Source of the DNA: Phreatobacter aquaticus
GTDB lineage: Bacteria > Pseudomonadota > Alphaproteobacteria > Rhizobiales > Phreatobacteraceae
DNA length: 64,000 nucleotides
Reading direction: 5' to 3'
Assembly (NCBI RefSeq): GCF_005160265.1
Contig: NZ_CP039865.1
Span: 1,078,828 to 1,142,827 of the forward strand
Shown here: piece after piece, positions 1 to 64,000 of the stretch
How the letters are laid out: every line of letters begins with the position of its first letter
Position numbering within the stretch: the first letter of the stretch is position 1
Position numbers and translations under genes: made by a program
Notes under the pieces: model-generated
Database searches by the model: none
Told to the model about the DNA's origin: nothing
What the model saw: the letters and a program-made list of their open reading frames with translations, nothing else

Positions 1-191
1 GGGCCGCCTTTCGCCGCCAGCGGGACGACAGTCGCCATCATGATGGCGCCAGGCAGCGCCTCCAGCGCGGCGCGCATGAACGGGGTCAGCGGCACCCGTC
101 CCATGATCCAGTGGCCGGCGATGCGCACGCCGAAGGTGGCGAGCGCCATGGCGATGATCGCGGCGATGGTCCAGCTGGCGCTATCGGTCAC
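1..191 (-). CDS. azlD: AzlD-like branched-chain amino acid export subunit (3' end outside window)
   Basis: Small membrane subunit of the AzlCD exporter. Only the N-terminal 63 residues lie in the window; the frame runs off the left edge without a stop. It opens with a GTG (VTDSASWTIAAIIAMALATF) that overlaps the end of azlC by 11 bp, the usual coupled azlC-azlD arrangement. A hydrophobic first helix and the motif RVPLTPFMRAALEALPGAIM, typical of the family, are visible. Identification rests on this motif and on the neighbour; the C-terminal helices cannot be seen. Confidence 0.8.
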   Translation of the reverse strand, partial: MTDSASWTIAAIIAMALATFGVRIAGHWIMGRVPLTPFMRAALEALPGAIMMATVVPLAAKGG

Positions 192-903
192 GGAGCAGCC
201 CCGCCGCGATCGAACCGGCGAGCGCGCCGACGACGATGAACCAGTAGCCGTCGATCACCTGCGACGTGCCAAGGGCGACACCCGCCGCGATCGGCCAGGC
301 CAGCCGGTCGCGCCGGATGCGAAACATGCTGACCGCCATGGAGGTGAAGATCAGCGGCATGATCAGGTCGAGGCCGAAGCGCTTCGGGTCGCTCAGGATG
401 CCACCCAGCATGTGGCCGGGAATGGTGGCGAGCGTCCAGATGATCCAGAGGAACAGGCCGGCGCCGATGAACACGCCGGCATCCTCGCCACCCTTGGCAT
501 GATAGCGCGAGCCGATGATGAAATTGGCGTCGGTGAGCGAGGACAGCGCCAGATAGGCGCTGCCCCTCGGCATGCGCGACAGCCAGGGCTGGAGGGCCGC
601 GCTCATCAGCAGGAAGCGCAGGTTCACCGCCACCACCACCGCCACCATGGCCGTGAGCGCGCCCGTGCTCCATGCCCGGGGCCAGAGTTCGAGTGCCAGC
701 AGCTGGCCGGCGCCTGCATAGACGAGCAGGCTCATCAGCGTGGTCTCGACCAACGTCAGGCCCTTCTCGGCGGAAGCGCCGCCGAAGGCCGCGGCGAACA
801 CGATGACGCCCGGCAGCAGCGGCAGGCTCAGCCGCGCGCCCTCGATCATGCCGGCGGGCGTGATCGGGACCGGACGCATCGGTGGGGGAGAGGAAGGGGC
901 CAT
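181..903 (-). CDS. azlC: AzlC family branched-chain amino acid exporter large subunit
   Basis: 240-residue integral membrane protein of the AzlC family, which together with AzlD forms an inner-membrane exporter of branched-chain amino acids or analogues. After a short proline-rich N-terminus comes the family block GARLSLPLLPGVIVFAAAFG, then NLRFLLMSAAL near residue 95 and TDANFIIGSRY near 125, all hallmark AzlC segments between hydrophobic helices. The length is normal for the family. The TAG stop lies inside the start region of azlD, so the two are translated as one operon. No regulator is adjacent, and the substrate is not shown by the sequence. Confidence 0.9.
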   Translation of the reverse strand: MAPSSPPPMRPVPITPAGMIEGARLSLPLLPGVIVFAAAFGGASAEKGLTLVETTLMSLLVYAGAGQLLALELWPRAWSTGALTAMVAVVVAVNLRFLLMSAALQPWLSRMPRGSAYLALSSLTDANFIIGSRYHAKGGEDAGVFIGAGLFLWIIWTLATIPGHMLGGILSDPKRFGLDLIMPLIFTSMAVSMFRIRRDRLAWPIAAGVALGTSQVIDGYWFIVVGALAGSIAAGLLRDR

Positions 904-1011
904 GGTTCCGCTTTGCCGTGTGGAAGCGGCGGCGTAAAGCGCGGAAATTGCAGGTGGGCCGTGCCCGCGATCACGAAGAGAGCCGTCTCGGGCCCGCTGC
1001 CCGACCTGCCC

Positions 1012-1785
1012 CTAGGCCTGCGTCCCGTTCAGCGGGTTCTCCGGGTCCCAGCCATAGCGCAGCGTCTCGAAGCGCATGGCGCGCGTGTCGATCATCAGGA
1101 GGCGGCCGACCAGGCCCTCGCCGAAGCCGACGATCTCGCGGATCACCTCCAGCGCCATCATCGAGCCGACAATGCCTGTCAGCGCGCCGAGCACGCCGGC
1201 CTCCGCGCAGGCCGGCACCGTGCCGGGCGGCGGTGCATCCGGGAACAGGCAGCGATAGGTCGGGTTGGGCTTGCCGTTGGGGCCCGTCTCGTGCGGGCGG
1301 AGCGTCGTCAGCGTCGCGTCGAAAATGCCGACCGCAGCCGTGATCAGCGGCTTCGCCTCATGGAAACAGGCGTCGGAGACGGCATAGCGGGTGGCGAAAT
1401 TGTCGGAGCCGTCGACCACGATGTCGTAGGCGCGGACGAGATCGCGGGCATTCGCCTCGGTCAGCCGGGTGACATGGCCGACAACCTCGACATGGGGATT
1501 GAGCCGGCGCACCGCATTGGCGGCACTCTCGGTCTTCAGCCGGTCGACATCCTCGGTGCGGTGGATCACCTGCCGCTGCAGGTTCGACAGCGCGACCGCG
1601 TCGTCATCGACGATGCCGATCGTGCCGATGCCCGCCGCCGCGAGATAGAGGATCAGCGGCGCGCCGAGCCCGCCGGCCCCGATCACCAGAACCCGCGCCT
1701 TGCCGAGCTTCTGCTGACCTGGACCGCCCACCTCGCGCAGCACGATGTGGCGGGCATAGCGCTCCAGCTCGTCGGCGGACAGCAT
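1012..1785 (-). CDS. moeB: MoeB/ThiF/HesA family adenylyltransferase (molybdopterin-synthase adenylyltransferase)
   Basis: 257-residue E1-like enzyme expected to adenylate the C-terminal GlyGly of MoaD (or a ThiS-like carrier). The N-terminus RYARHIVLREVGGPGQQKL and the ATP-binding loop VLVIGAGGLGAPLILYLA near residues 34-51 are classical. The VDGSDNFATRY motif is near 129 and the conserved catalytic-region Cys sits in VPACAEAGVLG. Of the four zinc-binding cysteines of E. coli MoeB only the one in YRCLF remains, and no C-terminal CxxC is present. The chosen ATG overlaps the stop of the upstream thiamine-diphosphate gene (TGATG), so it is translationally coupled to a decarboxylase rather than to other cofactor genes. 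MoaD is encoded far away at 25829-26080. Confidence 0.85.
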   Translation of the reverse strand: MLSADELERYARHIVLREVGGPGQQKLGKARVLVIGAGGLGAPLILYLAAAGIGTIGIVDDDAVALSNLQRQVIHRTEDVDRLKTESAANAVRRLNPHVEVVGHVTRLTEANARDLVRAYDIVVDGSDNFATRYAVSDACFHEAKPLITAAVGIFDATLTTLRPHETGPNGKPNPTYRCLFPDAPPPGTVPACAEAGVLGALTGIVGSMMALEVIREIVGFGEGLVGRLLMIDTRAMRFETLRYGWDPENPLNGTQA

Positions 1786-2366
1786 CAATCGATGCTCAAG
1801 CCGAGCGACTGGCGCACGCGGGCGCGCACCGCATGGCCGTCGCGGGTCGGCAGCACGCGCTCGCGCTCGTGGGAATCGATCTTCACGATGGCGACGCAGG
1901 GCCCATCGCCGGCGTTCTGGATGCGCACCGACAGGCGGTTCACCTCGTCCATGCCTTCGATGACGCGGGTGTCGGCAATGCCCGAGGCCTTGGCGATGGC
2001 CGCGAGATCAGCCACGACCGTGTGGCTCGCCTGGCCGCCCGTCTCGCCATAGAGCCCGTTGTCGAGCACGACAATGGTGAGGTTCTTCGGCTGCTGCATG
2101 GCGATGGTGGCAAAGGAGCCAACCCCCATCAGCATCTCGCCGTCGCCGGTGACGACGACCACCGGCTTGTCCGGCTGGGCCAACGCGAGGCCCAGCGCCA
2201 TGACGGCTGTGCCACCCATGGCGCCCCAGAGATAGACGTTGCGGTCATGGTCGCCGGCGGCGGCCACATCATAGGTGGGCGAACCCAGGCCGGTGACGAC
2301 AATCGCCTCGCCGCGATCGGCGAGGAGGCGGGCAACGACGGCGCGGCGGTCGAGTTTCTGGGTCAT
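1785..2366 (-). CDS. Thiamine-diphosphate-dependent decarboxylase, C-terminal (cofactor-binding) subunit; sulfopyruvate/phosphonopyruvate decarboxylase-like
   Basis: 193-residue protein equal to the C-terminal ThDP-binding domain of 2-oxoacid decarboxylases, like ComE, the beta subunit of sulfopyruvate decarboxylase. The ThDP/Mg motif begins GDGEMLMGVGSF near residue 74 and ends about 30 residues on at LDNGLYGETGGQ. GLGSPTYD and NVYLWGAMGGTAVMALGLA are the expected substrate-channel and dimer segments. It has no N-terminal pyrimidine-binding domain; that is supplied by the upstream gene, whose stop overlaps this ATG (ATGA). The two chains should form a heteromer. The substrate is inferred only: sulfopyruvate, phosphonopyruvate or another 2-oxoacid. 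Confidence 0.8.
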   Translation of the reverse strand: MTQKLDRRAVVARLLADRGEAIVVTGLGSPTYDVAAAGDHDRNVYLWGAMGGTAVMALGLALAQPDKPVVVVTGDGEMLMGVGSFATIAMQQPKNLTIVVLDNGLYGETGGQASHTVVADLAAIAKASGIADTRVIEGMDEVNRLSVRIQNAGDGPCVAIVKIDSHERERVLPTRDGHAVRARVRQSLGLSID

Positions 2367-2911
2367 TTCACGAACACCTTGGCGCCGATCAGTTTCTGGC
2401 CGAGCAGGACGGCGACCGCGCTGCCGCCCTCATAGGCCATGCGGATGCCGGCGGCGGCGGCTGGCCCCACCTCGTGCGGCTCGGAGGCGCGCAGGACATG
2501 CACGCCCATCAGGCGGAAGGCATCCGGCGTCGCGGTGCCCATCGGCACCTGCCACGGATTGAACTCGCCCCATTCGCCGCGCATCGTGACGAAGGTGAGG
2601 AAGGGTCCGCCCATGTTGCGGACCAGCGACAGCATGTTGATGCAATTGCCGACACCCGAGGACTGCATGAGCAGGCAGGCGCGGTCGCCGCCGAGCCAGG
2701 CGCCGGTGGTCAGCGCCACGCCTTCCTCTTCGGTGGTGAGCGGAATGCCGATCATCGCCTTGTCGGCATGAACGGCGCGGATCAGGTCGGCATGGCCGCC
2801 ATCGGGCACATAGGCCACTTGCCGCACATGCGCGCTCTTGAGCTGCGCGAAGATATCAAGCTGCCAGGAATGGGGCGGGGCATGCGCCACGGGGGGGTTG
2901 TAGAGGTTCAT
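2363..2911 (-). CDS. Thiamine-diphosphate-dependent decarboxylase, N-terminal (pyrimidine-binding) subunit; ComD-like
   Basis: 182-residue partner of the preceding decarboxylase subunit, equal to the N-terminal PYR domain. It shows IGIPLTTEEEGVALTTGAWL, where the Glu of the TEEEG segment is in the position of the catalytic ThDP-activating glutamate. QSSGVGNCINMLSLVRNMGGP is the typical following block. The start at MNLYNPP was preferred because further upstream Met codons add low-complexity residues not expected in the family; an ATG 24 bp upstream is also possible. It is the first gene of the operon with the C-terminal subunit and moeB, and is divergent from the dehydrogenase at 3001. Confidence 0.78.
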   Translation of the reverse strand: MNLYNPPVAHAPPHSWQLDIFAQLKSAHVRQVAYVPDGGHADLIRAVHADKAMIGIPLTTEEEGVALTTGAWLGGDRACLLMQSSGVGNCINMLSLVRNMGGPFLTFVTMRGEWGEFNPWQVPMGTATPDAFRLMGVHVLRASEPHEVGPAAAAGIRMAYEGGSAVAVLLGQKLIGAKVFVK

Positions 2912-3000
2912 CGGCTCGGTAGGCTCCGTGCGCATTGCTGGGCGGCCGCACGATGGCGGGACCCCGGCCACGAAACAAGTGATTCCTCGGGAGGACTGGC

Positions 3001-3912
3001 ATGATCATCGGATTCATCGGGCTTGGGCGCATGGGGCGCGGCATGGCCTCCAACCTGCAGACCAAGGGCTTCCAGCTGATGGTCCATGATGTGGTGGAGG
3101 CGCCGGTCAAGGAGCTCCTCGCGCTTGGCGCCAAGCGCGGCACCCCGGCCGAGATCGCGGCGGCCTCCGACATCGTCGTCACCATGCTGCCGACCGGCAA
3201 GGAAGTCGGCGAAGTGGTGCTGGCCCCCGGCGGCGTGCTGGATCATGCGAAGCCCGGCACGATGATCCTCGACATGTCGACCATCGATCCCGAGACCACC
3301 GACCGCCTGCACGAGGAAACCCGCAAGCGCGGCATGACCGCCGTGGATGCGCCGGTCGGCCGGCTTGCCTGGCATGCCGATCGCGGCCAGAGCCTGTTCA
3401 TGGTCGGCGCCGACGATGCCGATTTCGCCCGCGCCAAGCCGCTGCTCGACGCCATGGGCACGACGATCCACCATTCCGGCGGGCCCGGCGCCGGCACGCG
3501 GATGAAGCTCGTGAACAACTATCTCGCGATCATCCTCTGCCAGATGAATGCCGAGGCGCTCTCGCTCTCGCAGCGCTTCGGGCTGGATCTCTCGAAGACG
3601 CTCGACGTGCTCTACGGCACCACCGCCACCAACGGCCAGCTCAAGGTCAACTGGCCGAACAAGGTGCTGGCCGGCGATACCGAACCGGGTTTCTCCATCG
3701 ACCTCGCCCACAAGGACCTGACCCTCATCGTGCAGGCGGCGAACTCAGCCCGCGTGCCGGTGCCGGTGGCCGCCGCCGCGCGCGAGGCCTTCTCGCAGGC
3801 CCGCGCCCGCGGCTATGGGCAGAATGACTTCTCGGCCATGGTCGATGTCGCCTGCGACATCGCGCAGATCGAGCGGGCGCGGCTTCCGAAGGGCTATACG
3901 CCGCCGGTGTGA
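3001..3912 (+). CDS. NAD(P)-dependent beta-hydroxyacid dehydrogenase, YihU (3-sulfolactaldehyde reductase)-like
   Basis: 303-residue member of the 3-hydroxyisobutyrate dehydrogenase family. It has the N-terminal Rossmann motif IGFIGLGRMGRGMASNL, the DAPVGR substrate-binding segment near residue 116, and GAGTRMKLVNNYLAI near 164, whose Lys is the conserved catalytic lysine. WPNKVLAGD and FSIDLAHKDL follow. From memory these blocks match E. coli YihU (sulfolactaldehyde/succinic semialdehyde reductase) better than GarR or MmsB. It is read divergently from the ComDE-like decarboxylase, suggesting a shared three-carbon acid or sulfonate route, but the substrate is an inference. A GGGAGG ribosome site precedes the ATG. 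Confidence 0.82.
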   Translation: MIIGFIGLGRMGRGMASNLQTKGFQLMVHDVVEAPVKELLALGAKRGTPAEIAAASDIVVTMLPTGKEVGEVVLAPGGVLDHAKPGTMILDMSTIDPETTDRLHEETRKRGMTAVDAPVGRLAWHADRGQSLFMVGADDADFARAKPLLDAMGTTIHHSGGPGAGTRMKLVNNYLAIILCQMNAEALSLSQRFGLDLSKTLDVLYGTTATNGQLKVNWPNKVLAGDTEPGFSIDLAHKDLTLIVQAANSARVPVPVAAAAREAFSQARARGYGQNDFSAMVDVACDIAQIERARLPKGYTPPV

Positions 3913-4212
3913 GGGGCCTGACGCAACACACCGACATCCGCCCGTGGAATGACCGTCGCACGCTCTGACGTCATCCCCGGCGAGCGAAGCGAGGGAAGGG
4001 GATCCAGGGGCCGGAAGGCTGGTGCTTGGGACTCCTGGACCCCCTTCCCTCGGCCATAGCATCGAGCGAACGCGAGATGCGTTCGCCTCTCGCTTTGGGC
4101 CTCGCCGGGGGTGACGTCGGTTCGTCATGCCTGTGCTGGTCCGCTGGAAAGCCCGAGACGGGAATGGCCGGGACAAGCCCGGCCATGACAGCGGAGGGAG
4201 TGAGAGCAGGCG
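3913..4212. repeat. 300-bp intergenic region filled by an imperfect inverted repeat and a palindromic unit
   Basis: No gene is seen here. From about 3971 to 4115 two arms face each other: one begins TCATCCCCGGCGAGCGAAGC and the other ends in CCTCGCCGGGGGTGACG. The inner blocks GGAAGGGGATCCAGGGG and CTGGACCCCCTTCCC are also complementary, so the region can fold into a long imperfect hairpin. A second unit at 4156-4189 contains perfect 9-bp arms ATGGCCGGG/CCCGGCCAT around ACAAG. These look like dispersed repetitive palindromic elements common in Hyphomicrobiales chromosomes. Confidence 0.75.
4156..4189. repeat. Dispersed 34-bp palindromic repeat, copy 1
   Basis: Identical over 34 bp to the copy at 5070-5103. 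The core 4164-4186 is a perfect hairpin, ATGGCCGGG-ACAAG-CCCGGCCAT. In translation such units give the MAGTSPAMT / MAGLVPAIPV peptides often seen in rhizobial intergenic repeats. It lies just downstream of the higA stop and may end that transcript. Confidence 0.85.
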
Positions 4213-4590
4213 CTATGAGGCGACGGCGACCGGCGCATAGGGCTCGATCAGTGGCTCGGCCGGTATTCCCCAGACCTTCGTCAGCTTGCGCACCATGTCC
4301 ATGGTCAGGGTGCGTTTGCGAGAGAGTATCTCGGAGGCGCGCGCCCGCGAGCCGAGGAGCGCGGCGAGGTCAGACTGGTCTCGTCCGGTCCAGGCCATGT
4401 GCGCCTTGATGGTCTCCACCGGGTCAGCCGGATCGATCGGATGATGCAAGTCTTCGTAACGCTCGACGAGGGTTGCCAGAACATCAAGTCGGTCAGCCTC
4501 AGGAGAGCCGGGGGCGGCATCCCACAGGCGATCGATCTCGGCCAGCGCGCTGCGGTGGTCGTCGTCACTCCTGATCGGGCGGATATCCAT
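4213..4590 (-). CDS. higA: HigA-type antitoxin (helix-turn-helix)
   Basis: 125-residue antitoxin of the HigA family. The N-terminal half (DIRPIRSDDDHRSALAEIDR...GSPEADRLDVLATLVERYE) is the part that normally neutralises the toxin. The C-terminal half is an HTH of the type MAWTGRDQSDLAALLGSRARASEILSRKR, which binds the operon promoter. The gene follows the toxin gene by 9 bp, the toxin-first order typical of HigBA. Autoregulation by the pair is expected from the family, not shown here. Confidence 0.88.
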   Translation of the reverse strand: MDIRPIRSDDDHRSALAEIDRLWDAAPGSPEADRLDVLATLVERYEDLHHPIDPADPVETIKAHMAWTGRDQSDLAALLGSRARASEILSRKRTLTMDMVRKLTKVWGIPAEPLIEPYAPVAVAS

Positions 4591-4599
4591 GGCGGGCTC

Positions 4600-4902
4600 C
4601 TAGAACTGCGAAACGGTCAGGGCATCGATCCGATCGTAGTCGGCATGTGTGCCGATAAACTTCACGAAGGCGATCTGGAGGTCGAAGCGAAAAGCGACGA
4701 TCAGGCGAAAGTTGCCGCCACTGACCTCGAAGCGCACACGGTCGGCGCTCAACACCTTGGCCTTGGAAAAGGCCCCCTGCACGTCCTGTGGGCTGGTCCA
4801 GTTCGCCTTGCGGACCATCCGCTGCCAATGGTCCAGCGAGGCGGCGGCCGATGGATGCCGATCGGCGAAGGCCACAAGCGTGCTGCGTGCGATGATCCGC
4901 AT
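4600..4902 (-). CDS. higB: HigB-type mRNA interferase toxin
   Basis: 100-residue RelE-like toxin of the HigB family, which cleaves mRNA on the ribosome when the antitoxin is lost. Recognisable blocks are ARSTLVAFADRHPSAAASLDHW near the N-terminus, WTSPQDVQGAFSKAKVL near residue 37, the basic strand RVRFEVSGGNFRLIVAFRFD, and the C-terminal VKFIGTHADYDRID. Together with the HTH gene 9 bp downstream this is a complete, apparently intact type II toxin-antitoxin module placed between two palindromic repeat units. Confidence 0.87.
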   Translation of the reverse strand: MRIIARSTLVAFADRHPSAAASLDHWQRMVRKANWTSPQDVQGAFSKAKVLSADRVRFEVSGGNFRLIVAFRFDLQIAFVKFIGTHADYDRIDALTVSQF

Positions 4903-5069
4903 AGGCGCAAGCTAGCATGTTCCCCAAACGGGAACAAGCGATTGGGATCGACGTCACCTGAACCCGGGTTCAGCACGAGACTTTCCGAAGCCGCGCGACC
5001 TATCCTAAGGCAATCACGTCCTGCCCATCCTTGTGGCGGGCATCCACGCCTGTTGAAATCTAAGGACCA

Positions 5070-5103
5070 AGACGGGAATGGCCGGGACAAGCCCGGCCAT
5101 GAC
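5070..5103. repeat. Dispersed 34-bp palindromic repeat, copy 2
   Basis: Exact second copy of the unit at 4156-4189, hairpin core 5078-5100. It lies 45 bp past the stop of the leftward ABC binding protein gene and could act as its transcription terminator or mRNA-stabilising stem-loop. Confidence 0.85.
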
Positions 5104-5147
5104 GCGGAGAGCGTACGGGATAGAGCGGAGCGGGAACTCCGCCCCTC

Positions 5148-6764
5148 TCACCCCAGCGTGGTCAGGTCCTGGAACCAGTGCTGCGCCTGGGTGTAGGTCG
5201 ACACCTTCGGCCCCGACACATGCGGGTTGGTGTCGTGGACCACCCAGACCAGCAGCGCATCGTCCACCACCTTCTCGTGGACCTTCGCCATCAGCGCGTT
5301 CTGCTCGGCCTCGTTGGTGCTCGACAGCGCTGTGTCGATCAGCTTGTCGACATCCGCATTCTTGTAATGGCCCCAGTTGACGCCGATCGGCGCGATCTGG
5401 CCCGAATGGAAGAAGCGGATGAAGGCATAGAGCGGGTCGGAGGTGACATAGGCGACATTGTTCGCCGTGATGCCCTTCAGGGACTCATGCGCCGCGCCCT
5501 GCCGCCACGCCGTGTAGAGCGGCTCAAGCTCGACCACCTTGAACTCGACCTCGATGAAGGCCTCCTTGAACATCTGCTGGCAAAGCTCGTTCATCGGCAG
5601 CGACAGCATCTGGCCCGAGCCCGACGAGGCGATGAGGAACTGGGTCTTCAACGGGTTCGCCTTCGAGTACCCGGCCTCCGTCATCAGTTTGCGGGCGGCA
5701 TCGATATCATACTTGATCTCGAATGTCGGCTTGCCGAACCAGGGGTTGGAGCGGTCCACCTGGCCATAGGCGGGGTGGGCGAGCCCGCCCATCAGCTCCA
5801 CGACCGAGGCGCGGTCGATAGCGAGATTGGCCGCCTTGCGGGTGCGGATATCGGTCCAGGGCGAGCCCGGCAGCGTCGAGAGGTGATAGTTCCAGACATG
5901 GGGCGTGACATTGTCGATCAGCTTGAAGCCTTGCTGCTTCAGCCGCGGCATGACGTCGGGCGCCGGCGTCTCGATGAAGTCCACCGTGTTGGCGAGCAGC
6001 GCATTGGTGCGGGTGATCGGCTCGGGCAGGCAGGACAGGATGATCTTGTCGGTCTTGGCGATCCGGTTCTTGTCCCAATAGTCGGGATTGCGGATCAATT
6101 CGGCGAATTCGCGCGGCTGCAGCTTGCCGAGCTTGAACGGGCCGGTGCCCGACGGCTCCAGCGCGAACTTCTGCCAGTCGCGGCCGACCTTCTCGAACTG
6201 GGCCGGGCTCGAGATGAGGAACCAGAGCATCTGGTAGGGGAAGAACGAATCGACCGTCTTGGTGGTGACCTCCACCGTCATGGCATCGACCTTGCGCCAG
6301 CTGGCGACCGAGGGCAGACGCGCGCGGACCTGCGACGACTGCCGCTGGTCGAAATGCGGCGCGTCGGTCTTCAGGACCTTGTCGAAGTTCCACACGACCG
6401 CGTCGGCATCGAGCGTCGAGCCGTCGTGGAACTTGACGCCCGGACGCAGCTTGAACACCCACTTCTTCTTGTCGGCGGGGTCGGTCGCCCATTCGGTGGC
6501 GAGGCCCGGCACCAGCTTGCCCGGCCGGTTGGCGACATTCATCTCCCAGGCGACGAGGGGGTCGTAGAGCGTGTAGCCGGTGAACTGGTAGCCACCGGCG
6601 CCGCGGTCGGGCTGGCCGGTGGTCTGCGGAATGTCGGCCATCGAGATGCCGTAGCGGATCACCTTCTCCTGGGCGGCCGCAGGCAGGACCGGCAGGGTCG
6701 AGGCGGCGGCGAACGCTGCGGCAGATTTCAGGAAGTCGCGACGGTCGAGACCGGAGAACGGCAT
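5148..6764 (-). CDS. ABC transporter substrate-binding protein, family 5 (peptide/opine/nickel type), Tat-exported
   Basis: 538-residue periplasmic solute-binding protein. The N-terminus DRRDFLKSAAAFAAASTLPV is a Tat signal (RRDFLK) ending in PAAAQ. Family signatures include KKWVFKLRPGVKFHDGSTLDADAVVWNF near residues 100-130, SGTGPFKLGKLQPREFAELIRN near 206, and IRTRKAANLAIDRASVVELM near 300. The length fits DppA/OppA relatives. No permease or ATPase lies next to it: downstream is the HigBA module and upstream is divergent addB. It is therefore an orphan that must use a transporter encoded elsewhere. The ligand cannot be deduced. Confidence 0.88.
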   Translation of the reverse strand: MPFSGLDRRDFLKSAAAFAAASTLPVLPAAAQEKVIRYGISMADIPQTTGQPDRGAGGYQFTGYTLYDPLVAWEMNVANRPGKLVPGLATEWATDPADKKKWVFKLRPGVKFHDGSTLDADAVVWNFDKVLKTDAPHFDQRQSSQVRARLPSVASWRKVDAMTVEVTTKTVDSFFPYQMLWFLISSPAQFEKVGRDWQKFALEPSGTGPFKLGKLQPREFAELIRNPDYWDKNRIAKTDKIILSCLPEPITRTNALLANTVDFIETPAPDVMPRLKQQGFKLIDNVTPHVWNYHLSTLPGSPWTDIRTRKAANLAIDRASVVELMGGLAHPAYGQVDRSNPWFGKPTFEIKYDIDAARKLMTEAGYSKANPLKTQFLIASSGSGQMLSLPMNELCQQMFKEAFIEVEFKVVELEPLYTAWRQGAAHESLKGITANNVAYVTSDPLYAFIRFFHSGQIAPIGVNWGHYKNADVDKLIDTALSSTNEAEQNALMAKVHEKVVDDALLVWVVHDTNPHVSGPKVSTYTQAQHWFQDLTTLG

Positions 6765-6993
6765 GGTTGAATCCTGCTGTCTGGTTGATGCGACAAGGCT
6801 AGTTGCAGTGCAGCATGAGTCGAGACCAAACTATCGGCGGTTGCTGGCGAGCCTTTGGGCAGGAAGCCCGCTCCACGACCGGGGCGACAGCAGACAGCTG
6901 CCGGAACATGCCGCGTGGATGAGCAGAGGACGACCTGCCGCACCCTTCATCTCGGGCCTTGCCGAGCGGGGCTCGAGCCGTCATCCCTAGGCC

Positions 6994-9900
6994 ATGGCTG
7001 TCCTCCCCAATGTCCTGTCGATTCCCGCCTCGCGGCCGCTGCTGGCAACGCTCGCCGCAGCGATCCTGGACGGCCAGGTCATTGCCGGCTGGCCGGACCG
7101 GTCCGATCCCCTGTCGCTGGCCTCCGGCACGATCCTGCTGCCAAACCGGCGTGCCTGCCGGGCCATGCGCGACGCGTTCCTGGATCTGTCGGGCGGCGAG
7201 CCCGTGCTGCTGCCGCGTATCGCGCCCATCGGCGATGTCGACGAGGACGAATGGGCCTTCGCCGATCCCAACCCGCTGGACCGGCTTGGCATCGATGCGA
7301 TCCGGCCGGCCATGGCGGGGCTGGAGCGGCAATTGACGCTCGCAGCCCTGGTGCGCCGCTGGGCCGAGAGCGTGGACCGCGCCGTCGTGCGGCTCGGCGC
7401 CGACGAGCCGCTGATCGTCTCGACCTCCACCGGAGATGCCCTGTCGCTGGCCTCCGACCTGATGCGGCTGATGGACCAGGTGGAGACCGAGCGGGTCGCC
7501 TGGGCCGGGCTTGAGACGATCGTGGAAGCCGGCCTCGACCGCTTCTGGGCCATGACGCGGGATTTCCTGACCATCGCCACCAGACACTGGCCGGCGCTGT
7601 TGGCCGAACGGGGCCTGCAGGAACCGGCGGTCCGCCGCGACCAGCTGATCGCAGCCGAGACCGAGCGGCTGAAGGCCGCCGCGGGCCCGCTGATTGCGGC
7701 CGGCTCCACCGGCTCGATCCTGGCGACGCGCGATCTGCTGAGGGCGGTGGCGCTGCATCCGAAGGGCGCGCTTGTGCTGCCGGGCCTCGACCGCGATCTC
7801 GATGCGGCATCCTGGGCGGCGATTGCCGGCGAAGGCGGCGCCAAGGCCCATGGTCATCCCCAATATGGCCTGAAGCGGCTGATCGACCATGTCGGCATCC
7901 TGGCCGGCGATGTCCGCGAACTCTCAGGGCCCGCGCCCCATGGCCGCGAGCGGCTGATGTCGGACGTCATGCGACCGGCAGCAACGACCGAAGCCTGGCT
8001 TGAGGCGCGCACCGTCGCAGGGCCGTCCATGCTCGACGGCATCACTGTGATCGAGGCGCAGGCCGAACGCGACGAGGCCCTCGCCGTGGCGCTGGTGCTC
8101 CGCGAGATCGCCGAGGACCCGACGCGCCGGGCGGCGCTGGTGACACCCGACAGGGCGCTGGCCCGCCGGGTCACCGCCGAACTCGCGCGCTGGCAGGTGG
8201 TGGTGGACGATTCCGGCGGCCGGCCGCTTGGCACCAGTCCGGCAGCGACCGTTGCCCGGCTGGTCGCGGCGATCGCCCTCGACGATCCGGCGCCCGCCCA
8301 GGTGCTGGCGCTGCTCGCCCACCCGGCAATCGATCTCGGCCTGGATGCGGACCGGCTGGCCGATGCCATCGCGGCGATCGAACTCCGGGTGCTGCGTGGC
8401 CTCAGGCCGCAGGGCGGGCTCGCCGGCTATTGCCGGGTGCTCGATGAGGCGGTGCCGCTGGAGGGATCGGCGATCGATCCGCTGCGCCGGGTGACGGCTG
8501 AGGCGCTCGCCGACGGGCGGAGCGTCATGTCGCTCCTGTTCCAGGCTCTCCGGCATTTTGATGAGGTTTTACAAGGCGGGCCGATTCCGCTGGCGGAGCT
8601 CGCGCTCCGCCATGGCCGGGCGCTGTCCGATTTGCGGCTGAAGGCGGATGCCGAGGGCACCGAGGCCCTGCTCGACCTCCTCACCCGCATGGCGGGCCCG
8701 GCCGCAGCCGAGTTTCTTATCCCCGTTGGCGACTATCCCGCGGCCCTTGATGCCCTCATGAGCACGGAAACCGTGCGGATGGCGGCCGATCCTGGCGCAC
8801 GCATCCGCATTCTCGGCCTGCCCGAGGCGCGCCTGCTGGCCGTCGACACCGTGGTGATGGCAGGCCTGGTGGAGGGGTCATGGCCGGGCGATCCCAAGCT
8901 CGATCCCTGGCTCAACCGGGCCATGCGCTCCGCCTTCGGCATCGATCCGCCGGAACGCCGCATCGGCCTCGCCGCCCATGACTTCTGCCAGTTGCTAGGC
9001 ACCCCGCGCGTCGTCCTGTCGCGCGCGGCCAAGACCGGCGGCGTGCCGACGGTCGCTTCGCGCTGGGTGCAGCGGTTGGCCGCCGTGCTCGGTGGCGAGA
9101 CCTGGGCACTGCTGAAGGCGCGCGGCGATCAAGTCCTGGCGCTGGCCCAGGAGCTGGACCGCCCCGCGGCGGTCGTGCCGGTGCTCAGGCCGCAGCCGGC
9201 GCCGCCGCTGGAACTGCGGCCAGCGAGGCTGTCGGTCACCGAGATCGAGACGCTGCTGCGCGATCCCTATGCCATCTATGCCCGCCATGTGCTGATGCTC
9301 CGCCCGCTTGATGCTCTGGACGAGGAGCCGGGCGCCGCCGAGCGCGGTACGCTGATCCATGACGCCCTGGCCGCCTATGCGCAGGAGATCGCCAGGACCG
9401 GCATTCCGGCCGATCCCGTCGGACGGCTCCTTGCCATAGGCCAGGACAAGTTCCAGCCGTTCTGGGCCGATCCGACCGTGCGTGCCGTGTGGTGGCCGCG
9501 CTTCATGGCGATTGCCCGCTGGTTCGTCGCCGACGATCTCGCCCGCAGGCCGGACCTCCAGGGTGTTCACGTCGAGCTCGGCGGCCGGATGGAATGGGAT
9601 ACGCCCGGCGGCCGCCGCTTCGTGCTGACCGCCCGGGCCGACCGGATCGAGGTGCGCGCTGACGGGGCGCTCGACGTGATCGACTACAAGACGGGGCAGC
9701 CGCCCTCGAAGCCGCAGGTCGAATCGGGCCTGTCGCCGCAATTGCCGCTCGAGGCGGCGGTTGCCCGCGCGGGCGGCTTCAAGGGCATTCCCAAGGACAT
9801 GCCGGTCGCGGGCCTGGTCTATGTCAAGCTCGGTGGCCGGGATCCTGCGGGCGAGGTGCTGCCGATCCAGCCGGACATGGGCGTCGCCGGTCTGGTCGAG

Positions 9901-10059
9901 GACGTTGAGGAGAAGCTGCGCGGCCTGGTCGCCGCCTTCGAGAACCCGGCGCAGGGCTATCTGTCCTGGGCCATCCCGCAATTCGCCACCGGCCGCTCCA
10001 ACGACTACGCCCATCTCGCCCGCGTCAAGGAATGGGCAGCATCGGGAGGCGGCGAATGA
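6994..10059 (+). CDS. addB: Double-strand break repair protein AddB
   Basis: 1021-residue subunit of the AddAB helicase-nuclease that resects double-strand breaks for RecA recombination. The degenerate N-terminal helicase domain carries ILLPNRRACRAMRDAF near residue 48, without a classic Walker A, as in alphaproteobacterial AddB. A conserved IRILGLPEARLLAVDTVVMAGLVEGSWP segment lies in the middle. The C-terminal RecB-like nuclease has RGTLIHDALAAYAQE and ALDVIDYKTGQPPS with the DYK catalytic residues. The four iron-sulfur cysteines of Firmicutes AddB are not seen. The TGA stop overlaps the addA ATG (ATGA). The 229-bp gap upstream separates it from the divergent binding protein. Confidence 0.93.
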   Translation: MAVLPNVLSIPASRPLLATLAAAILDGQVIAGWPDRSDPLSLASGTILLPNRRACRAMRDAFLDLSGGEPVLLPRIAPIGDVDEDEWAFADPNPLDRLGIDAIRPAMAGLERQLTLAALVRRWAESVDRAVVRLGADEPLIVSTSTGDALSLASDLMRLMDQVETERVAWAGLETIVEAGLDRFWAMTRDFLTIATRHWPALLAERGLQEPAVRRDQLIAAETERLKAAAGPLIAAGSTGSILATRDLLRAVALHPKGALVLPGLDRDLDAASWAAIAGEGGAKAHGHPQYGLKRLIDHVGILAGDVRELSGPAPHGRERLMSDVMRPAATTEAWLEARTVAGPSMLDGITVIEAQAERDEALAVALVLREIAEDPTRRAALVTPDRALARRVTAELARWQVVVDDSGGRPLGTSPAATVARLVAAIALDDPAPAQVLALLAHPAIDLGLDADRLADAIAAIELRVLRGLRPQGGLAGYCRVLDEAVPLEGSAIDPLRRVTAEALADGRSVMSLLFQALRHFDEVLQGGPIPLAELALRHGRALSDLRLKADAEGTEALLDLLTRMAGPAAAEFLIPVGDYPAALDALMSTETVRMAADPGARIRILGLPEARLLAVDTVVMAGLVEGSWPGDPKLDPWLNRAMRSAFGIDPPERRIGLAAHDFCQLLGTPRVVLSRAAKTGGVPTVASRWVQRLAAVLGGETWALLKARGDQVLALAQELDRPAAVVPVLRPQPAPPLELRPARLSVTEIETLLRDPYAIYARHVLMLRPLDALDEEPGAAERGTLIHDALAAYAQEIARTGIPADPVGRLLAIGQDKFQPFWADPTVRAVWWPRFMAIARWFVADDLARRPDLQGVHVELGGRMEWDTPGGRRFVLTARADRIEVRADGALDVIDYKTGQPPSKPQVESGLSPQLPLEAAVARAGGFKGIPKDMPVAGLVYVKLGGRDPAGEVLPIQPDMGVAGLVEDVEEKLRGLVAAFENPAQGYLSWAIPQFATGRSNDYAHLARVKEWAASGGGE

Positions 10060-13000
10060 GCACCCGCCTGATCGCGCCGCCGGATGCGGTTCTGAAGCAG
10101 CGGCTGGCTTCCGATCCCGGCCTCTCCGCCTGGGTGTCGGCCAATGCCGGCTCGGGCAAGACCTATGTGCTGGCGCGCCGCGTTGTCAGGCTGATGTTGG
10201 CGGGAACACCGCCCGGCGCCATCCTTTGCCTGACCTTCACCAAGGCGGCGGCCGCCACCATGGCCAACCGCGTCTTCGGCCTTCTGGCTGAATGGACGGC
10301 GCTGGACGATGGGGCGCTGGCCCGGACACTGGAGGATCTCGACGGGCGAAAGCCGGGCGCCGACCGGCTGTTGCGCGCCAGGCGCCTGTTTGCCGAGGCG
10401 CTGGAGACGCCGGGCGGCCTGAAGGTTCAGACGATCCATGCCTTCTGCGAGCGCGTGCTGCATCAGTTTCCCTTCGAGGCCAATGTCGCCTCGCAGTTCA
10501 CCGTGCTCGACGACACGAGCCGCGCCGACCTGGTCCAACGGGCAAAACTCGCCGTGCTCGAATTGGCCGCCGGCACCCCGGACGGCATCTATGGGCGGGC
10601 GCTGGCGCAGCTCTCGACGATCGCCGCCGACCAGACCGTGGACGACCTTCTGTCGGAGGCACTCCGGCTGCGCGATGCGCTGCCCGCGCGGATCGATGAC
10701 GAAGCGGCGCTGACCCGCGAGATCGATGCGCTGGGCGACATGCTGGGGCTCGTGCCGACCGATACGGAGGCCAGTCTGCAGGCCGCCCTGGTCGACGAGG
10801 CGATCCTTGCAGCCTCCGAATGGCTGTCTGTCGCCCTGTCGTTGGAGAGCCTACCGAAGGCAGGAGCGGGTGACCGGGACGCGGCGGCACGGCTCAGGCG
10901 CGCCGCTGGCGGCGAGACGGATGCCTATCTCGCGATGTTCCTGACCCAGGCGGGCAGCCGCCGGAAGACCATCGTCACCAAGGCGGTCCAGACGACGTTC
11001 CCCGATCTTGGCCAGCGGCTCGACCGCGAGGCCGAGCGCATTGTCGCCTGGGACATGAAGCGCAAGGCCGTGGCGATGCGCGACCGGACCGCGGCATTGC
11101 TGACGCTGGCCGTTGCCGTTCACAGCCGGGTGGAGGCAGCGAAGGCGGCGCGCGGCGCGCTCGACTTCGACGATCTGGTGATCCGCACCCGCGCCCTGTT
11201 CGGCAAGGTCGATGCCCGCTGGATCCTCTACAAGCTCGACCAGGGTATCGACCACATCCTGGTCGATGAGGCGCAGGATACCAGCCCGGTCCAATGGGAG
11301 CTGGTGGCGGAACTGGTGGCCGAGTTCACCTCCGGCGAGGGCGCCAGGCCCGGCGACCGCACCCTGTTCGTGGTCGGCGACGAGAAACAGTCGATCTACT
11401 CGTTCCAGGGCGCCGAACCCGCCCATTTCGCGCTGATGCGCCGCAAGTTCGAGGCCGATTTCCGCAAGGCATCCAAACGCTTCGAGACCGTGCCGCTGCA
11501 TTTCTCGTTCCGCTCCACCGCCGCCGTGCTGGGGGCTGTCGATACCGTGTTCGAGGCGCCGGATGCCAGGCGCGGCCTGGTGTTCGATGACGATGTCGCG
11601 CCGACCCATTCGGTCGCCCGCGTCGGCGCTCCGGGCAGTGTGGAACTCTGGCCGGCGGTCGAGCCGACCGACCAGCCGGAGGTCTCGCCCTGGACGGCGC
11701 CGCTCGATGCGGTCACGCCGGGCGATCCCGTCATGCGGCTCGCCGAGCGGATCGCGGGCCATATCAAGCTGTGGAGAGATCAGGGCCATCGCCTGCCGGA
11801 TCGCGACCGGCCGATCGCCGCCGGCGATATCCTGATCCTGGTGCGACGGCGCGGCGCCCTGTTTGAGGCGATCATCCGGGCCCTGAAGAATGCCCAGGTG
11901 CCGGTCGCCGGCGCCGACCGTATGGTGCTCGGCGAGCATATCGCCGTGATGGACCTGCTGGCGCTGGCCGATTGCCTGCTGACGCCCGACGACGACCTCT
12001 CGCTGGCCGCGGTTCTGAAGAGCCCGCTGATCGGCATGAGCGAGGATGCCCTGCTGGCGCTCGCCAGTGGCCGAGCCGGCTCGCTCTGGGATGCCCTCCG
12101 CATCGGTGGCCATCCGGCGGCGAACCTGCTGGCCAGGTGGCGGAACGAAGTGCTGGCCTCGCCACCCGCCACCTTCTTCGCGCAGGTCCTGTCGCGAGAC
12201 GGCGGTCGCCGCCGCATCCTGGAGCGTCTCGGCTATGAGGCGGCCGACGCGCTCGACGAGTTCCTGTCACGGGCATTGGCCTTCGAGGCGGACGAGATCC
12301 CGACCATGCGGGGTTTCCTCTCCGCGATGCGGGCTGCCGATATCGAGGTGAAACGCGACATGGACCTTGGCCGCAACGAGGTCCGGGTCATGACCGTCCA
12401 TGGTGCGAAGGGCCTGGAGGCGGAGATCGTGTTCCTCGCCGATACGATGTCGAGTCCCGGCGGCCATCACGATCCCAGGCTATTCCGCATCAAGCCGCCC
12501 AACAGCATGGCCAGCGCCCCGGCGCGGCTTGTCTGGTCGCCGGCCAAGGCCTCCGACGTCGATCTGGTGACCAGCGCTCGCGATGCCCATCGCCGGCACC
12601 AGGAGGATGAATACCGCCGGCTGCTCTATGTCGCGATGACGCGTGCAGCCGACAAGCTGATCATCTGCGGTGCCCGGCCGAAACGCGGGCCGAAGGACGC
12701 CTGGTACGACATGATCGCGCCGGCGCTCGGTCCCGGTCACGAGGAGCCGGCCGACGACGGCGACGGCATGGTGCGCCGCTGGCCTGCAACACCTGAATCC
12801 GCGACGGCGCCGCAAGCCCGCATCGCCGCCGAGCGAACCGCGGTCCTGCTGCCGGGCTGGACACGGACCCGGGCCCCCGCGCCGCCTGTTCCGCGCCGCA
12901 CGCTGACGCCGTCCGGCTTCGCAAGCGCGCCGGGCGCCCAAGGAGGCGCCGCGGTACTCGATCGCGAACAGGCGCTCCGGCGCGGCACGTTGGTCCACCG

Positions 13001-13475
13001 GCTCCTGCAATCCCTGCCGGACGTCCGGCCGGGCCTGCGCGCCGAAGCTGCAGCCACGTTCCTCCGGTCCCAGTCAGGCCTTGATGAGGCGGCGCAGGCT
13101 GCGATCGCGCGGTCCGCCCTCGCCTTGGTGGAAGATGCCAGGCTGGCGCCGCTGTTCGGCCCGACGAGCCGCGCCGAGGCTGCGATCGCCGGCGACATTG
13201 CGGGGCACCCCGTCGCCGGTCAGATCGACCGGCTGGCAATCCTGCCGGACCGGATCGTGATAGCCGACTACAAGACCAACGATCCTCCGCCCGCGACGCC
13301 GGGCGATGTGCCGGAGACCTATCTGGTGCAACTGGCGATCTACAACGCGCTGATCGGCGCCATCGTGCCGGGACGACCGGTCGAGACCTGGCTGATCTGG
13401 ACCGCGACAGGCGAACTCATGGTGATCCCGCCGGCCAGCCTCGACGCGGCGCTGCGCGGTGCCGGCCTCGCCTGA
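10056..13475 (+). CDS. addA: Double-strand break repair helicase AddA
   Basis: 1139-residue UvrD/RecB-type helicase-nuclease. Motifs in order: Q-motif region QRLASDPGLSAWVSANAGSGKTYVL (Walker A AGSGKT, residues about 31-40), CLTFTKAAAATMANRV (Ia), DHILVDEAQDTSPVQWELV (II), VVGDEKQSIYSFQGA (III), VRVMTVHGAKGLEAEIVFLAD (V) and RRLLYVAMTRAADKLII (VI). The C-terminal nuclease block RGTLVHRLLQ...IVIADYKTNDPP holds the catalytic DYK. The ATG overlapping addB's stop was chosen over an upstream in-frame start. The gene ends 4 bp before the convergent plsC stop. Confidence 0.95.
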   Translation: MSTRLIAPPDAVLKQRLASDPGLSAWVSANAGSGKTYVLARRVVRLMLAGTPPGAILCLTFTKAAAATMANRVFGLLAEWTALDDGALARTLEDLDGRKPGADRLLRARRLFAEALETPGGLKVQTIHAFCERVLHQFPFEANVASQFTVLDDTSRADLVQRAKLAVLELAAGTPDGIYGRALAQLSTIAADQTVDDLLSEALRLRDALPARIDDEAALTREIDALGDMLGLVPTDTEASLQAALVDEAILAASEWLSVALSLESLPKAGAGDRDAAARLRRAAGGETDAYLAMFLTQAGSRRKTIVTKAVQTTFPDLGQRLDREAERIVAWDMKRKAVAMRDRTAALLTLAVAVHSRVEAAKAARGALDFDDLVIRTRALFGKVDARWILYKLDQGIDHILVDEAQDTSPVQWELVAELVAEFTSGEGARPGDRTLFVVGDEKQSIYSFQGAEPAHFALMRRKFEADFRKASKRFETVPLHFSFRSTAAVLGAVDTVFEAPDARRGLVFDDDVAPTHSVARVGAPGSVELWPAVEPTDQPEVSPWTAPLDAVTPGDPVMRLAERIAGHIKLWRDQGHRLPDRDRPIAAGDILILVRRRGALFEAIIRALKNAQVPVAGADRMVLGEHIAVMDLLALADCLLTPDDDLSLAAVLKSPLIGMSEDALLALASGRAGSLWDALRIGGHPAANLLARWRNEVLASPPATFFAQVLSRDGGRRRILERLGYEAADALDEFLSRALAFEADEIPTMRGFLSAMRAADIEVKRDMDLGRNEVRVMTVHGAKGLEAEIVFLADTMSSPGGHHDPRLFRIKPPNSMASAPARLVWSPAKASDVDLVTSARDAHRRHQEDEYRRLLYVAMTRAADKLIICGARPKRGPKDAWYDMIAPALGPGHEEPADDGDGMVRRWPATPESATAPQARIAAERTAVLLPGWTRTRAPAPPVPRRTLTPSGFASAPGAQGGAAVLDREQALRRGTLVHRLLQSLPDVRPGLRAEAAATFLRSQSGLDEAAQAAIARSALALVEDARLAPLFGPTSRAEAAIAGDIAGHPVAGQIDRLAILPDRIVIADYKTNDPPPATPGDVPETYLVQLAIYNALIGAIVPGRPVETWLIWTATGELMVIPPASLDAALRGAGLA

Positions 13476-13479
13476 CAGA

Positions 13480-14346
13480 TCAGAGGGCGGTCAGCGGCGG
13501 GAGGTCGGATTCACGGCCGAGCAGGGCGGAAGCGTGCAGCGTGCGGACGCGGCGCTCCAGGAAGCTGGCGATCGCCTTGCGGTCGGCGCTTGGGTCGAAG
13601 GGGATCGGATTGCCGAAGATCAGGTCGACATCGACCGAGCCATCCTTCAGGAGGGCCCAGGCATGGGGGACCATCTCGATGTCGCCGATCCAGGACAGCC
13701 GCGGGCGGTGCTGGCGGCCTGACGGCAGGCCGTTGATCCGGCGGTACGCGAGTGCGATCGGCTGGATCCAGACTGTGTCACCGGTCGCGCGCGCCAGGCT
13801 TTCCGCTGCGCCGATCAGGGCGGGCCGGAAGCGCATCACACGGTTGCCGTCCGATGACGTTCCCTCGGCGAACAGAACCACCGGCTCGCCCTCGCGCATG
13901 CGCTGGATCATCTCGTCGGCGGTTTTGGAGGTCGTGTGGCGCTTCTCGCGGTCGACGAAGATCGATCGCTGCAGCTTGGCGAGGTAGCCGAAGACCGGCC
14001 AGTCGGCGATTTCGGATTTGGCGACGAAAGACACCGGGGCGAAGGCGCCGAGGACCATGATGTCCATCCAGGACACATGGTTCGGCACATAAAGCACCGG
14101 GCGGTGTTCGGTCGGCTCGCCACGCAGCGTCACGCGGGCGCCGAATGCCTTCAGCACAACGCGATGGAACAGCATCGGCACGGTGCGGCGGATCGGCAGG
14201 TTGAAAGCATGCGCGACCATCTGCGTCGGCAGCAGGACGAGCGCCGCGATGATCATGATCAGCAGCCACAGCACGGCTCGCACCGTGTCGAACGGGCTCG
14301 GCCCGCCGCGTCCGAAATCGCCGAGGCCGCCGTCAGTGTTCATCAT
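13480..14346 (-). CDS. plsC: 1-acyl-sn-glycerol-3-phosphate acyltransferase (PlsC family)
   Basis: 288-residue membrane-bound acyltransferase that would acylate lysophosphatidic acid (or a related lysolipid) in phospholipid synthesis. An N-terminal membrane segment (VRAVLWLLIMIIAALVLLPT) precedes the catalytic NHVSWMD motif (HX4D) near residue 92. The glycerol-phosphate binding FAEGTSSDGNRVMRF follows near 159. The start overlaps the end of the fur-like gene by 14 bp, so both are probably co-transcribed leftwards. Other roles such as ornithine-lipid O-acylation (OlsA type) share the same motifs. Confidence 0.87.
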   Translation of the reverse strand: MMNTDGGLGDFGRGGPSPFDTVRAVLWLLIMIIAALVLLPTQMVAHAFNLPIRRTVPMLFHRVVLKAFGARVTLRGEPTEHRPVLYVPNHVSWMDIMVLGAFAPVSFVAKSEIADWPVFGYLAKLQRSIFVDREKRHTTSKTADEMIQRMREGEPVVLFAEGTSSDGNRVMRFRPALIGAAESLARATGDTVWIQPIALAYRRINGLPSGRQHRPRLSWIGDIEMVPHAWALLKDGSVDVDLIFGNPIPFDPSADRKAIASFLERRVRTLHASALLGRESDLPPLTAL

Positions 14347-14797
14347 CGAGCGGCACGCAAAAGAGTTCGAGGCGGTGGTCGATCAGCTTGTAGCCGAGCT
14401 TGCGGGCAACCTCGGCCTGCAGGCGCTCGATTTCCTCGGATTGAAACTCGACAACCCGGCCGGACCGCAGGTCGATCAGATGATCATGATGGGCTTCCGA
14501 GATCGGCTCGTAGCGAGCGCGACCGGCGCCGAAGGCGTGGCGCGTGATGATGCCGGAATCCTCGAACAGCTTCACCGTGCGATAGACCGTCGAGAGCGAG
14601 ATGTTGGAATCCACCGAACTCGCCCGGCGATGCAGTTCTTCCACGTCAGGGTGGTCGGCCGCCTGGGCAATGATGCGGGCGATGACGCGACGCTGATCGG
14701 TCATGCGCATGCCCTTGGCAATGCACGCCTCCTCAATGGGATTGACCATAGCGTCCGACTTCGCCGCTGCCACTGCGGTGCTCCTTGCCTGCTGCAA
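14333..14797 (-). CDS. Fur-family metalloregulator (Mur-like)
   Basis: 154-residue Fur superfamily repressor (138 if begun at the second Met, MVNPIEEACI, at 14749, closer to the family length). The winged helix includes GMRMTDQRRVIARIIAQA and ISLSTVYRTVKLFEDSGII; the dimerisation and metal domain includes HHDHLIDLRSGRVVEF. By memory the sequence resembles rhizobial Mur, the manganese-responsive member, more than Irr or Zur. No cysteine pairs of a structural zinc site are present, as in Mur. The start of plsC lies inside its last codons. Target genes are not in the window. Confidence 0.85.
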   Translation of the reverse strand: MQQARSTAVAAAKSDAMVNPIEEACIAKGMRMTDQRRVIARIIAQAADHPDVEELHRRASSVDSNISLSTVYRTVKLFEDSGIITRHAFGAGRARYEPISEAHHDHLIDLRSGRVVEFQSEEIERLQAEVARKLGYKLIDHRLELFCVPLDDEH

Positions 14798-14827
14798 GGT
14801 GAGCTATAGCGCCGTGGGGCAGGCCCG

Positions 14828-16216
14828 TCACCCCCGGCCTGCCGAGGCCAGCGGCGCAGCGGCGAGGGAACTCTGATTGTCGGGTTCGTCCTCGTCCTCC
14901 CCGTACATGGCAAGCGCCCGCCGGCGGTCGGCCAGCGTGGCGTTCAGACGATCCAGTGCCAGCATGAGGGTCGAGAACAGGCTCGAATCGAAGCCTGGCA
15001 GCTTCGAACTTTCGATCGATTCGACGAAAATATCGTCGGCCCGGCTGCCAATCTCGTCGAGCAGTTCGGGATCGTCGGAGCCACGGGCCTGGCGGAGCAA
15101 TTGCAGCACTTCCGGAAGATGGCCCGGCACCGGCTCGCGGCGTCCCCAGCCGAAATAGCCGATGATGCCGGCCAGTGCCGAACCGCCGAGCGAAAGCCCG
15201 AAGATCAAGATGTAGATGTAGTCGCTGTAGAGCTCGACGAAGCTTTTCTGCTCGCCGGTGAGATAGGCCAGCGCCCCCGGGTGAACCTGGACGGCCGAGC
15301 CCTTCTCGGTCTCAGGCACCTCGATGCGGAAGGCGGAGGGGTGCTGGGTCGCCAGCGTCGGCCGCAGCGTGAACAATTGCTGGGTCAGTTCGGAGGCCGC
15401 TGCGTCGGTGATCGACCGCCGGGCGACGAGATAGTGCAGCACGGACAGCGTCGGATAGCTTTCCGCGGGCCTTGGCGGGTTGGAACCGAACGATCCGGCA
15501 ACCACCTCTGCCGCCTCGAGGACAGGCACGCGCTCCGCGATCGCCTCCGCTTCCCGGATAGGCACCAGGGAAACGCGGCCGTCCGCCGTTTCACGGACAA
15601 GGCCCGCCATGGCATCTGCAACCGGCTTGGTCGCGACCGGCCCGATGGTGACGAGGGCATGGACCAGTCCCTTGCGGAAAACGTCACCGGTTTCCCACGG
15701 CAGCACATCGACAATCTTGACGCTGGCCGGCTGCACGCCGTGTTCGCGCAGGATCGTCTCGATCAGCCGCGAATTGAAGCCTATGCCACGCCCCACCACG
15801 CCCAATGTCCGTCCAGACAGGTCGGTCCACCGCTCGATGCCGGAACTCGTGGGCGCGGCAAGCACGACCGGATTGCGCTGCCAGATGGCGAGTGCGACCG
15901 CCGTTGCGGGAAAGGACACATCCGACCGCACGATGGCCAGGTCGACATCCTCGCGGGCGATCTTGGCGGCGCTGTCGCTCGGCGTGTCCGAATTCACCAG
16001 CCTGATCCGGACGCTGGAGCGCTCACGGATCAATGCAACGCGCAGCGCATCGATCAACCTGGCGGCCTCCGACCCAGCAGGCCCGACGGCAAATGTCAGC
16101 GTTGTCGGCCGGTTGTACCAATAGGTCGTGAGCGCGGCACAGGCGATCGCGGCCGAGAGCAGACCAAACAGGATGAGGCGTTTGCGTGTCATGGTGCGCC
16201 AGAGATTGAAGCGCAT
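14828..16216 (-). CDS. TAXI-family TRAP transporter solute-binding protein, membrane-anchored
   Basis: About 462 residues. An N-terminal hydrophobic anchor (LILFGLLSAAIACAALTTYWY) is followed by the TAXI core TLTFAVGPAGSEAARLIDAL, VDLAIVRSDVSF near residue 100 and GRTLGVVGRGIGFNSRLIETIL near 140. A second transmembrane helix (YIYILIFGLSLGGSALAGIIGYFGW) is followed by a roughly 90-residue cytoplasmic tail. This two-anchor form differs from free periplasmic TAXI proteins. No DctQ/DctM permease genes are nearby, so it may be an orphan or act in sensing. The first codon is uncertain: ATGs at 16216 and 16192, or 36 bp upstream. Confidence 0.82.
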   Translation of the reverse strand: MRFNLWRTMTRKRLILFGLLSAAIACAALTTYWYNRPTTLTFAVGPAGSEAARLIDALRVALIRERSSVRIRLVNSDTPSDSAAKIAREDVDLAIVRSDVSFPATAVALAIWQRNPVVLAAPTSSGIERWTDLSGRTLGVVGRGIGFNSRLIETILREHGVQPASVKIVDVLPWETGDVFRKGLVHALVTIGPVATKPVADAMAGLVRETADGRVSLVPIREAEAIAERVPVLEAAEVVAGSFGSNPPRPAESYPTLSVLHYLVARRSITDAAASELTQQLFTLRPTLATQHPSAFRIEVPETEKGSAVQVHPGALAYLTGEQKSFVELYSDYIYILIFGLSLGGSALAGIIGYFGWGRREPVPGHLPEVLQLLRQARGSDDPELLDEIGSRADDIFVESIESSKLPGFDSSLFSTLMLALDRLNATLADRRRALAMYGEDEDEPDNQSSLAAAPLASAGRG

Positions 16217-16299
16217 GATGGCGGTTTTGCGGTCCGCCGGCCATAACGACAAACCCCATAGGACAATTTGGCGCGGTGGATTGCCAAATGCGCTGCGCG

Positions 16300-16812
16300 T
16301 TAGGGCGAGCAGCGCCTCTGCCGGACGGTCCTGCCGTCGGCAAGCCGGCGCGCGACCTGCCGGCAGGACGCGGCCCGGCGCGGCGGGTCCTCGATGATGA
16401 TCGAGGGGAAGGCATTGCGCCTTACCGGGGTATCCACGGCAGTTCTACTCGACCGCGGAATACGGGACTGAATCTGCCGGCCCTGCTCCGCGGAAAGCCG
16501 GCGTTCCCGCTCCAGTTGTTCACCCCGGTCGGAATTGCGGAGGCGGCGACCGGCCTCCTCCTGGCGACGCAGGGTCTCCAGGTTCTGGTCGGTCATGCTC
16601 CGCTGGTTCTGCTGGAACTGGTCGAACTGCTGGCGCTGAATCTGCTGCTGGCGCAGGATTTCGAAATGGTTCTGAGTGGCGTTATCCGGCCCGGCGGGTA
16701 CCATTCCGGCCGGCGGCGGTGGAAATCCCGCCTGAGACCAGGCCTGGGGGATACCGCCGACAAGCGCCCCAACGAGGGCCAGCAGCGCACAAGTCCTGCC
16801 GATTGCTCTCAT
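16300..16812 (-). CDS. Hypothetical secreted Gln-rich protein
   Basis: 170 residues with a clear signal peptide (RTCALLALVGALVGGIPQAWSQA). The mature protein has a Gln/Arg-rich charged stretch (FEILRQQQIQRQQFDQFQQN and following) likely to be helical or coiled coil, then a basic C-terminal tail containing CRQVARRLADGRTVRQRRC with two cysteines that could pair. No known family is recognised. It stands alone between the TAXI protein and the AcuI-like reductase, all leftward. The codon pattern is like that of its neighbours and supports a real gene. Confidence 0.65.
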   Translation of the reverse strand: MRAIGRTCALLALVGALVGGIPQAWSQAGFPPPPAGMVPAGPDNATQNHFEILRQQQIQRQQFDQFQQNQRSMTDQNLETLRRQEEAGRRLRNSDRGEQLERERRLSAEQGRQIQSRIPRSSRTAVDTPVRRNAFPSIIIEDPPRRAASCRQVARRLADGRTVRQRRCSP

Positions 16813-16837
16813 CGCCCTCTGTCTCCGCCATGCGCCC

Positions 16838-17824
16838 TCAGGCGATGGTAACCACCACGCGGCCGCGAATGCGTCCGTCGAGGATGGAACTGCCGGCCTC
16901 GATCACTTGTTCCAGCGGGACCGTCGAGGTGAGTGCGGCGAGTTTCGCTCGGTCAAGATCGCGGGCAAGCCTGGACCAGGCCTCGAGCCGCAGAGCCTTC
17001 GGCGCCATCACCGAATCGACGCCGAGCAGCGACACGCCGCGCAGAATGAAGGGGGCGACCGAGGTCGGCAGATCCATGCCCTGGGCGAGGCCGCAGGCGG
17101 CGACTGCGCCGCCGTACCGGGTCATGGCCAGCACATTGGCCAGTGTATGGGAACCGACCGAATCGATGCCGCCGGCCCAGCGCTCCTTGGCGAGCGGCTT
17201 CCCGGGGCTGGACAATTCGGCGCGGTCGATGATTTCGGCGGCGCCGAGACCCTTGAGATAGTCGGCCTCCTGGGGTCGACCGGTGGACGCGATGACGTGG
17301 AAGCCGAGCTTGGCCAGCAGGGCTGTCGCGACCGAGCCGACACCGCCAGCCGCACCAGTGACGATCACCGGCCCTCGGTCCGGCGTCAGGCCGTGGCGCT
17401 CCAGCGCCATGACGCACAACATGGCGGTGTAGCCGGCCGTGCCGATGGCCATGGCCTCGGCGGCAGACAGGTCCTTCGGCAGCGGCACCAGCCAGTCGCC
17501 CTTGACGCGCGATTTCTCGGCATAGGCGCCAAGATGGGTCTCGCCCGTGCCCCAGCCATTCAGGAGCACCGCATCACCGGGCTTGAAGTCGGGATGGGCT
17601 GACGTTTCCACGATTCCTGCGAAATCGATGCCGGGGATCATCGGGAAGCGACGGACGACCGGCGCCTTGCCGGTGAGTGCCAGACCATCCTTGTAGTTGA
17701 GCGTCGAATGCGACACGCGCACCGTCACATCGCCATCCATCAGGTCGGCCTCGTCGAAAGTGGTGAGTTCGGCCTTGGTGCCGGTCTCGCCCTTGGTCAC
17801 AACGACCGCCCTGAATCCCGCCAT
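16838..17824 (-). CDS. acuI: AcuI/YhdH-type acrylyl-CoA reductase (MDR-family NADPH oxidoreductase)
   Basis: 328-residue zinc-independent medium-chain reductase of the YhdH/AcuI group, which reduces acryloyl-CoA or related quinone/enone substrates with NADPH. Blocks seen are [44 protein letters not shown], the nucleotide-binding [20 protein letters not shown] near residue 150, and the subgroup signature [17 protein letters not shown] near 275. The start MAGFRAVVV gives the usual length; an upstream open extension is not expected to be translated. Divergent from radC across 158 bp. Confidence 0.88.
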
Positions 17825-17982
17825 CTCATGTCTCCTCGTCTGATGGCCTGCAACCTCGTGCGGGATGGGCCTTGCGGCAAGGGCCTCTGGCTCGGCCGAT
17901 CGGCTGATAGACCGCCATCCGTAATGAACCGGAACGTCGCCTGCCGGTCGCTCCGCTAGCGTCACATTCAAGGGTGAGGGGC

Positions 17983-18699
17983 ATGTCCGAAGACCGACAG
18001 GGCGATCTACCGGGATTTTCCGAGGCGCCGCATTTTCACGGCCACCGGGAGCGCCTGCGCGCCCGCTTTCGCGACGTGGGCGCAGACGCGCTCGCCGATT
18101 ACGAGATGCTGGAACTGGTTTTGTTTCGTGCCATTCCGCGCCGCGATGTGAAGCCGATCGCCAAGGCGCTGCTGAAGCGGTTCGGATCCTTCGCCGACGT
18201 GATCGCGGCCCCCGCCGCCCGGCTTGCCGAGATCGAGGGGGTCAGCGATGGGGTCGTCACCGAGCTGAAGCTTGTCCATGCGGCGGCGGTGCGCATGGGG
18301 CGCACCAAGATCGCCCAGAAGCAGGTGCTGTCATCCTGGACGAGCGTGCTGGATTATTGCCGCGCAGCCATGGCCTTTGCCGAGCGGGAGCAGTTTCGTG
18401 TGCTCTATCTCGACAAGAAGAATGCACTGATTGCCGACGAGGTGCAGGGAGAGGGCACGGTCGACCACACGCCGGTCTATCCGCGGGAGGTGGTCAAACG
18501 GGCGCTGGAGCTTTCGGCGACCGCGCTGATCCTGGTTCACAATCACCCTTCGGGCGATCCGACACCGTCGCGCGCCGATATCCTGATGACCCAGCAGATC
18601 GTCGAGATCGCCAAGCCGCTCGGCATCAGCATCCACGACCACATCATTGTCGGACGCGAGGGCCATGCGAGCTTTCGCGGGCTGAAGCTGATTACCTGA
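17983..18699 (+). CDS. radC: RadC family JAB-domain protein
   Basis: 238-residue RadC. The N-terminal helix-hairpin-helix half has [22 protein letters not shown] and [16 protein letters not shown]. The C-terminal JAB/MPN domain shows [51 protein letters not shown] (metal motif [11 protein letters not shown]) and [15 protein letters not shown]. The metal ligands are intact, so a metalloprotease-like fold is complete, although the cellular role of RadC is still unclear. The ATG at 17983 was preferred over a GTG 9 bp upstream. It converges with the following gene, 3 bp apart. Confidence 0.92.
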
Positions 18700-18702
18700 C
18701 GC

Positions 18703-19425
18703 TCAGGGGCGGCTCATCACCAGAGGCCGATTGTCCGCCGGGGTCTTGACCCATCGGCCATCTGGTTCCCGCTTGAAGGTGAGCGTCGTGGCGCCGCCGC
18801 CCTGAATCACCAGAAGCTCGCGCTCGAGCCGCCAGGAAGCCAGGGCGAGAGCTGCGATCGACCGTTCGCAGCCGGCGCCGATCTCAAGGGCAAAGCGCTG
18901 CTCGAGTGGCCCGGCTCCGGCGGCCAGTTCCGGCTGGAAGGTGAGGTTGCAGAGCGCCCGACCGCGCGGCTGCCCAAGCGACCATTGACCGGTGATCTCG
19001 TCGGCGGTCGGCAGAGCCGTGCCGGCGAGGCCGAGGTTGGTCAGAAAATAGACATTGGGGTCGCCTGGTTTCAGGGCCTCGAAAATGCCGACCTCGGTCT
19101 CGTCGAAATCGAGTGCCGGCCCGCCGGCCCGGTCGAGCCAGCGGATGCCGCCATTCGGCCCGATGGTCCAGGCAACCACGCCGTTCACTACAGGAAAGAT
19201 CTGGGCACAGGTCGGGCCGAAGGTGAGTGCGAGCCCGGCAGCTGCCCGGTCCGGCTTGAAGGTCAGTTCGCACTTGCGATCGCCCGCAGGGTTCGACAAT
19301 TCCCAGGGGCCGGCGGCGCGTTGAACCTGTGCGGCGCTGGGCAGGGTGGGGGTCGGCTGTGCGTGGGCGATCGCTGGGATAAAACTCGCGAAAGCCAGCG
19401 CGGCGAGGACGATCGGAAGAGCCAT
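18703..19425 (-). CDS. Secreted protein with two AprI/Inh-type beta-barrel domains
   Basis: 240 residues with a signal peptide (LPIVLAALAFASFIPAIAHAQ). Two repeats of the AprI/Inh fold are visible. The first begins GPWELSNPAGDRKCELTFK (about residue 41), the second GQWSLGQPRGRALCNLTFQ (about residue 145), each with the W-x-L...C-x-L-x-F pattern and a second Cys (PTCAQIFP, GAGCERSIA). Inh proteins inhibit periplasmic metalloproteases or act as outer-membrane lipoprotein-like barrels. Here no protease gene is adjacent and no lipobox Cys is found, so the partner is unknown. Confidence 0.75.
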   Translation of the reverse strand: MALPIVLAALAFASFIPAIAHAQPTPTLPSAAQVQRAAGPWELSNPAGDRKCELTFKPDRAAAGLALTFGPTCAQIFPVVNGVVAWTIGPNGGIRWLDRAGGPALDFDETEVGIFEALKPGDPNVYFLTNLGLAGTALPTADEITGQWSLGQPRGRALCNLTFQPELAAGAGPLEQRFALEIGAGCERSIAALALASWRLERELLVIQGGGATTLTFKREPDGRWVKTPADNRPLVMSRP

Positions 19426-19474
19426 GATCGCTACTAGAGCGTGTCGCTGTCGTCGCGTCCAGCCTCGGCAGGGA

Positions 19475-20152
19475 TCATCCCAGACATAGGGTCAATGCCT
19501 GGTTGGCGCGCCTTGTGATGATGGCGGCCTTGCGCCTGACGCCCGGCCCCGGCGCGCGGGGGTCGCGCAGGATCGGGTTCGGCAGCACGGAGACCAGAAG
19601 CGCTGCCTCACCAGCGCTCAGCCGGGCGGCCGGTTTGCCGAAGGCACGGCGGCTCGCCGCTTCGATGCCGAATTCGCCATTTGGCCCCCATTCCGCGATG
19701 TTGAGATAGATCTCCATCATCCGCCGCTTTGACCAGACGAGGTCGATGATCAGGGCCAGCGGGATTTCCAGCCCCTTGCGCAAATAGGCCGTCGGGCCGG
19801 AATCGCCCTGCCAGAGAAAGAGATTGCGCGCGACCTGCATCGGCAGGGTCGAGGCCCCTCGGGCAGGCCCGTCCTCGTCATCCATGACTGCCGCGAGTTC
19901 GCGCCAGTCAACGCCGCGATGACTGCAGAAGCGGGAATCCTCTGAGGCGATCAGGGTTGCCGGGGCAACACGCGCAATCTCGGCGAGCTTGACCGTCTGG
20001 CGATCGACCCGCTGACCGGTGACAGTGCGCCAGACCATCAGGGTCGAGACCGGTGTCACGACGGTGTACAGCAGTGTCAGCGCCAGCGGGATCGCGGCGA
20101 GGAACAGACCGACCAGGAACATGCGGCGGATGAAGCGGGACAAGGCGGCCAT
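19475..20152 (-). CDS. mtgA: Monofunctional biosynthetic peptidoglycan transglycosylase MtgA
   Basis: 225-residue GT51 glycosyltransferase that polymerises lipid II glycan strands at the inner membrane. An N-terminal membrane anchor (FLVGLFLAAIPLALTLLYTVV) is followed by the catalytic VAPATLIASEDSRFCSHRGVDW with the conserved Glu near residue 85. GASTLPMQVARNLFLW and WSKRRMMEIYLNIAEWGPNGEFGIEAASR, containing the second catalytic Glu, follow. The start MAALSRF was chosen because it leaves a normal-length anchor. Its ATG abuts the start of the divergent DUF429 gene. Confidence 0.92.
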   Translation of the reverse strand: MAALSRFIRRMFLVGLFLAAIPLALTLLYTVVTPVSTLMVWRTVTGQRVDRQTVKLAEIARVAPATLIASEDSRFCSHRGVDWRELAAVMDDEDGPARGASTLPMQVARNLFLWQGDSGPTAYLRKGLEIPLALIIDLVWSKRRMMEIYLNIAEWGPNGEFGIEAASRRAFGKPAARLSAGEAALLVSVLPNPILRDPRAPGPGVRRKAAIITRRANQALTLCLG

Positions 20153-20153
20153 G

Positions 20154-20903
20154 ATGATCGGCGAGGAGGCGGGAGCTCTCGACGCGACCACACTGGTTCG
20201 CGGCGTCGACGGATGCAAGAACGGTTGGATAGCGGTCACGGTTTCGGCCACAGGCGCCCTGCGGCCCGAGGTCGCGGTATCGCCGAGCTTCGCCGCGTTC
20301 ACCGAAGGGCCGGCAATCATTGCCGTCGACATGCCGATCGGACTGCCGGAACACGCAGGCCCTGGCGGGCGCGGCCCGGAAACCCTGGCTCGCGCGCGGC
20401 TCGGCGAGCGGCAGTCCTCAGTCTTCTCGGTGCCATCGCGGGCAGCGGTCGCCTGCGAGGACTATCAGGAGGCCTGCCGGATCGCGCTCCTGACCTCGGA
20501 TCCGCCGCGAAAAGTGTCGAAACAGGCCTTCTTCCTGTTTCCCAAGATCCGCGAGATCGACGCCCTGCTGCGGGGCTCGCCGGAGCTCCGGTCGCGCGTC
20601 TTCGAGGTCCACCCCGAACTCGCCTTCTGGCGTCTGAATGCCGAACAGCCGGTGGCCGTCGCCAAGAAGGTGAAATCCAGTCCGCACGGGCCGGGTCTGG
20701 TTGTCCGGCGCGAGATCCTGGTGCGTCACGGCTATCCGGAAGCCTTCCTGGAGCATCCGCCGAGAGGGGCGGGGGCCGACGACCTGCTGGACGCAGCTGT
20801 CAATGCCCTGATCGCCCGGCGGCTGCTGGAAGGCCAGGCACAGCCCTTCCCTGACCCGCCGGGCAGGGACGCGCATGGCCTGCCTATCGCCATATGGGCT
20901 TGA
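20154..20903 (+). CDS. DUF429 domain protein (predicted RNase H-fold nuclease)
   Basis: About 249 residues. Matches the DUF429 pattern: GVDGCKNGWIAV near the N-terminus (first acidic residue in GVDG), IAVDMPIGLPEHAGPGGRGPE (second acidic), SSVFSVPSRAA, SKQAFFLFPKIREIDALL, VFEVHPELAFWRLNAE, and the late ADDLLDAAVNALIARR. The family is predicted to be an RNase H-like nuclease; the biochemical role is unknown. The start is unclear: ATG at 20151 or 20154 directly beside the opposing mtgA start, which leaves its promoter inside mtgA. Confidence 0.78.
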   Translation: MIGEEAGALDATTLVRGVDGCKNGWIAVTVSATGALRPEVAVSPSFAAFTEGPAIIAVDMPIGLPEHAGPGGRGPETLARARLGERQSSVFSVPSRAAVACEDYQEACRIALLTSDPPRKVSKQAFFLFPKIREIDALLRGSPELRSRVFEVHPELAFWRLNAEQPVAVAKKVKSSPHGPGLVVRREILVRHGYPEAFLEHPPRGAGADDLLDAAVNALIARRLLEGQAQPFPDPPGRDAHGLPIAIWA

Positions 20904-20953
20904 CCCCGCGGCCGGAACCGGGTCCCGTCGCCGCCTTGCTCTGGACCCCGATC

Positions 20954-21889
20954 ATGATCACCACCGACGATATCAGCGCTGCCCATTCCCGCATTGCCGG
21001 CCATGTCCGCCGCACACCGACGCTGTCGCTGGACGCCGATACGTTCGGCCTCGGCCTGCCCCTGTCGATGAAGCTGGAATTCCTGCAGGTGACGGGCACT
21101 TTCAAGGCGCGCGGCGCCTTTAACACACTGCTGGCCGGGCCCATGCCGAAGGCCGGTGTCTGTGCGGCATCAGGCGGCAATCACGGCATTGCGGTGGCCT
21201 ATGCGGCTGCAAAGCTCGGCATTCCCGCGAAAATCTATGTTCCGGAGATTTCGTCTCCCGCCAAGATTGCCCGGATCCGCGAGACCGGGGCCGAACTGGT
21301 GGTGGGTGGCGCCCGCTATTCCGATGCGCTGGCCGCCTGCGAGGCCCATGCGGCGGAGACTGGGGCCTTGTCGGTCCATGCCTATGACGCCTGGCCGACC
21401 ATTGCAGGACAGGGAACCGTCGGTCTGGAATGGGAGCAGGACGCCGGCGGGCTCGATACCGTGCTTGTCGCGGTCGGCGGTGGTGGCCTCATCTCGGGCA
21501 TTTCCCGCTGGTTTGAGAAGCGGGTGAAGGTCGTCGGCGTCGAGCCAGAGGGTTCGCGTGCGCTCCAGGCGGCGCTCGAGGCAGGGCATCCCGTCGATGT
21601 CGAGGTGAACTCGATTGCCGCCGATTCGCTTGGCGCCCGCAACGTGTTCGCCCGCGTCCACGAAACAGCCGCGCTCTATGTCGACCAGGTTGTTCTGGCG
21701 CCCGACGACGCCATTCGAGAGGCACAGAAGCGACTCTGGCTCGGCCTGAGGGCAGCGGCTGAACCGGGCGGTGCCGCCGCGCTCGCCGCGCTGATCTCAG
21801 GGGCCTATCGACCGGCTCCCGGCGAGCGGGTGGGCGTGCTGGCCTGCGGTGCCAATGTCGATCTGGCGTCACTCGCGGCCGTGATCTGA
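20954..21889 (+). CDS. Threonine/serine dehydratase-like PLP enzyme
   Basis: 311-residue fold-type II PLP enzyme. KLEFLQVTGTFKARGAFNTLL contains the Schiff-base Lys (TFKARGA) near residue 52. CAASGGNHGIAVAYAAAKLG is the phosphate/substrate loop, and TVLVAVGGGGLISGISRWF the glycine-rich PLP phosphate-binding loop. There is no C-terminal ACT regulatory domain, so it is of the catabolic or short dehydratase type; hydroxyaspartate dehydratase or serine racemase activity is also possible. The ATG at 20954 (MITTDDISAA) is preferred over an upstream start with unrelated residues. It lies 50 bp after the DUF429 gene in the same direction. Confidence 0.87.
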   Translation: MITTDDISAAHSRIAGHVRRTPTLSLDADTFGLGLPLSMKLEFLQVTGTFKARGAFNTLLAGPMPKAGVCAASGGNHGIAVAYAAAKLGIPAKIYVPEISSPAKIARIRETGAELVVGGARYSDALAACEAHAAETGALSVHAYDAWPTIAGQGTVGLEWEQDAGGLDTVLVAVGGGGLISGISRWFEKRVKVVGVEPEGSRALQAALEAGHPVDVEVNSIAADSLGARNVFARVHETAALYVDQVVLAPDDAIREAQKRLWLGLRAAAEPGGAAALAALISGAYRPAPGERVGVLACGANVDLASLAAVI

Positions 21890-22018
21890 CGTCTCGTCGC
21901 GTCGGCGCTGAACGACCTGTGATCGTGACGCACCACGCCTAAGCTGGTCATCGCGCGCTTTCATGATAGTTTGGTGAATGCTGCGCCGCATTCCGGCGCT
22001 GTCGAACCGGAGCGAAGC

Positions 22019-24712
22019 GTGAGCGACGGCGAAACCCCCGACCGGCATTCGAGCGACGTCCAATCCAACCTGGCGCTGCGCCATGCGCAGGATCGGGCGC
22101 GGCTTGTTCTCCTCTGGGAGCGCATCTGGCCCCGGCTTGTGCTGTTCCTGGTCATTTTCGGCGGCGTTCTTGCTGTGTCCTGGCTCGGCTTCTGGCAGGT
22201 CGTGCCCTATTGGGCGCGCTTCGGCGGCGTGGTCTTCGTGCTGGCTCTGCTGTTCCTGGCGGCCTGGCCATTGCTCACCATCCGCCGGCCGACCGATGCC
22301 GAAGCGCTGAAACGGATCGACAAGGCAACAGGCGGTGGCCATCGGCCCGCAACCGCGCTTGCCGACGATCTCGCAACCGCCGACGACCCCTTCGCACGCG
22401 CTCTCTGGGCCGAGCACCGTGCCCGCGTGGTGGCCGCAACCGGCCGCCTGAAGACCGGCATCCCCATGCCGCGCATGGCCAATCTCGACCGCTATGCGAT
22501 CCGTGCGCTGGCGGTCCTGCTGATCGTGCCTGCCTTTTTCCTGGCGGGCGACGAGCGCATGTCCCGCCTCCTGACGGCTTTCGACTGGCGCGCGCCGCCG
22601 GCCCCCATCACCTATCGGGTCGATGCCTGGGTGACGCCGCCAGCCTATACCAGCCGTCCGCCCATCATCCTTCCAACCCGTCGCTCCTCCGATACGGCCG
22701 AGCGGCGCGATGCCGCGCCCGACCTGTTCAAGGTGCCCGCCGGATCCATCGTGACCCTCCGCGTCACGGGCCTGGCCAATGTCGAGGTGAAGCCGGAAGG
22801 CGGCATAGCCGCCGCACCCATCGCCGAGGCAGCAAATGCCGCGCCGCCAGCCGCACCGACCGGGCTTGCCGAGACGCGCTGGACCATTTCAGCAGATGGC
22901 ACGCTCATCGTGCGCGGCGGCGGCATCGAGCCGCTGGGCTGGCAATTCGAGGCCCTGGCCGACCGCGCACCGACCATTGCGTTCGAACGAGAGCCGCAGG
23001 CCGACCAGCGCAACCATCTGGTCTTCGCCTACAAGGTCGAGGACGATTACGGCGTGACGAGTGCCGAGGCGCGGTTCGCGCTTGCCCCTTCGGCGCGCGC
23101 CCTGCAGCGTGACGGAGCGCGGGCGCTGGCGACCCTGCCGGCCATGCCGCTCGTGCTGCCCCAGGCACGAACCCGCAGCGGCAGCGGCCAGACGACACGT
23201 GACTTCGCGGCCCATCCCTTTGCAGGTCTCCAGGTGGCGGTCACGCTGCACGCACAGGACGATGCCGGAAACCAGGCGCAGTCGGCGACTGTCGTCACCA
23301 CGCTGCCGCAGCGCTCGTTCTCCAAGCCGATCCCTCGCGCGCTGGTCGAACAACGGCGGATCCTGGCGCTCGACGCCAATGCCCGGCCCAGGATTGCCCG
23401 CGCGCTCGACGCGCTGACGACCGCCCCTGACCGTTTCGGCATGGAAACACCGGTCTATCTCGGCCTGCGCACCGCCTATTACCGGACCGCACGAGCCAGA
23501 ACCGACGAACAGCTGACCGATGTGATCGACTTCCTGTGGGACATGGCGGTCCGCATCGAGGACGGCGATGTCTCCGAAGCCGAACGCAATGCCCAGCAAG
23601 CCGCTGAGCGCTTGCGGCAGGCGATCGAGCGCGGTGCCTCCAACGAGGAGATCCAGCGGCTGACCCAGGAATTGCGTCAGGCGATGGATCGTCTGATGCG
23701 CGAGCTCACCGAGCAGGCACAGCGCAACCGCCAGGACAATCCGAACCAGCGGCAGGCTCAGCGCGACCAGAACCAGCGCAATGTCAGACCGCAGGATCTG
23801 CGTGACATGCTCAACCGGATCGAGAACCTCGCCCGCAACGGCGCCCGCGATCAGGCCCAGCGGCTGATGCAGGAGCTTCAGCAGATGCTCCAGGGTCTGC
23901 AGGCCGGCCGCCAGCAGCAACAGCAGGAGATGGGCGAAGGCGGCGAACAGGGCGAGAACCCTCAGGACCAGCTCTCCGACATGATCCGCAGACAGCAGCA
24001 GTTGCGTGACCAGACCTTCCGTCGCAACCAGGAACAGCGGCGCGCTCAGCGTGGTCAGCAGGGCCAGCGTCCCCAGCAGGGGCAGCAGCGCCCCGGGCAG
24101 CGCGGTCAGCAGGGCCAGCAAGGCGAACAGCAGCCCGGCCAGGGCGGCGAGCAGGGTGAAGGCGAACAGGATTATTCGCAGCTCGGCGAGGGCCAAAGGG
24201 CGCTTCGGGAATTGCTGGACCAGTTGCGCGAGCAACTGGGGCAGCAGGGCGAGGGGCAGGGCGAATCCGAAGGCGGACGCCAGGCCCAGCAGGGCCTCGG
24301 CAATGCTGGACGTGCCATGCGCGAAGCCGAAGAGGCGCTCGGTCGCGGCGACGGCCAGGGGGCGGCCGACGCCCAGGGCCGCGCGTTGCGTGGTCTGCAG
24401 CAGGGCGCGCAAGGCCTTGCGCAGCAACAGCAGGAAGGCCAGGGCCAGCAACAGGGTCAGGGCCAGCAGCCGGGGCAGCCAGGCCGTAACGGCCAGGCGG
24501 GCAACCAGGACTATGATCCGCTGGGACGCCCGACACGCGGCCGCGAGCCCAACGAGAACTCCAACGTCCGCATTCCCAATGCGGGGGAAGGCGCGGCTCA
24601 GCGGGCACAGCGCGTGCTTGAGGAGTTGCGTCGACGTCTGTCGGACCCGGATCGGCCGACGCTTGAGACCGACTATATCGAGCGTCTGCTGCGCGGATTG
24701 CAGATCCAGTAG
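22019..24712 (+). CDS. TIGR02302/DUF4175 family membrane protein with Gln-rich C-terminal region
   Basis: About 897 residues. Two N-terminal transmembrane helices (LVLFLVIFGGVLAVSWLGFW and GGVVFVLALLFLAAWPLLTI), then IDKATGGGHRPATALADDLA, a further hydrophobic segment (IRALAVLLIVPAFFLAG) and a periplasmic beta-rich part. From residue about 570 a long region rich in Gln, Arg and Gly, with many GQQ/QRG repeats, runs nearly to the end. The last 40 residues (RVLEELRRRLSDPDRPTLETDYIERLLRGL) are ordered again. The family is conserved in alphaproteobacteria with unknown function. The GTG at 22019 has a GGAG site 7 bp upstream; earlier TTG/GTG codons are in frame. Confidence 0.85.
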   Translation: MSDGETPDRHSSDVQSNLALRHAQDRARLVLLWERIWPRLVLFLVIFGGVLAVSWLGFWQVVPYWARFGGVVFVLALLFLAAWPLLTIRRPTDAEALKRIDKATGGGHRPATALADDLATADDPFARALWAEHRARVVAATGRLKTGIPMPRMANLDRYAIRALAVLLIVPAFFLAGDERMSRLLTAFDWRAPPAPITYRVDAWVTPPAYTSRPPIILPTRRSSDTAERRDAAPDLFKVPAGSIVTLRVTGLANVEVKPEGGIAAAPIAEAANAAPPAAPTGLAETRWTISADGTLIVRGGGIEPLGWQFEALADRAPTIAFEREPQADQRNHLVFAYKVEDDYGVTSAEARFALAPSARALQRDGARALATLPAMPLVLPQARTRSGSGQTTRDFAAHPFAGLQVAVTLHAQDDAGNQAQSATVVTTLPQRSFSKPIPRALVEQRRILALDANARPRIARALDALTTAPDRFGMETPVYLGLRTAYYRTARARTDEQLTDVIDFLWDMAVRIEDGDVSEAERNAQQAAERLRQAIERGASNEEIQRLTQELRQAMDRLMRELTEQAQRNRQDNPNQRQAQRDQNQRNVRPQDLRDMLNRIENLARNGARDQAQRLMQELQQMLQGLQAGRQQQQQEMGEGGEQGENPQDQLSDMIRRQQQLRDQTFRRNQEQRRAQRGQQGQRPQQGQQRPGQRGQQGQQGEQQPGQGGEQGEGEQDYSQLGEGQRALRELLDQLREQLGQQGEGQGESEGGRQAQQGLGNAGRAMREAEEALGRGDGQGAADAQGRALRGLQQGAQGLAQQQQEGQGQQQGQGQQPGQPGRNGQAGNQDYDPLGRPTRGREPNENSNVRIPNAGEGAAQRAQRVLEELRRRLSDPDRPTLETDYIERLLRGLQIQ

Positions 24713-24745
24713 GCCATCGTGAGGGCGGCGCAGGCCCGACCGAAG

Positions 24746-25822
24746 TCAGACCTCGCCGCTGCCGATCGTCCAGGTTTCGCCGGGGCGGATCGCGCGGAAT
24801 GTCTCCGGCGGGATTGACCGTGCGGCCAGAGCCTCGGCGAGAGCCTGGCGTGGGGCCTCGATGGCCTCATCGGTCAACTGGACCGTACCCCAATGATGAG
24901 CGAGCGCGCGCCGTGCGCCGCAGTCGATCATGACCTGCACGGCTTCTTCGGGGTTCATATGCTGCTCGGCCATGAACCAGCGCGGCTCATAGGCGCCGAT
25001 CGGCAGGATGGCGAGCCGGAAGCCGCCGAACCTGGCCTTGGCCTCGCGGAAATGGTGACCCTGCCCGTAGCCTGTATCACCGATGTGATAGATGTGCCCG
25101 GCAGGGGCCTCGATGATGAAGGCGGCCCAAAGCGCCTTGTTGCGATCGAAGACGCCCCGCGCCGTCCAGTGTCGCATGGAGGCGAGATGCACCGCCAAGC
25201 CATTGCCGATCTCGACGCGGTCGCCCCAATCGTGGGCCTCGGCGCGGATCGCGGCATCATGGCCTTTCATGATCGTGTCCTGACCGAGTGGCGTGATCAC
25301 GCGCGGCGCATGAACCGCTGCGAGCCGGGACAGCGTCATCAGGTCCAGATGGTCATAGTGGCCGTGGCTGACCAGAACGATATCGATCTTCGGCAGGTCC
25401 TCGAAGCGGATACCTGGCGGGTTGACGCGTTTCGGCCCGAGGAACGAGACAGGCGAAACACGCTCCGACCACACGGGATCGAGCAGGATATTCAAGCCGC
25501 GTGTCTGCAGCAGCACGCTCGCATGGCCCACATAGGCCAGGCGTATGTCGTCGCCATCAACCCGGGCCGGCGGTTTGTCGGTGCCCTCGATCGGCCAGCT
25601 ATCCGGCCATTTGGCGCGCGGCCCGCCGCCGAACTGCCAGCGCAGCACGCCGGTCAGCGACTTCGGCTCGCTGCCATGCGGATCGAAGAAGCGGGTGCCG
25701 TCGAAATGGTCGGAAACCGGGCCTGAATAGTAGGGATTGGTCGAACTCGCCCAGGCAGCACCCGCACTTCCGATCACCGGGATCGCCGCGAGATAGCCCA
25801 GCAGCTTGCGGCGCGACGGCAT
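24746..25822 (-). CDS. MBL-fold metallo-hydrolase, NAPE-PLD/UlaG-like, exported
   Basis: 358 residues. The N-terminus PSRRKLLGYLAAIPVIGSAG looks like a Tat/Sec-type signal. Metal-binding motifs include VGHASVLLQTRGLNILLDPVW, the canonical VLVSHGHYDHLD (HxHxDH) near residue 152, MRHW, HIGDTGYGQG near 245 and HHWGTVQL near 316. The overall pattern, with YVGHASVL at the start of the barrel and WFMAEQHMNPEEAV, is that of N-acyl-phosphatidylethanolamine phospholipase D-like hydrolases. The lipid substrate is inferred by family only. It lies 6 bp after moaD, possibly in the pgsA-moaD transcript. Confidence 0.85.
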   Translation of the reverse strand: MPSRRKLLGYLAAIPVIGSAGAAWASSTNPYYSGPVSDHFDGTRFFDPHGSEPKSLTGVLRWQFGGGPRAKWPDSWPIEGTDKPPARVDGDDIRLAYVGHASVLLQTRGLNILLDPVWSERVSPVSFLGPKRVNPPGIRFEDLPKIDIVLVSHGHYDHLDLMTLSRLAAVHAPRVITPLGQDTIMKGHDAAIRAEAHDWGDRVEIGNGLAVHLASMRHWTARGVFDRNKALWAAFIIEAPAGHIYHIGDTGYGQGHHFREAKARFGGFRLAILPIGAYEPRWFMAEQHMNPEEAVQVMIDCGARRALAHHWGTVQLTDEAIEAPRQALAEALAARSIPPETFRAIRPGETWTIGSGEV

Positions 25823-25828
25823 GGCGGA

Positions 25829-26080
25829 TCAGCCCCCTGTCATCGGCGGGAAGAAGGCAACTTCGCTGACGCCAGCAAGCGAGGCCGCCGGTTTCACATG
25901 CACATGGTCGAGCGCGGCGCGCACGACTTTCGGATTCTCGAAGGCATGGGCATATTCCTCGCCCAGTCCGGTCAGATGCTCCACCAGGTCGGCGACGGTC
26001 GCGACACCCGCCGGAAGATCGATGATCTCCTCGGTCTTGCCGACACGCTCGCGGACCCAGGCGAAATAGAGAATCTTCAA
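25829..26080 (-). CDS. moaD: Molybdopterin synthase sulfur carrier subunit MoaD
   Basis: 83-residue ubiquitin-like protein. It starts at a TTG (LKILYFAWVRERVGKTEEII) that overlaps the stop of pgsA (TTGA); no ATG exists before the conserved beta strand. It ends FFPPMTGG, the C-terminal diglycine that becomes thiocarboxylated after adenylation by MoeB (encoded at 1012-1785). DLPAGVATVADLVEHLTGL is the conserved helix. The usual partner MoaE is not seen between this gene and the next one, so the synthase's large subunit must be elsewhere. Confidence 0.88.
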   Translation of the reverse strand: MKILYFAWVRERVGKTEEIIDLPAGVATVADLVEHLTGLGEEYAHAFENPKVVRAALDHVHVKPAASLAGVSEVAFFPPMTGG

Positions 26081-26700
26081 CGCTCGTCCTCGTCGATGAG
26101 GTGGCCGACCCCGGCTCGGAAATAGTCGAACCCGGTATAGAGCGTCAAAATGGCGGCGATCCACAGCAGGACAAGACCCGTCAGGGTCACGCCCGGCATC
26201 ACAAGATCGCCAGCAGGGCCTGCAATGAGGAAGCCGACGGCAATCAACTGCACCGTCGTCTTCCACTTGGCGAGGCGCGTCACGGGCACCGACACGCGCA
26301 ACTCGGCCAGGAACTCGCGGAGCCCGGAGACGAGAATCTCGCGAGACAGGATGATCATCGCCGCCCAGAGCGACCATCCGAGGATCGTTCCATCGGCGGC
26401 CAGCATCAACAAGACGACGCCGACCAGCAGCTTGTCGGCGATCGGATCGAGCATGCGGCCGATAGCGGATTGCTGCGACAGGGCACGGGCGAGGTAGCCA
26501 TCAAAGTAGTCGGTGATGGCAGCGACCACGAAAATCGAGAACCCGACCCAGCGGAGCCAGACGCCGCTGTCGTAGAGGACCTGCACGAACAGGCATCCCG
26601 CGACCAGAGGCACGGCGACAACCCGGCCGTAGGTCAGGAGATTGGGGATGCTGAAGGCACCGCCCCGGCGGGCGCGGGGGATCTGATCGGCCGAGCTCAT
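26077..26700 (-). CDS. pgsA: CDP-diacylglycerol--glycerol-3-phosphate 3-phosphatidyltransferase
   Basis: 207-residue inner-membrane enzyme making phosphatidylglycerol-phosphate. The CDP-alcohol phosphatidyltransferase signature is present as DYFDGYLARALSQQSAIGRMLDPIADKLL (D-x2-DG-x2-AR-x8-G-x3-D-x3-D). Hydrophobic helices and IPNLLTYGRVVAVPLVAG at the N-terminus agree. The start MSSADQIP was chosen; an upstream open extension of about 50 residues has no family match. The stop overlaps moaD's TTG start. Confidence 0.92.
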   Translation of the reverse strand: MSSADQIPRARRGGAFSIPNLLTYGRVVAVPLVAGCLFVQVLYDSGVWLRWVGFSIFVVAAITDYFDGYLARALSQQSAIGRMLDPIADKLLVGVVLLMLAADGTILGWSLWAAMIILSREILVSGLREFLAELRVSVPVTRLAKWKTTVQLIAVGFLIAGPAGDLVMPGVTLTGLVLLWIAAILTLYTGFDYFRAGVGHLIDEDER

Positions 26701-26789
26701 GATCTTGTGATGAACGAGGCCGCGCGCGCGGTCAATCGAAAGCCGATGACCGTGGTTCCCGGGATGGACAGAACCGCGTGAAGAGGCCA

Positions 26790-27335
26790 ATGACGTCGGA
26801 CATGATCGAGCTCCTGAGAACCCTGACCCGCGAACGCCCCTGGACCTCTGCAGCACTGCTGGTCGCCGCCGGCGCGTCGTTGACCATCCTTGGTGCCTAT
26901 TTCTTCCAGTACGTCGTCGGGCTTGCCCCGTGCCCGCTCTGTCTTGAGCAGCGAACGCCCTATTACGTCACCATCCCGCTGGCGCTCGTCGTCGCGGCGG
27001 CGTCTTCGATCCGAGCCGTGCCAGGCTCTGTCGTCCGCATCGGTCTCTTGGCGATTGCCGCAGTCATGCTGTGGGGCGCCGGTCTTGGCATCTATCACGC
27101 AGGCGCCGAATGGGCCTTCTGGCAGGGGCCGACCACCTGTGCCCAGCCAGCAACCATTGCTCGCACGCCCGGCGATCTCCTGCGCCAGCTGCAAAGCGGG
27201 CCACGCGTTGTCGATTGCACCGTTGCCGCCTGGCGGTTTCTTGGCCTGTCGCTGGCGGGCTGGAACGTGGTGGTGGCGGTGATTCTGGCGGCCATCGCAC
27301 TCGCTGGCGCCTCGCGCGGCCGGCAGGCAGGCTGA
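26790..27335 (+). CDS. dsbB: Disulfide bond formation protein B
   Basis: 181-residue DsbB-type quinone-linked oxidase that reoxidises DsbA. The first periplasmic loop carries LAPCPLCLEQRTPYY (CPLC active pair near residue 45), followed by IRIGLLAIAAVMLWGAGLGIYHAG. The second cysteine pair is spread over CAQPATI and RVVDC, in agreement with the periplasmic loop of DsbB. Four hydrophobic helices are visible. ATG at 26790 follows AGAGG; a GTG at 26778 is an alternative. Divergent from pgsA and convergent with the HNH gene 2 bp away. Confidence 0.88.
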   Translation: MTSDMIELLRTLTRERPWTSAALLVAAGASLTILGAYFFQYVVGLAPCPLCLEQRTPYYVTIPLALVVAAASSIRAVPGSVVRIGLLAIAAVMLWGAGLGIYHAGAEWAFWQGPTTCAQPATIARTPGDLLRQLQSGPRVVDCTVAAWRFLGLSLAGWNVVVAVILAAIALAGASRGRQAG

Positions 27336-27337
27336 CC

Positions 27338-27928
27338 TCAGGGCTCCAGCTCGGTATCCCAGTAAAGATAGTCCATCCAGCTGCCGTGCAGATAGTTCGG
27401 CGGGAACATCCGGCCATTGGCATGCAGGTCCTGCACGCTTGGAGCGAATGGCTCGTGCATCAGCTGCATCCCGGATTCGCGCAGCGTCTTCGAGCCCTTG
27501 TGCAGGTTGCACGGTGAGCAGGCGGTGAGCACATTGCCCCAGGTCGTCTGGCCGCCCTTCGACCGTGGAATCAGGTGGTCGAACGTCAGATCGTCGGGCG
27601 AGCCGCAATACTGGCAGCGGAATTTGTCGCGCAGAAAGACGTTGAACCGTGTGAAGGCCGGATTGCGGCTCGGCTTCACATAGGTCTTGAGCGAGACGAC
27701 GCTCGGCAGGCGCATCTCGAAGCTCGGCGAGTGGATCGCCTTGTCGTAGGTGGAGACCACTGTCACGCGGTCGAGGAAGACAGCCTTGATGGTGTCCTGC
27801 CATGACCAGAGCGACAGCGGGTAATAGCTCAGCGGGCGATAGTCCGCGTTGAGCACCAGGGCCGGCCATGAGCCGGGCGCGACGCTGCTTGAGACCGACA
27901 ATGCACTTGGCGAGACGGCGACCGTCAC
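27338..27928 (-). CDS. HNH endonuclease (5-methylcytosine-restriction-like)
   Basis: 196 residues. The HNH/zinc-finger core reads FRCQYCGSPDDLTFDHLIPRSKGG, then TTWGNVLTACSPCNLHKG, with CxxC...CxxC flanking the DH...N catalytic residues. The N-terminal part LVLNADYRPLSYYPLSLWSWQDTIKAVFLDRV is typical of the widespread stand-alone HNH proteins found in alphaproteobacteria. A GTG start with GGGAG 6 bp upstream was chosen over an upstream ATG lacking a site. Its cellular substrate is unknown; it is a chromosomal, non-mobile-looking copy. Confidence 0.85.
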   Translation of the reverse strand: MTVAVSPSALSVSSSVAPGSWPALVLNADYRPLSYYPLSLWSWQDTIKAVFLDRVTVVSTYDKAIHSPSFEMRLPSVVSLKTYVKPSRNPAFTRFNVFLRDKFRCQYCGSPDDLTFDHLIPRSKGGQTTWGNVLTACSPCNLHKGSKTLRESGMQLMHEPFAPSVQDLHANGRMFPPNYLHGSWMDYLYWDTELEP

Positions 27929-28055
27929 GACCAGCTCCCTGCGATCGTTTCGGACGGCTGATTCGGGCCGGCCGAACACTCATACCTGACGGGATACTAT
28001 GGGCATCGTGTCGCTCTTGTGAAGCCCACCCGCACGCGGCCTGATGCCCGCAGGA

Positions 28056-28709
28056 TCACGTCGCGATGACCAGCGGTTCGAGCACCCTACCCGAGCGACG
28101 CGCGCCGTAATGGGCCCAGAGCAGTCGGGCGGCGACTGCACGCCAGGGCCGCCAGCGCTCGGCGAGCGGCCCCATCTCCTTCGCGCTCGGCCTCGTGGGA
28201 AGCCCGAGCAGTTCGCCAGCTGCCGCCTGCAAAGCGATGTCTCCGGCCGGCCAGGCATCGGGGTGTCCAAGGCAGGAGAGGAGGTAGACATCCGCCGTCC
28301 AGGGCCCGATGCCCTTCACGGCGACTAGATGGGCATGAGCCTCGTCGGCAGGCCGTTCGTCGAGGCGGTCGAGATCGAGTGAGCCTGCGAGCATGGCCTC
28401 CGCCATGGCCTGCATGGCCCGGACTTTCGGGCGGGACAGGCCGGCGGCACGCAGCGCATCCTCGCCGGCATCGCGAATGATGTCGGGTGTCGGTGTGCCG
28501 AAGGCATTGGCGAAGCGTGCCCAGATGGCGCGTCCGGCATCGACCGAGATCTGCTGGAACACGACGATCTGGACAAGGCCCTCGAAGCCCGGCGGTCTGC
28601 GACGCAGCGGCGGCGCTCCGAGTTCCGCGAGCGTTCCCGCCATGAGCGGGCAAAGACCGGCAAGCGCCGCGAGGCCGTGCGCCAGGTCGGCTTCCGTGTC
28701 GATGCGCAT
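28056..28709 (-). CDS. DNA-3-methyladenine glycosylase II (AlkA-like HhH-GPD protein)
   Basis: 217-residue base-excision glycosylase. QIVVFQQISVDAGRAIWARF opens the helical core. The helix-hairpin-helix is HLVAVKGIGPWTADVYLL near residue 129, followed by DAWPAGDIALQ, whose Asp fits the catalytic aspartate. The N-terminal AlkA beta domain is missing, as in the short bacterial forms. It would remove alkylated purines from DNA. No ada/alkB is adjacent. Convergent with nothing on the left; 127 bp separate it from the HNH gene start. Confidence 0.85.
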   Translation of the reverse strand: MRIDTEADLAHGLAALAGLCPLMAGTLAELGAPPLRRRPPGFEGLVQIVVFQQISVDAGRAIWARFANAFGTPTPDIIRDAGEDALRAAGLSRPKVRAMQAMAEAMLAGSLDLDRLDERPADEAHAHLVAVKGIGPWTADVYLLSCLGHPDAWPAGDIALQAAAGELLGLPTRPSAKEMGPLAERWRPWRAVAARLLWAHYGARRSGRVLEPLVIAT

Positions 28710-28768
28710 GGGTCTGGCCTTCAGTGAACGGCTTGCGCCGCGGGTCGGCTGTCAGCATAGGCTTGACC

Positions 28769-29665
28769 ATGGCCGCTTCGCACCACCCGATTCCTCAGCC
28801 GGTCCTGCGCTTCGCGCCAAGCCCGAACGGCTGGCTGCATCTTGGTCATGCGCTGAGCGCGCTGGAGAATGCGACACTTGCCGCGCGCCTCGACGGACGG
28901 CTCCTGCTGCGGATGGAGGATATTGATCCTATCCGCTGTCGCCCCGAGTTCGAGACCGCGATCCTGGAGGACCTCGACTGGCTTGGCATTGCCTACGAGC
29001 GCCCCGTGCGTCGCCAGTCGGAGCATATGGCGGCCTATGGCGCGGCCCTCGCCCGGCTTGAGGCGATGGGGCTGGTCTATCCAAGTTTCGAGAGCCGGTC
29101 CGAGCTCAAGGCCGCAGTTGCGATGAGGGTTGCAACAAGCGGTGAGCCCTGGCCGATGGATCCGGATGGAGCGCCGCTCTACCCAGGCATGGCAAAGTCG
29201 CTGACCGCCGCTGAGCGGACGGCACGGATCGCCGCGAACGCGCCTTATGCATGGCGGTTGGACATGGCCGCAGCCACGGCCCGGCTCGGCGCGCCCCTGT
29301 CGTGGAGCGAAGTCGACGCACATGGGCTTCCAGTCCGTGATGTTACCGCCAATCCAGCCCGCTGGGGCGATGTGATCGTGGCGCGCAAGGACGTGCCGAC
29401 CAGCTATCACCTGTCGGTCGTGGTTGATGACGCCGTCCAGGGCATCACCCATGTCGTGCGCGGCGAGGACCTGTTCGAGGCGACATCGGTCCATCGGCTC
29501 CTGCAGGAATTGCTCGGCCTGCCCCGGCCGCTCTACAGGCATCATCGTCTGCTGCTGGGGTCGGATGGACGGAAGCTATCCAAGAACGATGGTGCGACGG
29601 GGCTGAGGGAGCTCCGGGAGCAGGGCCTGACGGCGGCCGACGTTCACCGCCGGCTTGACCTGTGA
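28769..29665 (+). CDS. gluQ: Glutamyl-Q tRNA(Asp) synthetase
   Basis: 298-residue truncated GluRS paralogue that attaches glutamate to queuosine 34 of tRNA-Asp. RFAPSPNGWLHLGHALSAL is the HIGH region near residue 12. VTANPARWGDVIVARKDVPTSYHLSVVVDDAVQGITHVVRGEDL is the conserved central part, and GRKLSKNDGATGL corresponds to KMSKS. There is no anticodon-binding domain, as expected. The cysteine cluster that binds zinc in E. coli GluQ (CTC...C) is absent; the protein has a single Cys. The start ATG at 28769 is chosen because upstream residues have no homologue. Confidence 0.92.
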   Translation: MAASHHPIPQPVLRFAPSPNGWLHLGHALSALENATLAARLDGRLLLRMEDIDPIRCRPEFETAILEDLDWLGIAYERPVRRQSEHMAAYGAALARLEAMGLVYPSFESRSELKAAVAMRVATSGEPWPMDPDGAPLYPGMAKSLTAAERTARIAANAPYAWRLDMAAATARLGAPLSWSEVDAHGLPVRDVTANPARWGDVIVARKDVPTSYHLSVVVDDAVQGITHVVRGEDLFEATSVHRLLQELLGLPRPLYRHHRLLLGSDGRKLSKNDGATGLRELREQGLTAADVHRRLDL

Positions 29666-29676
29666 CGTCCCCCTCG

Positions 29677-30546
29677 TCAGGCGCGTAGCATGCGCCGGCG
29701 ATAGGCCGTCGGGCTCATGCCGAAGACCTCGCGAAAGCCGCTGTTGAATGTGGAGAGGTCGCCGAACCCGGCTTCGTAGGCGATCGAGGCGATGTTCTCG
29801 CTCGAGAGCGCGATCCGCGCCGCGGATCGGCGCATTCGCAACGCCAGAACATAGCGATAGGGCGACAGACCAATCACCGCCCGGAAGACCCGGATGAAAT
29901 GGTACTTGCTCATCCGTGCCAGGCGCGCCAGCGCGTCGATCTCCATTGGCTCGTCGGCGCAGGCATCGATATGACGGATGACTTCGGCGATCCGCCGCTC
30001 GTCGCGCGACGTCAGGTGCGCCGCACTCGCGACATGCCCCGAGAGGTGCCCGACGACAGCCTCGGCGAGGCCGATCACGGCATCCTCGATGCCGGGGTTC
30101 CGGCCCATCGCCTCCAGCCTCGTCAGACGAGGCAGGAATTCACGGATTGCAGGCAGACTGGCGACAGGAAACACGAACCGGCTGCTGCCGGCCCGCGCGG
30201 CAGCAATCTCTTCGAACAACTCGCTGCTCAGGCTGATCGCAAGACAGCGATCACCAATCGAATGGTCGTGGCCGCACTGGAAACACCGGCCGTGATTGCC
30301 AAGCAGCAGGGCGCCGGGATGCAAGAGCGAGCGGCCATTCTCGCCGTGATAAGTGAATGTGCCTGAGACCACTGCGGCAATCGAGAAGCCATCATGGCGC
30401 TCCTCGAAGGGTCGCGCCTCAGGTCCGGCCTCACAGACAATGTCACTCACGCTCCATTGCGACGTGCGCGCAACGCGCCGCACCGACAGGACGTCGGACG
30501 ACCGCTCTGCCGGCTCATCGAAGAGTTCGAGAATGTCGGGCGTCAT
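29677..30546 (-). CDS. AraC-family transcriptional regulator
   Basis: 289 residues. An N-terminal cupin-like sensor region (SVSDIVCEAGPEARPFEERH, then a CFQCGHDH pair of cysteines and histidines) precedes a C-terminal double HTH. The latter is seen as IDALARLARMSKYHFIRVFRAVIGLSPYRYVLALRMRRSAARI and SIAYEAGFGDLSTFNSGFREVFGMSPTAYRRR. The Cys/His motif could bind a metal or zinc. It is divergent from the VOC and SRPBCC genes and may control them. The start MTPDILELFDE was preferred over an upstream ATG without site. Confidence 0.87.
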   Translation of the reverse strand: MTPDILELFDEPAERSSDVLSVRRVARTSQWSVSDIVCEAGPEARPFEERHDGFSIAAVVSGTFTYHGENGRSLLHPGALLLGNHGRCFQCGHDHSIGDRCLAISLSSELFEEIAAARAGSSRFVFPVASLPAIREFLPRLTRLEAMGRNPGIEDAVIGLAEAVVGHLSGHVASAAHLTSRDERRIAEVIRHIDACADEPMEIDALARLARMSKYHFIRVFRAVIGLSPYRYVLALRMRRSAARIALSSENIASIAYEAGFGDLSTFNSGFREVFGMSPTAYRRRMLRA

Positions 30547-30651
30547 TGGCGCTGAGAATAGCAATATTCCCCAAGCCGCGGAACCGCGCAGCACTGCATG
30601 TTCCAAACCCTGCCGGTGGCGTCACCGGGCTTCCAACAGCGGGATGAGACC

Positions 30652-31029
30652 ATGCTCGATCATATTTCCATTGGCGTCCGCGACATTGCGCGCACCAAGA
30701 CCTTCTATGACGCGGCACTCGGAGCGCTTGGCTATGCGTGCCTCAGCGCCGGGGCCGATTCCCTCGGCTACGGCAAGGAGTCCGTTGAGTTCTGGATCAG
30801 CCAGACCGACTGTCCGGTCGCCGCAGATCCCAAATCCGGGCTCCATGTCTGCTTCCAGGCGCCGACCCGCGCGAGAGTCGATGCCTTCCATGCCGCGGCC
30901 CTTGCCTGTGGCGGCAGCGACAATGGCCAACCCGGCCTTCGGGCCGACTATAGCCCTACCTATTACGCCGCCTTCGCGATCGATCCCGACGGCTACAGGA
31001 TCGAAGCCTACTGCGGCGCGGAAGCCTGA
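30652..31029 (+). CDS. VOC (glyoxalase/dioxygenase superfamily) protein
   Basis: 125 residues. It begins LDHISIGVRDIARTKTFYDAALGALGY, the canonical VOC N-terminal beta-alpha-beta with the metal-side His. HVCFQAPTRARVDAFHAAAL is the second module, and FAIDPDGYRIEAYC ends it with the DPDG-x-x-IE pattern. It could be a glyoxalase-like lyase or a resistance/binding protein; the ligands for a metal (His/Glu) are present. It is followed by an SRPBCC gene 14 bp away, probably in one transcript, and divergent from the AraC gene. Confidence 0.85.
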   Translation: MLDHISIGVRDIARTKTFYDAALGALGYACLSAGADSLGYGKESVEFWISQTDCPVAADPKSGLHVCFQAPTRARVDAFHAAALACGGSDNGQPGLRADYSPTYYAAFAIDPDGYRIEAYCGAEA

Positions 31030-31043
31030 GACGAGCAACGACA

Positions 31044-31460
31044 ATGGCGACGATCATCAAGGAAGTGGCAACCTCGGCCGAGCCAGCGGTTGTGTGGGAT
31101 GCGGTGCGTGACATTGGCGCGCTCCACACCCGGCTCGTCCCGGGCTTCGTGGCGGCCACCACTCTTGAGCCAGGCATGCGGGTTGTCACTTTCGGCAATG
31201 GCGTGGTGGTGCGGGAGCCGATTGTCGGCGTGGACGAGGTGCGACGCCGACTGGTCTGGACGGCAGAAGGAGGCCTGACCCACCACTACAATGCCGCGGT
31301 CCAGGTCTTTCCCGCATCCGGCGGCGGCTGCCTCGTTGTCTGGACAGCCGACTTCCTGCCGGATTTGGCGGGGCCAACCATTGACGCGATGATGTCAGCT
31401 GGAGCGGCGGCAATGAAAGCCTGTCTCGACCGCCTGACCCCGACGACCGCTAACCCTTGA
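31044..31460 (+). CDS. SRPBCC family (polyketide cyclase/START-like) protein
   Basis: 138 residues of a single SRPBCC ligand-binding domain: IIKEVATSAEPAVVWDAVRDIGALHTRLVPGF at the start, HHYNAAVQVFPASGGGCLVVWTADFLPD in the middle, and a C-terminal helix ending IDAMMSAGAAAMKACLDRL. These proteins bind hydrophobic small molecules; the function here is unknown. It follows the VOC gene by 14 bp. Its last codons overlap the convergent DUF924 gene by 11 bp. Confidence 0.83.
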   Translation: MATIIKEVATSAEPAVVWDAVRDIGALHTRLVPGFVAATTLEPGMRVVTFGNGVVVREPIVGVDEVRRRLVWTAEGGLTHHYNAAVQVFPASGGGCLVVWTADFLPDLAGPTIDAMMSAGAAAMKACLDRLTPTTANP

Positions 31461-32001
31461 ACCCGTCGCCGGCGAGATAGAGAAGCTCGTCCGGCGTCGC
31501 CTCGCGCCCCAGGATTGCGTTCCGGTGAGGGAAGCGGCCGTAGCGCGCGATAATGTCGTGATGAACCACCGCGTAACGGGTGTACTCAACATCGGCGAGC
31601 GTGCTGATCAGATCGACCGACCGTCGCTGGACGCCGATCTGCTCGCAATGCTCTAGCGGCAGGTAAACGAAGACGCGCAAGTCCGGCCCGATCAGCCGAT
31701 CAACCCCGCGGCCAATGGCGCGCTCCGCTATCGCGAGCGCGAGACTGTCCGCCGCAAAGGCCCGGCTGTTGTTCCGGAACATGTTCCGCGGGAACTGGTC
31801 GAGCACCAGGAGAAGAGCCAAGGTCGCTTCGGCAGTCAATTCCCAGGACCGGAGATCGCCGGCTGCCGCGGCGTCGTAGGTCGCGAGGAACTGCGCGCGG
31901 ATCGCCTCGTCGAAGGCCACATCCTTGGCAAACCACTTCGACGGGCCGGCATTCCTCCAGAACTCCAGCACATCATGGGAGGCCGCGACGGCATTGCTCA
32001 T
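31450..32001 (-). CDS. DUF924 family protein
   Basis: 183 residues. The family signature is visible as VLEFWRNAGPSKWFAKDVAFDEAIRAQFL, ALLLVLDQFPRNMFRNNSRAFAADSLALAIAERAI, VFVYLPLEHCE and HHDIIARYGRFPHRNAILGREATPDELLYL. DUF924 is a conserved TPR-like helical protein of unknown function. The ATG overlaps the stop of the cobW-like gene (ATGA), so it is at the end of the dac-eamA-cobW chain. Confidence 0.88.
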   Translation of the reverse strand: MSNAVAASHDVLEFWRNAGPSKWFAKDVAFDEAIRAQFLATYDAAAAGDLRSWELTAEATLALLLVLDQFPRNMFRNNSRAFAADSLALAIAERAIGRGVDRLIGPDLRVFVYLPLEHCEQIGVQRRSVDLISTLADVEYTRYAVVHHDIIARYGRFPHRNAILGREATPDELLYLAGDGFKG

Positions 32002-33107
32002 AGGGCTGTCCCTGGAATGGCGAGCGGGTTGTCCGTCAACGCGGCACGATCAGGCTGATCGGCGCGCGCAATGCCGACAAAGGCATCGTGCAGTGCCTCG
32101 ATCACCGCTGGCTCCATGTCCTTGAGGATGAACACGATGCGTGTCCGCGCATCGCCGTCAGGCCAGGCGTCGAGCATGGTGGTGGGGTGGAACAGGTGCT
32201 GTGCGCCATGGATCACCACCGGTCGATCCGGGAACTCGGCGATCTTCACGACACCCTTCACCCGTAGCAGCTTCGGGCCATGGGCTCCGCGCAGGAGTTC
32301 CAGGAACATGTCGAAGGAGGCCGAGCCTATGGCGCGGTCGCTGGTCAACACGAAACTCTTGATGCCGTCGTCATGAGAATGGCTGACGCCATCGGCGGCG
32401 AGCGCCGTTTCGTTGAGCCAGCGCGCCACATCCGGGCTGCGGGTTGCCGGATCGATCAGGCCCGCCGCGAGGACTGCCGCGGGCGTTGCCTCGCCTCCGG
32501 CTGCATCCAGGCGGATTGCGGTCGGTGCCAGCCGCGCCAGCCGCTCGCTCAGCTTCGCAAAGGCCGCAAGCCGATCCGGCCGGTCAAGAAGGTCGGTCTT
32601 GGTCAGCACAATCCGGTCGGCGACCGCAACCTGGCGGACAGCCTCGGCATGCCCGTCAAGGGTCGCCAGCCCGTTGACCGCATCGACGACGGTAATGACC
32701 GCATCGAGGCGATAGCGCATGGCCAGATACGGATGGGCCATGATCGTGTGAATGACTGGGATGGGGTCGGCCAGGCCGGTGGTCTCGATGACGACGCGAT
32801 CGAAGGGATCGACACGGCCATTGTCGAGGGCGCGCACCAGATCCTCGAGTGCTGCGACCAGATCACCGCGCACCGAGCAGCAAACGCAGCCGGATGACAG
32901 CATGACGATGCCTTCGTCCACGGTGCGGACGAGGAGGTGGTCCAGGCCGACATCGCCGAACTCGTTGATCAGCACGGCCGTGTTCTTCATCGCCGGATCG
33001 GCCAGGAGACGATTGAGCAACGTCGTCTTGCCGGCTCCGAGGAAGCCGGTCAGCACGGTGACGGGGACGGGCGGTCGTGGCCGCCGAGGGCTAGGGCTAT
33101 CGGACAT
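31998..33107 (-). CDS. CobW/COG0523 family GTPase (zinc metallochaperone-like)
   Basis: 369 residues. The P-loop PVTVLTGFLGAGKTTLLNRLL (GxxxxGKT), the metal-binding CVCCSVRGDL (CxCC) near residue 73, IETTGLADPIPVIHTI and a switch ITVVDAVNG are all typical. NTAVLINEFGDVGLDH follows the P-loop as in ZNG1/YeiR members. The C-terminal cobW_C domain contains LRVKGVVKIAEFPDRPVVIHGAQHLFHP. It would insert or deliver zinc or another metal to a client protein. No zinc-responsive regulator is adjacent. Linked to eamA upstream (17 bp) and DUF924 downstream (overlap). Confidence 0.9.
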   Translation of the reverse strand: MSDSPSPRRPRPPVPVTVLTGFLGAGKTTLLNRLLADPAMKNTAVLINEFGDVGLDHLLVRTVDEGIVMLSSGCVCCSVRGDLVAALEDLVRALDNGRVDPFDRVVIETTGLADPIPVIHTIMAHPYLAMRYRLDAVITVVDAVNGLATLDGHAEAVRQVAVADRIVLTKTDLLDRPDRLAAFAKLSERLARLAPTAIRLDAAGGEATPAAVLAAGLIDPATRSPDVARWLNETALAADGVSHSHDDGIKSFVLTSDRAIGSASFDMFLELLRGAHGPKLLRVKGVVKIAEFPDRPVVIHGAQHLFHPTTMLDAWPDGDARTRIVFILKDMEPAVIEALHDAFVGIARADQPDRAALTDNPLAIPGTAL

Positions 33108-33124
33108 TGTGGGGAGAATGGGAT

Positions 33125-34012
33125 TCAGGTCGGGCTGGCGCTACGGCGGAGTTCGACAAAAGAGGAGGCGATCAAGGCCGTCAGCACGAGGAGGCTGCCC
33201 ATTATTTGGGAAGCGGTCAATGTTTCGCCAAGGATCAGTCCGGCGCTGATGATTGCGACGACCGGTTCAAGGCAGAAGACCAGGCCGACCAGGGCCGTCG
33301 GCGCCTTGCGGGCGGCGTACATCTGCAGGGCAAAGCCGGCGAGATAGCCGGCGATCGTCATGACGCAAGCAAACCAGGCGGTTGCGAAAGCCGAAACAGG
33401 GCTGGTGCCCACCATCAGAGCGACGAAACCAGCGATCGGCATGATGACGATATGCGACCAGAACAGCAGGGCACCCGCCGGCATGCGGGCACCGGCTCGG
33501 CTTGCCGCAAAGAACTGGCTGGCGGCGAGCAGGCTCGCGAGTGCGGCCAGGATCAGCCCCCGCGGATCATAGGCGCCGAATGTCGGCCCAAGCGCGATAG
33601 CAATGCCGATGAAGGCCAGCGTGAAGACGAAGAGACGGCTCGGCGTCAGCTTTGTGCCGTCGACGAAGGGGCTGGCAATCAGGATAATGAGCGGGAACGT
33701 GTAGACGATGACGGCGGCGACGCCGATCGGCACGAACGACACCGCGAAGAAATAGGCGAGGCCGAGGCCGGCCGACGTGACGCCGACAAGGATCAGTGCG
33801 GGCCAGGCAGGCCGCTCGATCCTGAGCGAGCCACCGGTAAGGCGAGCTGCGAGCGCAGCACCACCCAGCATCAGGAAGACCCGCAGGAACACGAGGTCAC
33901 CCGCCGATACGCCCATCTGCGTCGACATGCGCGCATAGACGATGTTGATGCCATAAGCCGTTGCGCCGCCAAGCGCGGCGCCAATTCCAATCGCCAGCGG
34001 GGACAGGGTCAC
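33125..34012 (-). CDS. EamA/DMT family transporter
   Basis: 295 residues with about ten hydrophobic helices in two EamA repeats. GGATAYGINIVYARMSTQMG opens the first, and SLLAASQFFAASRAG with LVGLVFCLEPVVAIISAGLILGETLTASQ ends the second with the P-V/L-E...GE pattern of DMT exporters. The GTG start lies in the stop of the upstream carboxypeptidase gene (GTGA), which gives translational coupling. The substrate is not deducible. Confidence 0.87.
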   Translation of the reverse strand: MTLSPLAIGIGAALGGATAYGINIVYARMSTQMGVSAGDLVFLRVFLMLGGAALAARLTGGSLRIERPAWPALILVGVTSAGLGLAYFFAVSFVPIGVAAVIVYTFPLIILIASPFVDGTKLTPSRLFVFTLAFIGIAIALGPTFGAYDPRGLILAALASLLAASQFFAASRAGARMPAGALLFWSHIVIMPIAGFVALMVGTSPVSAFATAWFACVMTIAGYLAGFALQMYAARKAPTALVGLVFCLEPVVAIISAGLILGETLTASQIMGSLLVLTALIASSFVELRRSASPT

Positions 34013-35604
34013 GGGCGCGGGCGAGCCCGGGTAGCCGTGACAGGCGTGGCGTTCCGGCTGTTACGAGCCTGCGTCCGGCTCGGCGCCGGAGTGGGCGTGG
34101 AGGTCGCGGTCCGGCTGTTGCGGAGAGCTGCAGGCCGTGCGGCCGGGATGGGTGCTGCACCCTGAAGACTGAGCGGCGCGCCGGCCGGATTGGGAGCGGC
34201 AGCGACGGGCGTTGCCGCAGCGGGGGCCTGTCCGCTGATTGCGCCCAGACGCTGGGCAGGCTCGCCTGCCGATCCACGGGTGATCGCACCATGGGCCGGC
34301 ACGACGGTCACCGTCGATGTTCCAGTGGTGGTCATCGTGGTGGTGGTCCGCGGGGTAGGCGCGGTAAGACCCAGCGGCAGTTCCGCAGGGGCGGAGCGCG
34401 GCACGGAGGCGAGGGTCGGCGCCGCCACGGGCGCCGATGCCGGCGCGGCAATGGCGGTTGCGCCTCCGATGAAGACGGGAACTGGATCGCTGGTCGGGCG
34501 GTAGGGGCCAAGCAGCGAGATGACCTGACCATTCGAAGCAGCAGCGAGGGCCTGGAGGCCGGCCGGTCGTCCGGCGCGATTCGGCTGGGCCATCATCTGG
34601 GCGAAGGACAGATTGCCCGGATCGACATTGGTGGCGATCGGCTCGGCATCCATCTCCTCGCCCTGCTCGATATAAGCAGGACCACGGCCGCGCCGACGGC
34701 AGGCCTGTTCGCGGATATCGGGCGGCCCGGAGCTCACGTCGTTCGGGATCGATTCGACGGCGGCGCCCGAGCCGCCATAGCCGGCGAAATGCCGCTCGAA
34801 CATGCCGGCGGCCGTTTCCGCACGACCGCGCGCGGAGGTCGATCCAAGCACGACCACGATCAACTGGCGGCCGCCGCGGGTGGCCGTCGCCACAACATTG
34901 AAGCCGGAGGCGCAGGTAAAGCCGGTCTTGAAGCCGTCAGCACCGGGATAACGCCCGATCAGGTGATTGTGGTTCCGCATGACGCGGTTGCCATAGCGGA
35001 TCGCTGGCAGTCGCCAGAGTGCGGAATGTTCGGGAAATTCACGCATCAGCGCCCGCGCCAGCACGGCCAGATCGCGCGCCGTGGTCTGCTGGCCGGCGCC
35101 CGGCAGGCCGTTCGGATTGATGAAGCGCGTGCCGCTCATGCCAAGTCGGCGGGCCTCGGCGTTCATCATGGCCGAGAAATTCTCGACCGATCCGCCGAGG
35201 CCCTCGGCAATAGTGATCGACACGTCGTTCGCCGATTTGACCATGATGATCTTCAGCGCATTGTCGATGGTGATCACGGTACCCGGCCGAAAGCCCATCT
35301 TGGAGGGCGTCGCGCGCGCCGCGCGCTGGCTGACCGGCAGACCAGTATTCATGGTGACGCGACCCTCGCGCACCTGGCGCAGCGCCACATAGGCGGTCAT
35401 CATCTTGGTCAGTGATGCCGGCAACCACGGCATTCCCGCACGGTCGGCCTGAAGCACCTGTCCGGTCGCGGCATCGACGACGATGGTCGGACCGATCTGC
35501 TGTGCTGTCGCAACGCCCGCGGAGGCGAGGCTCCAGGCGATCGTGGCGGCGAAAAATGAAGCGCTGAGCCGCAAGAGCTGGAGCCTTCTTCGATGTGCAG
35601 ACAA
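34009..35604 (-). CDS. D-alanyl-D-alanine carboxypeptidase (penicillin-binding protein, DacF-like)
   Basis: About 531 residues. From a TTG with AGGA 8 bp upstream comes a signal peptide (LQLLRLSASFFAATIAWSLASAGVATA), then the S11 catalytic motifs: LPASLTKMMTAY (SxxK), VKSANDVSITIAEG (SxN) and DGFKTGFTCASGFNVV (KTG). The enzyme would trim peptidoglycan pentapeptides in the periplasm. After residue about 300 an unusually long Pro/Ala/Thr-rich, low-complexity tail of some 200 residues ends in basic RARPRP; no PBP5 C-terminal helix is evident. A GTG at 35697 is an alternative start but gives an improbable leader. Confidence 0.85.
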   Translation of the reverse strand: MSAHRRRLQLLRLSASFFAATIAWSLASAGVATAQQIGPTIVVDAATGQVLQADRAGMPWLPASLTKMMTAYVALRQVREGRVTMNTGLPVSQRAARATPSKMGFRPGTVITIDNALKIIMVKSANDVSITIAEGLGGSVENFSAMMNAEARRLGMSGTRFINPNGLPGAGQQTTARDLAVLARALMREFPEHSALWRLPAIRYGNRVMRNHNHLIGRYPGADGFKTGFTCASGFNVVATATRGGRQLIVVVLGSTSARGRAETAAGMFERHFAGYGGSGAAVESIPNDVSSGPPDIREQACRRRGRGPAYIEQGEEMDAEPIATNVDPGNLSFAQMMAQPNRAGRPAGLQALAAASNGQVISLLGPYRPTSDPVPVFIGGATAIAAPASAPVAAPTLASVPRSAPAELPLGLTAPTPRTTTTMTTTGTSTVTVVPAHGAITRGSAGEPAQRLGAISGQAPAAATPVAAAPNPAGAPLSLQGAAPIPAARPAALRNSRTATSTPTPAPSRTQARNSRNATPVTATRARPRP

Positions 35605-35857
35605 GGACCAGATCCTGTGTAGCTGCTTTGTCCATGTTTCGCCAAGTGCGCGTGAACACGGCGAGTGCGGAGGGCCGGATAGGCCCTGAACGGGCACGAT
35701 CGCGGATCACGCTTCAACAGCCTGAACCGGGCCAAAGAATGGCACCTCTCGTTCGGGCGAATTGATCGAGCCTGCCATGCAGCGTAGCTCTGATGCGGGA
35801 AGCCCGTTTTCGGGCTATCGTGTATATACTCGTCAGTGTGAATCTGGAGGATGTGAC

Positions 35858-37024
35858 ATGACTGCCTGCATCGTTGGCTGGGCCCACACGGCCTTCGGCA
35901 AACTCGAGAACGAAACCGTCGAAAGCCTGATCGTCCGCGTTGCAACCGATGCGCTGATCGATGCCGGCATCGGCCCGGACGACGTGGACGAGATCATCCT
36001 CGGCCATTTCAACGCGGGCTTCTCACAGCAGGACTTCACGGCCTCCCTGGTGCTGCAGGCCGACCCCCGGCTGCGCTTCAAGCCGGCGACGCGAGTGGAG
36101 AATGCCTGCGCCACCGGTTCGGCGGCTGTTCACCAGGCCGTGCGCGCGGTGAAGGCGGGCGATGCGCGGGTCGTTCTGGTCGTCGGCGTCGAGCAGATGA
36201 CCAAGACACCGGGCCCCGAGATCGGCAAGAACCTTCTCAAGGCCTCCTACCTGCCCGAGGATGGCGACACGCCCGCGGGCTTTGCCGGCGTTTTCGGCAA
36301 GATTGCGCACAATTACTTCCAGCGCTGGGGCGACCAGTCCGATGCGCTGGCGGCGATCGCCGCCAAGAACCACAAGAATGGCGTCGAGAACCCCTATGCG
36401 CAGATGCGCAAGGATTTCGGCTACGAGTTCTGCCGCACCGAGAGTGAGAAGAACCCCTTCGTGGCCGGCCCGCTGAAGCGCACCGATTGCTCCTTGGTCT
36501 CGGATGGCGCCGCCGCTCTGGTCGTCACCGATACGGCGACCGCGCTCAAGATGAAGAAGGCCGTCGCCTTCCGCGGTCAGGCCCATGTGCAGGACTTCCT
36601 GCCCATGTCGAAGCGCGACATCCTGAAGTTCGAGGGTTGCACCCGGGCCTGGGGCCAGGCCTTGGGCCAAGCGGGCATCCAGCTGTCGGATCTCTCGCTG
36701 GTCGAGACACACGACTGCTTCACGGTGGCAGAGCTCATCGAATATGAGGCGATGGGCTTGACGCCGGAGGGCCAGGGTGCACGCGCTGTTCTAGAGGGCT
36801 GGACTCAGAAGGATGGCAAGCTGCCGGTCAATCCGTCGGGCGGGCTGAAGGCCAAGGGCCATCCGATCGGCGCGACGGGCGTCTCCATGCACGTCCTGTC
36901 GTCGATGCAGCTGATGGGCACGGCCGGCGGCATCCAGGTGAAGGACGCCAAGCTTGCTGGCATCTTCAACATGGGTGGCGCCGCGGTCGCCAATTACGTC
37001 AGCGTGCTGGAGCGCCTGCGCTGA
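35858..37024 (+). CDS. Thiolase-superfamily acetyl-CoA acetyltransferase (SCP2/PaaJ-like)
   Basis: 388 residues. RVENACATGSAAVHQAVRAV holds the nucleophilic Cys near residue 87. LVETHDCFTVAELIEYEAMGL and the late NPSGGLKAKGHPIGATGVSM (GHPxGATG) carry the catalytic His. These are features of the SCP-x type thiolases that act on larger or branched acyl-CoAs. It begins ATG after CTGGAGG. No partner DUF35/OB-fold zinc-finger gene, often next to such thiolases, is seen. A strong hairpin follows the stop. Confidence 0.9.
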   Translation: MTACIVGWAHTAFGKLENETVESLIVRVATDALIDAGIGPDDVDEIILGHFNAGFSQQDFTASLVLQADPRLRFKPATRVENACATGSAAVHQAVRAVKAGDARVVLVVGVEQMTKTPGPEIGKNLLKASYLPEDGDTPAGFAGVFGKIAHNYFQRWGDQSDALAAIAAKNHKNGVENPYAQMRKDFGYEFCRTESEKNPFVAGPLKRTDCSLVSDGAAALVVTDTATALKMKKAVAFRGQAHVQDFLPMSKRDILKFEGCTRAWGQALGQAGIQLSDLSLVETHDCFTVAELIEYEAMGLTPEGQGARAVLEGWTQKDGKLPVNPSGGLKAKGHPIGATGVSMHVLSSMQLMGTAGGIQVKDAKLAGIFNMGGAAVANYVSVLERLR

Positions 37025-37045
37025 GCCCACCGCGCGCGGAACCGT

Positions 37046-37071
37046 GAACGGCAGCGGACTTGCTGCCGTTC
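37046..37071 (+). terminator. Hairpin after the thiolase gene
   Basis: Perfect 10-bp arms GAACGGCAGC and GCTGCCGTTC around a 6-nt loop, 22 bp past the thiolase stop. No T tract follows, so it may be a terminator of weaker type or an mRNA 3' stem. Confidence 0.6.
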
Positions 37072-37151
37072 GCTGCCGCGAGTCATAGTTCTTCCCAAGA
37101 GTTCCGGGCGGCGCACTGCGTCCCACCGGAGCCATTCCAGGGGGAACTGCC

Positions 37152-38228
37152 ATGACGATCGCATCTGCGCTGCGACTTGCCGCCGCGGCTTTGCTTCTGC
37201 CTCTTCTGACATGGACTGCGGCCAGCGCCGCCGACTATCCCGAGCCGAAGCGCGGAACCTATGTCGCGCGCGACTTCCGCTTTCATACCGGTCAGGTCAT
37301 CCCAGAGCTGAAGCTCAGCTATGTGACGATCGGCAATCCGACCGGCGAGCCGGTTCTGGTTCTGCACGGCACCGCGGGATCGGCGGCCAACATGCTCAAT
37401 CCGGGCTTTGCCGGCGAACTGTTCGGCGCAGGCCAGCCGCTCGATGCGGCGAAGTACTTCATCATCATCCCGGACGCGATTGGCGCGGGACAATCGTCCA
37501 AGCCGTCGGACGGCCTGCGCGCCCAGTTCCCGCGCTACAATTACGACGACATGGTCGCCGGTCACCACCGGCTCGTGACCGAGGGCCTGGGCATTCGCCG
37601 CCTGCGCCTCGTCATCGGCAATTCCATGGGTGGGATGCAGACCTGGGTCTGGGGTGTCACCCATCCCGATTTCATGGATGCGCTGGTGCCGATGGCCTCG
37701 CAGCCGACCGAGATGTCCAGCCGCAACTGGATGATGCGCCGCCTGATCATTGACACGGTCCGCAACGACCCCGCCTGGAACAATGGCAACTACACCACGC
37801 AGCCGCCGAGCCTGAGGGTCGCCAACGCCTTCTATGGCATTGCCACCAATGGCGGAACGCTGGCCTACCAGCAGATGGCGCCGACGCGCGAGGCGGCCGA
37901 CAAGCTGCTCGACGCGCGCCTCGCTGCGCCCTTCGGTGCCGATGCGAACGACTTCATGTATCAGTGGGACGCGTCACGCGACTACAATCCGGCGCCCCGC
38001 CTGGAGCGGATCAAAGCGGCGCTACTGGTGATCAATTCCGCCGATGACGAGCGCAATCCGCCCGAGACCGGCATCATGGACCGCGAGCTAAAGCGCGTCG
38101 CCGGGGCCCGTCTGCTGCTGATCCCGGCGAGCACCGAGACCAGGGGTCATGGCACAACAGGCATGGCGCGGCTCTGGAAGCGCGAGCTGCAGGAATTCCT
38201 CGCGCAAGTGCCCCGCCGGGCGATGTGA
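37152..38228 (+). CDS. Exported alpha/beta hydrolase, homoserine acetyltransferase (MetX)-like
   Basis: 358 residues with a signal peptide (LRLAAAALLLPLLTWTAASAA). The alpha/beta core shows KLSYVTIGNPTGEPVLVLHGTAGSA (oxyanion), the MetX-like nucleophile VIGNSMGGMQTWVWGVTHPDFM near residue 155, and late acid/His blocks VINSADDERNPP and ETRGHGTTG. MetX itself is cytoplasmic; the cleavable leader and GxSMGG argue for a periplasmic hydrolase or esterase of the family. GGGGGAA precedes the ATG. It converges with the P1 peptidase gene. Confidence 0.83.
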   Translation: MTIASALRLAAAALLLPLLTWTAASAADYPEPKRGTYVARDFRFHTGQVIPELKLSYVTIGNPTGEPVLVLHGTAGSAANMLNPGFAGELFGAGQPLDAAKYFIIIPDAIGAGQSSKPSDGLRAQFPRYNYDDMVAGHHRLVTEGLGIRRLRLVIGNSMGGMQTWVWGVTHPDFMDALVPMASQPTEMSSRNWMMRRLIIDTVRNDPAWNNGNYTTQPPSLRVANAFYGIATNGGTLAYQQMAPTREAADKLLDARLAAPFGADANDFMYQWDASRDYNPAPRLERIKAALLVINSADDERNPPETGIMDRELKRVAGARLLLIPASTETRGHGTTGMARLWKRELQEFLAQVPRRAM

Positions 38229-38245
38229 GGCGGAAGTCGCATCTT

Positions 38246-38271
38246 CACCCTCCCCTGAAGGGTAAAGGGTG
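38246..38271. terminator. Possible bidirectional hairpin between convergent genes
   Basis: CACCCT/AGGGTG arms with a nested CCCT/AGGG pair, 18 bp after one stop and 10 bp before the other. Symmetric placement suggests shared termination, but the stem is short and no T tract is present. Confidence 0.35.
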
Positions 38272-38280
38272 TGCCCGGAC

Positions 38281-39372
38281 CTAGAGTTCGCTGACGCCCG
38301 GCACTGCAGGCACACCCGGTCCGGGAATGGCCTTGGCCGCGAGCACGGCCCGCACGACCGCGGCGGCCATGACCTGAGCTGCAAGGGCGCCGAGTGCCAT
38401 CATGTTGCCCGGCAGCCCGCTCTTGCCCGTGGCGAGCGCGAAGATCGTGTCGCCGTCCCACATCGTGTGAATGGGGTCGATGGTGCGGGCGAGCCCATCA
38501 TGGGCGTGCTGGGCGAGCTTCTGCGCCTGCGCCTTGGTGAGTTGCGCATCGGTTGCCACCACGCCGATCGTGGTGGCCATGCCGGCCTGAAGCGATGGCG
38601 GCAGCTCGCCCTTGAGGATCGCCTGGGTGATGCCGAGGCGTTGACGGCCGTCGGGCGTGCGCGCGCCGGCCAGAACCTCGCCGGTCTTCGGATCGATCAC
38701 GTCGCCCACCGCATTGACCGCTACGATGGCGCCAACCGTGATCTTGCCGACCTTCACCGACGCCGTGCCGATGCCGCCCTTCATCGCGCGGGCCATGCCA
38801 TAGAGTTTGCCGACGGAGGCGCCGGTGCCGGCGCCCACCGATCCTTCGGCGGGGGCATTGTTGCTGGCGGCCTCGCAGGCCTTGTAGCCGGCCTCGGCAT
38901 CCGGGCGCACCTTGTGGTCGCCCATGGCGAGATCGAAGAGGATGGCCGAGGGGACGATCGGCACCTTGGTTGGGCCTGCCGGCCAGCCGAAGCCCTTCTC
39001 TTCCAGCCAGCGCATGGCGCCGCTGGCGGCATCGAGGCCGAAGGCGCTGCCACCGGCAAGCATCACGGCATGGACCTTGTCGACGAGGTTGGTGGGGTTG
39101 AGGAGATCGGTCTCGCGTGTGCCCGGCGCCGCGCCGCGCACATCGACGCCGCCGGTAACGCCCTCCTCCGTCATGACCACGGTGCAGCCGGTGGGCCGGC
39201 GGGCATCGCTGAAATGGCCAACCTTGATGCCAGCAACATCGGTTATGGCGCCGCCCAGCGTGCGGGCGCGGATCTGCTCGATGGTGGTGGCCTGCGCCTG
39301 GGTTTCGGTGGTCGCGGTCATGGCTGCTCCGAGCCCCAAGGCCGTTACGGTGGCGAATTCGCGGCGATCCAT
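38281..39372 (-). CDS. P1 (DmpA/L-aminopeptidase) family peptidase
   Basis: 363 residues. A twin-arginine-like leader (DRREFATVTALGLGAAMTATTETQA) is followed by the P1/DmpA pattern: GIKVGHFSDARRPTGCTVVMTEEG, GGVDVRGAAPGTRETDLL, VMLAGGSAFGLDAASGAMRWLEE and NNAPAEGSVGAGTGASVGKL. GGIGTASVKVGKITVGAIVAVNAVGDV includes the self-processing region, and a late VVATDAQLTKAQAQKLAQHAHDGLARTI follows. Such proteins cleave themselves to two chains and release N-terminal D- or L-residues, or beta-peptides. AGGAG precedes the ATG. Substrate unknown. Confidence 0.88.
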   Translation of the reverse strand: MDRREFATVTALGLGAAMTATTETQAQATTIEQIRARTLGGAITDVAGIKVGHFSDARRPTGCTVVMTEEGVTGGVDVRGAAPGTRETDLLNPTNLVDKVHAVMLAGGSAFGLDAASGAMRWLEEKGFGWPAGPTKVPIVPSAILFDLAMGDHKVRPDAEAGYKACEAASNNAPAEGSVGAGTGASVGKLYGMARAMKGGIGTASVKVGKITVGAIVAVNAVGDVIDPKTGEVLAGARTPDGRQRLGITQAILKGELPPSLQAGMATTIGVVATDAQLTKAQAQKLAQHAHDGLARTIDPIHTMWDGDTIFALATGKSGLPGNMMALGALAAQVMAAAVVRAVLAAKAIPGPGVPAVPGVSEL

Positions 39373-39459
39373 GGCCTCGTCTCCTGTTCCATGGGACAGG
39401 AGGCTAGACCGCCTTGACAGGACTGGGAAGCGCCGAGGAAGCGCGGCTCCCTCGCAGGA

Positions 39460-39996
39460 TCAGGCGCCCTTCGGCCGGAAGGCAATGCAATGGGCCGGGT
39501 TGGTTTCCAGACGCGGCCCACCGATCAGGTCGATGCAATAGGGAATAGCGGGCATGACCGCATCCAGGCACTCGCGGATCGATGAAGGCTTGCCGGGCAG
39601 GTTGACGATCAGTGATCCACCCCGGATGCCGGCGGTCTGACGCGATAGGATGGCTGTCGGTACGACCTTGAGGCTGACGGCGCGCATGAGTTCGCCAAAG
39701 CCTGGCATCATCTTCTCACAGACGGCCTCGGTCGCTTCTGGCGTCACGTCGCGCAGGGCCGGGCCGGTGCCACCGGTGGTCAGGATCAACGGGCAGAGAT
39801 CCTCGTCGGCGAGCTGCACCAGGGCCCGCTCGATCAGGGCCTGCTCGTCCGCAACCACCCGGGCGACGGGATGCCACGGGGAGCCGAAAAGCTCGGTGAG
39901 GGCGGCAACGATGCCGGGGCCGCCCTTGTCCTCGTAGATGCCGCGGCTTGCGCGGTCGGAGACGGTGACCACGCCGATAGGGACGGTTGTACTCAT
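39460..39996 (-). CDS. mogA: Molybdopterin adenylyltransferase MogA
   Basis: 178-residue MogA: PIGVVTVSDRASRGIYEDKGGPGI at the start, then CPLILTTGGTGPALRDVTPEATEAV, the MPT-binding GGTG and DxTPEAT motifs, and SLIVNLPGKPSSIRECLDAVMPAIPYCIDLIGG at the end. It adenylates molybdopterin before molybdenum insertion by MoeA. MoeB and MoaD are encoded far away, so the pathway is scattered. The ATG at 39996 was chosen over one 36 bp upstream. Confidence 0.92.
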   Translation of the reverse strand: MSTTVPIGVVTVSDRASRGIYEDKGGPGIVAALTELFGSPWHPVARVVADEQALIERALVQLADEDLCPLILTTGGTGPALRDVTPEATEAVCEKMMPGFGELMRAVSLKVVPTAILSRQTAGIRGGSLIVNLPGKPSSIRECLDAVMPAIPYCIDLIGGPRLETNPAHCIAFRPKGA

Positions 39997-40028
39997 GGCG
40001 CCATCCTTAGCGCGACGACCGCGCTGGC

Positions 40029-40559
40029 TCAACGGATGCGACGGATCACCAGTTCGACGTCGCCAACCGGGATGCCGAAAAAGGTAACCACGGCCGTGTT
40101 GTAGAGCGAGCCGTCGGGCCGGGCGACAATGACATCCTCGAAGTGGACGCGCAGACGGCCGAAGCCGGTCTTGACCAGCGCGTCGTAGGAAAGCTTCAGC
40201 GCTGCACCGTCATTGCGGACATCTGCCGTGCCGATCACATCTTCGCGGGTCCCGGCATAGCGGCCCTCGCCAAGCTTGGTGAAGCGCCAGGTGACCCGGT
40301 CGCGCTCCCCGTCTGAATAGGTGAAGTCCTCGGCGAGCGTCAGGACGCGGCCGTCCCAGCGGCCGTTCATCAAGGCAACGAGCGTGCGGGTTGCGCCGCC
40401 AAGGCGGCTGGTGAAACGGCCCTCGGCGCGCAGGCGGCCGCGAAAGACCCGCTCCAGAACCAGCGGCTGGGATGCAGTGGGTCGGGCTTCAGCCACCATC
40501 GGCGAAAGGCCGGCAAGCAGGACGGGGGCAGATAGAAGGGTGCGGCGGGACAGGGTCAT
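40029..40559 (-). CDS. DUF3833 family exported protein
   Basis: 176 residues. The leader LSRRTLLSAPVLLAGLSPMVAEA is a Tat/Sec-type signal. The mature beta-rich domain has LERVFRGRLRAEGRFTSRLGGATRTLVALMNG, LTLAEDFTYSDGERDRVTWRFTKLGEGRYAGTREDVIG and the end block GDVELVIRRIR, resembling DUF3833 (lipocalin-like). No lipobox cysteine is seen. It lies 32 bp before mogA in the same direction. Function unknown. Confidence 0.75.
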   Translation of the reverse strand: MTLSRRTLLSAPVLLAGLSPMVAEARPTASQPLVLERVFRGRLRAEGRFTSRLGGATRTLVALMNGRWDGRVLTLAEDFTYSDGERDRVTWRFTKLGEGRYAGTREDVIGTADVRNDGAALKLSYDALVKTGFGRLRVHFEDVIVARPDGSLYNTAVVTFFGIPVGDVELVIRRIR

Positions 40560-40581
40560 GGCGTGTCTCCTTGTTGGGGAG

Positions 40582-41187
40582 TTACGCGCCAGACGTGCCT
40601 TCGGATGCAGAGGACTGGCGTGCCTGCCAGTCGGCGCGGGTGAGCGCCATGTCGATATGGTCGACGGCACAGCCGCGCGCCGCACTCGTCCGGCGCGAGT
40701 GGCCGATGATGCGGAAGCCAAGCTTCTCGTGGACGCGGAGCGATGCCGGATTGTCGGCGAAGGCCCCGGCGACGATTGTCTCGAGGTGCGGCGCCTGGAA
40801 GGCGACGTCGATCAGCGCCATGACCGCCTCGGTGGCGAAGCCCTTGCCCCAGAAGGCGCGACCGAACCACCAGCCGATCTCGACGGCCGCGCCCTCGCCC
40901 GCGAAGGTGACGGTGCCGATCAGTGCGTCGGGCTCGCGCTTGCGGGCGACCGCCAGACCGAGGCCCCCACCCAAGGCATTGGAGGCCAGCACATCGCCGA
41001 TGAATGCCGAGGCATGCGCCTCGGTGAACGGCAGGGGCACCGGCGCCATCATGCGGGCGACGGCGGGATCGCCGGCATAGAGGGCGGTGCGGGCGACATC
41101 GTCGAAGGTGAAGTCGCGCAGCACGAGACGGCGGGTCTCGATGGGCGCGGACTTCCGCCAGGGGCGGCCTTCAAAGCGATCGGTCAT
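40582..41187 (-). CDS. GNAT family N-acetyltransferase (RimJ/RimL-like)
   Basis: 201 residues. IETRRLVLRDFTFDDVARTALYAGDPAVARMM begins the GNAT_3 type domain. PDALIGTVTFAGEGAAVEIGWWFGRAFWGKGFATEAVMALIDVAF contains the acetyl-CoA pyrophosphate loop (GKGFATEA), and RVHEKLGFRIIGHSRRTSAARGCAVDHIDMALTRADW closes it. The substrate is unknown. A second GNAT gene lies upstream, a possible old duplication with only moderate similarity. Confidence 0.88.
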   Translation of the reverse strand: MTDRFEGRPWRKSAPIETRRLVLRDFTFDDVARTALYAGDPAVARMMAPVPLPFTEAHASAFIGDVLASNALGGGLGLAVARKREPDALIGTVTFAGEGAAVEIGWWFGRAFWGKGFATEAVMALIDVAFQAPHLETIVAGAFADNPASLRVHEKLGFRIIGHSRRTSAARGCAVDHIDMALTRADWQARQSSASEGTSGA

Positions 41188-41204
41188 GAGCCATCGCTTA
41201 GCAA

Positions 41205-41239
41205 AAAGGGCCCCCCGATGCGAGACCGGGAAGCCCTTT
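41205..41239 (-). terminator. Rho-independent terminator after the second GNAT gene
   Basis: Read on the minus strand: GGGCTTCCCGG arm, loop, then CCGGGGGGCCC followed by TTTTT. The outer pairs AAAGGGC/GCCCTTT enclose a CCGG/CCGG inner stem. It starts 28 bp past the stop of the 41267-41905 gene. Confidence 0.75.
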
Positions 41240-41266
41240 GATGGTCAGACGCAGCCGATCGTCAGA

Positions 41267-41905
41267 TCAGTCGGTCAGGCCCTCCGGAACGGAGCGCCGC
41301 AGGATCGGATCGCGCCAGGCCTTGATGCTGGCCCAGGTGCTGCGATCCAGCCGGAACTTGTCAACCGGGACGGAACTTGCGAGCAACCTGGAGCGCATCA
41401 ACCCGACGCCTATCCACTGGAAGCCGCATTTCTCGATGACTCGGCGCGAGCCGGGATTGACCACACGTGCGGAAGCAGCGACGGCGGCAACGCCGTGCTG
41501 GGTGAACAGGTGATCGACGACGGCCCGGGCGGCCTCCGTCGCATAGCCCTTGCCCCAATGGGCGGTGGCCAGCCAATAGCCGATTTCGGGATCGCCGAGC
41601 TCCGGCATCACGAAGCCCGTCGCACCGATGGGCGCGCCGTTGGTCTTGAGCGTGATGAGAAAGGGATGGTCCGGACCGGACCAGGCATTGGCGATCCAAT
41701 TCTCCGCATGTTTTTCCGCGTAAGGATGCGGAAGATTGGCCGTCATTTCGGCGATACGGCGATCATCGGCTACCGCCGCGATCGCGCGCGCGTCCTCGAA
41801 ACGCGGCGCACGGAGAACGAGCCGCTCAGTCTCGAGGACGGGGATACAGCTCTCGAGCAGTTCGCCGCAGGGGCGGCCTTCCAGTTCGGTTTCCAGGCAA
41901 GTCAT
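41267..41905 (-). CDS. GNAT family N-acetyltransferase
   Basis: 212 residues, with LETERLVLRAPRFEDARAIAAVADD, the acceptor-side HPFLITLKTNGAPIGATGFVM, and the CoA loop IGYWLATAHWGKGYATEAARAVVDHLF. RRVIEKCGFQWIGVGLMRSRLLA follows. It follows the rpmA terminator and is transcribed separately from the operon of the ribosomal proteins. Its relation to the adjacent GNAT gene is paralogous but distant. Acceptor unknown. Confidence 0.88.
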   Translation of the reverse strand: MTCLETELEGRPCGELLESCIPVLETERLVLRAPRFEDARAIAAVADDRRIAEMTANLPHPYAEKHAENWIANAWSGPDHPFLITLKTNGAPIGATGFVMPELGDPEIGYWLATAHWGKGYATEAARAVVDHLFTQHGVAAVAASARVVNPGSRRVIEKCGFQWIGVGLMRSRLLASSVPVDKFRLDRSTWASIKAWRDPILRRSVPEGLTD

Positions 41906-41960
41906 GACACGGGCTCCTTGTTGGCCGTGGCCGGACCCCGGGACCATCCCGAGGCCAAAG

Positions 41961-41993
41961 AAAAAGGGGCGCCGGCTTTCCGCCTGGCACCCC
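41961..41993 (-). terminator. Rho-independent terminator of the rplU-rpmA operon
   Basis: On the minus strand GGGGTGCC-loop-GGCGCCCC (one G-U pair) followed by TTTTTCTTT. It is 69 bp after the rpmA stop. Confidence 0.8.
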
Positions 41994-42061
41994 TTGATCC
42001 TTGACCTCAGATCATCGGAGCTGCCTGGCGATCCGCCGGCGGCTCCGATGAGGTGCCGCCG

Positions 42062-42331
42062 TTACTCGGCTGCGGCAGCCATCGGAACAACCGACACAAA
42101 GGTTCGGTTATTCGCTTTGGTGCGGAACTCGACGCGGCCGTCTACGGTCGCGAACAAGGTGTGATCCTTGCCGAGGCCGACATTGGTGCCGGGATGGAAC
42201 TTCGTGCCGCGCTGGCGAACAAGAATGTTCCCAGACAGCACGGCCTGACCGCCGAAGCGCTTCACGCCCAGCCTCTGTGAGTTTGAATCGCGGCCGTTTC
42301 TCGACGAACCGCCTGCCTTTTTGTGAGCCAT
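42062..42331 (-). CDS. rpmA: 50S ribosomal protein L27
   Basis: 89-residue L27: [51 protein letters not shown] and ending in a short acidic/alanine tail. N-terminal Met-Ala with no extra propeptide. The gene lies after rplU with GGGAG before the ATG; both read leftward. Confidence 0.98.
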
Positions 42332-42400
42332 GTCGAGCTCCCGTTCTGTTCTGTCTTATAAGACGTTGCGTTCAGCGTGATGACAAGTGCGCGTTCGCGC

Positions 42401-43096
42401 TTACCAGTCCTCACCGGATTTCTGTTCGGCCTGGTCGACCTTGGCACGCGGCGGCTTGCCGGCCAGGAGTTCCTTGGCCTGCTCGACCCATTCCTCGCGC
42501 TTGGCGCGGCCGCGGAGCGCGAGCTCCTTGTCCTTCGCCTCGAGGTCCTCGGCGGTCCAGGCAGCAATATGCTCCCAGGTGGTGATGCCGGCGGCGCGCA
42601 GCTTCTTCTCAATCGTCGGACCGATACCGGCTATCAGCGAGAGATTCGACGAATCGCGGCCACCTTCGGCCGGCAGATCGGCGAACTTGGCGGGCGCTGC
42701 AGCCTTCGGCGCCTTGGCGGGCTTTTCCGACACGGCGGCAGCGGTCGATACAGCGGCCTTGGCGGTCAGCGTCGGCTTGGCGCCACCGGTGAGGATCTCG
42801 CCGATCTGGACGACCGTCAGATCCTGACGATGACCGCGCTTGCGCTTCGAATTCTGGCGGCGGCGCTTGCGGAACGAAATCGTCTTCGGGCCGCGGGCCT
42901 GGCGCACGACGTGAGCGGCCACCGAGGCGCCGTCGATCATCGGGGCGCCAATGGTGATACCGGCGTCGCCACCGAGCATGAGAACCTCGGAAAACACCAC
43001 GACATCGCCCGGCTCTGCCGTCAGCTTCTCGATGGTGATCGTGTCGGCGGCGGCAACCTTGTATTGCTTGCCGCCAGTCTTGATGACTGCGTACAT
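42401..43096 (-). CDS. rplU: 50S ribosomal protein L21 with C-terminal helix-hairpin-helix extension
   Basis: 231 residues, more than twice the usual length of about 103. Residues 1-103 are standard L21 (YAVIKTGGKQYKVAAADTITIEKL, HVVRQARGPKTISFRKRRRQNSKRKRGHRQDLTVVQI). An Ala/Lys-rich linker then leads to SLIAGIGPTIEKKLRAAGITTWEHIAAWT, a helix-hairpin-helix like the one at the end of some nuclease or polymerase proteins. Such extensions are known in Hyphomicrobiales L21. The stop precedes rpmA by 69 bp. AAGGA lies before the ATG. Confidence 0.96.
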   Translation of the reverse strand: MYAVIKTGGKQYKVAAADTITIEKLTAEPGDVVVFSEVLMLGGDAGITIGAPMIDGASVAAHVVRQARGPKTISFRKRRRQNSKRKRGHRQDLTVVQIGEILTGGAKPTLTAKAAVSTAAAVSEKPAKAPKAAAPAKFADLPAEGGRDSSNLSLIAGIGPTIEKKLRAAGITTWEHIAAWTAEDLEAKDKELALRGRAKREEWVEQAKELLAGKPPRAKVDQAEQKSGEDW

Positions 43097-43405
43097 GGTT
43101 CTAGTCCTTCATCGACGAACCTTGGCCAGGGAGCCCGGACCGGTCGTCTTCTTGGTTTGTCTTGCCGCCGGGAATGGCGGTTGAGAATGCCCGAAACCAT
43201 GACAGACGCAGACAAGCCGCGACATGCAGGAGTTCGGGACGCGGCTCAATGATCGAAATTGCCGGCCAAGTCAAGGAAATCCCGGCGCAGCTGACGGAAT
43301 TTGACGGTCGGCGACGGTTGCCGCTTGAACAGCAGCGTCGCTTCCGCTACATGCCGCTTCGCTTTACGACCGGAGGGCGCCCGCAAGGTGCCGTTCAGCG
43401 ACCGC
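43097..43405. promoter_or_regulatory. 309-bp region between rplU and tRNA-Ser
   Basis: No gene is convincing here. It must hold the leftward rplU promoter/leader and the rightward tRNA-Ser promoter. The rplU leader contains a short stem CCGCC/GGCGG (near 43160-43177) about 65 bp before the start, which could be a ribosomal-protein autoregulatory element, but no known L21 motif is proven. Confidence 0.4.
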
Positions 43406-43495
43406 GGAGAGGTGGCAGAGTGGTCGAATGCACCGCACTCGAAATGCGGCATACGGGCAACCGTATCGGGGGTTCGAATCCCTCCCTCTCCGCCA
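43406..43495 (+). tRNA. serU: tRNA-Ser(CGA)
   Basis: 90-nt tRNA with encoded CCA. Acceptor GGAGAGG pairs with CCTCTCC. The anticodon stem CCGCA/TGCGG encloses the loop CTCGAAA, giving anticodon CGA (serine codon UCG). A long variable arm ATACGGGCAACCGTAT is typical of class II tRNAs. T-loop GGTTCGAATC is present. The 3' end is the integration site of the island. Confidence 0.96.
43482..43495 (+). repeat. attL: left core of the island direct repeat
   Basis: CTCCCTCTCCGCCA, the last 14 nt of tRNA-Ser, exactly repeated at 56399-56412 in the same orientation. The neighbouring integrase and accessory content show it is the attachment site. Confidence 0.85.
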
Positions 43496-43544
43496 AACTC
43501 CCCCCTCAGACATCATCCTAACTGCGCCGATCTCCTCACGGAGT

Positions 43545-43560
43545 CGTTGATTTTTCAACG
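43545..43560. promoter_or_regulatory. Inverted repeat upstream of integrase
   Basis: CGTTGA-TTTT-TCAACG, perfect 6-bp arms, 86 bp before the integrase ATG. It may be an operator or a terminator for tRNA-Ser transcription since the native terminator was moved by integration. Confidence 0.45.
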
Positions 43561-43619
43561 AGATTCGCGCTACTGTCCTCACGTTACGTCACCGCTGATC
43601 GGGCTACCGCAGCTCGAAG

Positions 43620-43640
43620 GTGGGGCACAAAGTGGGGCAG
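43620..43640 (+). repeat. Paired GTGGGGCA boxes (left arm-type integrase site)
   Basis: GTGGGGCACAAAGTGGGGCA, two octamers GTGGGGCA 12 bp apart. A near-identical pair in the same orientation is at 56318-56338, just inside the other end. Such pairs beside tyrosine integrase genes are commonly the arm sites. Confidence 0.6.
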
Positions 43641-43645
43641 GCGAG

Positions 43646-44872
43646 ATGGCTCGGGCGCTGAACAAGCTGAGTGCGAAGGCGGTGGGCTCGCTCGTCAAGC
43701 AGCCGGGCACCCATTCTGACGGTGGTGGTCTCTACCTAAAGGTCGATGGAAACGGCGCTCGCTGGCTCTTCATGTTCAAGCGTAACGGTGAGAACCGACG
43801 CGAAATGGGGCTCGGCGGCGCGGTGGGCGCCAATGCGGTATCGCTTGCCGATGCCCGCGCGGCCGCTTCGGACGCCCGAGATCTGCTGGCCAACGGCATC
43901 GATCCCATCGCGGAGCGCAAGCGGCAGGGCCATCGGGCAGCTGCAGTGACATTCGGCGAGGCGGCGCTGGCGCATATCGAGCGCAAGCGCGGCGGCTGGA
44001 AGAATGCCAAGCACGGGCAGCAGTGGGGCAACAGCCTCCAGCAGCATGGGGCAAAGCTCTGGGCGATACCGGTCGCGGACGTCGACACAGAGGCAGTTCT
44101 CGCCTGCCTCCAGCCGATCTGGCTGAAGATCCCCGAGACCGCTTCACGCGTTCGGCAGCGGATCGAGGCCATACTCGATGCCGCCAAGGCATTGAAGTTG
44201 CGCGAAGGCGAAAACCCGGCGCGCCTGAAGGGCCATCTCGACCATCTGCTCGCTAAGGCCAAGAAGAGTGGTGCCGGACATCATGCGGCGTTGCCGTGGC
44301 AAGAGGTCCCAGCCTTCCTAGTCGATCTCCGCGAGCGCAAAGGGATGGCGCCGCGCGCGCTGGAGTTCCTGATCCTGACGGCCGGACGCACTGGCGAGGT
44401 TCTGGGGGCAACCTGGGCCGAGATCAATCTGAGGGAGCAGACCTGGCTGGTGCCGGCCGAGCGCATGAAGGCAGGCGTCGCGCACCGCGTGCCGCTGACC
44501 GATGCGGCTATTCAGCTCCTCAAATCCATCCGTCTTGAGGGTGCCGAACCATCGGATGCGGTGTTCCCCAGCCAGGACCTGAAGCGGCCGATGTCGAATA
44601 TGGCGCTGTTGCAACTCCTGAAGCGCATGAACGCGAATGACCGGACGACGGCGCACGGACTGCGCAGCTCCTTCCGCCAATGGGTCCAGGATAATCGTCC
44701 GAGCGATCGCGATGCGGCGGAGGCCGCACTTGCCCATCAGCTTGGTGACGACGTCGAGCGCGCCTATGCCCGATCCGACCTGTTCGCCCGCCGGATCGCG
44801 CTGATGGAAGGGTGGTCGGATTTCGTTGAAGGGGTCGCAGGGGCCAACGTGGTCCAGATGCGGCGAGCTTGA
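43646..44872 (+). CDS. int: P4-type tyrosine recombinase (island integrase)
   Basis: 408 residues. The N-terminal DUF4102 arm-binding domain has NKLSAKAVGSLVKQPGTHSDGGGLYLKV and ARWLFMFKRNGENRREMGLGG. The SAM-like core-binding domain lies around residues 100-190. The catalytic domain has TAGRTGEVLGATWAEINL (Arg I), HRVPLTDAAIQLLKS, AHGLRSSFRQWV (HxxR) and LAHQLGDDVERAYARSD (His/Trp position and Tyr nucleophile). It would cut and join at the tRNA-Ser 3' end. It starts 150 bp inside attL. A longer open frame extends upstream but its extra residues overlap the tRNA and are not coding. Confidence 0.94.
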   Translation: MARALNKLSAKAVGSLVKQPGTHSDGGGLYLKVDGNGARWLFMFKRNGENRREMGLGGAVGANAVSLADARAAASDARDLLANGIDPIAERKRQGHRAAAVTFGEAALAHIERKRGGWKNAKHGQQWGNSLQQHGAKLWAIPVADVDTEAVLACLQPIWLKIPETASRVRQRIEAILDAAKALKLREGENPARLKGHLDHLLAKAKKSGAGHHAALPWQEVPAFLVDLRERKGMAPRALEFLILTAGRTGEVLGATWAEINLREQTWLVPAERMKAGVAHRVPLTDAAIQLLKSIRLEGAEPSDAVFPSQDLKRPMSNMALLQLLKRMNANDRTTAHGLRSSFRQWVQDNRPSDRDAAEAALAHQLGDDVERAYARSDLFARRIALMEGWSDFVEGVAGANVVQMRRA

Positions 44873-44875
44873 TCC

Positions 44876-45547
44876 ATGCAGGAGGATGACGGGAACGCCG
44901 GCGTGTCGGCTGATTGGCAAGAGGACAAAGACGACGCTACCCTGAAACTTCGCAAAGAAGCGTTCTTGGAGCGGGATGCTGGCCCACCAGAGGACCCAGA
45001 CCAATGGTGGCTGCAAGCTCCGATCCTAGAGCACCATGAGAAACTGGTCAGCATTCTCTCGACGAGGATGAAAGCCGACGCCATAGCAGCGAGCGGGTTT
45101 GCGAGAGAGGTCCTAATCCTCGCATTTGAGCATCGCCTCGGCGTCAGCCTTTCAAGTCTGGAGATAGACCCCCGCCGAAAGCAGCATGATGAGACGTTGG
45201 CACTAATCAAACGCGTTGAAACGCCACTCCTGGAACGAGGAGCACCGCCAGCGCCACGGGACTATATCGACGCGGTCGCTGTCATGTGGTTTTGGGTCTT
45301 TGGACGGAAGCCGGGTTGGGCGCTGGACGCGACAACGCCATTCGTTGAGTGCTGTCAGATCGCTTTTGAAGCGGCCCACGGTGAGACCCGTGGGTTTACG
45401 CGCGACACATTCAAAGGAATGAGAACTCGATTGGACGAAACCGGCGCCTGGTCCAAAGCATGGCATCCACGGTTAAGGCCGTTCGCGGGATCTGGAGGGG
45501 ACGCGGATGTCACGACCGGGCATCTCGCGGACGAGGCCAGCTCGTAG
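44876..45547 (+). CDS. Hypothetical island protein downstream of int
   Basis: 223 residues, 3 bp after the integrase stop and probably co-transcribed. It begins with an acidic stretch (QEDDGNAGVSADWQEDKDD). A central helical block (ILEHHEKLVSILSTRMKADAIAASGFAREVLILAFEHRLGVSL) and DYIDAVAVMWFWVFGRKPGWALDATTPFVECCQIAFEAAHG follow. No known family is recognised. The C-terminus overlaps the convergent gene by 75 bp. Without a match it could be a structural, anti-repressor or defence protein. Confidence 0.6.
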   Translation: MQEDDGNAGVSADWQEDKDDATLKLRKEAFLERDAGPPEDPDQWWLQAPILEHHEKLVSILSTRMKADAIAASGFAREVLILAFEHRLGVSLSSLEIDPRRKQHDETLALIKRVETPLLERGAPPAPRDYIDAVAVMWFWVFGRKPGWALDATTPFVECCQIAFEAAHGETRGFTRDTFKGMRTRLDETGAWSKAWHPRLRPFAGSGGDADVTTGHLADEASS

Positions 45548-46063
45548 GTTTGCTTCAAACTCCGCGATCTTCTCCGCTGCACCCTGCTCAAGCTCAGGGA
45601 CGCGCTCACGCAGCTCTTTCTGACCTAGCCAGCGCAGCAGGCGGCTCAAGCTCCGTGGCGGCGGGCTGAACTGCGGAAATCGGTTGTGCGGCCGGGCCGC
45701 GCCGATTGCCAGCCGAAATCGATCCCACAACGGCAGTGGTGGGAGGGGCAGTTCGAACTGCCTGCGGAAGCCGGACACGAGGGCGCTGATCGATTGGTAG
45801 CTGTCGCCATGCCGGACGGTGACCCACCGCTCGCCGGCGATGAACTTCTCCCTCAGATCGTCGAGGTAGGATTGCGCAGCGGGAGTCGGCATGCCGTCGC
45901 GCCCCCGCGCCATCAACATGTTGCCACCATCGGTGAAGAAGACGCTGCCCATCCCGACCAAGCGAATCTCCTTCCGCTCCTCATAGGCGTGCTGGACCTT
46001 CACGAGTTCAGGGTCGCCTGGGTACAGGCTGCCGATTGGCGCGGGTTCGCGGGCTTCGGTCAT
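45473..46063 (-). CDS. Hypothetical island protein, opposite strand
   Basis: 196 residues. It starts EAREPAPIGSLYPGDPELVKVQHAYEERKEI and has a beta-rich segment RLVGMGSVFFTDGGNMLMARGRDG. An acidic helical region follows (WVTVRHGDSYQSISALVSGFRRQF), and the end is basic and Pro-rich. The pattern VFFTDGGNM and the even distribution of residues fit a real soluble protein; no family is recognised. It is convergent with the gene at 44876 and divergent from the AlpA-like gene. Confidence 0.55.
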   Translation of the reverse strand: MTEAREPAPIGSLYPGDPELVKVQHAYEERKEIRLVGMGSVFFTDGGNMLMARGRDGMPTPAAQSYLDDLREKFIAGERWVTVRHGDSYQSISALVSGFRRQFELPLPPLPLWDRFRLAIGAARPHNRFPQFSPPPRSLSRLLRWLGQKELRERVPELEQGAAEKIAEFEANLRAGLVREMPGRDIRVPSRSRERP

Positions 46064-46406
46064 GATTGCCTAGGCTGGAGTTCTGAAGGGTCAGGCACTC
46101 TAGCGACGGCGAGATTCCCCCATCAAGACCGCGCAACAGCTCCAATCCGCACAAATTCGAATCAGTCTGCTCGTTCCGATTCGGAGCATTGATCAATCGA
46201 TTGGGCCGAAGCGCGCCCGCAACCAAGGAGGCACCATTTCAGACCGAAGAACGGGGTCATGGAGTGTATCGAGGAACCGGTGCAGCGCCGCCTGCCTCAG
46301 TTTTCCAACGCTGCGGAATATACCCCCATCACACGAGGTCGCTCTGACCAGCCAGGACTCAACGTGACGGCCACCGAGCCGGATTGATTGAGAAACCTGA
46401 AGGGAC
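46064..46406. promoter_or_regulatory. 343-bp divergent intergenic region with operator-like palindromes
   Basis: Divergent control region between the unknown leftward gene and the AlpA-like gene. It contains CGAATC-14 nt-GATTCG (46158-46183) and two overlapping perfect palindromes, ATTGATCAAT (46188-46197) and CAATCGATTG (46194-46203). Likely regulator-binding sites for the HTH protein or another factor. No further gene is convincing. Confidence 0.5.
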
Positions 46407-46628
46407 ATGATGAACACCAACACCCCCATCACCGCCATTGCTACCAAGCCGGCGCGCCGCCTGATCGCCAAGACGGACGTGTGCGACGCCTACGTCATCT
46501 CGCCCGCGACGCTCGACCGCCTGATCCGCCATAAGGGCTTCCCGCACATCAAGATCGGCTCCCGCACGCTTTTCCGCGTTGAGGATGTCGAGGCCTTCTT
46601 CGCGGGACGTGTTCGCTGCAACTCCTAA
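46407..46628 (+). CDS. AlpA/excisionase-like helix-turn-helix protein
   Basis: 73 residues (first ATG, a second one follows directly). After a basic N-terminus come LIAKTDVCDAYVISPATLDRLIRHKGFPHIKIGSRTLFRVEDVEAFF, the HTH_17/MerR-like fold of recombination directionality factors and AlpA activators of P4-type integrases. GAAGGGAC precedes the start. It could control int expression or help excision; which of these is not shown. Confidence 0.82.
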   Translation: MMNTNTPITAIATKPARRLIAKTDVCDAYVISPATLDRLIRHKGFPHIKIGSRTLFRVEDVEAFFAGRVRCNS

Positions 46629-46806
46629 GCAGCCACGGGTAGGCCAATCCGGCATTTTTGCCACGAGACTGGCCTACTTCTCCCAACTCCCTGACGCCAC
46701 TCCGCGTCTCGGTCGCCCCCTGCACTAATGAAAGCGAGCCCGACGCCCCGCGACATTGTTGCGGGGCCGCCTCTCTCGAAAGCCGATCACGGAGACGGCA
46801 GGCCCC

Positions 46807-48444
46807 ATGTCCAAGCACCTGAAGCTCAACAAGACGAAGGTCAACCAGTCCGGCCGCGAGAGCCTCGGAAAGCGTGCCGAGCGTGTCAGCGCATTCCATA
46901 TCCGCGTCTACGCCTGGTTGACCAACAGCCCGCGCTGGAAGGCTGCGACGCCGCTGGCACGCGCGGCCCTGTTTGAGTTCATGGCGTGTGACAACGGCAA
47001 CAATAACGGCCAGATCTATATGGGCAGCCGCGATCTTGCCGGTCGTCTGGGGGCCCGGGGACCTGCGACGGCCGATCGCGCAATTCGCTCTTTGCGCGAG
47101 AACGGCCTCCTCATCCTGGCGCGTGAGGGCAGCAAGGGACCTAGGGGCGAGCGGGCGAGCGAATGGCTCCTGCCCTTCATCAAGGACAGCCGGCCGGGCG
47201 CGCCGCCGACTCCTTTCGCCGCGGAGTGGAACAAGGCCCGAAAGCACCATCAGGAGTTCGCGAAGCTGGACGTCGAGACGATGCGCACGCCGGCCTGGCG
47301 TCATCTGTCTCCGACGGCTCGCCTCCTGCTCGTCGCGCTGATCTTCACGTCCAAGCGCCGAAATCCCATCGAGATCAGCAACGACGAGGCGGGCCAGCTG
47401 ATCGGTGCCAGCGACGATACCGGCCGGCGCGCCCTCAACGAGCTTCAGGGGAAGGGCTTCATCGAGAACAAGGTGCTCGGCCGTGCGCTGGTCGGGCCCC
47501 GCGTCACGGCGACCTACACCATCGACTTGTTCCAAACCCCTGCCGGCGTGCTGTTCACCCCGGCCGCTGCCCGCTATCGCCTCTGGGGGCCGGGCAAGGA
47601 CTTTCCCGTCTACCACACCTCAAAGAAGAAATCGGCCTCAGATCCGGTGCACCTCGGCCTCATGAGCGGAACACTGGAGTATGGGTCCGGCCTCAAAAGC
47701 GGAACACTGCAAGGCGATCTGACTCCATTCTCGGCCTCAAAAGCGGAACACACTCATCTGTCCATCTGTCCGGCGGAGGCCGAGGAGGCGCCGATTTCTC
47801 CGATGACGGCCGAACCGATCGCCCTCACCGAGGACGAGCACGCTAGGGCGCTGATCGAGGAGTATCGCTCGCCGCGACGTGAGGCCATCGTCGCGATCAA
47901 GCCTGTGGTCGCTGCTCCGCGCCCCTACCAGATCATTGCGGACTTCCTCGGCGAGATCGCCATCGAGCCGTATCTCAAGTGGGGGCTCCAAAGCCACTGC
48001 CAGCCGGGAGCTGTCTGCGAACGTGCGGGAACTGAACGCCTCAAGCGCGAGGCGCACCGTGCTCTCAAGGAGCGCTTGCGGACTTTCATGCCCGTCCGGG
48101 TCTATCGTCGCCTGCTCCTCATCACCGTGGCGGACGTCGAGGCCGCCATGCGTGTCGAGACATTGGGCGATATGCACCCATATGCGATCAGCTTGGCCAA
48201 CGAGCGTATCGTGGCGCGCCTGGTCGCTATAGCCGAAGACGAAAATGTTGACGGACGCCAGGCCTTTCTCGCCGAGACGGAGCGCCGGATGCTGGAGGCC
48301 TCGGCCTACGAGGGCGCCGACCTGCCAGGGATCGGCCGCTGGTTCGAGGGGCTGATGGCGCATCTCGCCGCCAATGGCGGTCAGCCCGTTTCGACGCTGC
48401 TGGATCTGCTGAGAGCGCGAGACGCGGTGCGCATCGGGTTTTGA
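46807..48444 (+). CDS. Double winged-helix protein, replication-initiator-like
   Basis: 545 residues. Two similar winged-helix-like blocks are seen: MGSRDLAGRLGARGPATADRAIRSLRENGLL (about residues 74-104), and ISNDEAGQLIGASDDTGRRALNELQGKGFI (about 190-220) after a LSPTARLLLVALIFTSKR helix. This duplicated layout resembles iteron-type Rep proteins. A central linker (290-330) is encoded by the phased repeats at 47634-47752. The C-terminal half is helical (LKREAHRALKERLRTFMPVRVYRRLLLITVADVEAAMRV). Identity as a replication initiator is inference; a transcription factor is possible. Confidence 0.6.
   Translation: MSKHLKLNKTKVNQSGRESLGKRAERVSAFHIRVYAWLTNSPRWKAATPLARAALFEFMACDNGNNNGQIYMGSRDLAGRLGARGPATADRAIRSLRENGLLILAREGSKGPRGERASEWLLPFIKDSRPGAPPTPFAAEWNKARKHHQEFAKLDVETMRTPAWRHLSPTARLLLVALIFTSKRRNPIEISNDEAGQLIGASDDTGRRALNELQGKGFIENKVLGRALVGPRVTATYTIDLFQTPAGVLFTPAAARYRLWGPGKDFPVYHTSKKKSASDPVHLGLMSGTLEYGSGLKSGTLQGDLTPFSASKAEHTHLSICPAEAEEAPISPMTAEPIALTEDEHARALIEEYRSPRREAIVAIKPVVAAPRPYQIIADFLGEIAIEPYLKWGLQSHCQPGAVCERAGTERLKREAHRALKERLRTFMPVRVYRRLLLITVADVEAAMRVETLGDMHPYAISLANERIVARLVAIAEDENVDGRQAFLAETERRMLEASAYEGADLPGIGRWFEGLMAHLAANGGQPVSTLLDLLRARDAVRIGF
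47634..47752 (+). repeat. Four helically phased direct repeats inside the Rep-like gene
   Basis: Near-identical 20-mers start at 47656 (GGCCTCATGAGCGGAACACT), 47689 (GGCCTCAAAAGCGGAACACT) and 47733 (same but final A), with a degraded copy at 47634 (GGCCTCA....CGG..CAC). The spacings are 22, 33 and 44 bp, all multiples of 11. Copies are read in two different codon frames, so selection is at the DNA level. Confidence 0.8.
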
Positions 48445-48881
48445 ACGGGCCGATCGCTAAACGATAGGCGTTTGCCGGCGTTGCGAGAGTCGCTGAGTCC
48501 GATTGCGAAGGGTGCCCGCTGGGGCAGTAGCGAGCGTCCGCCGGTGCCCGCCCTCGACTCCTGTAGGACGAGCCGGTTGGCCAGCTAAGAGCGCCGGATT
48601 TTACGAGTATCGCGCGCCCTATATCGCGCTTGGCTCAGATCGCAAATGATCGTCGCCGCCGGACCGCCTTTGTGTTGACGGGTGTTGACGGGTGTTGACG
48701 CCTGAACGCGTACCACAGCTAGGTAGGGGACGTGGCTGAATGGTGTGCCCTCGCGCGTTACGCGCTCGCCCATCACAGGCGCCCATGAGCCGAGAGCAAC
48801 TGTGGGATTGAGGATCGGCTAGCCATGCTGGTATCAAGCACGTACGGACGCGTGTGAGGCAGCTGTTCCTGCGGAGGCTAC
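48445..48881. promoter_or_regulatory. 437-bp region upstream of the restriction operon
   Basis: No convincing gene. It holds three tandem 10-bp repeats GTGTTGACGG at 48672-48700, each with a -35-like TTGAC, and a small palindrome GCGCGTTACGCGC near 48753-48765. It is the natural place for the hsd promoter and its control. Confidence 0.5.
48672..48700 (+). repeat. Three tandem GTGTTGACGG repeats
   Basis: Exact 10-bp period, third copy ends GTGTTGACG. Ten base pairs is one helical turn, so a protein could line up on one face. Each copy holds TTGAC, which resembles a sigma-70 -35 element. It lies 182 bp before the hsdR start. Confidence 0.75.
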
Positions 48882-51236
48882 ATGGACCGACGGGATAAGC
48901 TGCGCCTAAGCGAGATTGATATTTGCGACCTTTTCATTACGCCCGCGATCAAGAGCGCCGGCTGGGATCCGCTGACACAAATCCGACGTGAAGTGACGCT
49001 TACACCTGGTCCTGTCATTGTTCGTGGTAATCTGTCTTCAAGGAACAAAAAGAAGAAGAAATTTGCAGACTATGTCCTGTCTTGGAAGCTATCGCTTCCG
49101 ATCGCTATCGTTGAAGCCAAGGACAACAATTTTTCGGTTTCCCACGGTTTGCAGCAAGCCCTTGGCTATGCAGACATCTTACAACTGCCGAGCGCATTTA
49201 GCTCAAACGGGGATGGTTTCGCGTCGCACAACAAAACAGCAGCGGCGGGTGAGGACATAGAGACAGAGTTTCCGCTCGATCATTTTCCTCCGCCACACGA
49301 GCTGTGGAGCCGATACAAGACGTTTCACAATATCGCGGATCAAGAAGTCGCGCTTGTTGAACAGCCCTACCATGTCGATTCTGACGGCAAGGAGCCTCGC
49401 TACTATCAAGTGGAGGCAATCAACCGAACCGTAGAGGCAATCGCTAAAGGGCAGAAGCGCATCCTGCTCGTGATGGCGACCGGTACGGGGAAAACTTACA
49501 CGACATTCCAGATCATTTGGAGACTTTGGAAGGCCAGAAAAGCGAAGCGAATCCTGTTCCTCGCCGACAGAAACATCCTCGTCGATCAAACGCTGGTCAA
49601 TGACTTCAAGCCCTTTGGCGCGGTCATGACCAAGGTGAAAAATCGGAAGGTCGATCCGGCCTATGAGGTCCACCTCGCGCTGTATCAGGCGCTGACCGGT
49701 CAGGAGGAATCCGATAAGATTTTTAAGTCCGTTTCGCGTGACTTCTTCGATCTTATCGTTGTGGACGAATGTCATCGGGGAAGCGCGGCCGAGGATTCAG
49801 CGTGGCGTGAAATCCTCGACTATTTCAATGGCGCGGTTCAAATCGGTATGACGGCCACGCCCAAGGAGACAGAGTACGTTTCCAACATCACCTACTTTGG
49901 CGACCCGGTTTACACCTACACGCTCAAGCAGGGCATCGAAGACGGCTTCCTGGCGCCGTATAAGGTGATCCGTATCGATATCGACCGGGATGTCGAGGGC
50001 TGGACCCCGCCACCCGGAATGGTCGATGACCTCGGCAACCAGGTTGAGGAACGCGAATACAATCAGAGGGATATGGATCGCATTCTGGTCCTCAACCAGC
50101 GAACCAAGCTCGTTGCAGAACGTGTGATGAAGCTGCTTCGGGCAACGGACCCGATGTCGAAGACCATCATCTTTTGCGAGGACATCGACCACGCAGAGCG
50201 GATGCGCAAGGCGATTGTCAACGCAGCTGGCGACTTGGCTCGCAACAACTCGAAATACGTCATGCGTATTACGGGTGACAGTACCGAAGGCAAGGCGGAG
50301 TTGGACCGGTTCATCGACCCCGAAGAGCCATATCCCGTTATCGCCACCACCTCTCAGCTCCTTACGACGGGTGTAGACGCCAAAACCTGCAAGCTGATCG
50401 TCCTCGACCGCACGATCAACTCGATGACCATGTTCAAGCAAATTATTGGGCGTGGCACACGGATCGACGAGGACAATAACAAGTTCTTTTTTACGATCAT
50501 GGATTTTAAGAAGGCCACCGAGTTGTTCCGAGATCCGGCCTTCGATGGCGAGCCGGTTGTCATCTACGAGCCCGGCAACGACGATGATCCTGTGCCACCT
50601 GATCCAGAGCCGGAGGATGAAGATGCCCCCGGTGGCGATGGCTCGGACGATGAACCTGGAGTCACCAAAATTCGCATTAGCGGTGTGGATGCGCAGATCA
50701 TCGCCGAGCAGATCCAATATGTTGGGCCAGATGGCCAACTGATCACTGAATCCTATCGCGAGTTCGCCCGTAAGCAGATCATCTCGGAGTATCGGTCGCT
50801 GGATCAGTTCATCCAGAAATGGCGCGTGAGCGATCGCAAAAAGGCGATCATCGACGAGTTGGAAGAGCATGGCATCGTGCTCTCCAACCTGGCGGACGAG
50901 GTTGGCAAGGACATCGGCGATTTCGATCTGCTGTGCCACATTGCCTACGATCAGCCGCCACTCACGCGTCGAGAGCGGGCCGAGAAGGTCAAGAAACGGA
51001 ACTATTTCGCCAAATACGGCGACAAGGCTAGAGCCGTTCTGGAAGGGCTGCTCGACAAATACGCGGATGAAGGCATAACCACGATTGAGGAAACGAAGGT
51101 GCTTCGGCTGACGCCCTTTGCGGACATCGGGACCCCGACTGAGATCATCAACGGGGCGTTTGGCGGCAAGGCGAAGTACGAGCAGGCCCTCAACGAACTA
51201 GAAGATCAGATTTACGGGCAGGCATCGAACGAATGA
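48882..51236 (+). CDS. hsdR: Type I restriction enzyme R subunit (HsdR, EcoEI-like)
   Basis: 784 residues. The N-terminal nuclease domain has FADYVLSWKLSLPIAIVEAK (D...ExK, about residues 61-80). The helicase motor has PRYYQVEAINRTVEAIAKGQKRILLVMATGTGKTYT (Q motif and Walker A near 200), FDLIVVDECHRGSAAEDSAW (DECH near 293), VQIGMTATPKE (III), and TINSMTMFKQIIGRGTRIDED (VI, near 520). An acidic linker (PGNDDDPVPPDPEPEDEDAP) leads to a C-terminal EcoEI_R_C-type domain. All catalytic residues are intact. GGAGG precedes the ATG; the stop overlaps hsdM (ATGA). Confidence 0.95.
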   Translation: MDRRDKLRLSEIDICDLFITPAIKSAGWDPLTQIRREVTLTPGPVIVRGNLSSRNKKKKKFADYVLSWKLSLPIAIVEAKDNNFSVSHGLQQALGYADILQLPSAFSSNGDGFASHNKTAAAGEDIETEFPLDHFPPPHELWSRYKTFHNIADQEVALVEQPYHVDSDGKEPRYYQVEAINRTVEAIAKGQKRILLVMATGTGKTYTTFQIIWRLWKARKAKRILFLADRNILVDQTLVNDFKPFGAVMTKVKNRKVDPAYEVHLALYQALTGQEESDKIFKSVSRDFFDLIVVDECHRGSAAEDSAWREILDYFNGAVQIGMTATPKETEYVSNITYFGDPVYTYTLKQGIEDGFLAPYKVIRIDIDRDVEGWTPPPGMVDDLGNQVEEREYNQRDMDRILVLNQRTKLVAERVMKLLRATDPMSKTIIFCEDIDHAERMRKAIVNAAGDLARNNSKYVMRITGDSTEGKAELDRFIDPEEPYPVIATTSQLLTTGVDAKTCKLIVLDRTINSMTMFKQIIGRGTRIDEDNNKFFFTIMDFKKATELFRDPAFDGEPVVIYEPGNDDDPVPPDPEPEDEDAPGGDGSDDEPGVTKIRISGVDAQIIAEQIQYVGPDGQLITESYREFARKQIISEYRSLDQFIQKWRVSDRKKAIIDELEEHGIVLSNLADEVGKDIGDFDLLCHIAYDQPPLTRRERAEKVKKRNYFAKYGDKARAVLEGLLDKYADEGITTIEETKVLRLTPFADIGTPTEIINGAFGGKAKYEQALNELEDQIYGQASNE

Positions 51237-52699
51237 GCAACATCTCGGGTATCATCAAGTCCATTCAGGACATCATGCGCAAAGACGCCGGCGTCGATGG
51301 CGATGCGCAGCGCATCGGTCAGATGGTCTGGATGTTCTTCCTCAAGATTTACGATGACCGGGAAGTCGAACTGGAACTCGTCGAAGACGATTATAAATCC
51401 CCCTTGCCGGAGCATCTGCGCTGGCGGAGCTGGGCGGCCAACAAGGAAGGGCTGACGGGCGAAGGCCTCGCCGAGTTCGTCAACCTTCAACTCTTCCCAA
51501 AGCTGAAAACGCTCGTGCCGCCACCCGGCGATCTTGGACGCAAAGCGTCGGTTGTTCGTGATGTCTTCGAAGACGCGAACAATTTCATGAAGAACGGTAC
51601 ACTGATCCGGCAAGTGATCAACAAGATCAACGAGATCGATTTCAACAGCCGCGAAGACCGACACACCTTTGGTGCGATCTACGAGCAGATTCTCAAGGAC
51701 TTGCAAAGCGCGGGAAATGCCGGCGAGTTCTACACACCACGCGCCGTGACAAAGTTCATCATCAACCGGCTGAACCCGAAGCTCGATGAGATCGTGTTCG
51801 ATCCGGCCTGTGGCACGGGTGGCTTTCTGTCCTGCGCCGTGGAGCACAAGCGAAAGTTGGTGAAGTCGCCGACCGATGAGGAAACGCTCCGGCGCACCAT
51901 TCATGGCGTGGAGAAGAAGGCTCTCCCGCACATGCTTTGCGTGACGAATATGATCCTTAACGGGATTGACACGCCATCGGGCATCAAGCACGGCAACACG
52001 CTTTCAAAGCCGTATCGGGATTACGGCGACAAGGATCGCGTCCATGTCATCGCGACCAACCCGCCTTTCGGCGGCATGGAAGAGGATGGCATCGAGAACA
52101 ACTTCCCTTCGCATCTGCGCACGCGGGAAACAGCCGATCTCTTCATGGCGCTGATCATCAAACTGCTGCGCTCACATGGTCGCGCGGCTGTGGTGCTGCC
52201 TGATGGCTTCCTCTTCGGCGAAGGCACGAAATCGACTCTCAAGCAGCAGCTTCTGGAGGAGTGCAACCTCCATACGATCGTGCGCCTGCCAAATGGCGTT
52301 TTTGCACCCTATACCGGCATCAAGACGAACATCCTGTTCTTCACCAAGGGCGTTCCGACCAAGGATATCTGGTTCTACGAGCACCCCTACCCGGAAGGCG
52401 TGACGAGCTACAATAAGACCAAGCCGATGCAGTTCGAAGAGTTTCAGACCGAACAAGATTGGTGGGGCACCGAGTCGGATGGCTTCAAGGCGCGCAAGCC
52501 GACCGAACAGGCCTGGAAGGTGAGCGCGGCTGAGATTGCTGCCAATGGCCATAATCTCGATCGGAAGAACCCTCATCAGGCGGCAGCGGTAGACCACGAT
52601 CCGGAGGCACTGTTGATCGCCTACGGCGACACGCAGAAATCCATCCAGTCCTTGCGCGACGAGCTGAAGGCGATCCTCTCCGACGCCCTGTCACGGTGA
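51233..52699 (+). CDS. hsdM: Type I restriction-modification methyltransferase (HsdM)
   Basis: 488 residues. An HsdM N-terminal helical domain (IIKSIQDIMRKDAGVDGDAQRIGQMVWMFFLKIYDDRE) is followed by the N6-adenine methylase core. Motif I is FDPACGTGGFLSCAVEH near residue 195, and motif IV is IATNPPFGGMEEDG near 275. RAAVVLPDGFLFGEGTKSTLKQQLLE and FTKGVPTKDIWFYEHPYPEG complete the fold. It modifies one adenine in each half-site set by HsdS. Overlaps hsdR and hsdS by 4 bp on both sides. Confidence 0.96.
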   Translation: MSNISGIIKSIQDIMRKDAGVDGDAQRIGQMVWMFFLKIYDDREVELELVEDDYKSPLPEHLRWRSWAANKEGLTGEGLAEFVNLQLFPKLKTLVPPPGDLGRKASVVRDVFEDANNFMKNGTLIRQVINKINEIDFNSREDRHTFGAIYEQILKDLQSAGNAGEFYTPRAVTKFIINRLNPKLDEIVFDPACGTGGFLSCAVEHKRKLVKSPTDEETLRRTIHGVEKKALPHMLCVTNMILNGIDTPSGIKHGNTLSKPYRDYGDKDRVHVIATNPPFGGMEEDGIENNFPSHLRTRETADLFMALIIKLLRSHGRAAVVLPDGFLFGEGTKSTLKQQLLEECNLHTIVRLPNGVFAPYTGIKTNILFFTKGVPTKDIWFYEHPYPEGVTSYNKTKPMQFEEFQTEQDWWGTESDGFKARKPTEQAWKVSAAEIAANGHNLDRKNPHQAAAVDHDPEALLIAYGDTQKSIQSLRDELKAILSDALSR

Positions 52700-54420
52700 G
52701 CGACATGGCAAACGTTGCAGACATTCTGACCGACAACCTGGACATCTGGACGAGCGCGATTGAGCGTCGGTCCACGGCAGGACGTGGGAGATCGAAGAAA
52801 TTCAGCCTCTACGGCATTGAGAAGCTGCGTGCGCTCATTCTGGATTTGGCCGTGCGCGGAAAGTTGGTTCCGCAGGACCCAAATGAAGAGCCCGCGTCGG
52901 TGCTATTGGAGAGCATAGCGAAAGACCGCAAAACTCGGTTGAAACCGAGAACGGCAGATTTTCGCGCTGCACCAAAGATACTGAATAGGACCCTCCCAAA
53001 CGGCTGGTGTATTGCTCGTCTTGATTGTCTTGCGAATTCCCAAGCTGGGTTCGCGTTCAAATCAAACGACTTCAATGAGATTGGGGCAGGTCTTCCACTG
53101 ATTCGTATTCGCGATGTGGGGCTTCAATTTTCTGGCACATACTACAGCGGCGAGTATCGTGAAGAGTTTGTCGTCACCGAGGGTGACTACCTGATCAGCA
53201 TGGATGGTGAGTTTCGGGTGGCAGTTTGGACCAATGGGCCCGCGCTACTGAATCAACGAGTTTCTCGTCTGCAATTCTATTCCGATAAAATCGCAAAACA
53301 GTATGTGGTAATTGATCTGCAAAAGCAGCTGTCGAAGCTACAAGGCGTCAAAGCCTACACGACAGTTGACCATCTATCTGGAAAGCAGATTTCGGAAGCT
53401 GAGATTGCGCTTCCTCCCCTAGCCGAGCAGCATCGGATCGTCGCGAAGGTCGATGAATTGATGGCCCTGTGCGATCGGCTGGAAGCGCAGACCTACGATG
53501 CGATCGAGGCGCATGAGCTACTGGTCGGCAACCTCCTCGCCACATTGCCGAGAAGCCAGAACGCCGAGGAACTGGCCGAGAATTGGGCGCGCATTGAAAC
53601 CCATTTCGACACGCTCTTGACCACCGAAGCCAGCGTCGATCAGCTGAAGCAGACCATTCTGCAACTCGCTGTGATGGGCAAACTCGTCCCGCAGGACCCG
53701 AACGATGAACCGGCGTCGGAGCTCCTTAGCAGGATAGCTGCCGCAAAAAGCCGTATGATTTCAATTGGAAAGCTTAAGTCGACGAAGTCGCCTCCACCGA
53801 TTAGGGCCAACGAAAGACCGTTTCAATTGCCGGTCGCTTGGCAATGGTGTCGCCTTAGTGAAGCGATCGACGTCAGAGATGGTACGCACGATTCTCCGAA
53901 GGACGCCACAGGCAACGAGACTTTCCCTCTCGTAACGAGCAAAGATTTTAAGAATGGGAAAATTGATTTTGAAAATGCCCGACGTATATCTGCTGAAGAC
54001 CATTTTATTATATCAAAGCGGTCCCTAGTTGAGCGAGATGATATTCTGTTTTCGATGATAGGAGGAAATTTAGGAAATCAGGTGCAGGTCAAGACAGACG
54101 AACAATTCAGCGTAAAAAATGTGGCGTTGTTTAAGTATTACGATCGAAATATGACATTACCAGAATTTATTAAGATTTTTTTAGAGAATATAGCATTCGA
54201 TCTGCAGATAAAGGCATCGGGTGGGGCGCAGCCGTTTGTTTCACTGGGTTATCTGAGGGCCGTTATTTTTGCATTACCGCCCGTCGAGGAACAACGGCGT
54301 ATCGTCGCTAAGGTCAAAGAATTATTCCGCCACCTTGATTTGATACGCGAAGCTTTTAATTGCACTCGTGTAGCGCAGGTAAGCTTTGCTGACGCTATCG
54401 CTTCCAAAGCCGTGTCTTAA
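52696..54420 (+). CDS. hsdS: Type I restriction-modification specificity subunit (HsdS), mosaic
   Basis: 574 residues from a GTG overlapping hsdM's stop. The two target-recognition domains follow conserved N-terminal and linker units. Unit one is LRALILDLAVRGKLVPQDPNEEPASVLLES (near 45); unit two is LKQTILQLAVMGKLVPQDPNDEPASELLSR (near 318). Both TRDs end with LPPLAEQHRIVAKVDELMALCDRLE and LPPVEEQRRIVAKVKELFRHLDLI. The second TRD is encoded by AT-rich DNA (about 35% GC in parts of 53940-54200) beside high-GC conserved segments, suggesting the TRD was exchanged. No frameshift is seen; the frame is complete. Confidence 0.95.
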   Translation: MSDMANVADILTDNLDIWTSAIERRSTAGRGRSKKFSLYGIEKLRALILDLAVRGKLVPQDPNEEPASVLLESIAKDRKTRLKPRTADFRAAPKILNRTLPNGWCIARLDCLANSQAGFAFKSNDFNEIGAGLPLIRIRDVGLQFSGTYYSGEYREEFVVTEGDYLISMDGEFRVAVWTNGPALLNQRVSRLQFYSDKIAKQYVVIDLQKQLSKLQGVKAYTTVDHLSGKQISEAEIALPPLAEQHRIVAKVDELMALCDRLEAQTYDAIEAHELLVGNLLATLPRSQNAEELAENWARIETHFDTLLTTEASVDQLKQTILQLAVMGKLVPQDPNDEPASELLSRIAAAKSRMISIGKLKSTKSPPPIRANERPFQLPVAWQWCRLSEAIDVRDGTHDSPKDATGNETFPLVTSKDFKNGKIDFENARRISAEDHFIISKRSLVERDDILFSMIGGNLGNQVQVKTDEQFSVKNVALFKYYDRNMTLPEFIKIFLENIAFDLQIKASGGAQPFVSLGYLRAVIFALPPVEEQRRIVAKVKELFRHLDLIREAFNCTRVAQVSFADAIASKAVS

Positions 54421-54425
54421 GCCCC

Positions 54426-56264
54426 ATGCGCCTGAAATCGGTTCTCATCAGCCAGTACAAGAACCTCAAAAACTTTACGCTGACATTTGAGGGCGATAGC
54501 TTCATCGATATTTTCGTTGGTAAGAACGGCTCGGGAAAATCCAACTTTCTCGAAGCCCTGATTGAAATTTTTGACCACGTTTACGGCTTCACGGCGAGCG
54601 GTGTTGGCCCAGGGTTCGAATACGAGATCGCATGGGATATCGGCGGCAAGACCACGACGCTCCGTTGGCACGGCGGACAGATGTTCATCAACGGCGTCGT
54701 GCGACAACAGCTCGGCAAGACGCCGATGCCAGTCAACATCATCGTCTATTATTCCGGCCAGAACGACACTGTTGCGGCGCTGATCCGTCGATACCGCGAC
54801 ACATATCGGCGCTCGGTGAGGAAGGCCAATGTCGCCGAAAGCCCGCGTTTCATCGGCATCGGGCCGGACTACAAGACCTTGCTTTTGGCCTTGATGCTGA
54901 TGCTCCCTGAGGCCTCGCAAGCCCGGGAGTTCCTGCGCATTAAGCTCGGCATTGAGGCAACGGGCGGAACAACCCGGCTGGCGCTCCGCAGGCCGACAGT
55001 TGCTCACCGAACCAGATATTTCGACCCGCTAGACAACACGCAGTTGTTCTGGGGCGTCAAAGGCATCGCCCGGACATTCCTCGACCAGCTGATGCTCTGC
55101 ATCGTTGGAGGTTTCACGCCCGCATCGCTCTATGACCGCGCCACTGACACCTATGAGCTTGGTATCGATGTCATCAAATTCCGCGAGGTTTTCGCGGCTC
55201 TGCCGCCTGTCGAGGTGTTTTGTGAGTTCAACGCACTAAGGGCGCTCAACATGATCGCGGATATCTCAATCCCGGTTCGGTTGGCGGCCAACGCTGAGGT
55301 GTCATCTCGTGCCTTCAGCGACGGGCAATTCCAATCCGTCTACCTCTTCGCGATTTCCGAGCTGTTCAAGGATCGCGAATGCATCACGCTGCTGGACGAG
55401 CCAGACGCCTTTCTTCATCCGGAATGGCAGTTCGACTTTCTCCACCAGACGCTTGCGATCTCCGAGCAGGGTGCACGAACAAACCACATCCTGATGAGCA
55501 GCCATAGCGCCTCGACAATCGCTGCGAAGGTCGAATGCCGGATCAGGCAGATTGAATTCATAGGCGGAAGAACCGAAGCGCGGGAAAAGGGCAGGGGCGA
55601 GCTGATCAAGTCACTGTCAGCAGGGCTGATCACGTTCTCGGAGAAAGAAGCGGCACTCAGCATCGACCGGGTGCTCAAGAACACCACCCAGCCCGTGTTG
55701 TTCACAGAAGGCATCTCCGATGTGATAATCCTGCGGACGGCTTGGGATTGCACGTTCCCCGGACAAGATTGCCCGTTTGAAATCGAGCAAGCTTTCGACT
55801 GCGCCTTCCTGCGCAATCTCATGAAGCGGCAGTCTCTCTATGACGGGAACCAGGGCCGAAAATTTTTTGCACTCTTCGATTTCGACGGTGCCTACCAAGA
55901 TTGGTCGCAACTCGGTGATCTCATCGAGCCCGATATCGAAAAGTGCCTTACCGTCAAGCGACGGAATTGCGAGGGATACGCAATGCTCCTGCCAGTACCG
56001 GCAGACCTTAGCATTCGCAATCAAGTATGGAATGCCAATGCAAACCGGACGTTCGAGGGGGAGTCACGGCTGAGCATTGAGCTTCTATTGAAAGACACCC
56101 CCGGCATCGATCAGCATTTTGCGGTGGACGTAAACGACAGGGCTGGTTGGATTAAGTTCAATGGGGACAAGCTGAGGTTCGCGGCTGAGGTCGTGCCGCA
56201 AATCCCGCCCCAGCATCTCATTGTGTTCAAGCCAATCTTCGATTTCGTTCTTTCGCGGATTTAG
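54426..56264 (+). CDS. OLD-like ABC-ATPase with C-terminal TOPRIM domain
   Basis: 612 residues, 5 bp after hsdS. The N-terminal ATPase has FVGKNGSGKSNFLEAL (Walker A, residues 31-46), an RRxxDTYRRS helical arm, an SDGQFQSVYLFAISELF signature-like helix near 297, ECITLLDEPDAFLHPEWQFDFL (Walker B, near 317) and LMSSHSASTIAAKVE (H-loop, near 357). The C-terminal third fits TOPRIM: VLFTEGISDVIIL (the metal-site Glu, near 424) and FFALFDFDGAYQDW (DxD-like, near 480). The layout is that of OLD/Gabija-A nucleases. Being in the hsd operon makes a defence role likely; the activity itself is inferred. Confidence 0.82.
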   Translation: MRLKSVLISQYKNLKNFTLTFEGDSFIDIFVGKNGSGKSNFLEALIEIFDHVYGFTASGVGPGFEYEIAWDIGGKTTTLRWHGGQMFINGVVRQQLGKTPMPVNIIVYYSGQNDTVAALIRRYRDTYRRSVRKANVAESPRFIGIGPDYKTLLLALMLMLPEASQAREFLRIKLGIEATGGTTRLALRRPTVAHRTRYFDPLDNTQLFWGVKGIARTFLDQLMLCIVGGFTPASLYDRATDTYELGIDVIKFREVFAALPPVEVFCEFNALRALNMIADISIPVRLAANAEVSSRAFSDGQFQSVYLFAISELFKDRECITLLDEPDAFLHPEWQFDFLHQTLAISEQGARTNHILMSSHSASTIAAKVECRIRQIEFIGGRTEAREKGRGELIKSLSAGLITFSEKEAALSIDRVLKNTTQPVLFTEGISDVIILRTAWDCTFPGQDCPFEIEQAFDCAFLRNLMKRQSLYDGNQGRKFFALFDFDGAYQDWSQLGDLIEPDIEKCLTVKRRNCEGYAMLLPVPADLSIRNQVWNANANRTFEGESRLSIELLLKDTPGIDQHFAVDVNDRAGWIKFNGDKLRFAAEVVPQIPPQHLIVFKPIFDFVLSRI

Positions 56265-56317
56265 GAAGCTACGCGCTATCAGGCTTAGATCCAGCACCCC
56301 CTAAACGCAAAGCGTGA

Positions 56318-56338
56318 GTGGGGCAACGAGTGGGGCAA
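56318..56338 (+). repeat. Paired GTGGGGCA boxes (right arm-type integrase site)
   Basis: GTGGGGCAACGAGTGGGGCA, matching the pair at 43620-43640 in sequence, spacing and orientation, 80 bp inside attR. Confidence 0.6.
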
Positions 56339-56398
56339 ACAACCAGCCGCAGGAAAAAAGTGAGTGGTTGCAGATATATAAGGAGCATATTTGGCGGA

Positions 56399-56412
56399 CT
56401 CCCTCTCCGCCA
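56399..56412 (+). repeat. attR: right core of the island direct repeat
   Basis: CTCCCTCTCCGCCA, identical to the tRNA-Ser 3' end. Beyond it the flanking DNA must be the original sequence downstream of the tRNA. Confidence 0.85.
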
Positions 56413-56782
56413 TTATCGCTTATATGTCAGTGATTTAGCTTTATTGAGAGACTAGTCCTCCATTCGACTGCCTACGCGAAAATGTTCCAGATGCGCGATC
56501 TCGCGCGATTTGGCCCCTTGGCGATGCGCTGAGATCCTGAAGCACCACGGAATTCAAGCGCTGACAGCGCTTGCCCATCACAGGGGCCAAGGGCGCGCAG
56601 GGCAAATCTATCGACGCTCGATCAGAAGAATGCGTTTGGAGACATCACTGACCCAAACCTGCAGTGGCTCACTCCAGGTCGTGGCTGGGGAGCCATCCCA
56701 ACCGATCAGCTAATGTTCTGTGGGAGAATCCTGAATTGGGCCGTTGGATCAGGCTCGCGCCGCGGCTGGGTTGGATAATCCC
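56413..56782. other. 370-bp gap after attR
   Basis: AT-rich at first (TTATCGCTTATATGTCAGTG), then mixed. A 67-codon open frame on the plus strand (56510-56713) has no recognisable match and ordinary composition is lacking, so it is left out. It should contain the displaced native end of the tRNA-Ser transcript and the terminator of the leftward ABC operon, but no clear stem-loop with T tract was found. Confidence 0.5.
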
Positions 56783-57685
56783 TCAGGAAAGCCAGACCGG
56801 GTTGGTCCAGGCGCGTCGTCCGGCGGAATCGGCGACGACCAACCGGACGAATCCACCCGGCATCAGTCCGGCAAGCGGCAGGGTCGCGCGGGTCGTTCCA
56901 GGCTCGACGATCTGGGTCGCCCTGGAGCCGCGGCCAAGCGCCATGATGGACGAGGCCGGCGAGCAGGTAATCTCCACCTGGTCCTCGGCAAACCGCACGT
57001 CCTCGATTACCGGTCCCTGGCTTGAATAGAAGGCGCCGGCCTTGAGGGCCGCGACCAGCGCGTCGGGTTCGTTGGCTTCGGCCTTGACCATGACATAGCC
57101 GCCGAACGCGTCGGCGCAGTGGAAATGGGCGTCATCCGTCGCGCACAGATTGATCCGCCGGCCATCTGCCAGCAACTGGTCGATCAGATAGGCGCCGTCG
57201 CCGCGGTCGGTGCGCACCTGGCTCGTGTGATTATAAATCTCGACCGCATGGGCGCCGGGAATGGTCGCTGCATCCGCCGTGCTGAGCGCATACCAGCCGG
57301 GGTGTGGCAGCGCGACGAAGGCGCCGGCATCCAGACAGCGCCGGGCGAGCGCCGCGCCGGTCTCGCCAGCCGTCGTATGGGCAAAATCGGCCGGCAGGCC
57401 GACGGCGAGAATGTGCCAGATCTCCCCAAGAGCGGTTGCCGGTGCATGCACCTCGGCACCGAGGATGGTGGTGAAGGTCTCGGTGCGAAATGGCACGGTA
57501 TCGACGATCGGAAAGCTGTATTTCGGCAAGAAATGATCGGTGATGGCCAGGAAATCATAGCCAGCCTCGCGATAGGCCCGGCAGACGGCCTCCGGTGACC
57601 GGGCGCCGTCCGTCAGGTTGGTATGGGTGTGGATGTTGCCCTTGAAGAAGCGGCCGGCGGCGGAGAAGGCTGGATCATGCAACAT
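56783..57685 (-). CDS. PHP-domain metallohydrolase (CehA/McbA-like)
   Basis: 300 residues. GNIHTHTNLTDGARSPEAVCRAYREAGYDFLAITDHF gives the first PHP metal motifs (HTHT...TDH). ILGAEVHAP, VALPHPGW and CATDDAHFHCADAFGGYVMV supply further ligands. A C-terminal beta-rich part with PVIEDVRFAEDQVEITCSP resembles CehA/McbA. It may hydrolyse a phosphoester or amide linked to the transported substrate. The ATG overlaps the end of the ATPase gene by 11 bp, so it is the last gene of the operon. Confidence 0.87.
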   Translation of the reverse strand: MLHDPAFSAAGRFFKGNIHTHTNLTDGARSPEAVCRAYREAGYDFLAITDHFLPKYSFPIVDTVPFRTETFTTILGAEVHAPATALGEIWHILAVGLPADFAHTTAGETGAALARRCLDAGAFVALPHPGWYALSTADAATIPGAHAVEIYNHTSQVRTDRGDGAYLIDQLLADGRRINLCATDDAHFHCADAFGGYVMVKAEANEPDALVAALKAGAFYSSQGPVIEDVRFAEDQVEITCSPASSIMALGRGSRATQIVEPGTTRATLPLAGLMPGGFVRLVVADSAGRRAWTNPVWLS

Positions 57686-59366
57686 GGATCGGCTGGCTCA
57701 CGGGCTGAATGTCGGGTGCAATCGACCCGGCGGGACGACGGAAAGTGGCGGTGGCGGTGGCGGCTTCCAGCAACAGGCGGGTGTAGTCGCTGGTCGGATG
57801 GCTGAAAATGTCCGCCGTCCTGCCGGCATCGACAATGCGGCCATCCTTCATCACGATGACCTGGGGCGCCAGGCGCCAGATCACCGCGAGATCATGGGTG
57901 ATGACGATCATGCTCGTGCCGTTGCGCCGCTGCAGGTCCTGCAGGCGGCCCAGCAACTGGGCCTGAACCGATGCATCGAGCGCGGAGGTGATCTCGTCGC
58001 AGACAAGCAGATCCGGCTCGGCGGCGAAGGCGCGCGCGATCGCGATCCGCTGCTGCTGGCCACCCGAGAGCTGCCGGGGATAGCGCTCCAGCAGGTCAGA
58101 GCTGAGGCCGAGCTCGCCGATCAGGTCGCCCGCGCGCGCGCGGGCCTTGGCCCGCGACAGCCCGAAGAACATCTGCAGCGGCCGCATGATGGCGGCGCCG
58201 ACGGTCTGGCGTGGGTTGAGCGAGGAGAGCGGATCCTGGAACACGATCTGGATCCGCCGGCGGGCTTCGGCCGAGCGGGCACCGGCCGCCATCGCGATCG
58301 ATCGGCCGTCGAGCGTCAGGCTGCCGCTATTGGGAGCAAGAAGGCCCGACAGAACCATGGCGAGCGTCGTCTTGCCGGACCCGGATTCGCCAATCACCCC
58401 GATCACGGAGCCGCGGTCGAGGGTGAGGTCGACACCGTCCAGCGACTTGCGCGCGGGCGCCCGCGCAAAGTCGAACAGCGAACCGCCGCGATAGGCAAAG
58501 TCGAGCGATCGCGCCTCGATCAGTTTCCCGCTTGGCGGCTGGTCGCCGGCAGGCGATGGGCCGTCGAGATCGAGGGAGGCCGCCAGCAGCGTCTTCGTAT
58601 AGTCGGTGGCCGGCGCGGAAAACACGCGCGCGACCGGGCCCTGCTCGACGATCCTGCCGTCCTTCATGACGATGACGCGTTGGCAGACGCGGGCGACGAC
58701 ATTCAGGTCATGGCTGACCAGGACCAACGCCGACCCGCGGGCCTCGCGCAGGCGCTGCACGAGATCGAGCACCTGGGCCTCGGTGGTCTTGTCGAGCGCA
58801 GTCGTTGGCTCGTCGAGCACCAGCAGTTTGGGATCGCAGGCGAGCGCTGCGGCAATCACCACCCGCTGGCGCTGGCCGCCCGACAACTGATGGGGATAGC
58901 GGCCGACAATGCCCTGGGGATCCGGCAGACCCATTTCCGTGAACAGGTCGAGGGTGCGCTGGCGTGCGGCGCGGCGGTCGAGGCCGGCGCGTGCCATCAG
59001 GACCTCGTCGACCTGTCGGCCGACGGGGATGTGATAGGTGAGCGATGCCAGCGGGTTCTGCGGCACCATGGCGACCTTGAGGCCGCGGAGCGTGCCGATG
59101 GCCGAGCGGTCGGCCTGGGTTACGTCGAGGCCGTCGATCAGACATTGGCCGCCGGTGAACTGCCCGCCGCCGCGCAGATAGCCCAGAAGGGCGCGCGCCA
59201 GGGTCGACTTGCCCGAGCCGGATTCACCGACAATGCCGACTGTTTCGCCGCCCGCGATGGAGAGCGATACGCCGTTCAGGACGGTCGTGATCCCACCGTC
59301 GGCCGCGCCATAGCCAACGGACAGGTTCTCGACGCTGACCAGCGGATCAGTGACCGGATGTGCCAC
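57675..59366 (-). CDS. Fused double ABC ATPase of peptide-type transporter (DppDF/OppDF-like)
   Basis: About 563 residues with two complete nucleotide-binding domains. NBD1 has IVGESGSGKSTLARALLG, LSGGQRQRVVIAAALACDPKLLVLDEPTTALD and VLVSHDLNVV. NBD2 has VIGESGSGKTTLAMVLSG, LSGGQQQRIAIARAFAAEPDLLVCDEITSALD and IVITHDLAVI. Such fusions replace the separate D and F subunits. The GTG at 59366 overlaps the permease stop by 20 bp; an ATG 30 bp upstream is an alternative. It energises the two permeases upstream. Confidence 0.92.
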   Translation of the reverse strand: MAHPVTDPLVSVENLSVGYGAADGGITTVLNGVSLSIAGGETVGIVGESGSGKSTLARALLGYLRGGGQFTGGQCLIDGLDVTQADRSAIGTLRGLKVAMVPQNPLASLTYHIPVGRQVDEVLMARAGLDRRAARQRTLDLFTEMGLPDPQGIVGRYPHQLSGGQRQRVVIAAALACDPKLLVLDEPTTALDKTTEAQVLDLVQRLREARGSALVLVSHDLNVVARVCQRVIVMKDGRIVEQGPVARVFSAPATDYTKTLLAASLDLDGPSPAGDQPPSGKLIEARSLDFAYRGGSLFDFARAPARKSLDGVDLTLDRGSVIGVIGESGSGKTTLAMVLSGLLAPNSGSLTLDGRSIAMAAGARSAEARRRIQIVFQDPLSSLNPRQTVGAAIMRPLQMFFGLSRAKARARAGDLIGELGLSSDLLERYPRQLSGGQQQRIAIARAFAAEPDLLVCDEITSALDASVQAQLLGRLQDLQRRNGTSMIVITHDLAVIWRLAPQVIVMKDGRIVDAGRTADIFSHPTSDYTRLLLEAATATATFRRPAGSIAPDIQPVSQPIHVA

Positions 59367-60189
59367 GGGCGGCCTCCAGTCCAAGCGCGTCGGCAATGCC
59401 TTCGGTCGCGAAATTGATTCCGATCACCAGGGTCGAAATGCACAGAGCCGGCGCCAGGATCAGCCACGGCTCCGAGCGAATGGATTGCAGCCCGTCGTGG
59501 ATCATCATGCCCCAGTCGGGCGTCGGCGGCGAAATGCCGAGACCGAGGAAGGAGATCGCCGAGACCAACAGCAGCGCACTGGAGGACCTCAGCGCGAATT
59601 CGACCGTCAGCAGATCCGCGATATTGGGCAGCATCTCGCGCAGGATGATGGCGGCCCCGCTTTCACCGCGCAGTCGGGCGGCCTTCACATAACCCTGTTC
59701 CATCAGCACGATGCCCTGGGCTCGCGCGGTGCGGATCACGCCCATCATCTTGATCACGGTGATCACGCCGACCAGAACGCCAAGCGATTGGCCGAAGGCA
59801 GTGACGAACAGGGCGACCAGCAGGATGGCGGGAATGGCGAGCTTCATCTCGACCAGCCGCGAGACGATGTCGTCGAAGACGCCGCGATAATAGGCGCAGG
59901 CGAGACCAATCGTGCCCCCGACAAGGGCGGCGATGAAGCCGGAAATGAGGGCCGCCGCGATGCAGATGCGGCCTCCCAGCAGCACGCGAGACAGGAAGTC
60001 GCGTCCCAATTCATCGGTGCCGAGCCAGTAGCGCGCATCCGGCGGCTCGAGCGGCGCATCGAGCAGCTTGAACGGGTCGTGCGGAACCAGAAGTGGGGCG
60101 CAGAGCGCGACGCCCAAATGGGTGATCACCAGGACGAGACCCAGAAGGGTCAGAGGCCGGCGCAGGATGGCGGAGAGGGCTTTGCTCAT
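59347..60189 (-). CDS. ABC transporter permease, DppC/OppC-like
   Basis: 280 residues. The N-terminal OppC_N region (LLVPHDPFKLLDAPLEPPDARYWLGTDELGRDFLSRVLLG) is diagnostic. The binding-protein-dependent permease core has EMKLAIPAILLVALFVTAFGQ and the EAA-like loop YVKAARLRGESGAAIILREMLPNI (about residue 170). Late helices include SAISFLGLGISPPTPDWGMMIHDG. The ATG lies in the stop of the other permease (ATGA). Confidence 0.93.
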   Translation of the reverse strand: MSKALSAILRRPLTLLGLVLVITHLGVALCAPLLVPHDPFKLLDAPLEPPDARYWLGTDELGRDFLSRVLLGGRICIAAALISGFIAALVGGTIGLACAYYRGVFDDIVSRLVEMKLAIPAILLVALFVTAFGQSLGVLVGVITVIKMMGVIRTARAQGIVLMEQGYVKAARLRGESGAAIILREMLPNIADLLTVEFALRSSSALLLVSAISFLGLGISPPTPDWGMMIHDGLQSIRSEPWLILAPALCISTLVIGINFATEGIADALGLEAARGTSGH

Positions 60190-61142
60190 GCCTGCCTCGT
60201 GCGCGGATCGAGGGCGAGGATCGCAAAATCGGCGGCAAGGTTGGCCGCAACTACGACCGCCGCCGAACAGAGCGCGATGGCCTGGATGACGTGGACCTCG
60301 CGGCGGGTCACGGCACGGACCAGCTCCTGGCCAAGGCCTGGATAGGCAAAGACCAGTTCCACAATGACGATACCGGAGACCAGGCTTGCGGCGTAGAGGG
60401 CGAGGGCGGTCAGACTCGGAATGATGGCGGCCGGCAGCGCGTGGATCAGTACGATCCGGGCCTCGGGAATGCCAGCGAGCCTCAGCCGCTCGACATAATC
60501 GCTCGCCAGCGCCTCGACCATTCCGGCGCGGAGAATGCGGGCAAGATAGGCAATGGAGCCGATGAGGATCGTTGCCACAGGCAAGGGTGAGGCCGCCAGA
60601 AGGGTCAGGACGGGATCGCGGGTATTGGCCGTGATTGTCGCGGGAAACAGCGGCCATGCCACCGCAAACAACATGACCAGCACGGTTCCCGTCACAAATT
60701 CAGGCACCGAATAGCCGATGATCGCGCCCGTCGAGACGATGTGGTCCGGCGTCCGGCGGTGCCAGTAGGCGGCGGCAATGCCGATCGCCAGCGCCAGCGG
60801 CAGGGCAAGCACAATGACGACGGCCGCCAGGAGGAGGGAGTTTCTCAAGGGATAGCCGATGATGTCGGCAACCGGCGCCTTCGAGATCAGGGTCTTGCCG
60901 AAGTCGAGGGTTGCCGCGCCGGCCAGGAATTCGCCAAGCCGCAGCAGCGCCGGACGATCGAGGCCGAGATCCCGCTTCATCTGCTGCAGCCGTTCCGGCG
61001 GCATCAGCGCGATCTCGTCTGCGGTCAGCGAAACGTCCAGGGCATCGCCCGGCATGATCTCGGTCGCCACGAAGATGAAGGTTGCCAGCAGGACCAGCGT
61101 CACGAGCGACAGGACGAGGCGGCGAACGACAGCCACGATCAT
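60186..61142 (-). CDS. ABC transporter permease, DppB/OppB-like
   Basis: 318 residues. RRLVLSLVTLVLLATFIFVATEIMPGDALDV starts it, typical of DppB with the first helix and a periplasmic loop. The EAA loop is seen as LASDYVERLRLAGIPEARIVLIHALPAAIIPSL near 214, followed by LVSGIVIVELVFAYPGLGQELVRAVTRRE. It pairs with the DppC-like permease whose start overlaps its stop. The genes for the binding proteins lie upstream at 61186-64000. Confidence 0.93.
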   Translation of the reverse strand: MIVAVVRRLVLSLVTLVLLATFIFVATEIMPGDALDVSLTADEIALMPPERLQQMKRDLGLDRPALLRLGEFLAGAATLDFGKTLISKAPVADIIGYPLRNSLLLAAVVIVLALPLALAIGIAAAYWHRRTPDHIVSTGAIIGYSVPEFVTGTVLVMLFAVAWPLFPATITANTRDPVLTLLAASPLPVATILIGSIAYLARILRAGMVEALASDYVERLRLAGIPEARIVLIHALPAAIIPSLTALALYAASLVSGIVIVELVFAYPGLGQELVRAVTRREVHVIQAIALCSAAVVVAANLAADFAILALDPRTRQA

Positions 61143-61185
61143 GGCCGCCGTCCCATGGGTTCGCCCTGGCGCGAGAGGCTCGCCA

Positions 61186-62751
61186 TCAGGCTTTCCATGT
61201 CTCGTCGAGGCGCACCGACCAGATCTGCGGATGGAATTTTAAGTTGCGGACCGCCTTGCGCTTGACCAGGAAATTGTCGCCACCGGCCGGCAGGATGGCC
61301 GGAACCTCTTCGTGCAGGATCGCCTGCATCTCGGCATAGATCGCCTTTCGCTCGGGCGCGCCGGCGGTCACCATGGCCTTGCTGTAGAGCGCCATGTAGC
61401 GATCATGCTCGGGTCCCCGCCAGTGCCCGCTCTCGACATTGCCGCCGCGCATGCGGAACAGCGAGATGCCGGGATTGCGCGAGCCGACCGCGGTCATGGC
61501 GAATTTGTGGAAATTGCCCTGGGCGAGATCGTTATTGCCGGTGCGGAACTGGATATAGCCGTCATTCGGCCGCTCCTCGATCGCCATCGTGATGCCGGCA
61601 TCCTTCACCGATTGCTGCAGTACCTGGAAATAGACCGGCACTTCCGGCAATTGCGGGCTGAAATAGAGCGTCGGCAGCGTGATGCCATTGGGATAGCCGG
61701 CTTCCGCGAGTAGCGCCTTGGCCTTGGCGACGTCGCGGCCCTTGGGCCGGGCCACGAAGTTGGGATCGGTGACGACCAGATGGCTGTCATTGCCGACCCA
61801 GCCAAAGCGCCCGCCATAGGCGATGCGCACGATGGCCTCGCGGTCGATGGCATAGGCGAAGGCCTGACGGACGCGCTTGTCGAGGAAGGGCGAGCCCGGG
61901 TGCTTGGGCAGCTGGATGACGAAATGGTAGCCGCCCTTGGCGGTTGCGACATCATAGGCCGGATCGTCGCCGAGTTGGCGAACTGCCCGGGGATCGATGC
62001 TGAAGACCACATCGAACTGGCCGGCACGCAGGCCGTTGAGGGCCGCTTCCTGCTGGCCTTCGCGGTTGTGGCATTCAACGCGGTCGAGGAAGGGAAAGCC
62101 CTGGCGCCAATAGCGGTCGAACCGCTCCATGATCAGCGACCTGTTCGGGTCGGTCGAGACAATGCGGAACGGGCCGGTGCCGATGCCGTCGAAACCGATC
62201 GTGTCGATCGGCGCGGCCGGCATGATCACGCTGTTATATTCGGCCAGGATATAGGGGAACTCGGAATTACCGGTGTCGAGCGTGAAGCGAGCCCGGAGCT
62301 TGTCGAGCGCCTCGATCGAAATGATCTGGCCGGCAAAGGGCGCATTCTTGCGGTGATATTCGAAGGAGGCGACGACATCGCGCGCGGTCAGTTCGCGGCC
62401 ATCATGGAACAGCACGCCCTCGCGGACGGTCACGTCCCAGACATTCATCTTGGCGTCGGTCGGCTCGATCTTGGAGGCGAGTTCATATTCCCATTCGAGC
62501 TTCTCGTTGACCCAGGTCAGGCAGTTCCATTGCAGCCGGGTATTGGCATCGACAATGAAATAGGGGTGCTTGGCGGAGCGGGCATCGGAGGAGCGGCGAT
62601 TGGCCGAGAGCTGGGCATAGACCAGGGTGCCGCCGCGCTTCGGCGCTTCCTGGGCTATGGCGGGTCCGAGCAGGGCCTGATCGAAGGCGGAGAGCAAGGC
62701 CGGGCCGGCGAGGCCGGCAGTCAGGAATGTGCGGCGGTCAAAAGCGGTCAT
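61186..62751 (-). CDS. ABC transporter substrate-binding protein, family 5 (copy 1)
   Basis: 521 residues. A twin-arginine leader (FDRRTFLTAGLAGPALLSAF) ends near AIAQEAP. Core blocks are WDVTVREGVLFHDGRELTARDVVASFEY, FDGIGTGPFRIVSTDPNRSLIMERFDRYW, FLDKRVRQAFAYAIDREAIVRIAYGG and MVTAGAPERKAIYAEMQ. The start MTAFDRR gives the normal length; an upstream ATG adds an unlikely leader. Transcribed leftward, 43 bp before the DppB-like gene. The ligand is not determined. Confidence 0.92.
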   Translation of the reverse strand: MTAFDRRTFLTAGLAGPALLSAFDQALLGPAIAQEAPKRGGTLVYAQLSANRRSSDARSAKHPYFIVDANTRLQWNCLTWVNEKLEWEYELASKIEPTDAKMNVWDVTVREGVLFHDGRELTARDVVASFEYHRKNAPFAGQIISIEALDKLRARFTLDTGNSEFPYILAEYNSVIMPAAPIDTIGFDGIGTGPFRIVSTDPNRSLIMERFDRYWRQGFPFLDRVECHNREGQQEAALNGLRAGQFDVVFSIDPRAVRQLGDDPAYDVATAKGGYHFVIQLPKHPGSPFLDKRVRQAFAYAIDREAIVRIAYGGRFGWVGNDSHLVVTDPNFVARPKGRDVAKAKALLAEAGYPNGITLPTLYFSPQLPEVPVYFQVLQQSVKDAGITMAIEERPNDGYIQFRTGNNDLAQGNFHKFAMTAVGSRNPGISLFRMRGGNVESGHWRGPEHDRYMALYSKAMVTAGAPERKAIYAEMQAILHEEVPAILPAGGDNFLVKRKAVRNLKFHPQIWSVRLDETWKA

Positions 62752-62819
62752 GGATGGCTCCGTCGATGGTCGGCGCGAGAAATCGGGTTCAGGAATGGCG
62801 GGCCGGGGCCGCGCCCATG

Positions 62820-64000
62820 TCAGGCGCGCGAGACGCCGTCCCACATGATCGACCAGTGCTGGGGGTGGTTCTTCAGCCCGATCACCGATGGGCGCTTGAT
62901 CAGCACATTGTTGCGCCCGGCCGGCAGGAGAGCTGGCACCTCTTCGGCGCAGATCTTCTGCATCTCGGCATAAATCGCCTTGCGCTCAGCGGCGCCCGCG
63001 GTGACCATGGCCTTCCCATAGAGCTCCATGTAGCGGTCATGCGCCGGGCCCGACCAATAGCCGGATTCGTTGTTGGCGCTGCGCATGCGGAACAGGCTGA
63101 TACCGGGGTTGCGCGGTCCGACCGCCGTATAGGCAAACTTGTGGAAATTGCCCTTGGTCACATCGGCGTCGCCGGTGCGGAAATTCAGGTAGCCGTCATT
63201 CGGCCGCTCCTCGATCGGCAGGATGATGCCGGCTTCCTTCACCGTTTCCTGCACAACCTGGAAGTAGCGGGCCATTTCCGGCCATTGGGGCGCGTAATAG
63301 AGCGTCGGCAGAGTGATGCCGTTGGGATGGCCGGCTTCAGCCAGCAGGGCCTTGGCCTTGGCCAAGTCGCGGCTGACCGGACGGGCCACGAACATCGGGT
63401 CCGTGCCGGCGAGATGGCTGTCATTGCCGACCCAGCCCCAGCGCGAGCCACCATAGACGACCCGCATGATCGCCTCGCGGTCGATCGCGAGCGCCAGCGC
63501 GCGCCGGATGCGGGCGTCGAGGAACGGCGATCCCGGATGCTTCGGCAGAACGATGACGGCCTGGTCGCCGGATGAGGCGGGGACGATGTCGGTGTCGCGC
63601 TCGCCCTGCAGCTGGCGCACAAGCCGCGGATCGATGTTGAGGACGGCGTCGAACTGGCCGGCGCGGAAACCGTTGATGGCCGATTCCATCTGGCCTTCGC
63701 GGTTCACCACCTCTAGGCGGTCGAGATAGGGGAAACCCTTGCGCCAGTAGGTCTCGTTGCGCTCCAGCACCATACGGCGCTGGGGATCGGCCGAGACGAT
63801 CTTGAACGGTCCGGTGCCGATGCCGGTCAGACCGATCTTCTGCCAATCGTCAGCGGGCATGACGACATTGTCGTACTCGGCCAGCACATAGGGGAATTCG
63901 GAATTGCCGGCCTCGAGGAAGAACCGGAGCGAATGCTTGCCGGTGACTTCGGTCCGCTGGATCTGGCCGGAGGCGAAATTGCGCCGTCGGTGCAGTTCAA
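62820..64000 (-). CDS. ABC transporter substrate-binding protein, family 5 (copy 2, N-terminus beyond window)
   Basis: Open frame from the right edge to TGA at 62820; the start and signal lie outside. It is a close paralogue of copy 1: both share GNSEFPY-LAEY, ERPNDGY, NFHKFA, TAVG-RNPGISLFRMR, GKAMVTAGA/SKAMVTAGA and ERKAIYAEMQ. Differences are spread over the chain. The two lie head to tail, 68 bp between the stop of copy 2 and the start of copy 1. A single permease set serves both. Confidence 0.9.
   Translation of the reverse strand, partial: ELHRRRNFASGQIQRTEVTGKHSLRFFLEAGNSEFPYVLAEYDNVVMPADDWQKIGLTGIGTGPFKIVSADPQRRMVLERNETYWRKGFPYLDRLEVVNREGQMESAINGFRAGQFDAVLNIDPRLVRQLQGERDTDIVPASSGDQAVIVLPKHPGSPFLDARIRRALALAIDREAIMRVVYGGSRWGWVGNDSHLAGTDPMFVARPVSRDLAKAKALLAEAGHPNGITLPTLYYAPQWPEMARYFQVVQETVKEAGIILPIEERPNDGYLNFRTGDADVTKGNFHKFAYTAVGPRNPGISLFRMRSANNESGYWSGPAHDRYMELYGKAMVTAGAAERKAIYAEMQKICAEEVPALLPAGRNNVLIKRPSVIGLKNHPQHWSIMWDGVSRA

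What the first reader, a model, noticed from the sequence alone, without database searches (positions are those of the whole stretch)
48882..56264. Type I restriction operon extended by an OLD-like ATPase/TOPRIM nuclease
hsdR, hsdM and hsdS overlap by 4 bp each, and the next gene follows only 5 bp later. That gene joins an ABC-type ATPase to a TOPRIM-like end, the layout of OLD and GajA. OLD-family proteins are known alone, with UvrD-like helicases (Gabija), retrons or in PARIS-like pairs. A fixed link with type I restriction may be a distinct composite defence, for example a backup that acts when phage blocks restriction.
Basis: partly seen in the sequence, partly recalled or inferred. Interest (0 to 1): 0.72.

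Follow-up and report, generated by a model that had tools for sequence, protein, structure and literature searches.

The report
Restriction operon with built-in guard nuclease
A bacterial DNA-restriction operon carries a fourth gene, joining an ATP-driven switch to a nuclease-like domain, that stands beside such operons in nearly every relative examined and whose nuclease part has been swapped between relatives, so it is probably a second line of defence against viruses that block restriction.

Summary
The link is real from the ATPase's side. Of 48 other loci of this family, 41 have HsdS upstream (34 overlapping or within 12 nt), one is a remnant in frame with HsdR, five are cut by a contig end, one shows no HsdS; 0 of 40 control OLD-TOPRIM loci showed HsdS in up to 5 kb. 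From the restriction side the gene is optional (2 of 38 EcoAI-type HsdR matches). The ATPase groups with other hsdS-linked ATPases that use separate nucleases (Septu PtuA/PtuB; TIGR04435 plus partner) rather than with OLD/GajA; support is moderate and OLD kinship is not rejected (p-AU 0.077). And TOPRIM halves have been exchanged between near-identical ATPases, breaking just after the H-loop SSHSA. Best reading: an embedded guard like PARIS or PrrC, firing an abortive nuclease when restriction is blocked. Trigger, nuclease activity and substrate are inferred. A new variant of a known kind.

The parts
48882..51236 (+). hsdR, type IB (EcoAI/FtnUII family) restriction and translocation subunit, 784 aa
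   Evidence: NF046051 1144.9 bits, cut-off 550; ResIII and EcoEI_R_C
51233..52699 (+). hsdM, N6-adenine methyltransferase subunit, 488 aa; ATGA overlap with hsdR
   Evidence: N6_Mtase 254 bits, HsdM_N; junction
52696..54420 (+). hsdS, two-domain specificity subunit, 574 aa, GTG start; GTGA overlap with hsdM
   Evidence: Methylase_S, 2 stretches; PADLOC Specificity_I 529 bits; junction
54426..56264 (+). ABC-type ATPase fused to a C-terminal TOPRIM domain, 612 aa; proposed guard/effector
   Evidence: AAA_15, AAA_21; PtuA1 PDLC00293 162 bits; 40-row alignment A1; models
54426..55505 (+). ATPase part, residues 1-360: Walker A G32-x-N34-G35-x-G37-K38-S39, signature FSDGQFQS 297-304, Walker B LLDEPD 322-327, H-loop SSHSA 358-362
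   Evidence: conserved columns in the 40-row alignment; motif names are recalled, not from a call
55506..56261 (+). TOPRIM part, residues 361-612: TEG-x-x-D (427-432) and FDFD (484-487); the segment exchanged between relatives
   Evidence: discordant trees and break after SSHSA
43406..43495 (+). tRNA-Ser (CGA), the island's attachment gene
   Evidence: ARAGORN
43301..44872 (+). tyrosine integrase of the carrying island (the mechanical TTG start overlaps the tRNA; the true start probably lies downstream)
   Evidence: Arm-DNA-bind_3, Phage_int_M, Phage_integrase
56399..56412 (+). right copy of a 14-bp repeat, CTCCCTCTCCGCCA; the left copy 43482-43495 is the tRNA 3' end

Best explanation
This is a four-gene type IB restriction operon with an embedded guard. 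HsdRMS restrict and methylate in the usual way. The fourth protein is an ABC ATPase that stays silent in a healthy cell and, when a phage or plasmid disables or bypasses the restriction complex (for example with a DNA-mimic inhibitor), switches on its fused TOPRIM nuclease, which damages tRNA or DNA and stops the infected cell. Shown: the operon, its conservation, the conserved TOPRIM residues, other hsdS-linked ATPases with separate nuclease-type partners (PtuB; a TIGR04435 partner), and exchange of the TOPRIM half between near-identical ATPases. Inferred: nuclease activity, silencing, the trigger (possibly read by the variable insert at about residues 181-260) and the substrate.
For: 41 of 48 loci have HsdS upstream, 34 overlapping or within 12 nt; the loci were chosen by the ATPase alone, and five of the other seven are cut by a contig end. 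0 of 40 control OLD loci show HsdS in up to 5 kb. In 30 operons ATPase distances track HsdR (r 0.67) and HsdM (r 0.62), 0 of 2000 permutations as high. TOPRIM residues invariant in 40 of 40. Six of six distant plasmid hits are next to hsdS, with PtuB confirmed in the three partners scanned; TIGR04435 ATPases follow hsdS with another partner gene in L089, L091, L094 and L095. TOPRIM exchange: L018/L030 93% identical before residue 365, 41% after; two isolates, L017/L032, 87% and 38%; each half's data reject the other's clade (p-AU 0.0016 and 1.4e-7). Known guards work this way: PrrC inside a type I operon and PARIS are called RM guardian systems in PMC12707154 (passages and section 72 read).
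Against: No functional data. 36 of 38 EcoAI-type HsdR matches do without the gene in the DNA examined. HsdS of linked (15 read) and unlinked (11 read) operons shows no distinguishing feature by eye. The distance correlation may reflect shared descent of the hosts, and is weaker than HsdR-HsdM (0.96). The TOPRIM assignment is weak outside its motif region. L039 shows no HsdS in 577 nt upstream.
Confidence: 0.5

Rival explanations
1. Follow-up nuclease: the ATPase-TOPRIM protein acts on DNA ends or translocation products made by HsdR and destroys the restricted DNA, for example when the phage blocks RecBCD. It is a second step of restriction, not a suicide guard.
For: OLD and Gabija TOPRIM proteins are described as DNA nucleases (review PMC10568477, abstract and section 7 read); Gabija and RecBCD antagonism (PMC12407980, start of abstract in a listing). 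Close co-transcription with HsdR fits, as do HNH partners (PtuB) in sister systems.
Against: The nearest solved fold for the TOPRIM part alone is from PARIS, whose AriB cuts tRNA, but that match is weak. EcoAI-type operons exist without it.
Confidence: 0.22
2. Independent abortive-infection gene that merely shares the operon's promoter and mobility; it senses an unrelated phage trigger and has no working tie to restriction.
For: The slot after hsdS in other EcoAI-type operons holds unrelated genes with weak Abi_C or NucS_C matches or DUF3800, and other cassettes lie between hsd genes (RhuM, SLFN_AlbA_2, HNH, YhcG). DarTG embedded in a type I system is published (PMC12255303, passages).
Against: A free-standing module should also occur alone, yet no clearly free copy was seen in 48 loci (L039 is doubtful), whereas 40 of 40 OLD control loci showed no HsdS. 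ATPase and Hsd distances correlate.
Confidence: 0.22
3. On descent (not exclusive with the others): a plain OLD-family (GajA-like) protein recruited next to hsdS, rather than a separate hsdS-linked lineage.
For: Domain layout, Foldseek top hit OLD 6p74, HHalign to OLD TOPRIM; a tree with OLD as one clade is not rejected (p-AU 0.077).
Against: Best profile is PtuA1, 162 bits against 38.7 for GajA; best tree separates them; PF20469 is not matched significantly in any of 40 TOPRIM domains.
Confidence: 0.2

Closest known systems
hsdS-linked Septu (PtuA1 PDLC00293 + PtuB)
   Same: ATPase directly after hsdS; best profile match of the window ATPase part; same side of the best tree
   Different: Nuclease is a separate PtuB protein, absent here; here a TOPRIM domain is fused to the ATPase
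TIGR04435 restriction system-associated AAA family ATPase
   Same: hsdS-linked ATPase, NCBI-named for its restriction context; same side of the best tree
   Different: 64 bits against a cut-off of 300; separate partner of 340-360 aa, with a weak HNH-type match in two of three scanned
PARIS (AriA + AriB)
   Same: ABC ATPase controlling a TOPRIM nuclease; counters anti-restriction (PMC12409363 passages; PMC12707154); best solved-structure match by sequence is AriA, E 2.9e-5
   Different: Two genes with a DUF4435-type nuclease (that label is recalled); no DUF4435 match here; found in a satellite phage hotspot, not a type I operon
PrrC in the EcoprrI operon
   Same: Toxin gene embedded in a type I operon and kept silent by the R-M complex until phage T4 infects (PMC3874165 passages; PMC12707154)
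   Different: PrrC is an anticodon nuclease in a type IC operon; its Pfam ATPase family (AAA_13, recalled) was not returned for the window protein
OLD / Gabija GajA / retron Eco8 effector
   Same: Single-chain ABC ATPase plus TOPRIM; among the full-model Foldseek hits
   Different: No HsdS beside 40 of 40 control OLD loci; no UvrD helicase or reverse transcriptase partner seen here; ATPase on another branch of the best tree
OLD-ABC/TOPRIM backup effectors in BREX
   Same: Published as backup suicidal effectors beside a modification-based system (PMC12839542 passages)
   Different: BREX host system; those loci were not compared with this family here

Membership tests
Type IB (EcoAI) restriction-modification | HsdR over the EcoAI family cut-off | tested here: met
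   NF046051 1144.9 bits, cut-off 550
Type IB (EcoAI) restriction-modification | Adjacent hsdM and hsdS | tested here: met
Type IB (EcoAI) restriction-modification | Working restriction and methylation | not testable with these tools
   needs bench work
OLD family nuclease | ABC ATPase with C-terminal TOPRIM, EG-x-x-D and D-x-D motifs | tested here: met
   40 of 40 rows
OLD family nuclease | Match to the OLD-like TOPRIM model PF20469 | tested here: not met
   3 of 40 members, best E 0.11
OLD family nuclease | ATPase branches with OLD/GajA | tested here: inconclusive
   best tree places it elsewhere; alternative p-AU 0.077
Gabija | GajB UvrD-like helicase next door | tested here: not met
   no UvrD-type helicase among the upstream neighbours scanned; downstream ORFs past the island end were only read by eye, as PHP- and peptide-transporter-like on the other strand
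PARIS | DUF4435 AriB effector | tested here: not met
   no PF14491 match in G000 or in any of 40 TOPRIM domains
Septu | PtuA-type ATPase | tested here: inconclusive
   PDLC00293 162 bits, residues 1-367 only; hsdS-linked PtuA of L068 and L070 score 651 and 689, L069 124
Septu | PtuB HNH partner | tested here: not met
   only 134 nt lie between the gene and the island's right repeat
TIGR04435 restriction system-associated AAA ATPase | Score over curated cut-off 300 | tested here: not met
   64.2 bits
R-M guard (functional class of PrrC and PARIS) | Activated by inhibition of the R-M complex or by an anti-restriction protein | not testable with these tools
   inference only

The most novel reading that the evidence does not exclude
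Type I restriction operons have a dedicated slot behind hsdS for an ABC-ATPase guard with exchangeable nuclease warheads: either separate (PtuB, TIGR04435 partner) or a fused TOPRIM that is swapped like a cassette by recombination at the codons of the SSHSA motif, much as HsdS swaps its recognition domains, so that phages face a changing effector behind a constant sensor.
Probability: 0.35. Interest if true: 0.78.

Novelty: new variant of a known kind. Interest (0 to 1): 0.58.

Why it matters
Type I restriction is among the first known bacterial defences, yet how it is backed up when phages block it is known in few cases. A widespread operon with the guard built in, sister versions that use other nucleases, and natural hybrids that exchange only the nuclease half would make it directly testable what senses inhibition and what the nuclease does. 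In the PADLOC profiles scanned here the gene scores only as a partial PtuA or GajA-type match, so its tie to the restriction operon is easily missed.

Tried and rejected
Chance linkage: rejected by 48 loci against 40 control loci. The control took 40 of the 62 PF20469 matches (the best 40 less one, plus one weaker); 11 of the 40 stretches were cut short by a contig end, and my HsdS profile, built from 44 HsdS mostly of this family, may miss distant HsdS. A first control with about 1.5 kb of flank was too short upstream and was redone. Linkage obligate for the restriction system: rejected. Of 38 EcoAI-type HsdR matches (E <= 1e-100) only G000 and G556 have this ATPase; the other 36 were fetched, several cut by contig ends; 21 of 36 show an HsdS (in L183 and L184 upstream of hsdR), none the TOPRIM-fused ATPase, one (L180) another ABC ATPase. 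Metagenome chimeras as the source of the TOPRIM exchange: rejected because isolates show it too (L017/L032). A special HsdS feature in linked operons: none seen by eye in 15 linked and 11 unlinked. DUF4435 identity of the TOPRIM: not supported. Empty-site check of the island: led nowhere; the flanking gene has no match beyond short pieces in 11 other genomes of the genus. Viral contigs: one relative. Phage records: one short match. Among 60 relatives only two weak matches. The 2020 ABC-ATPase survey that others cite for R-M-linked ABC ATPases is not held, so it may already list this family; I saw only citations of it. Ten paper searches listed, by title and start of abstract, no paper on an hsdRMS-OLD or hsdRMS-Septu operon; some lists were capped at 15-20 of up to 400 papers, and most subscription papers are not held.

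Rows left out: L040, L042, L046, L048, L049, L050, L052 (cut or remnant proteins) and the later L081 and L086 are not in the 40-row alignment; 18 of its 40 rows, 14 of 40 OLD proteins and one GajA-like protein of L158 (called so from its UvrD neighbour) went into the 64-row tree; 30 operons with all four proteins, window included, went into the distance test. Of 24 plasmid records, 9 were looked at and are R-M-linked, 7 were looked at and are not, 8 were not looked at.
Full report
What is there. hsdR, hsdM and hsdS form an EcoAI-type (type IB) operon; HsdR scores 1144.9 bits against a cut-off of 550. Start and stop codons overlap as ATGA and GTGA, and the fourth gene starts five bases after the hsdS stop. 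The operon lies in an island of lower G+C (58.0%, flanks 66.9 and 65.2%) bounded by tRNA-Ser and a 14-bp repeat of its 3' end and headed by a tyrosine integrase. The genome is a single contig of 4.97 Mb; it is unnamed, and the closest named relative of the fourth protein is from Methylobacterium (85%).

Anatomy of the fourth protein. Residues 1-360 are an ABC-type ATPase (AAA_15 and AAA_21 over cut-off). Residues 401-612 fold with high confidence on their own (pLDDT 94.7, pTM 0.91). That this end is a TOPRIM domain is supported by motifs invariant in 40 of 40 rows and by a profile-profile match to OLD proteins that aligns both motifs (probability 74.7%, E 2.6e-5; DUF4435 proteins 15%; HsdR, HsdM, HsdS, PtuA, PtuB and TIGR04435-partner profiles 0.1 to 5.7%). 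Against it: no Pfam match in the window protein, PF20469 in only 3 of 40 members at best E 0.11, and weak Foldseek hits for the domain alone: two PARIS chains of AriB-like length first, at E 8.3e-3 and 0.02 and TM 0.28, then unrelated proteins, with OLD and GajA lower. The full model's best match is the OLD nuclease 6p74, E 1.4e-10 over 562 columns, but with TM 0.25 and with PtuA, SMC and Rad50 heads close behind; the full model's pTM is 0.62.

Is the link real? A pattern-based scan of genome contigs with the ATPase alone as query gave 46 loci, relatives down to about 36% identity; a viral contig (L081) and a panel genome (L086) add two. Of these 48, 41 have HsdS upstream on the same strand: 34 overlapping or within 12 nt, three at 58-146 nt, four with one extra gene between. 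In L016 the HsdS is a 130-aa fragment and in L037 it is fused to HsdM. Five loci have under 90 nt upstream or start inside the gene. L050 carries the first part of HsdR in one frame with the ATPase from about residue 115, which looks like a deletion remnant of such an operon; L039 shows no HsdS in 577 nt. Control: 40 of 62 loci of proteins with the OLD-like TOPRIM model, with up to 5 kb on each side, had no HsdS match; four had an HsdR or HsdM match. The family is rare: full-length in 2 of 398 genomes of the phylum and in 1 of 289 of the class, with only the first few candidates of each genome scored.

The link is one-sided. 37 of 249 genomes have an EcoAI-type HsdR at E <= 1e-100, 34 of them over the cut-off, 38 matches. 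Apart from G000 and G556, 36 were fetched; 21 of 36 show an HsdS, none has this ATPase, one (L180) has a different ABC ATPase behind hsdS. In several, other genes stand behind hsdS (weak NucS_C or Abi_C, DUF3800). So the place behind hsdS is a slot for accessory genes, and this ATPase is one occupant that was hardly seen elsewhere.

Who are its kin? The best PADLOC profile is PtuA1 PDLC00293, 162 bits over residues 1-367; two more PtuA profiles, then AriAB at 55 and, further down, GajA at 38.7 follow. A protein search of 72,556 plasmids found six distant relatives (23-35% identity), 6 of 6 directly beside hsdS. Of three of their ATPases scanned, two are plain PtuA1 (651 and 689 bits) and one, L069, scores 124; the following protein is PtuB in the three scanned (L068, L070, L072). 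L069 has no PtuB annotated behind it but a sub-threshold OLD-like TOPRIM match (20.5 bits, cut-off 23.2). TIGR04435 ATPases, which NCBI names restriction system-associated, also follow hsdS with a partner of 340-390 aa (L094, L095, L089, L091); in L093 hsdR and hsdM are annotated but no hsdS. Of ten panel loci, the window excluded, seven are hsdS-linked (G556 among them; L090 with a gap of 0.7 kb) and three (L083, L085, L088; weak hits) show no hsd match to my reference set. Seven plasmid PtuA-like loci have no hsd gene annotated within 4-5 kb, in a gene table known to be incomplete. In a tree of 64 ATPases over 339 columns, the 18 TOPRIM-fused rows are one group (100/100), and all 32 rows of hsdS-linked families (L093 and contig-edge L012 and L026 included) lie on one side of a branch with moderate support (81/96), while OLD/GajA, with one DUF4435-type fusion inside, form another (99/94); free PtuA rows are scattered, and several branches are long. 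Holding the TOPRIM-fused rows with OLD costs 17 log units, p-AU 0.077, not a rejection.

Effector exchange. Within the 40 rows the two halves tell different histories. L018 and L030 are 93% identical before residue 365 and 41% after; their DNA aligns at 91.6% over the first 1.1 kb of the gene, then falls to about half, and aligns again downstream (88% over 2.4 kb). Two isolates, Desulfobulbus elongatus (L017) and Geobacter argillaceus (L032), are 87% and 38%. The break falls just after the H-loop motif SSHSA; by eye about three sequence types follow it, and the TOPRIM residues are intact in all 40. The TOPRIM data reject the ATPase clade (p-AU 0.0016) and the ATPase data reject the TOPRIM clade (1.4e-7); these clades were chosen after seeing the quick trees. 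Another variable stretch, residues 181-260 (30-47% mean pairwise identity against 79-90% at 301-340; residues 61-100 are also variable, 36-40%), is a candidate sensor.

How it may work. Distances of the ATPase follow those of HsdR (r 0.67), HsdM (0.62) and HsdS (0.57) in 30 operons, 0 of 2000 permutations as high, though HsdR-HsdM is tighter (0.96) and host descent is not removed. With a nuclease-type domain joined to an ATPase, near-obligate linkage to a restriction complex and diversifying effectors, the simplest model is a guard that fires when restriction is blocked. A 2025 review groups PrrC, which is embedded in a type I operon, and PARIS, which detects Ocr, as RM guardian systems (PMC12707154; passages and section 72 read). 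For BREX, OLD-ABC/TOPRIM pairs are described as backup suicidal effectors (PMC12839542; passages read). The trigger, the silent state, nuclease activity and the substrate (tRNA or DNA) are inferred.

Novelty. The concept of guards and of OLD-type ABC ATPases beside R-M-like systems is in print. What the ten searches of the held library did not list is this single-chain family tied to type IB operons, its kinship with hsdS-linked PtuA and TIGR04435, or the TOPRIM exchange; the 2020 ABC-ATPase survey could not be read. I rate it a new variant of a known kind.

Noticed in passing
window 43406-56412: Integrative island: tRNA-Ser(CGA), tyrosine integrase, 14-bp repeat of the tRNA 3' end at 43482-43495 and 56399-56412, lower G+C than flanks.
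   Followed up: partly
window 46756-48444: 562-aa protein with sub-threshold HTH matches (HTH_Crp_2, HTH_36), by eye like a plasmid-type replication or regulatory protein; its gene holds three near-copies of a 20-nt repeat (47655, 47688, 47732).
   Followed up: no
L015:2806-3579, L022:9224-9991, L086:6574-7341: A 255-257-aa protein family without Pfam match (77-93% alike) sits between hsdS and the ATPase; by eye it holds a D...QLK stretch as in some restriction-fold nucleases.
   Followed up: partly
L081:6984-7850: In the viral contig a DUF3800 protein takes the place between hsdS and the ATPase, and an Mrr-type nuclease follows the ATPase.
   Followed up: partly
L050:4849-6504: HsdR N-terminus in one frame with the ATPase from about residue 115: a natural deletion remnant of the operon, or an assembly error.
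   Followed up: partly
L018, L021, L033, L041 between hsd genes: Other cassettes within the same operons: RhuM, SLFN_AlbA_2, an HNH protein, YhcG.
   Followed up: partly
L044:11851-15474: A 1207-aa protein overlapping the ATPase end, with relatives in L018, L030, L047; only a weak pP_pnuc_1 match.
   Followed up: no
L165:4082-5188 and L168:4166-5269: EcoAI-type operons without the ATPase carry a 367-368-aa protein with a weak NucS_C match 10 nt after hsdS, a possible alternative nuclease in the same slot.
   Followed up: partly
L069:7001-8707: Flammeovirga plasmid: another ATPase directly after hsdS, without PtuB annotated, with a sub-threshold OLD-like TOPRIM match; perhaps a second, separate TOPRIM-bearing occupant of the slot.
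   Followed up: partly
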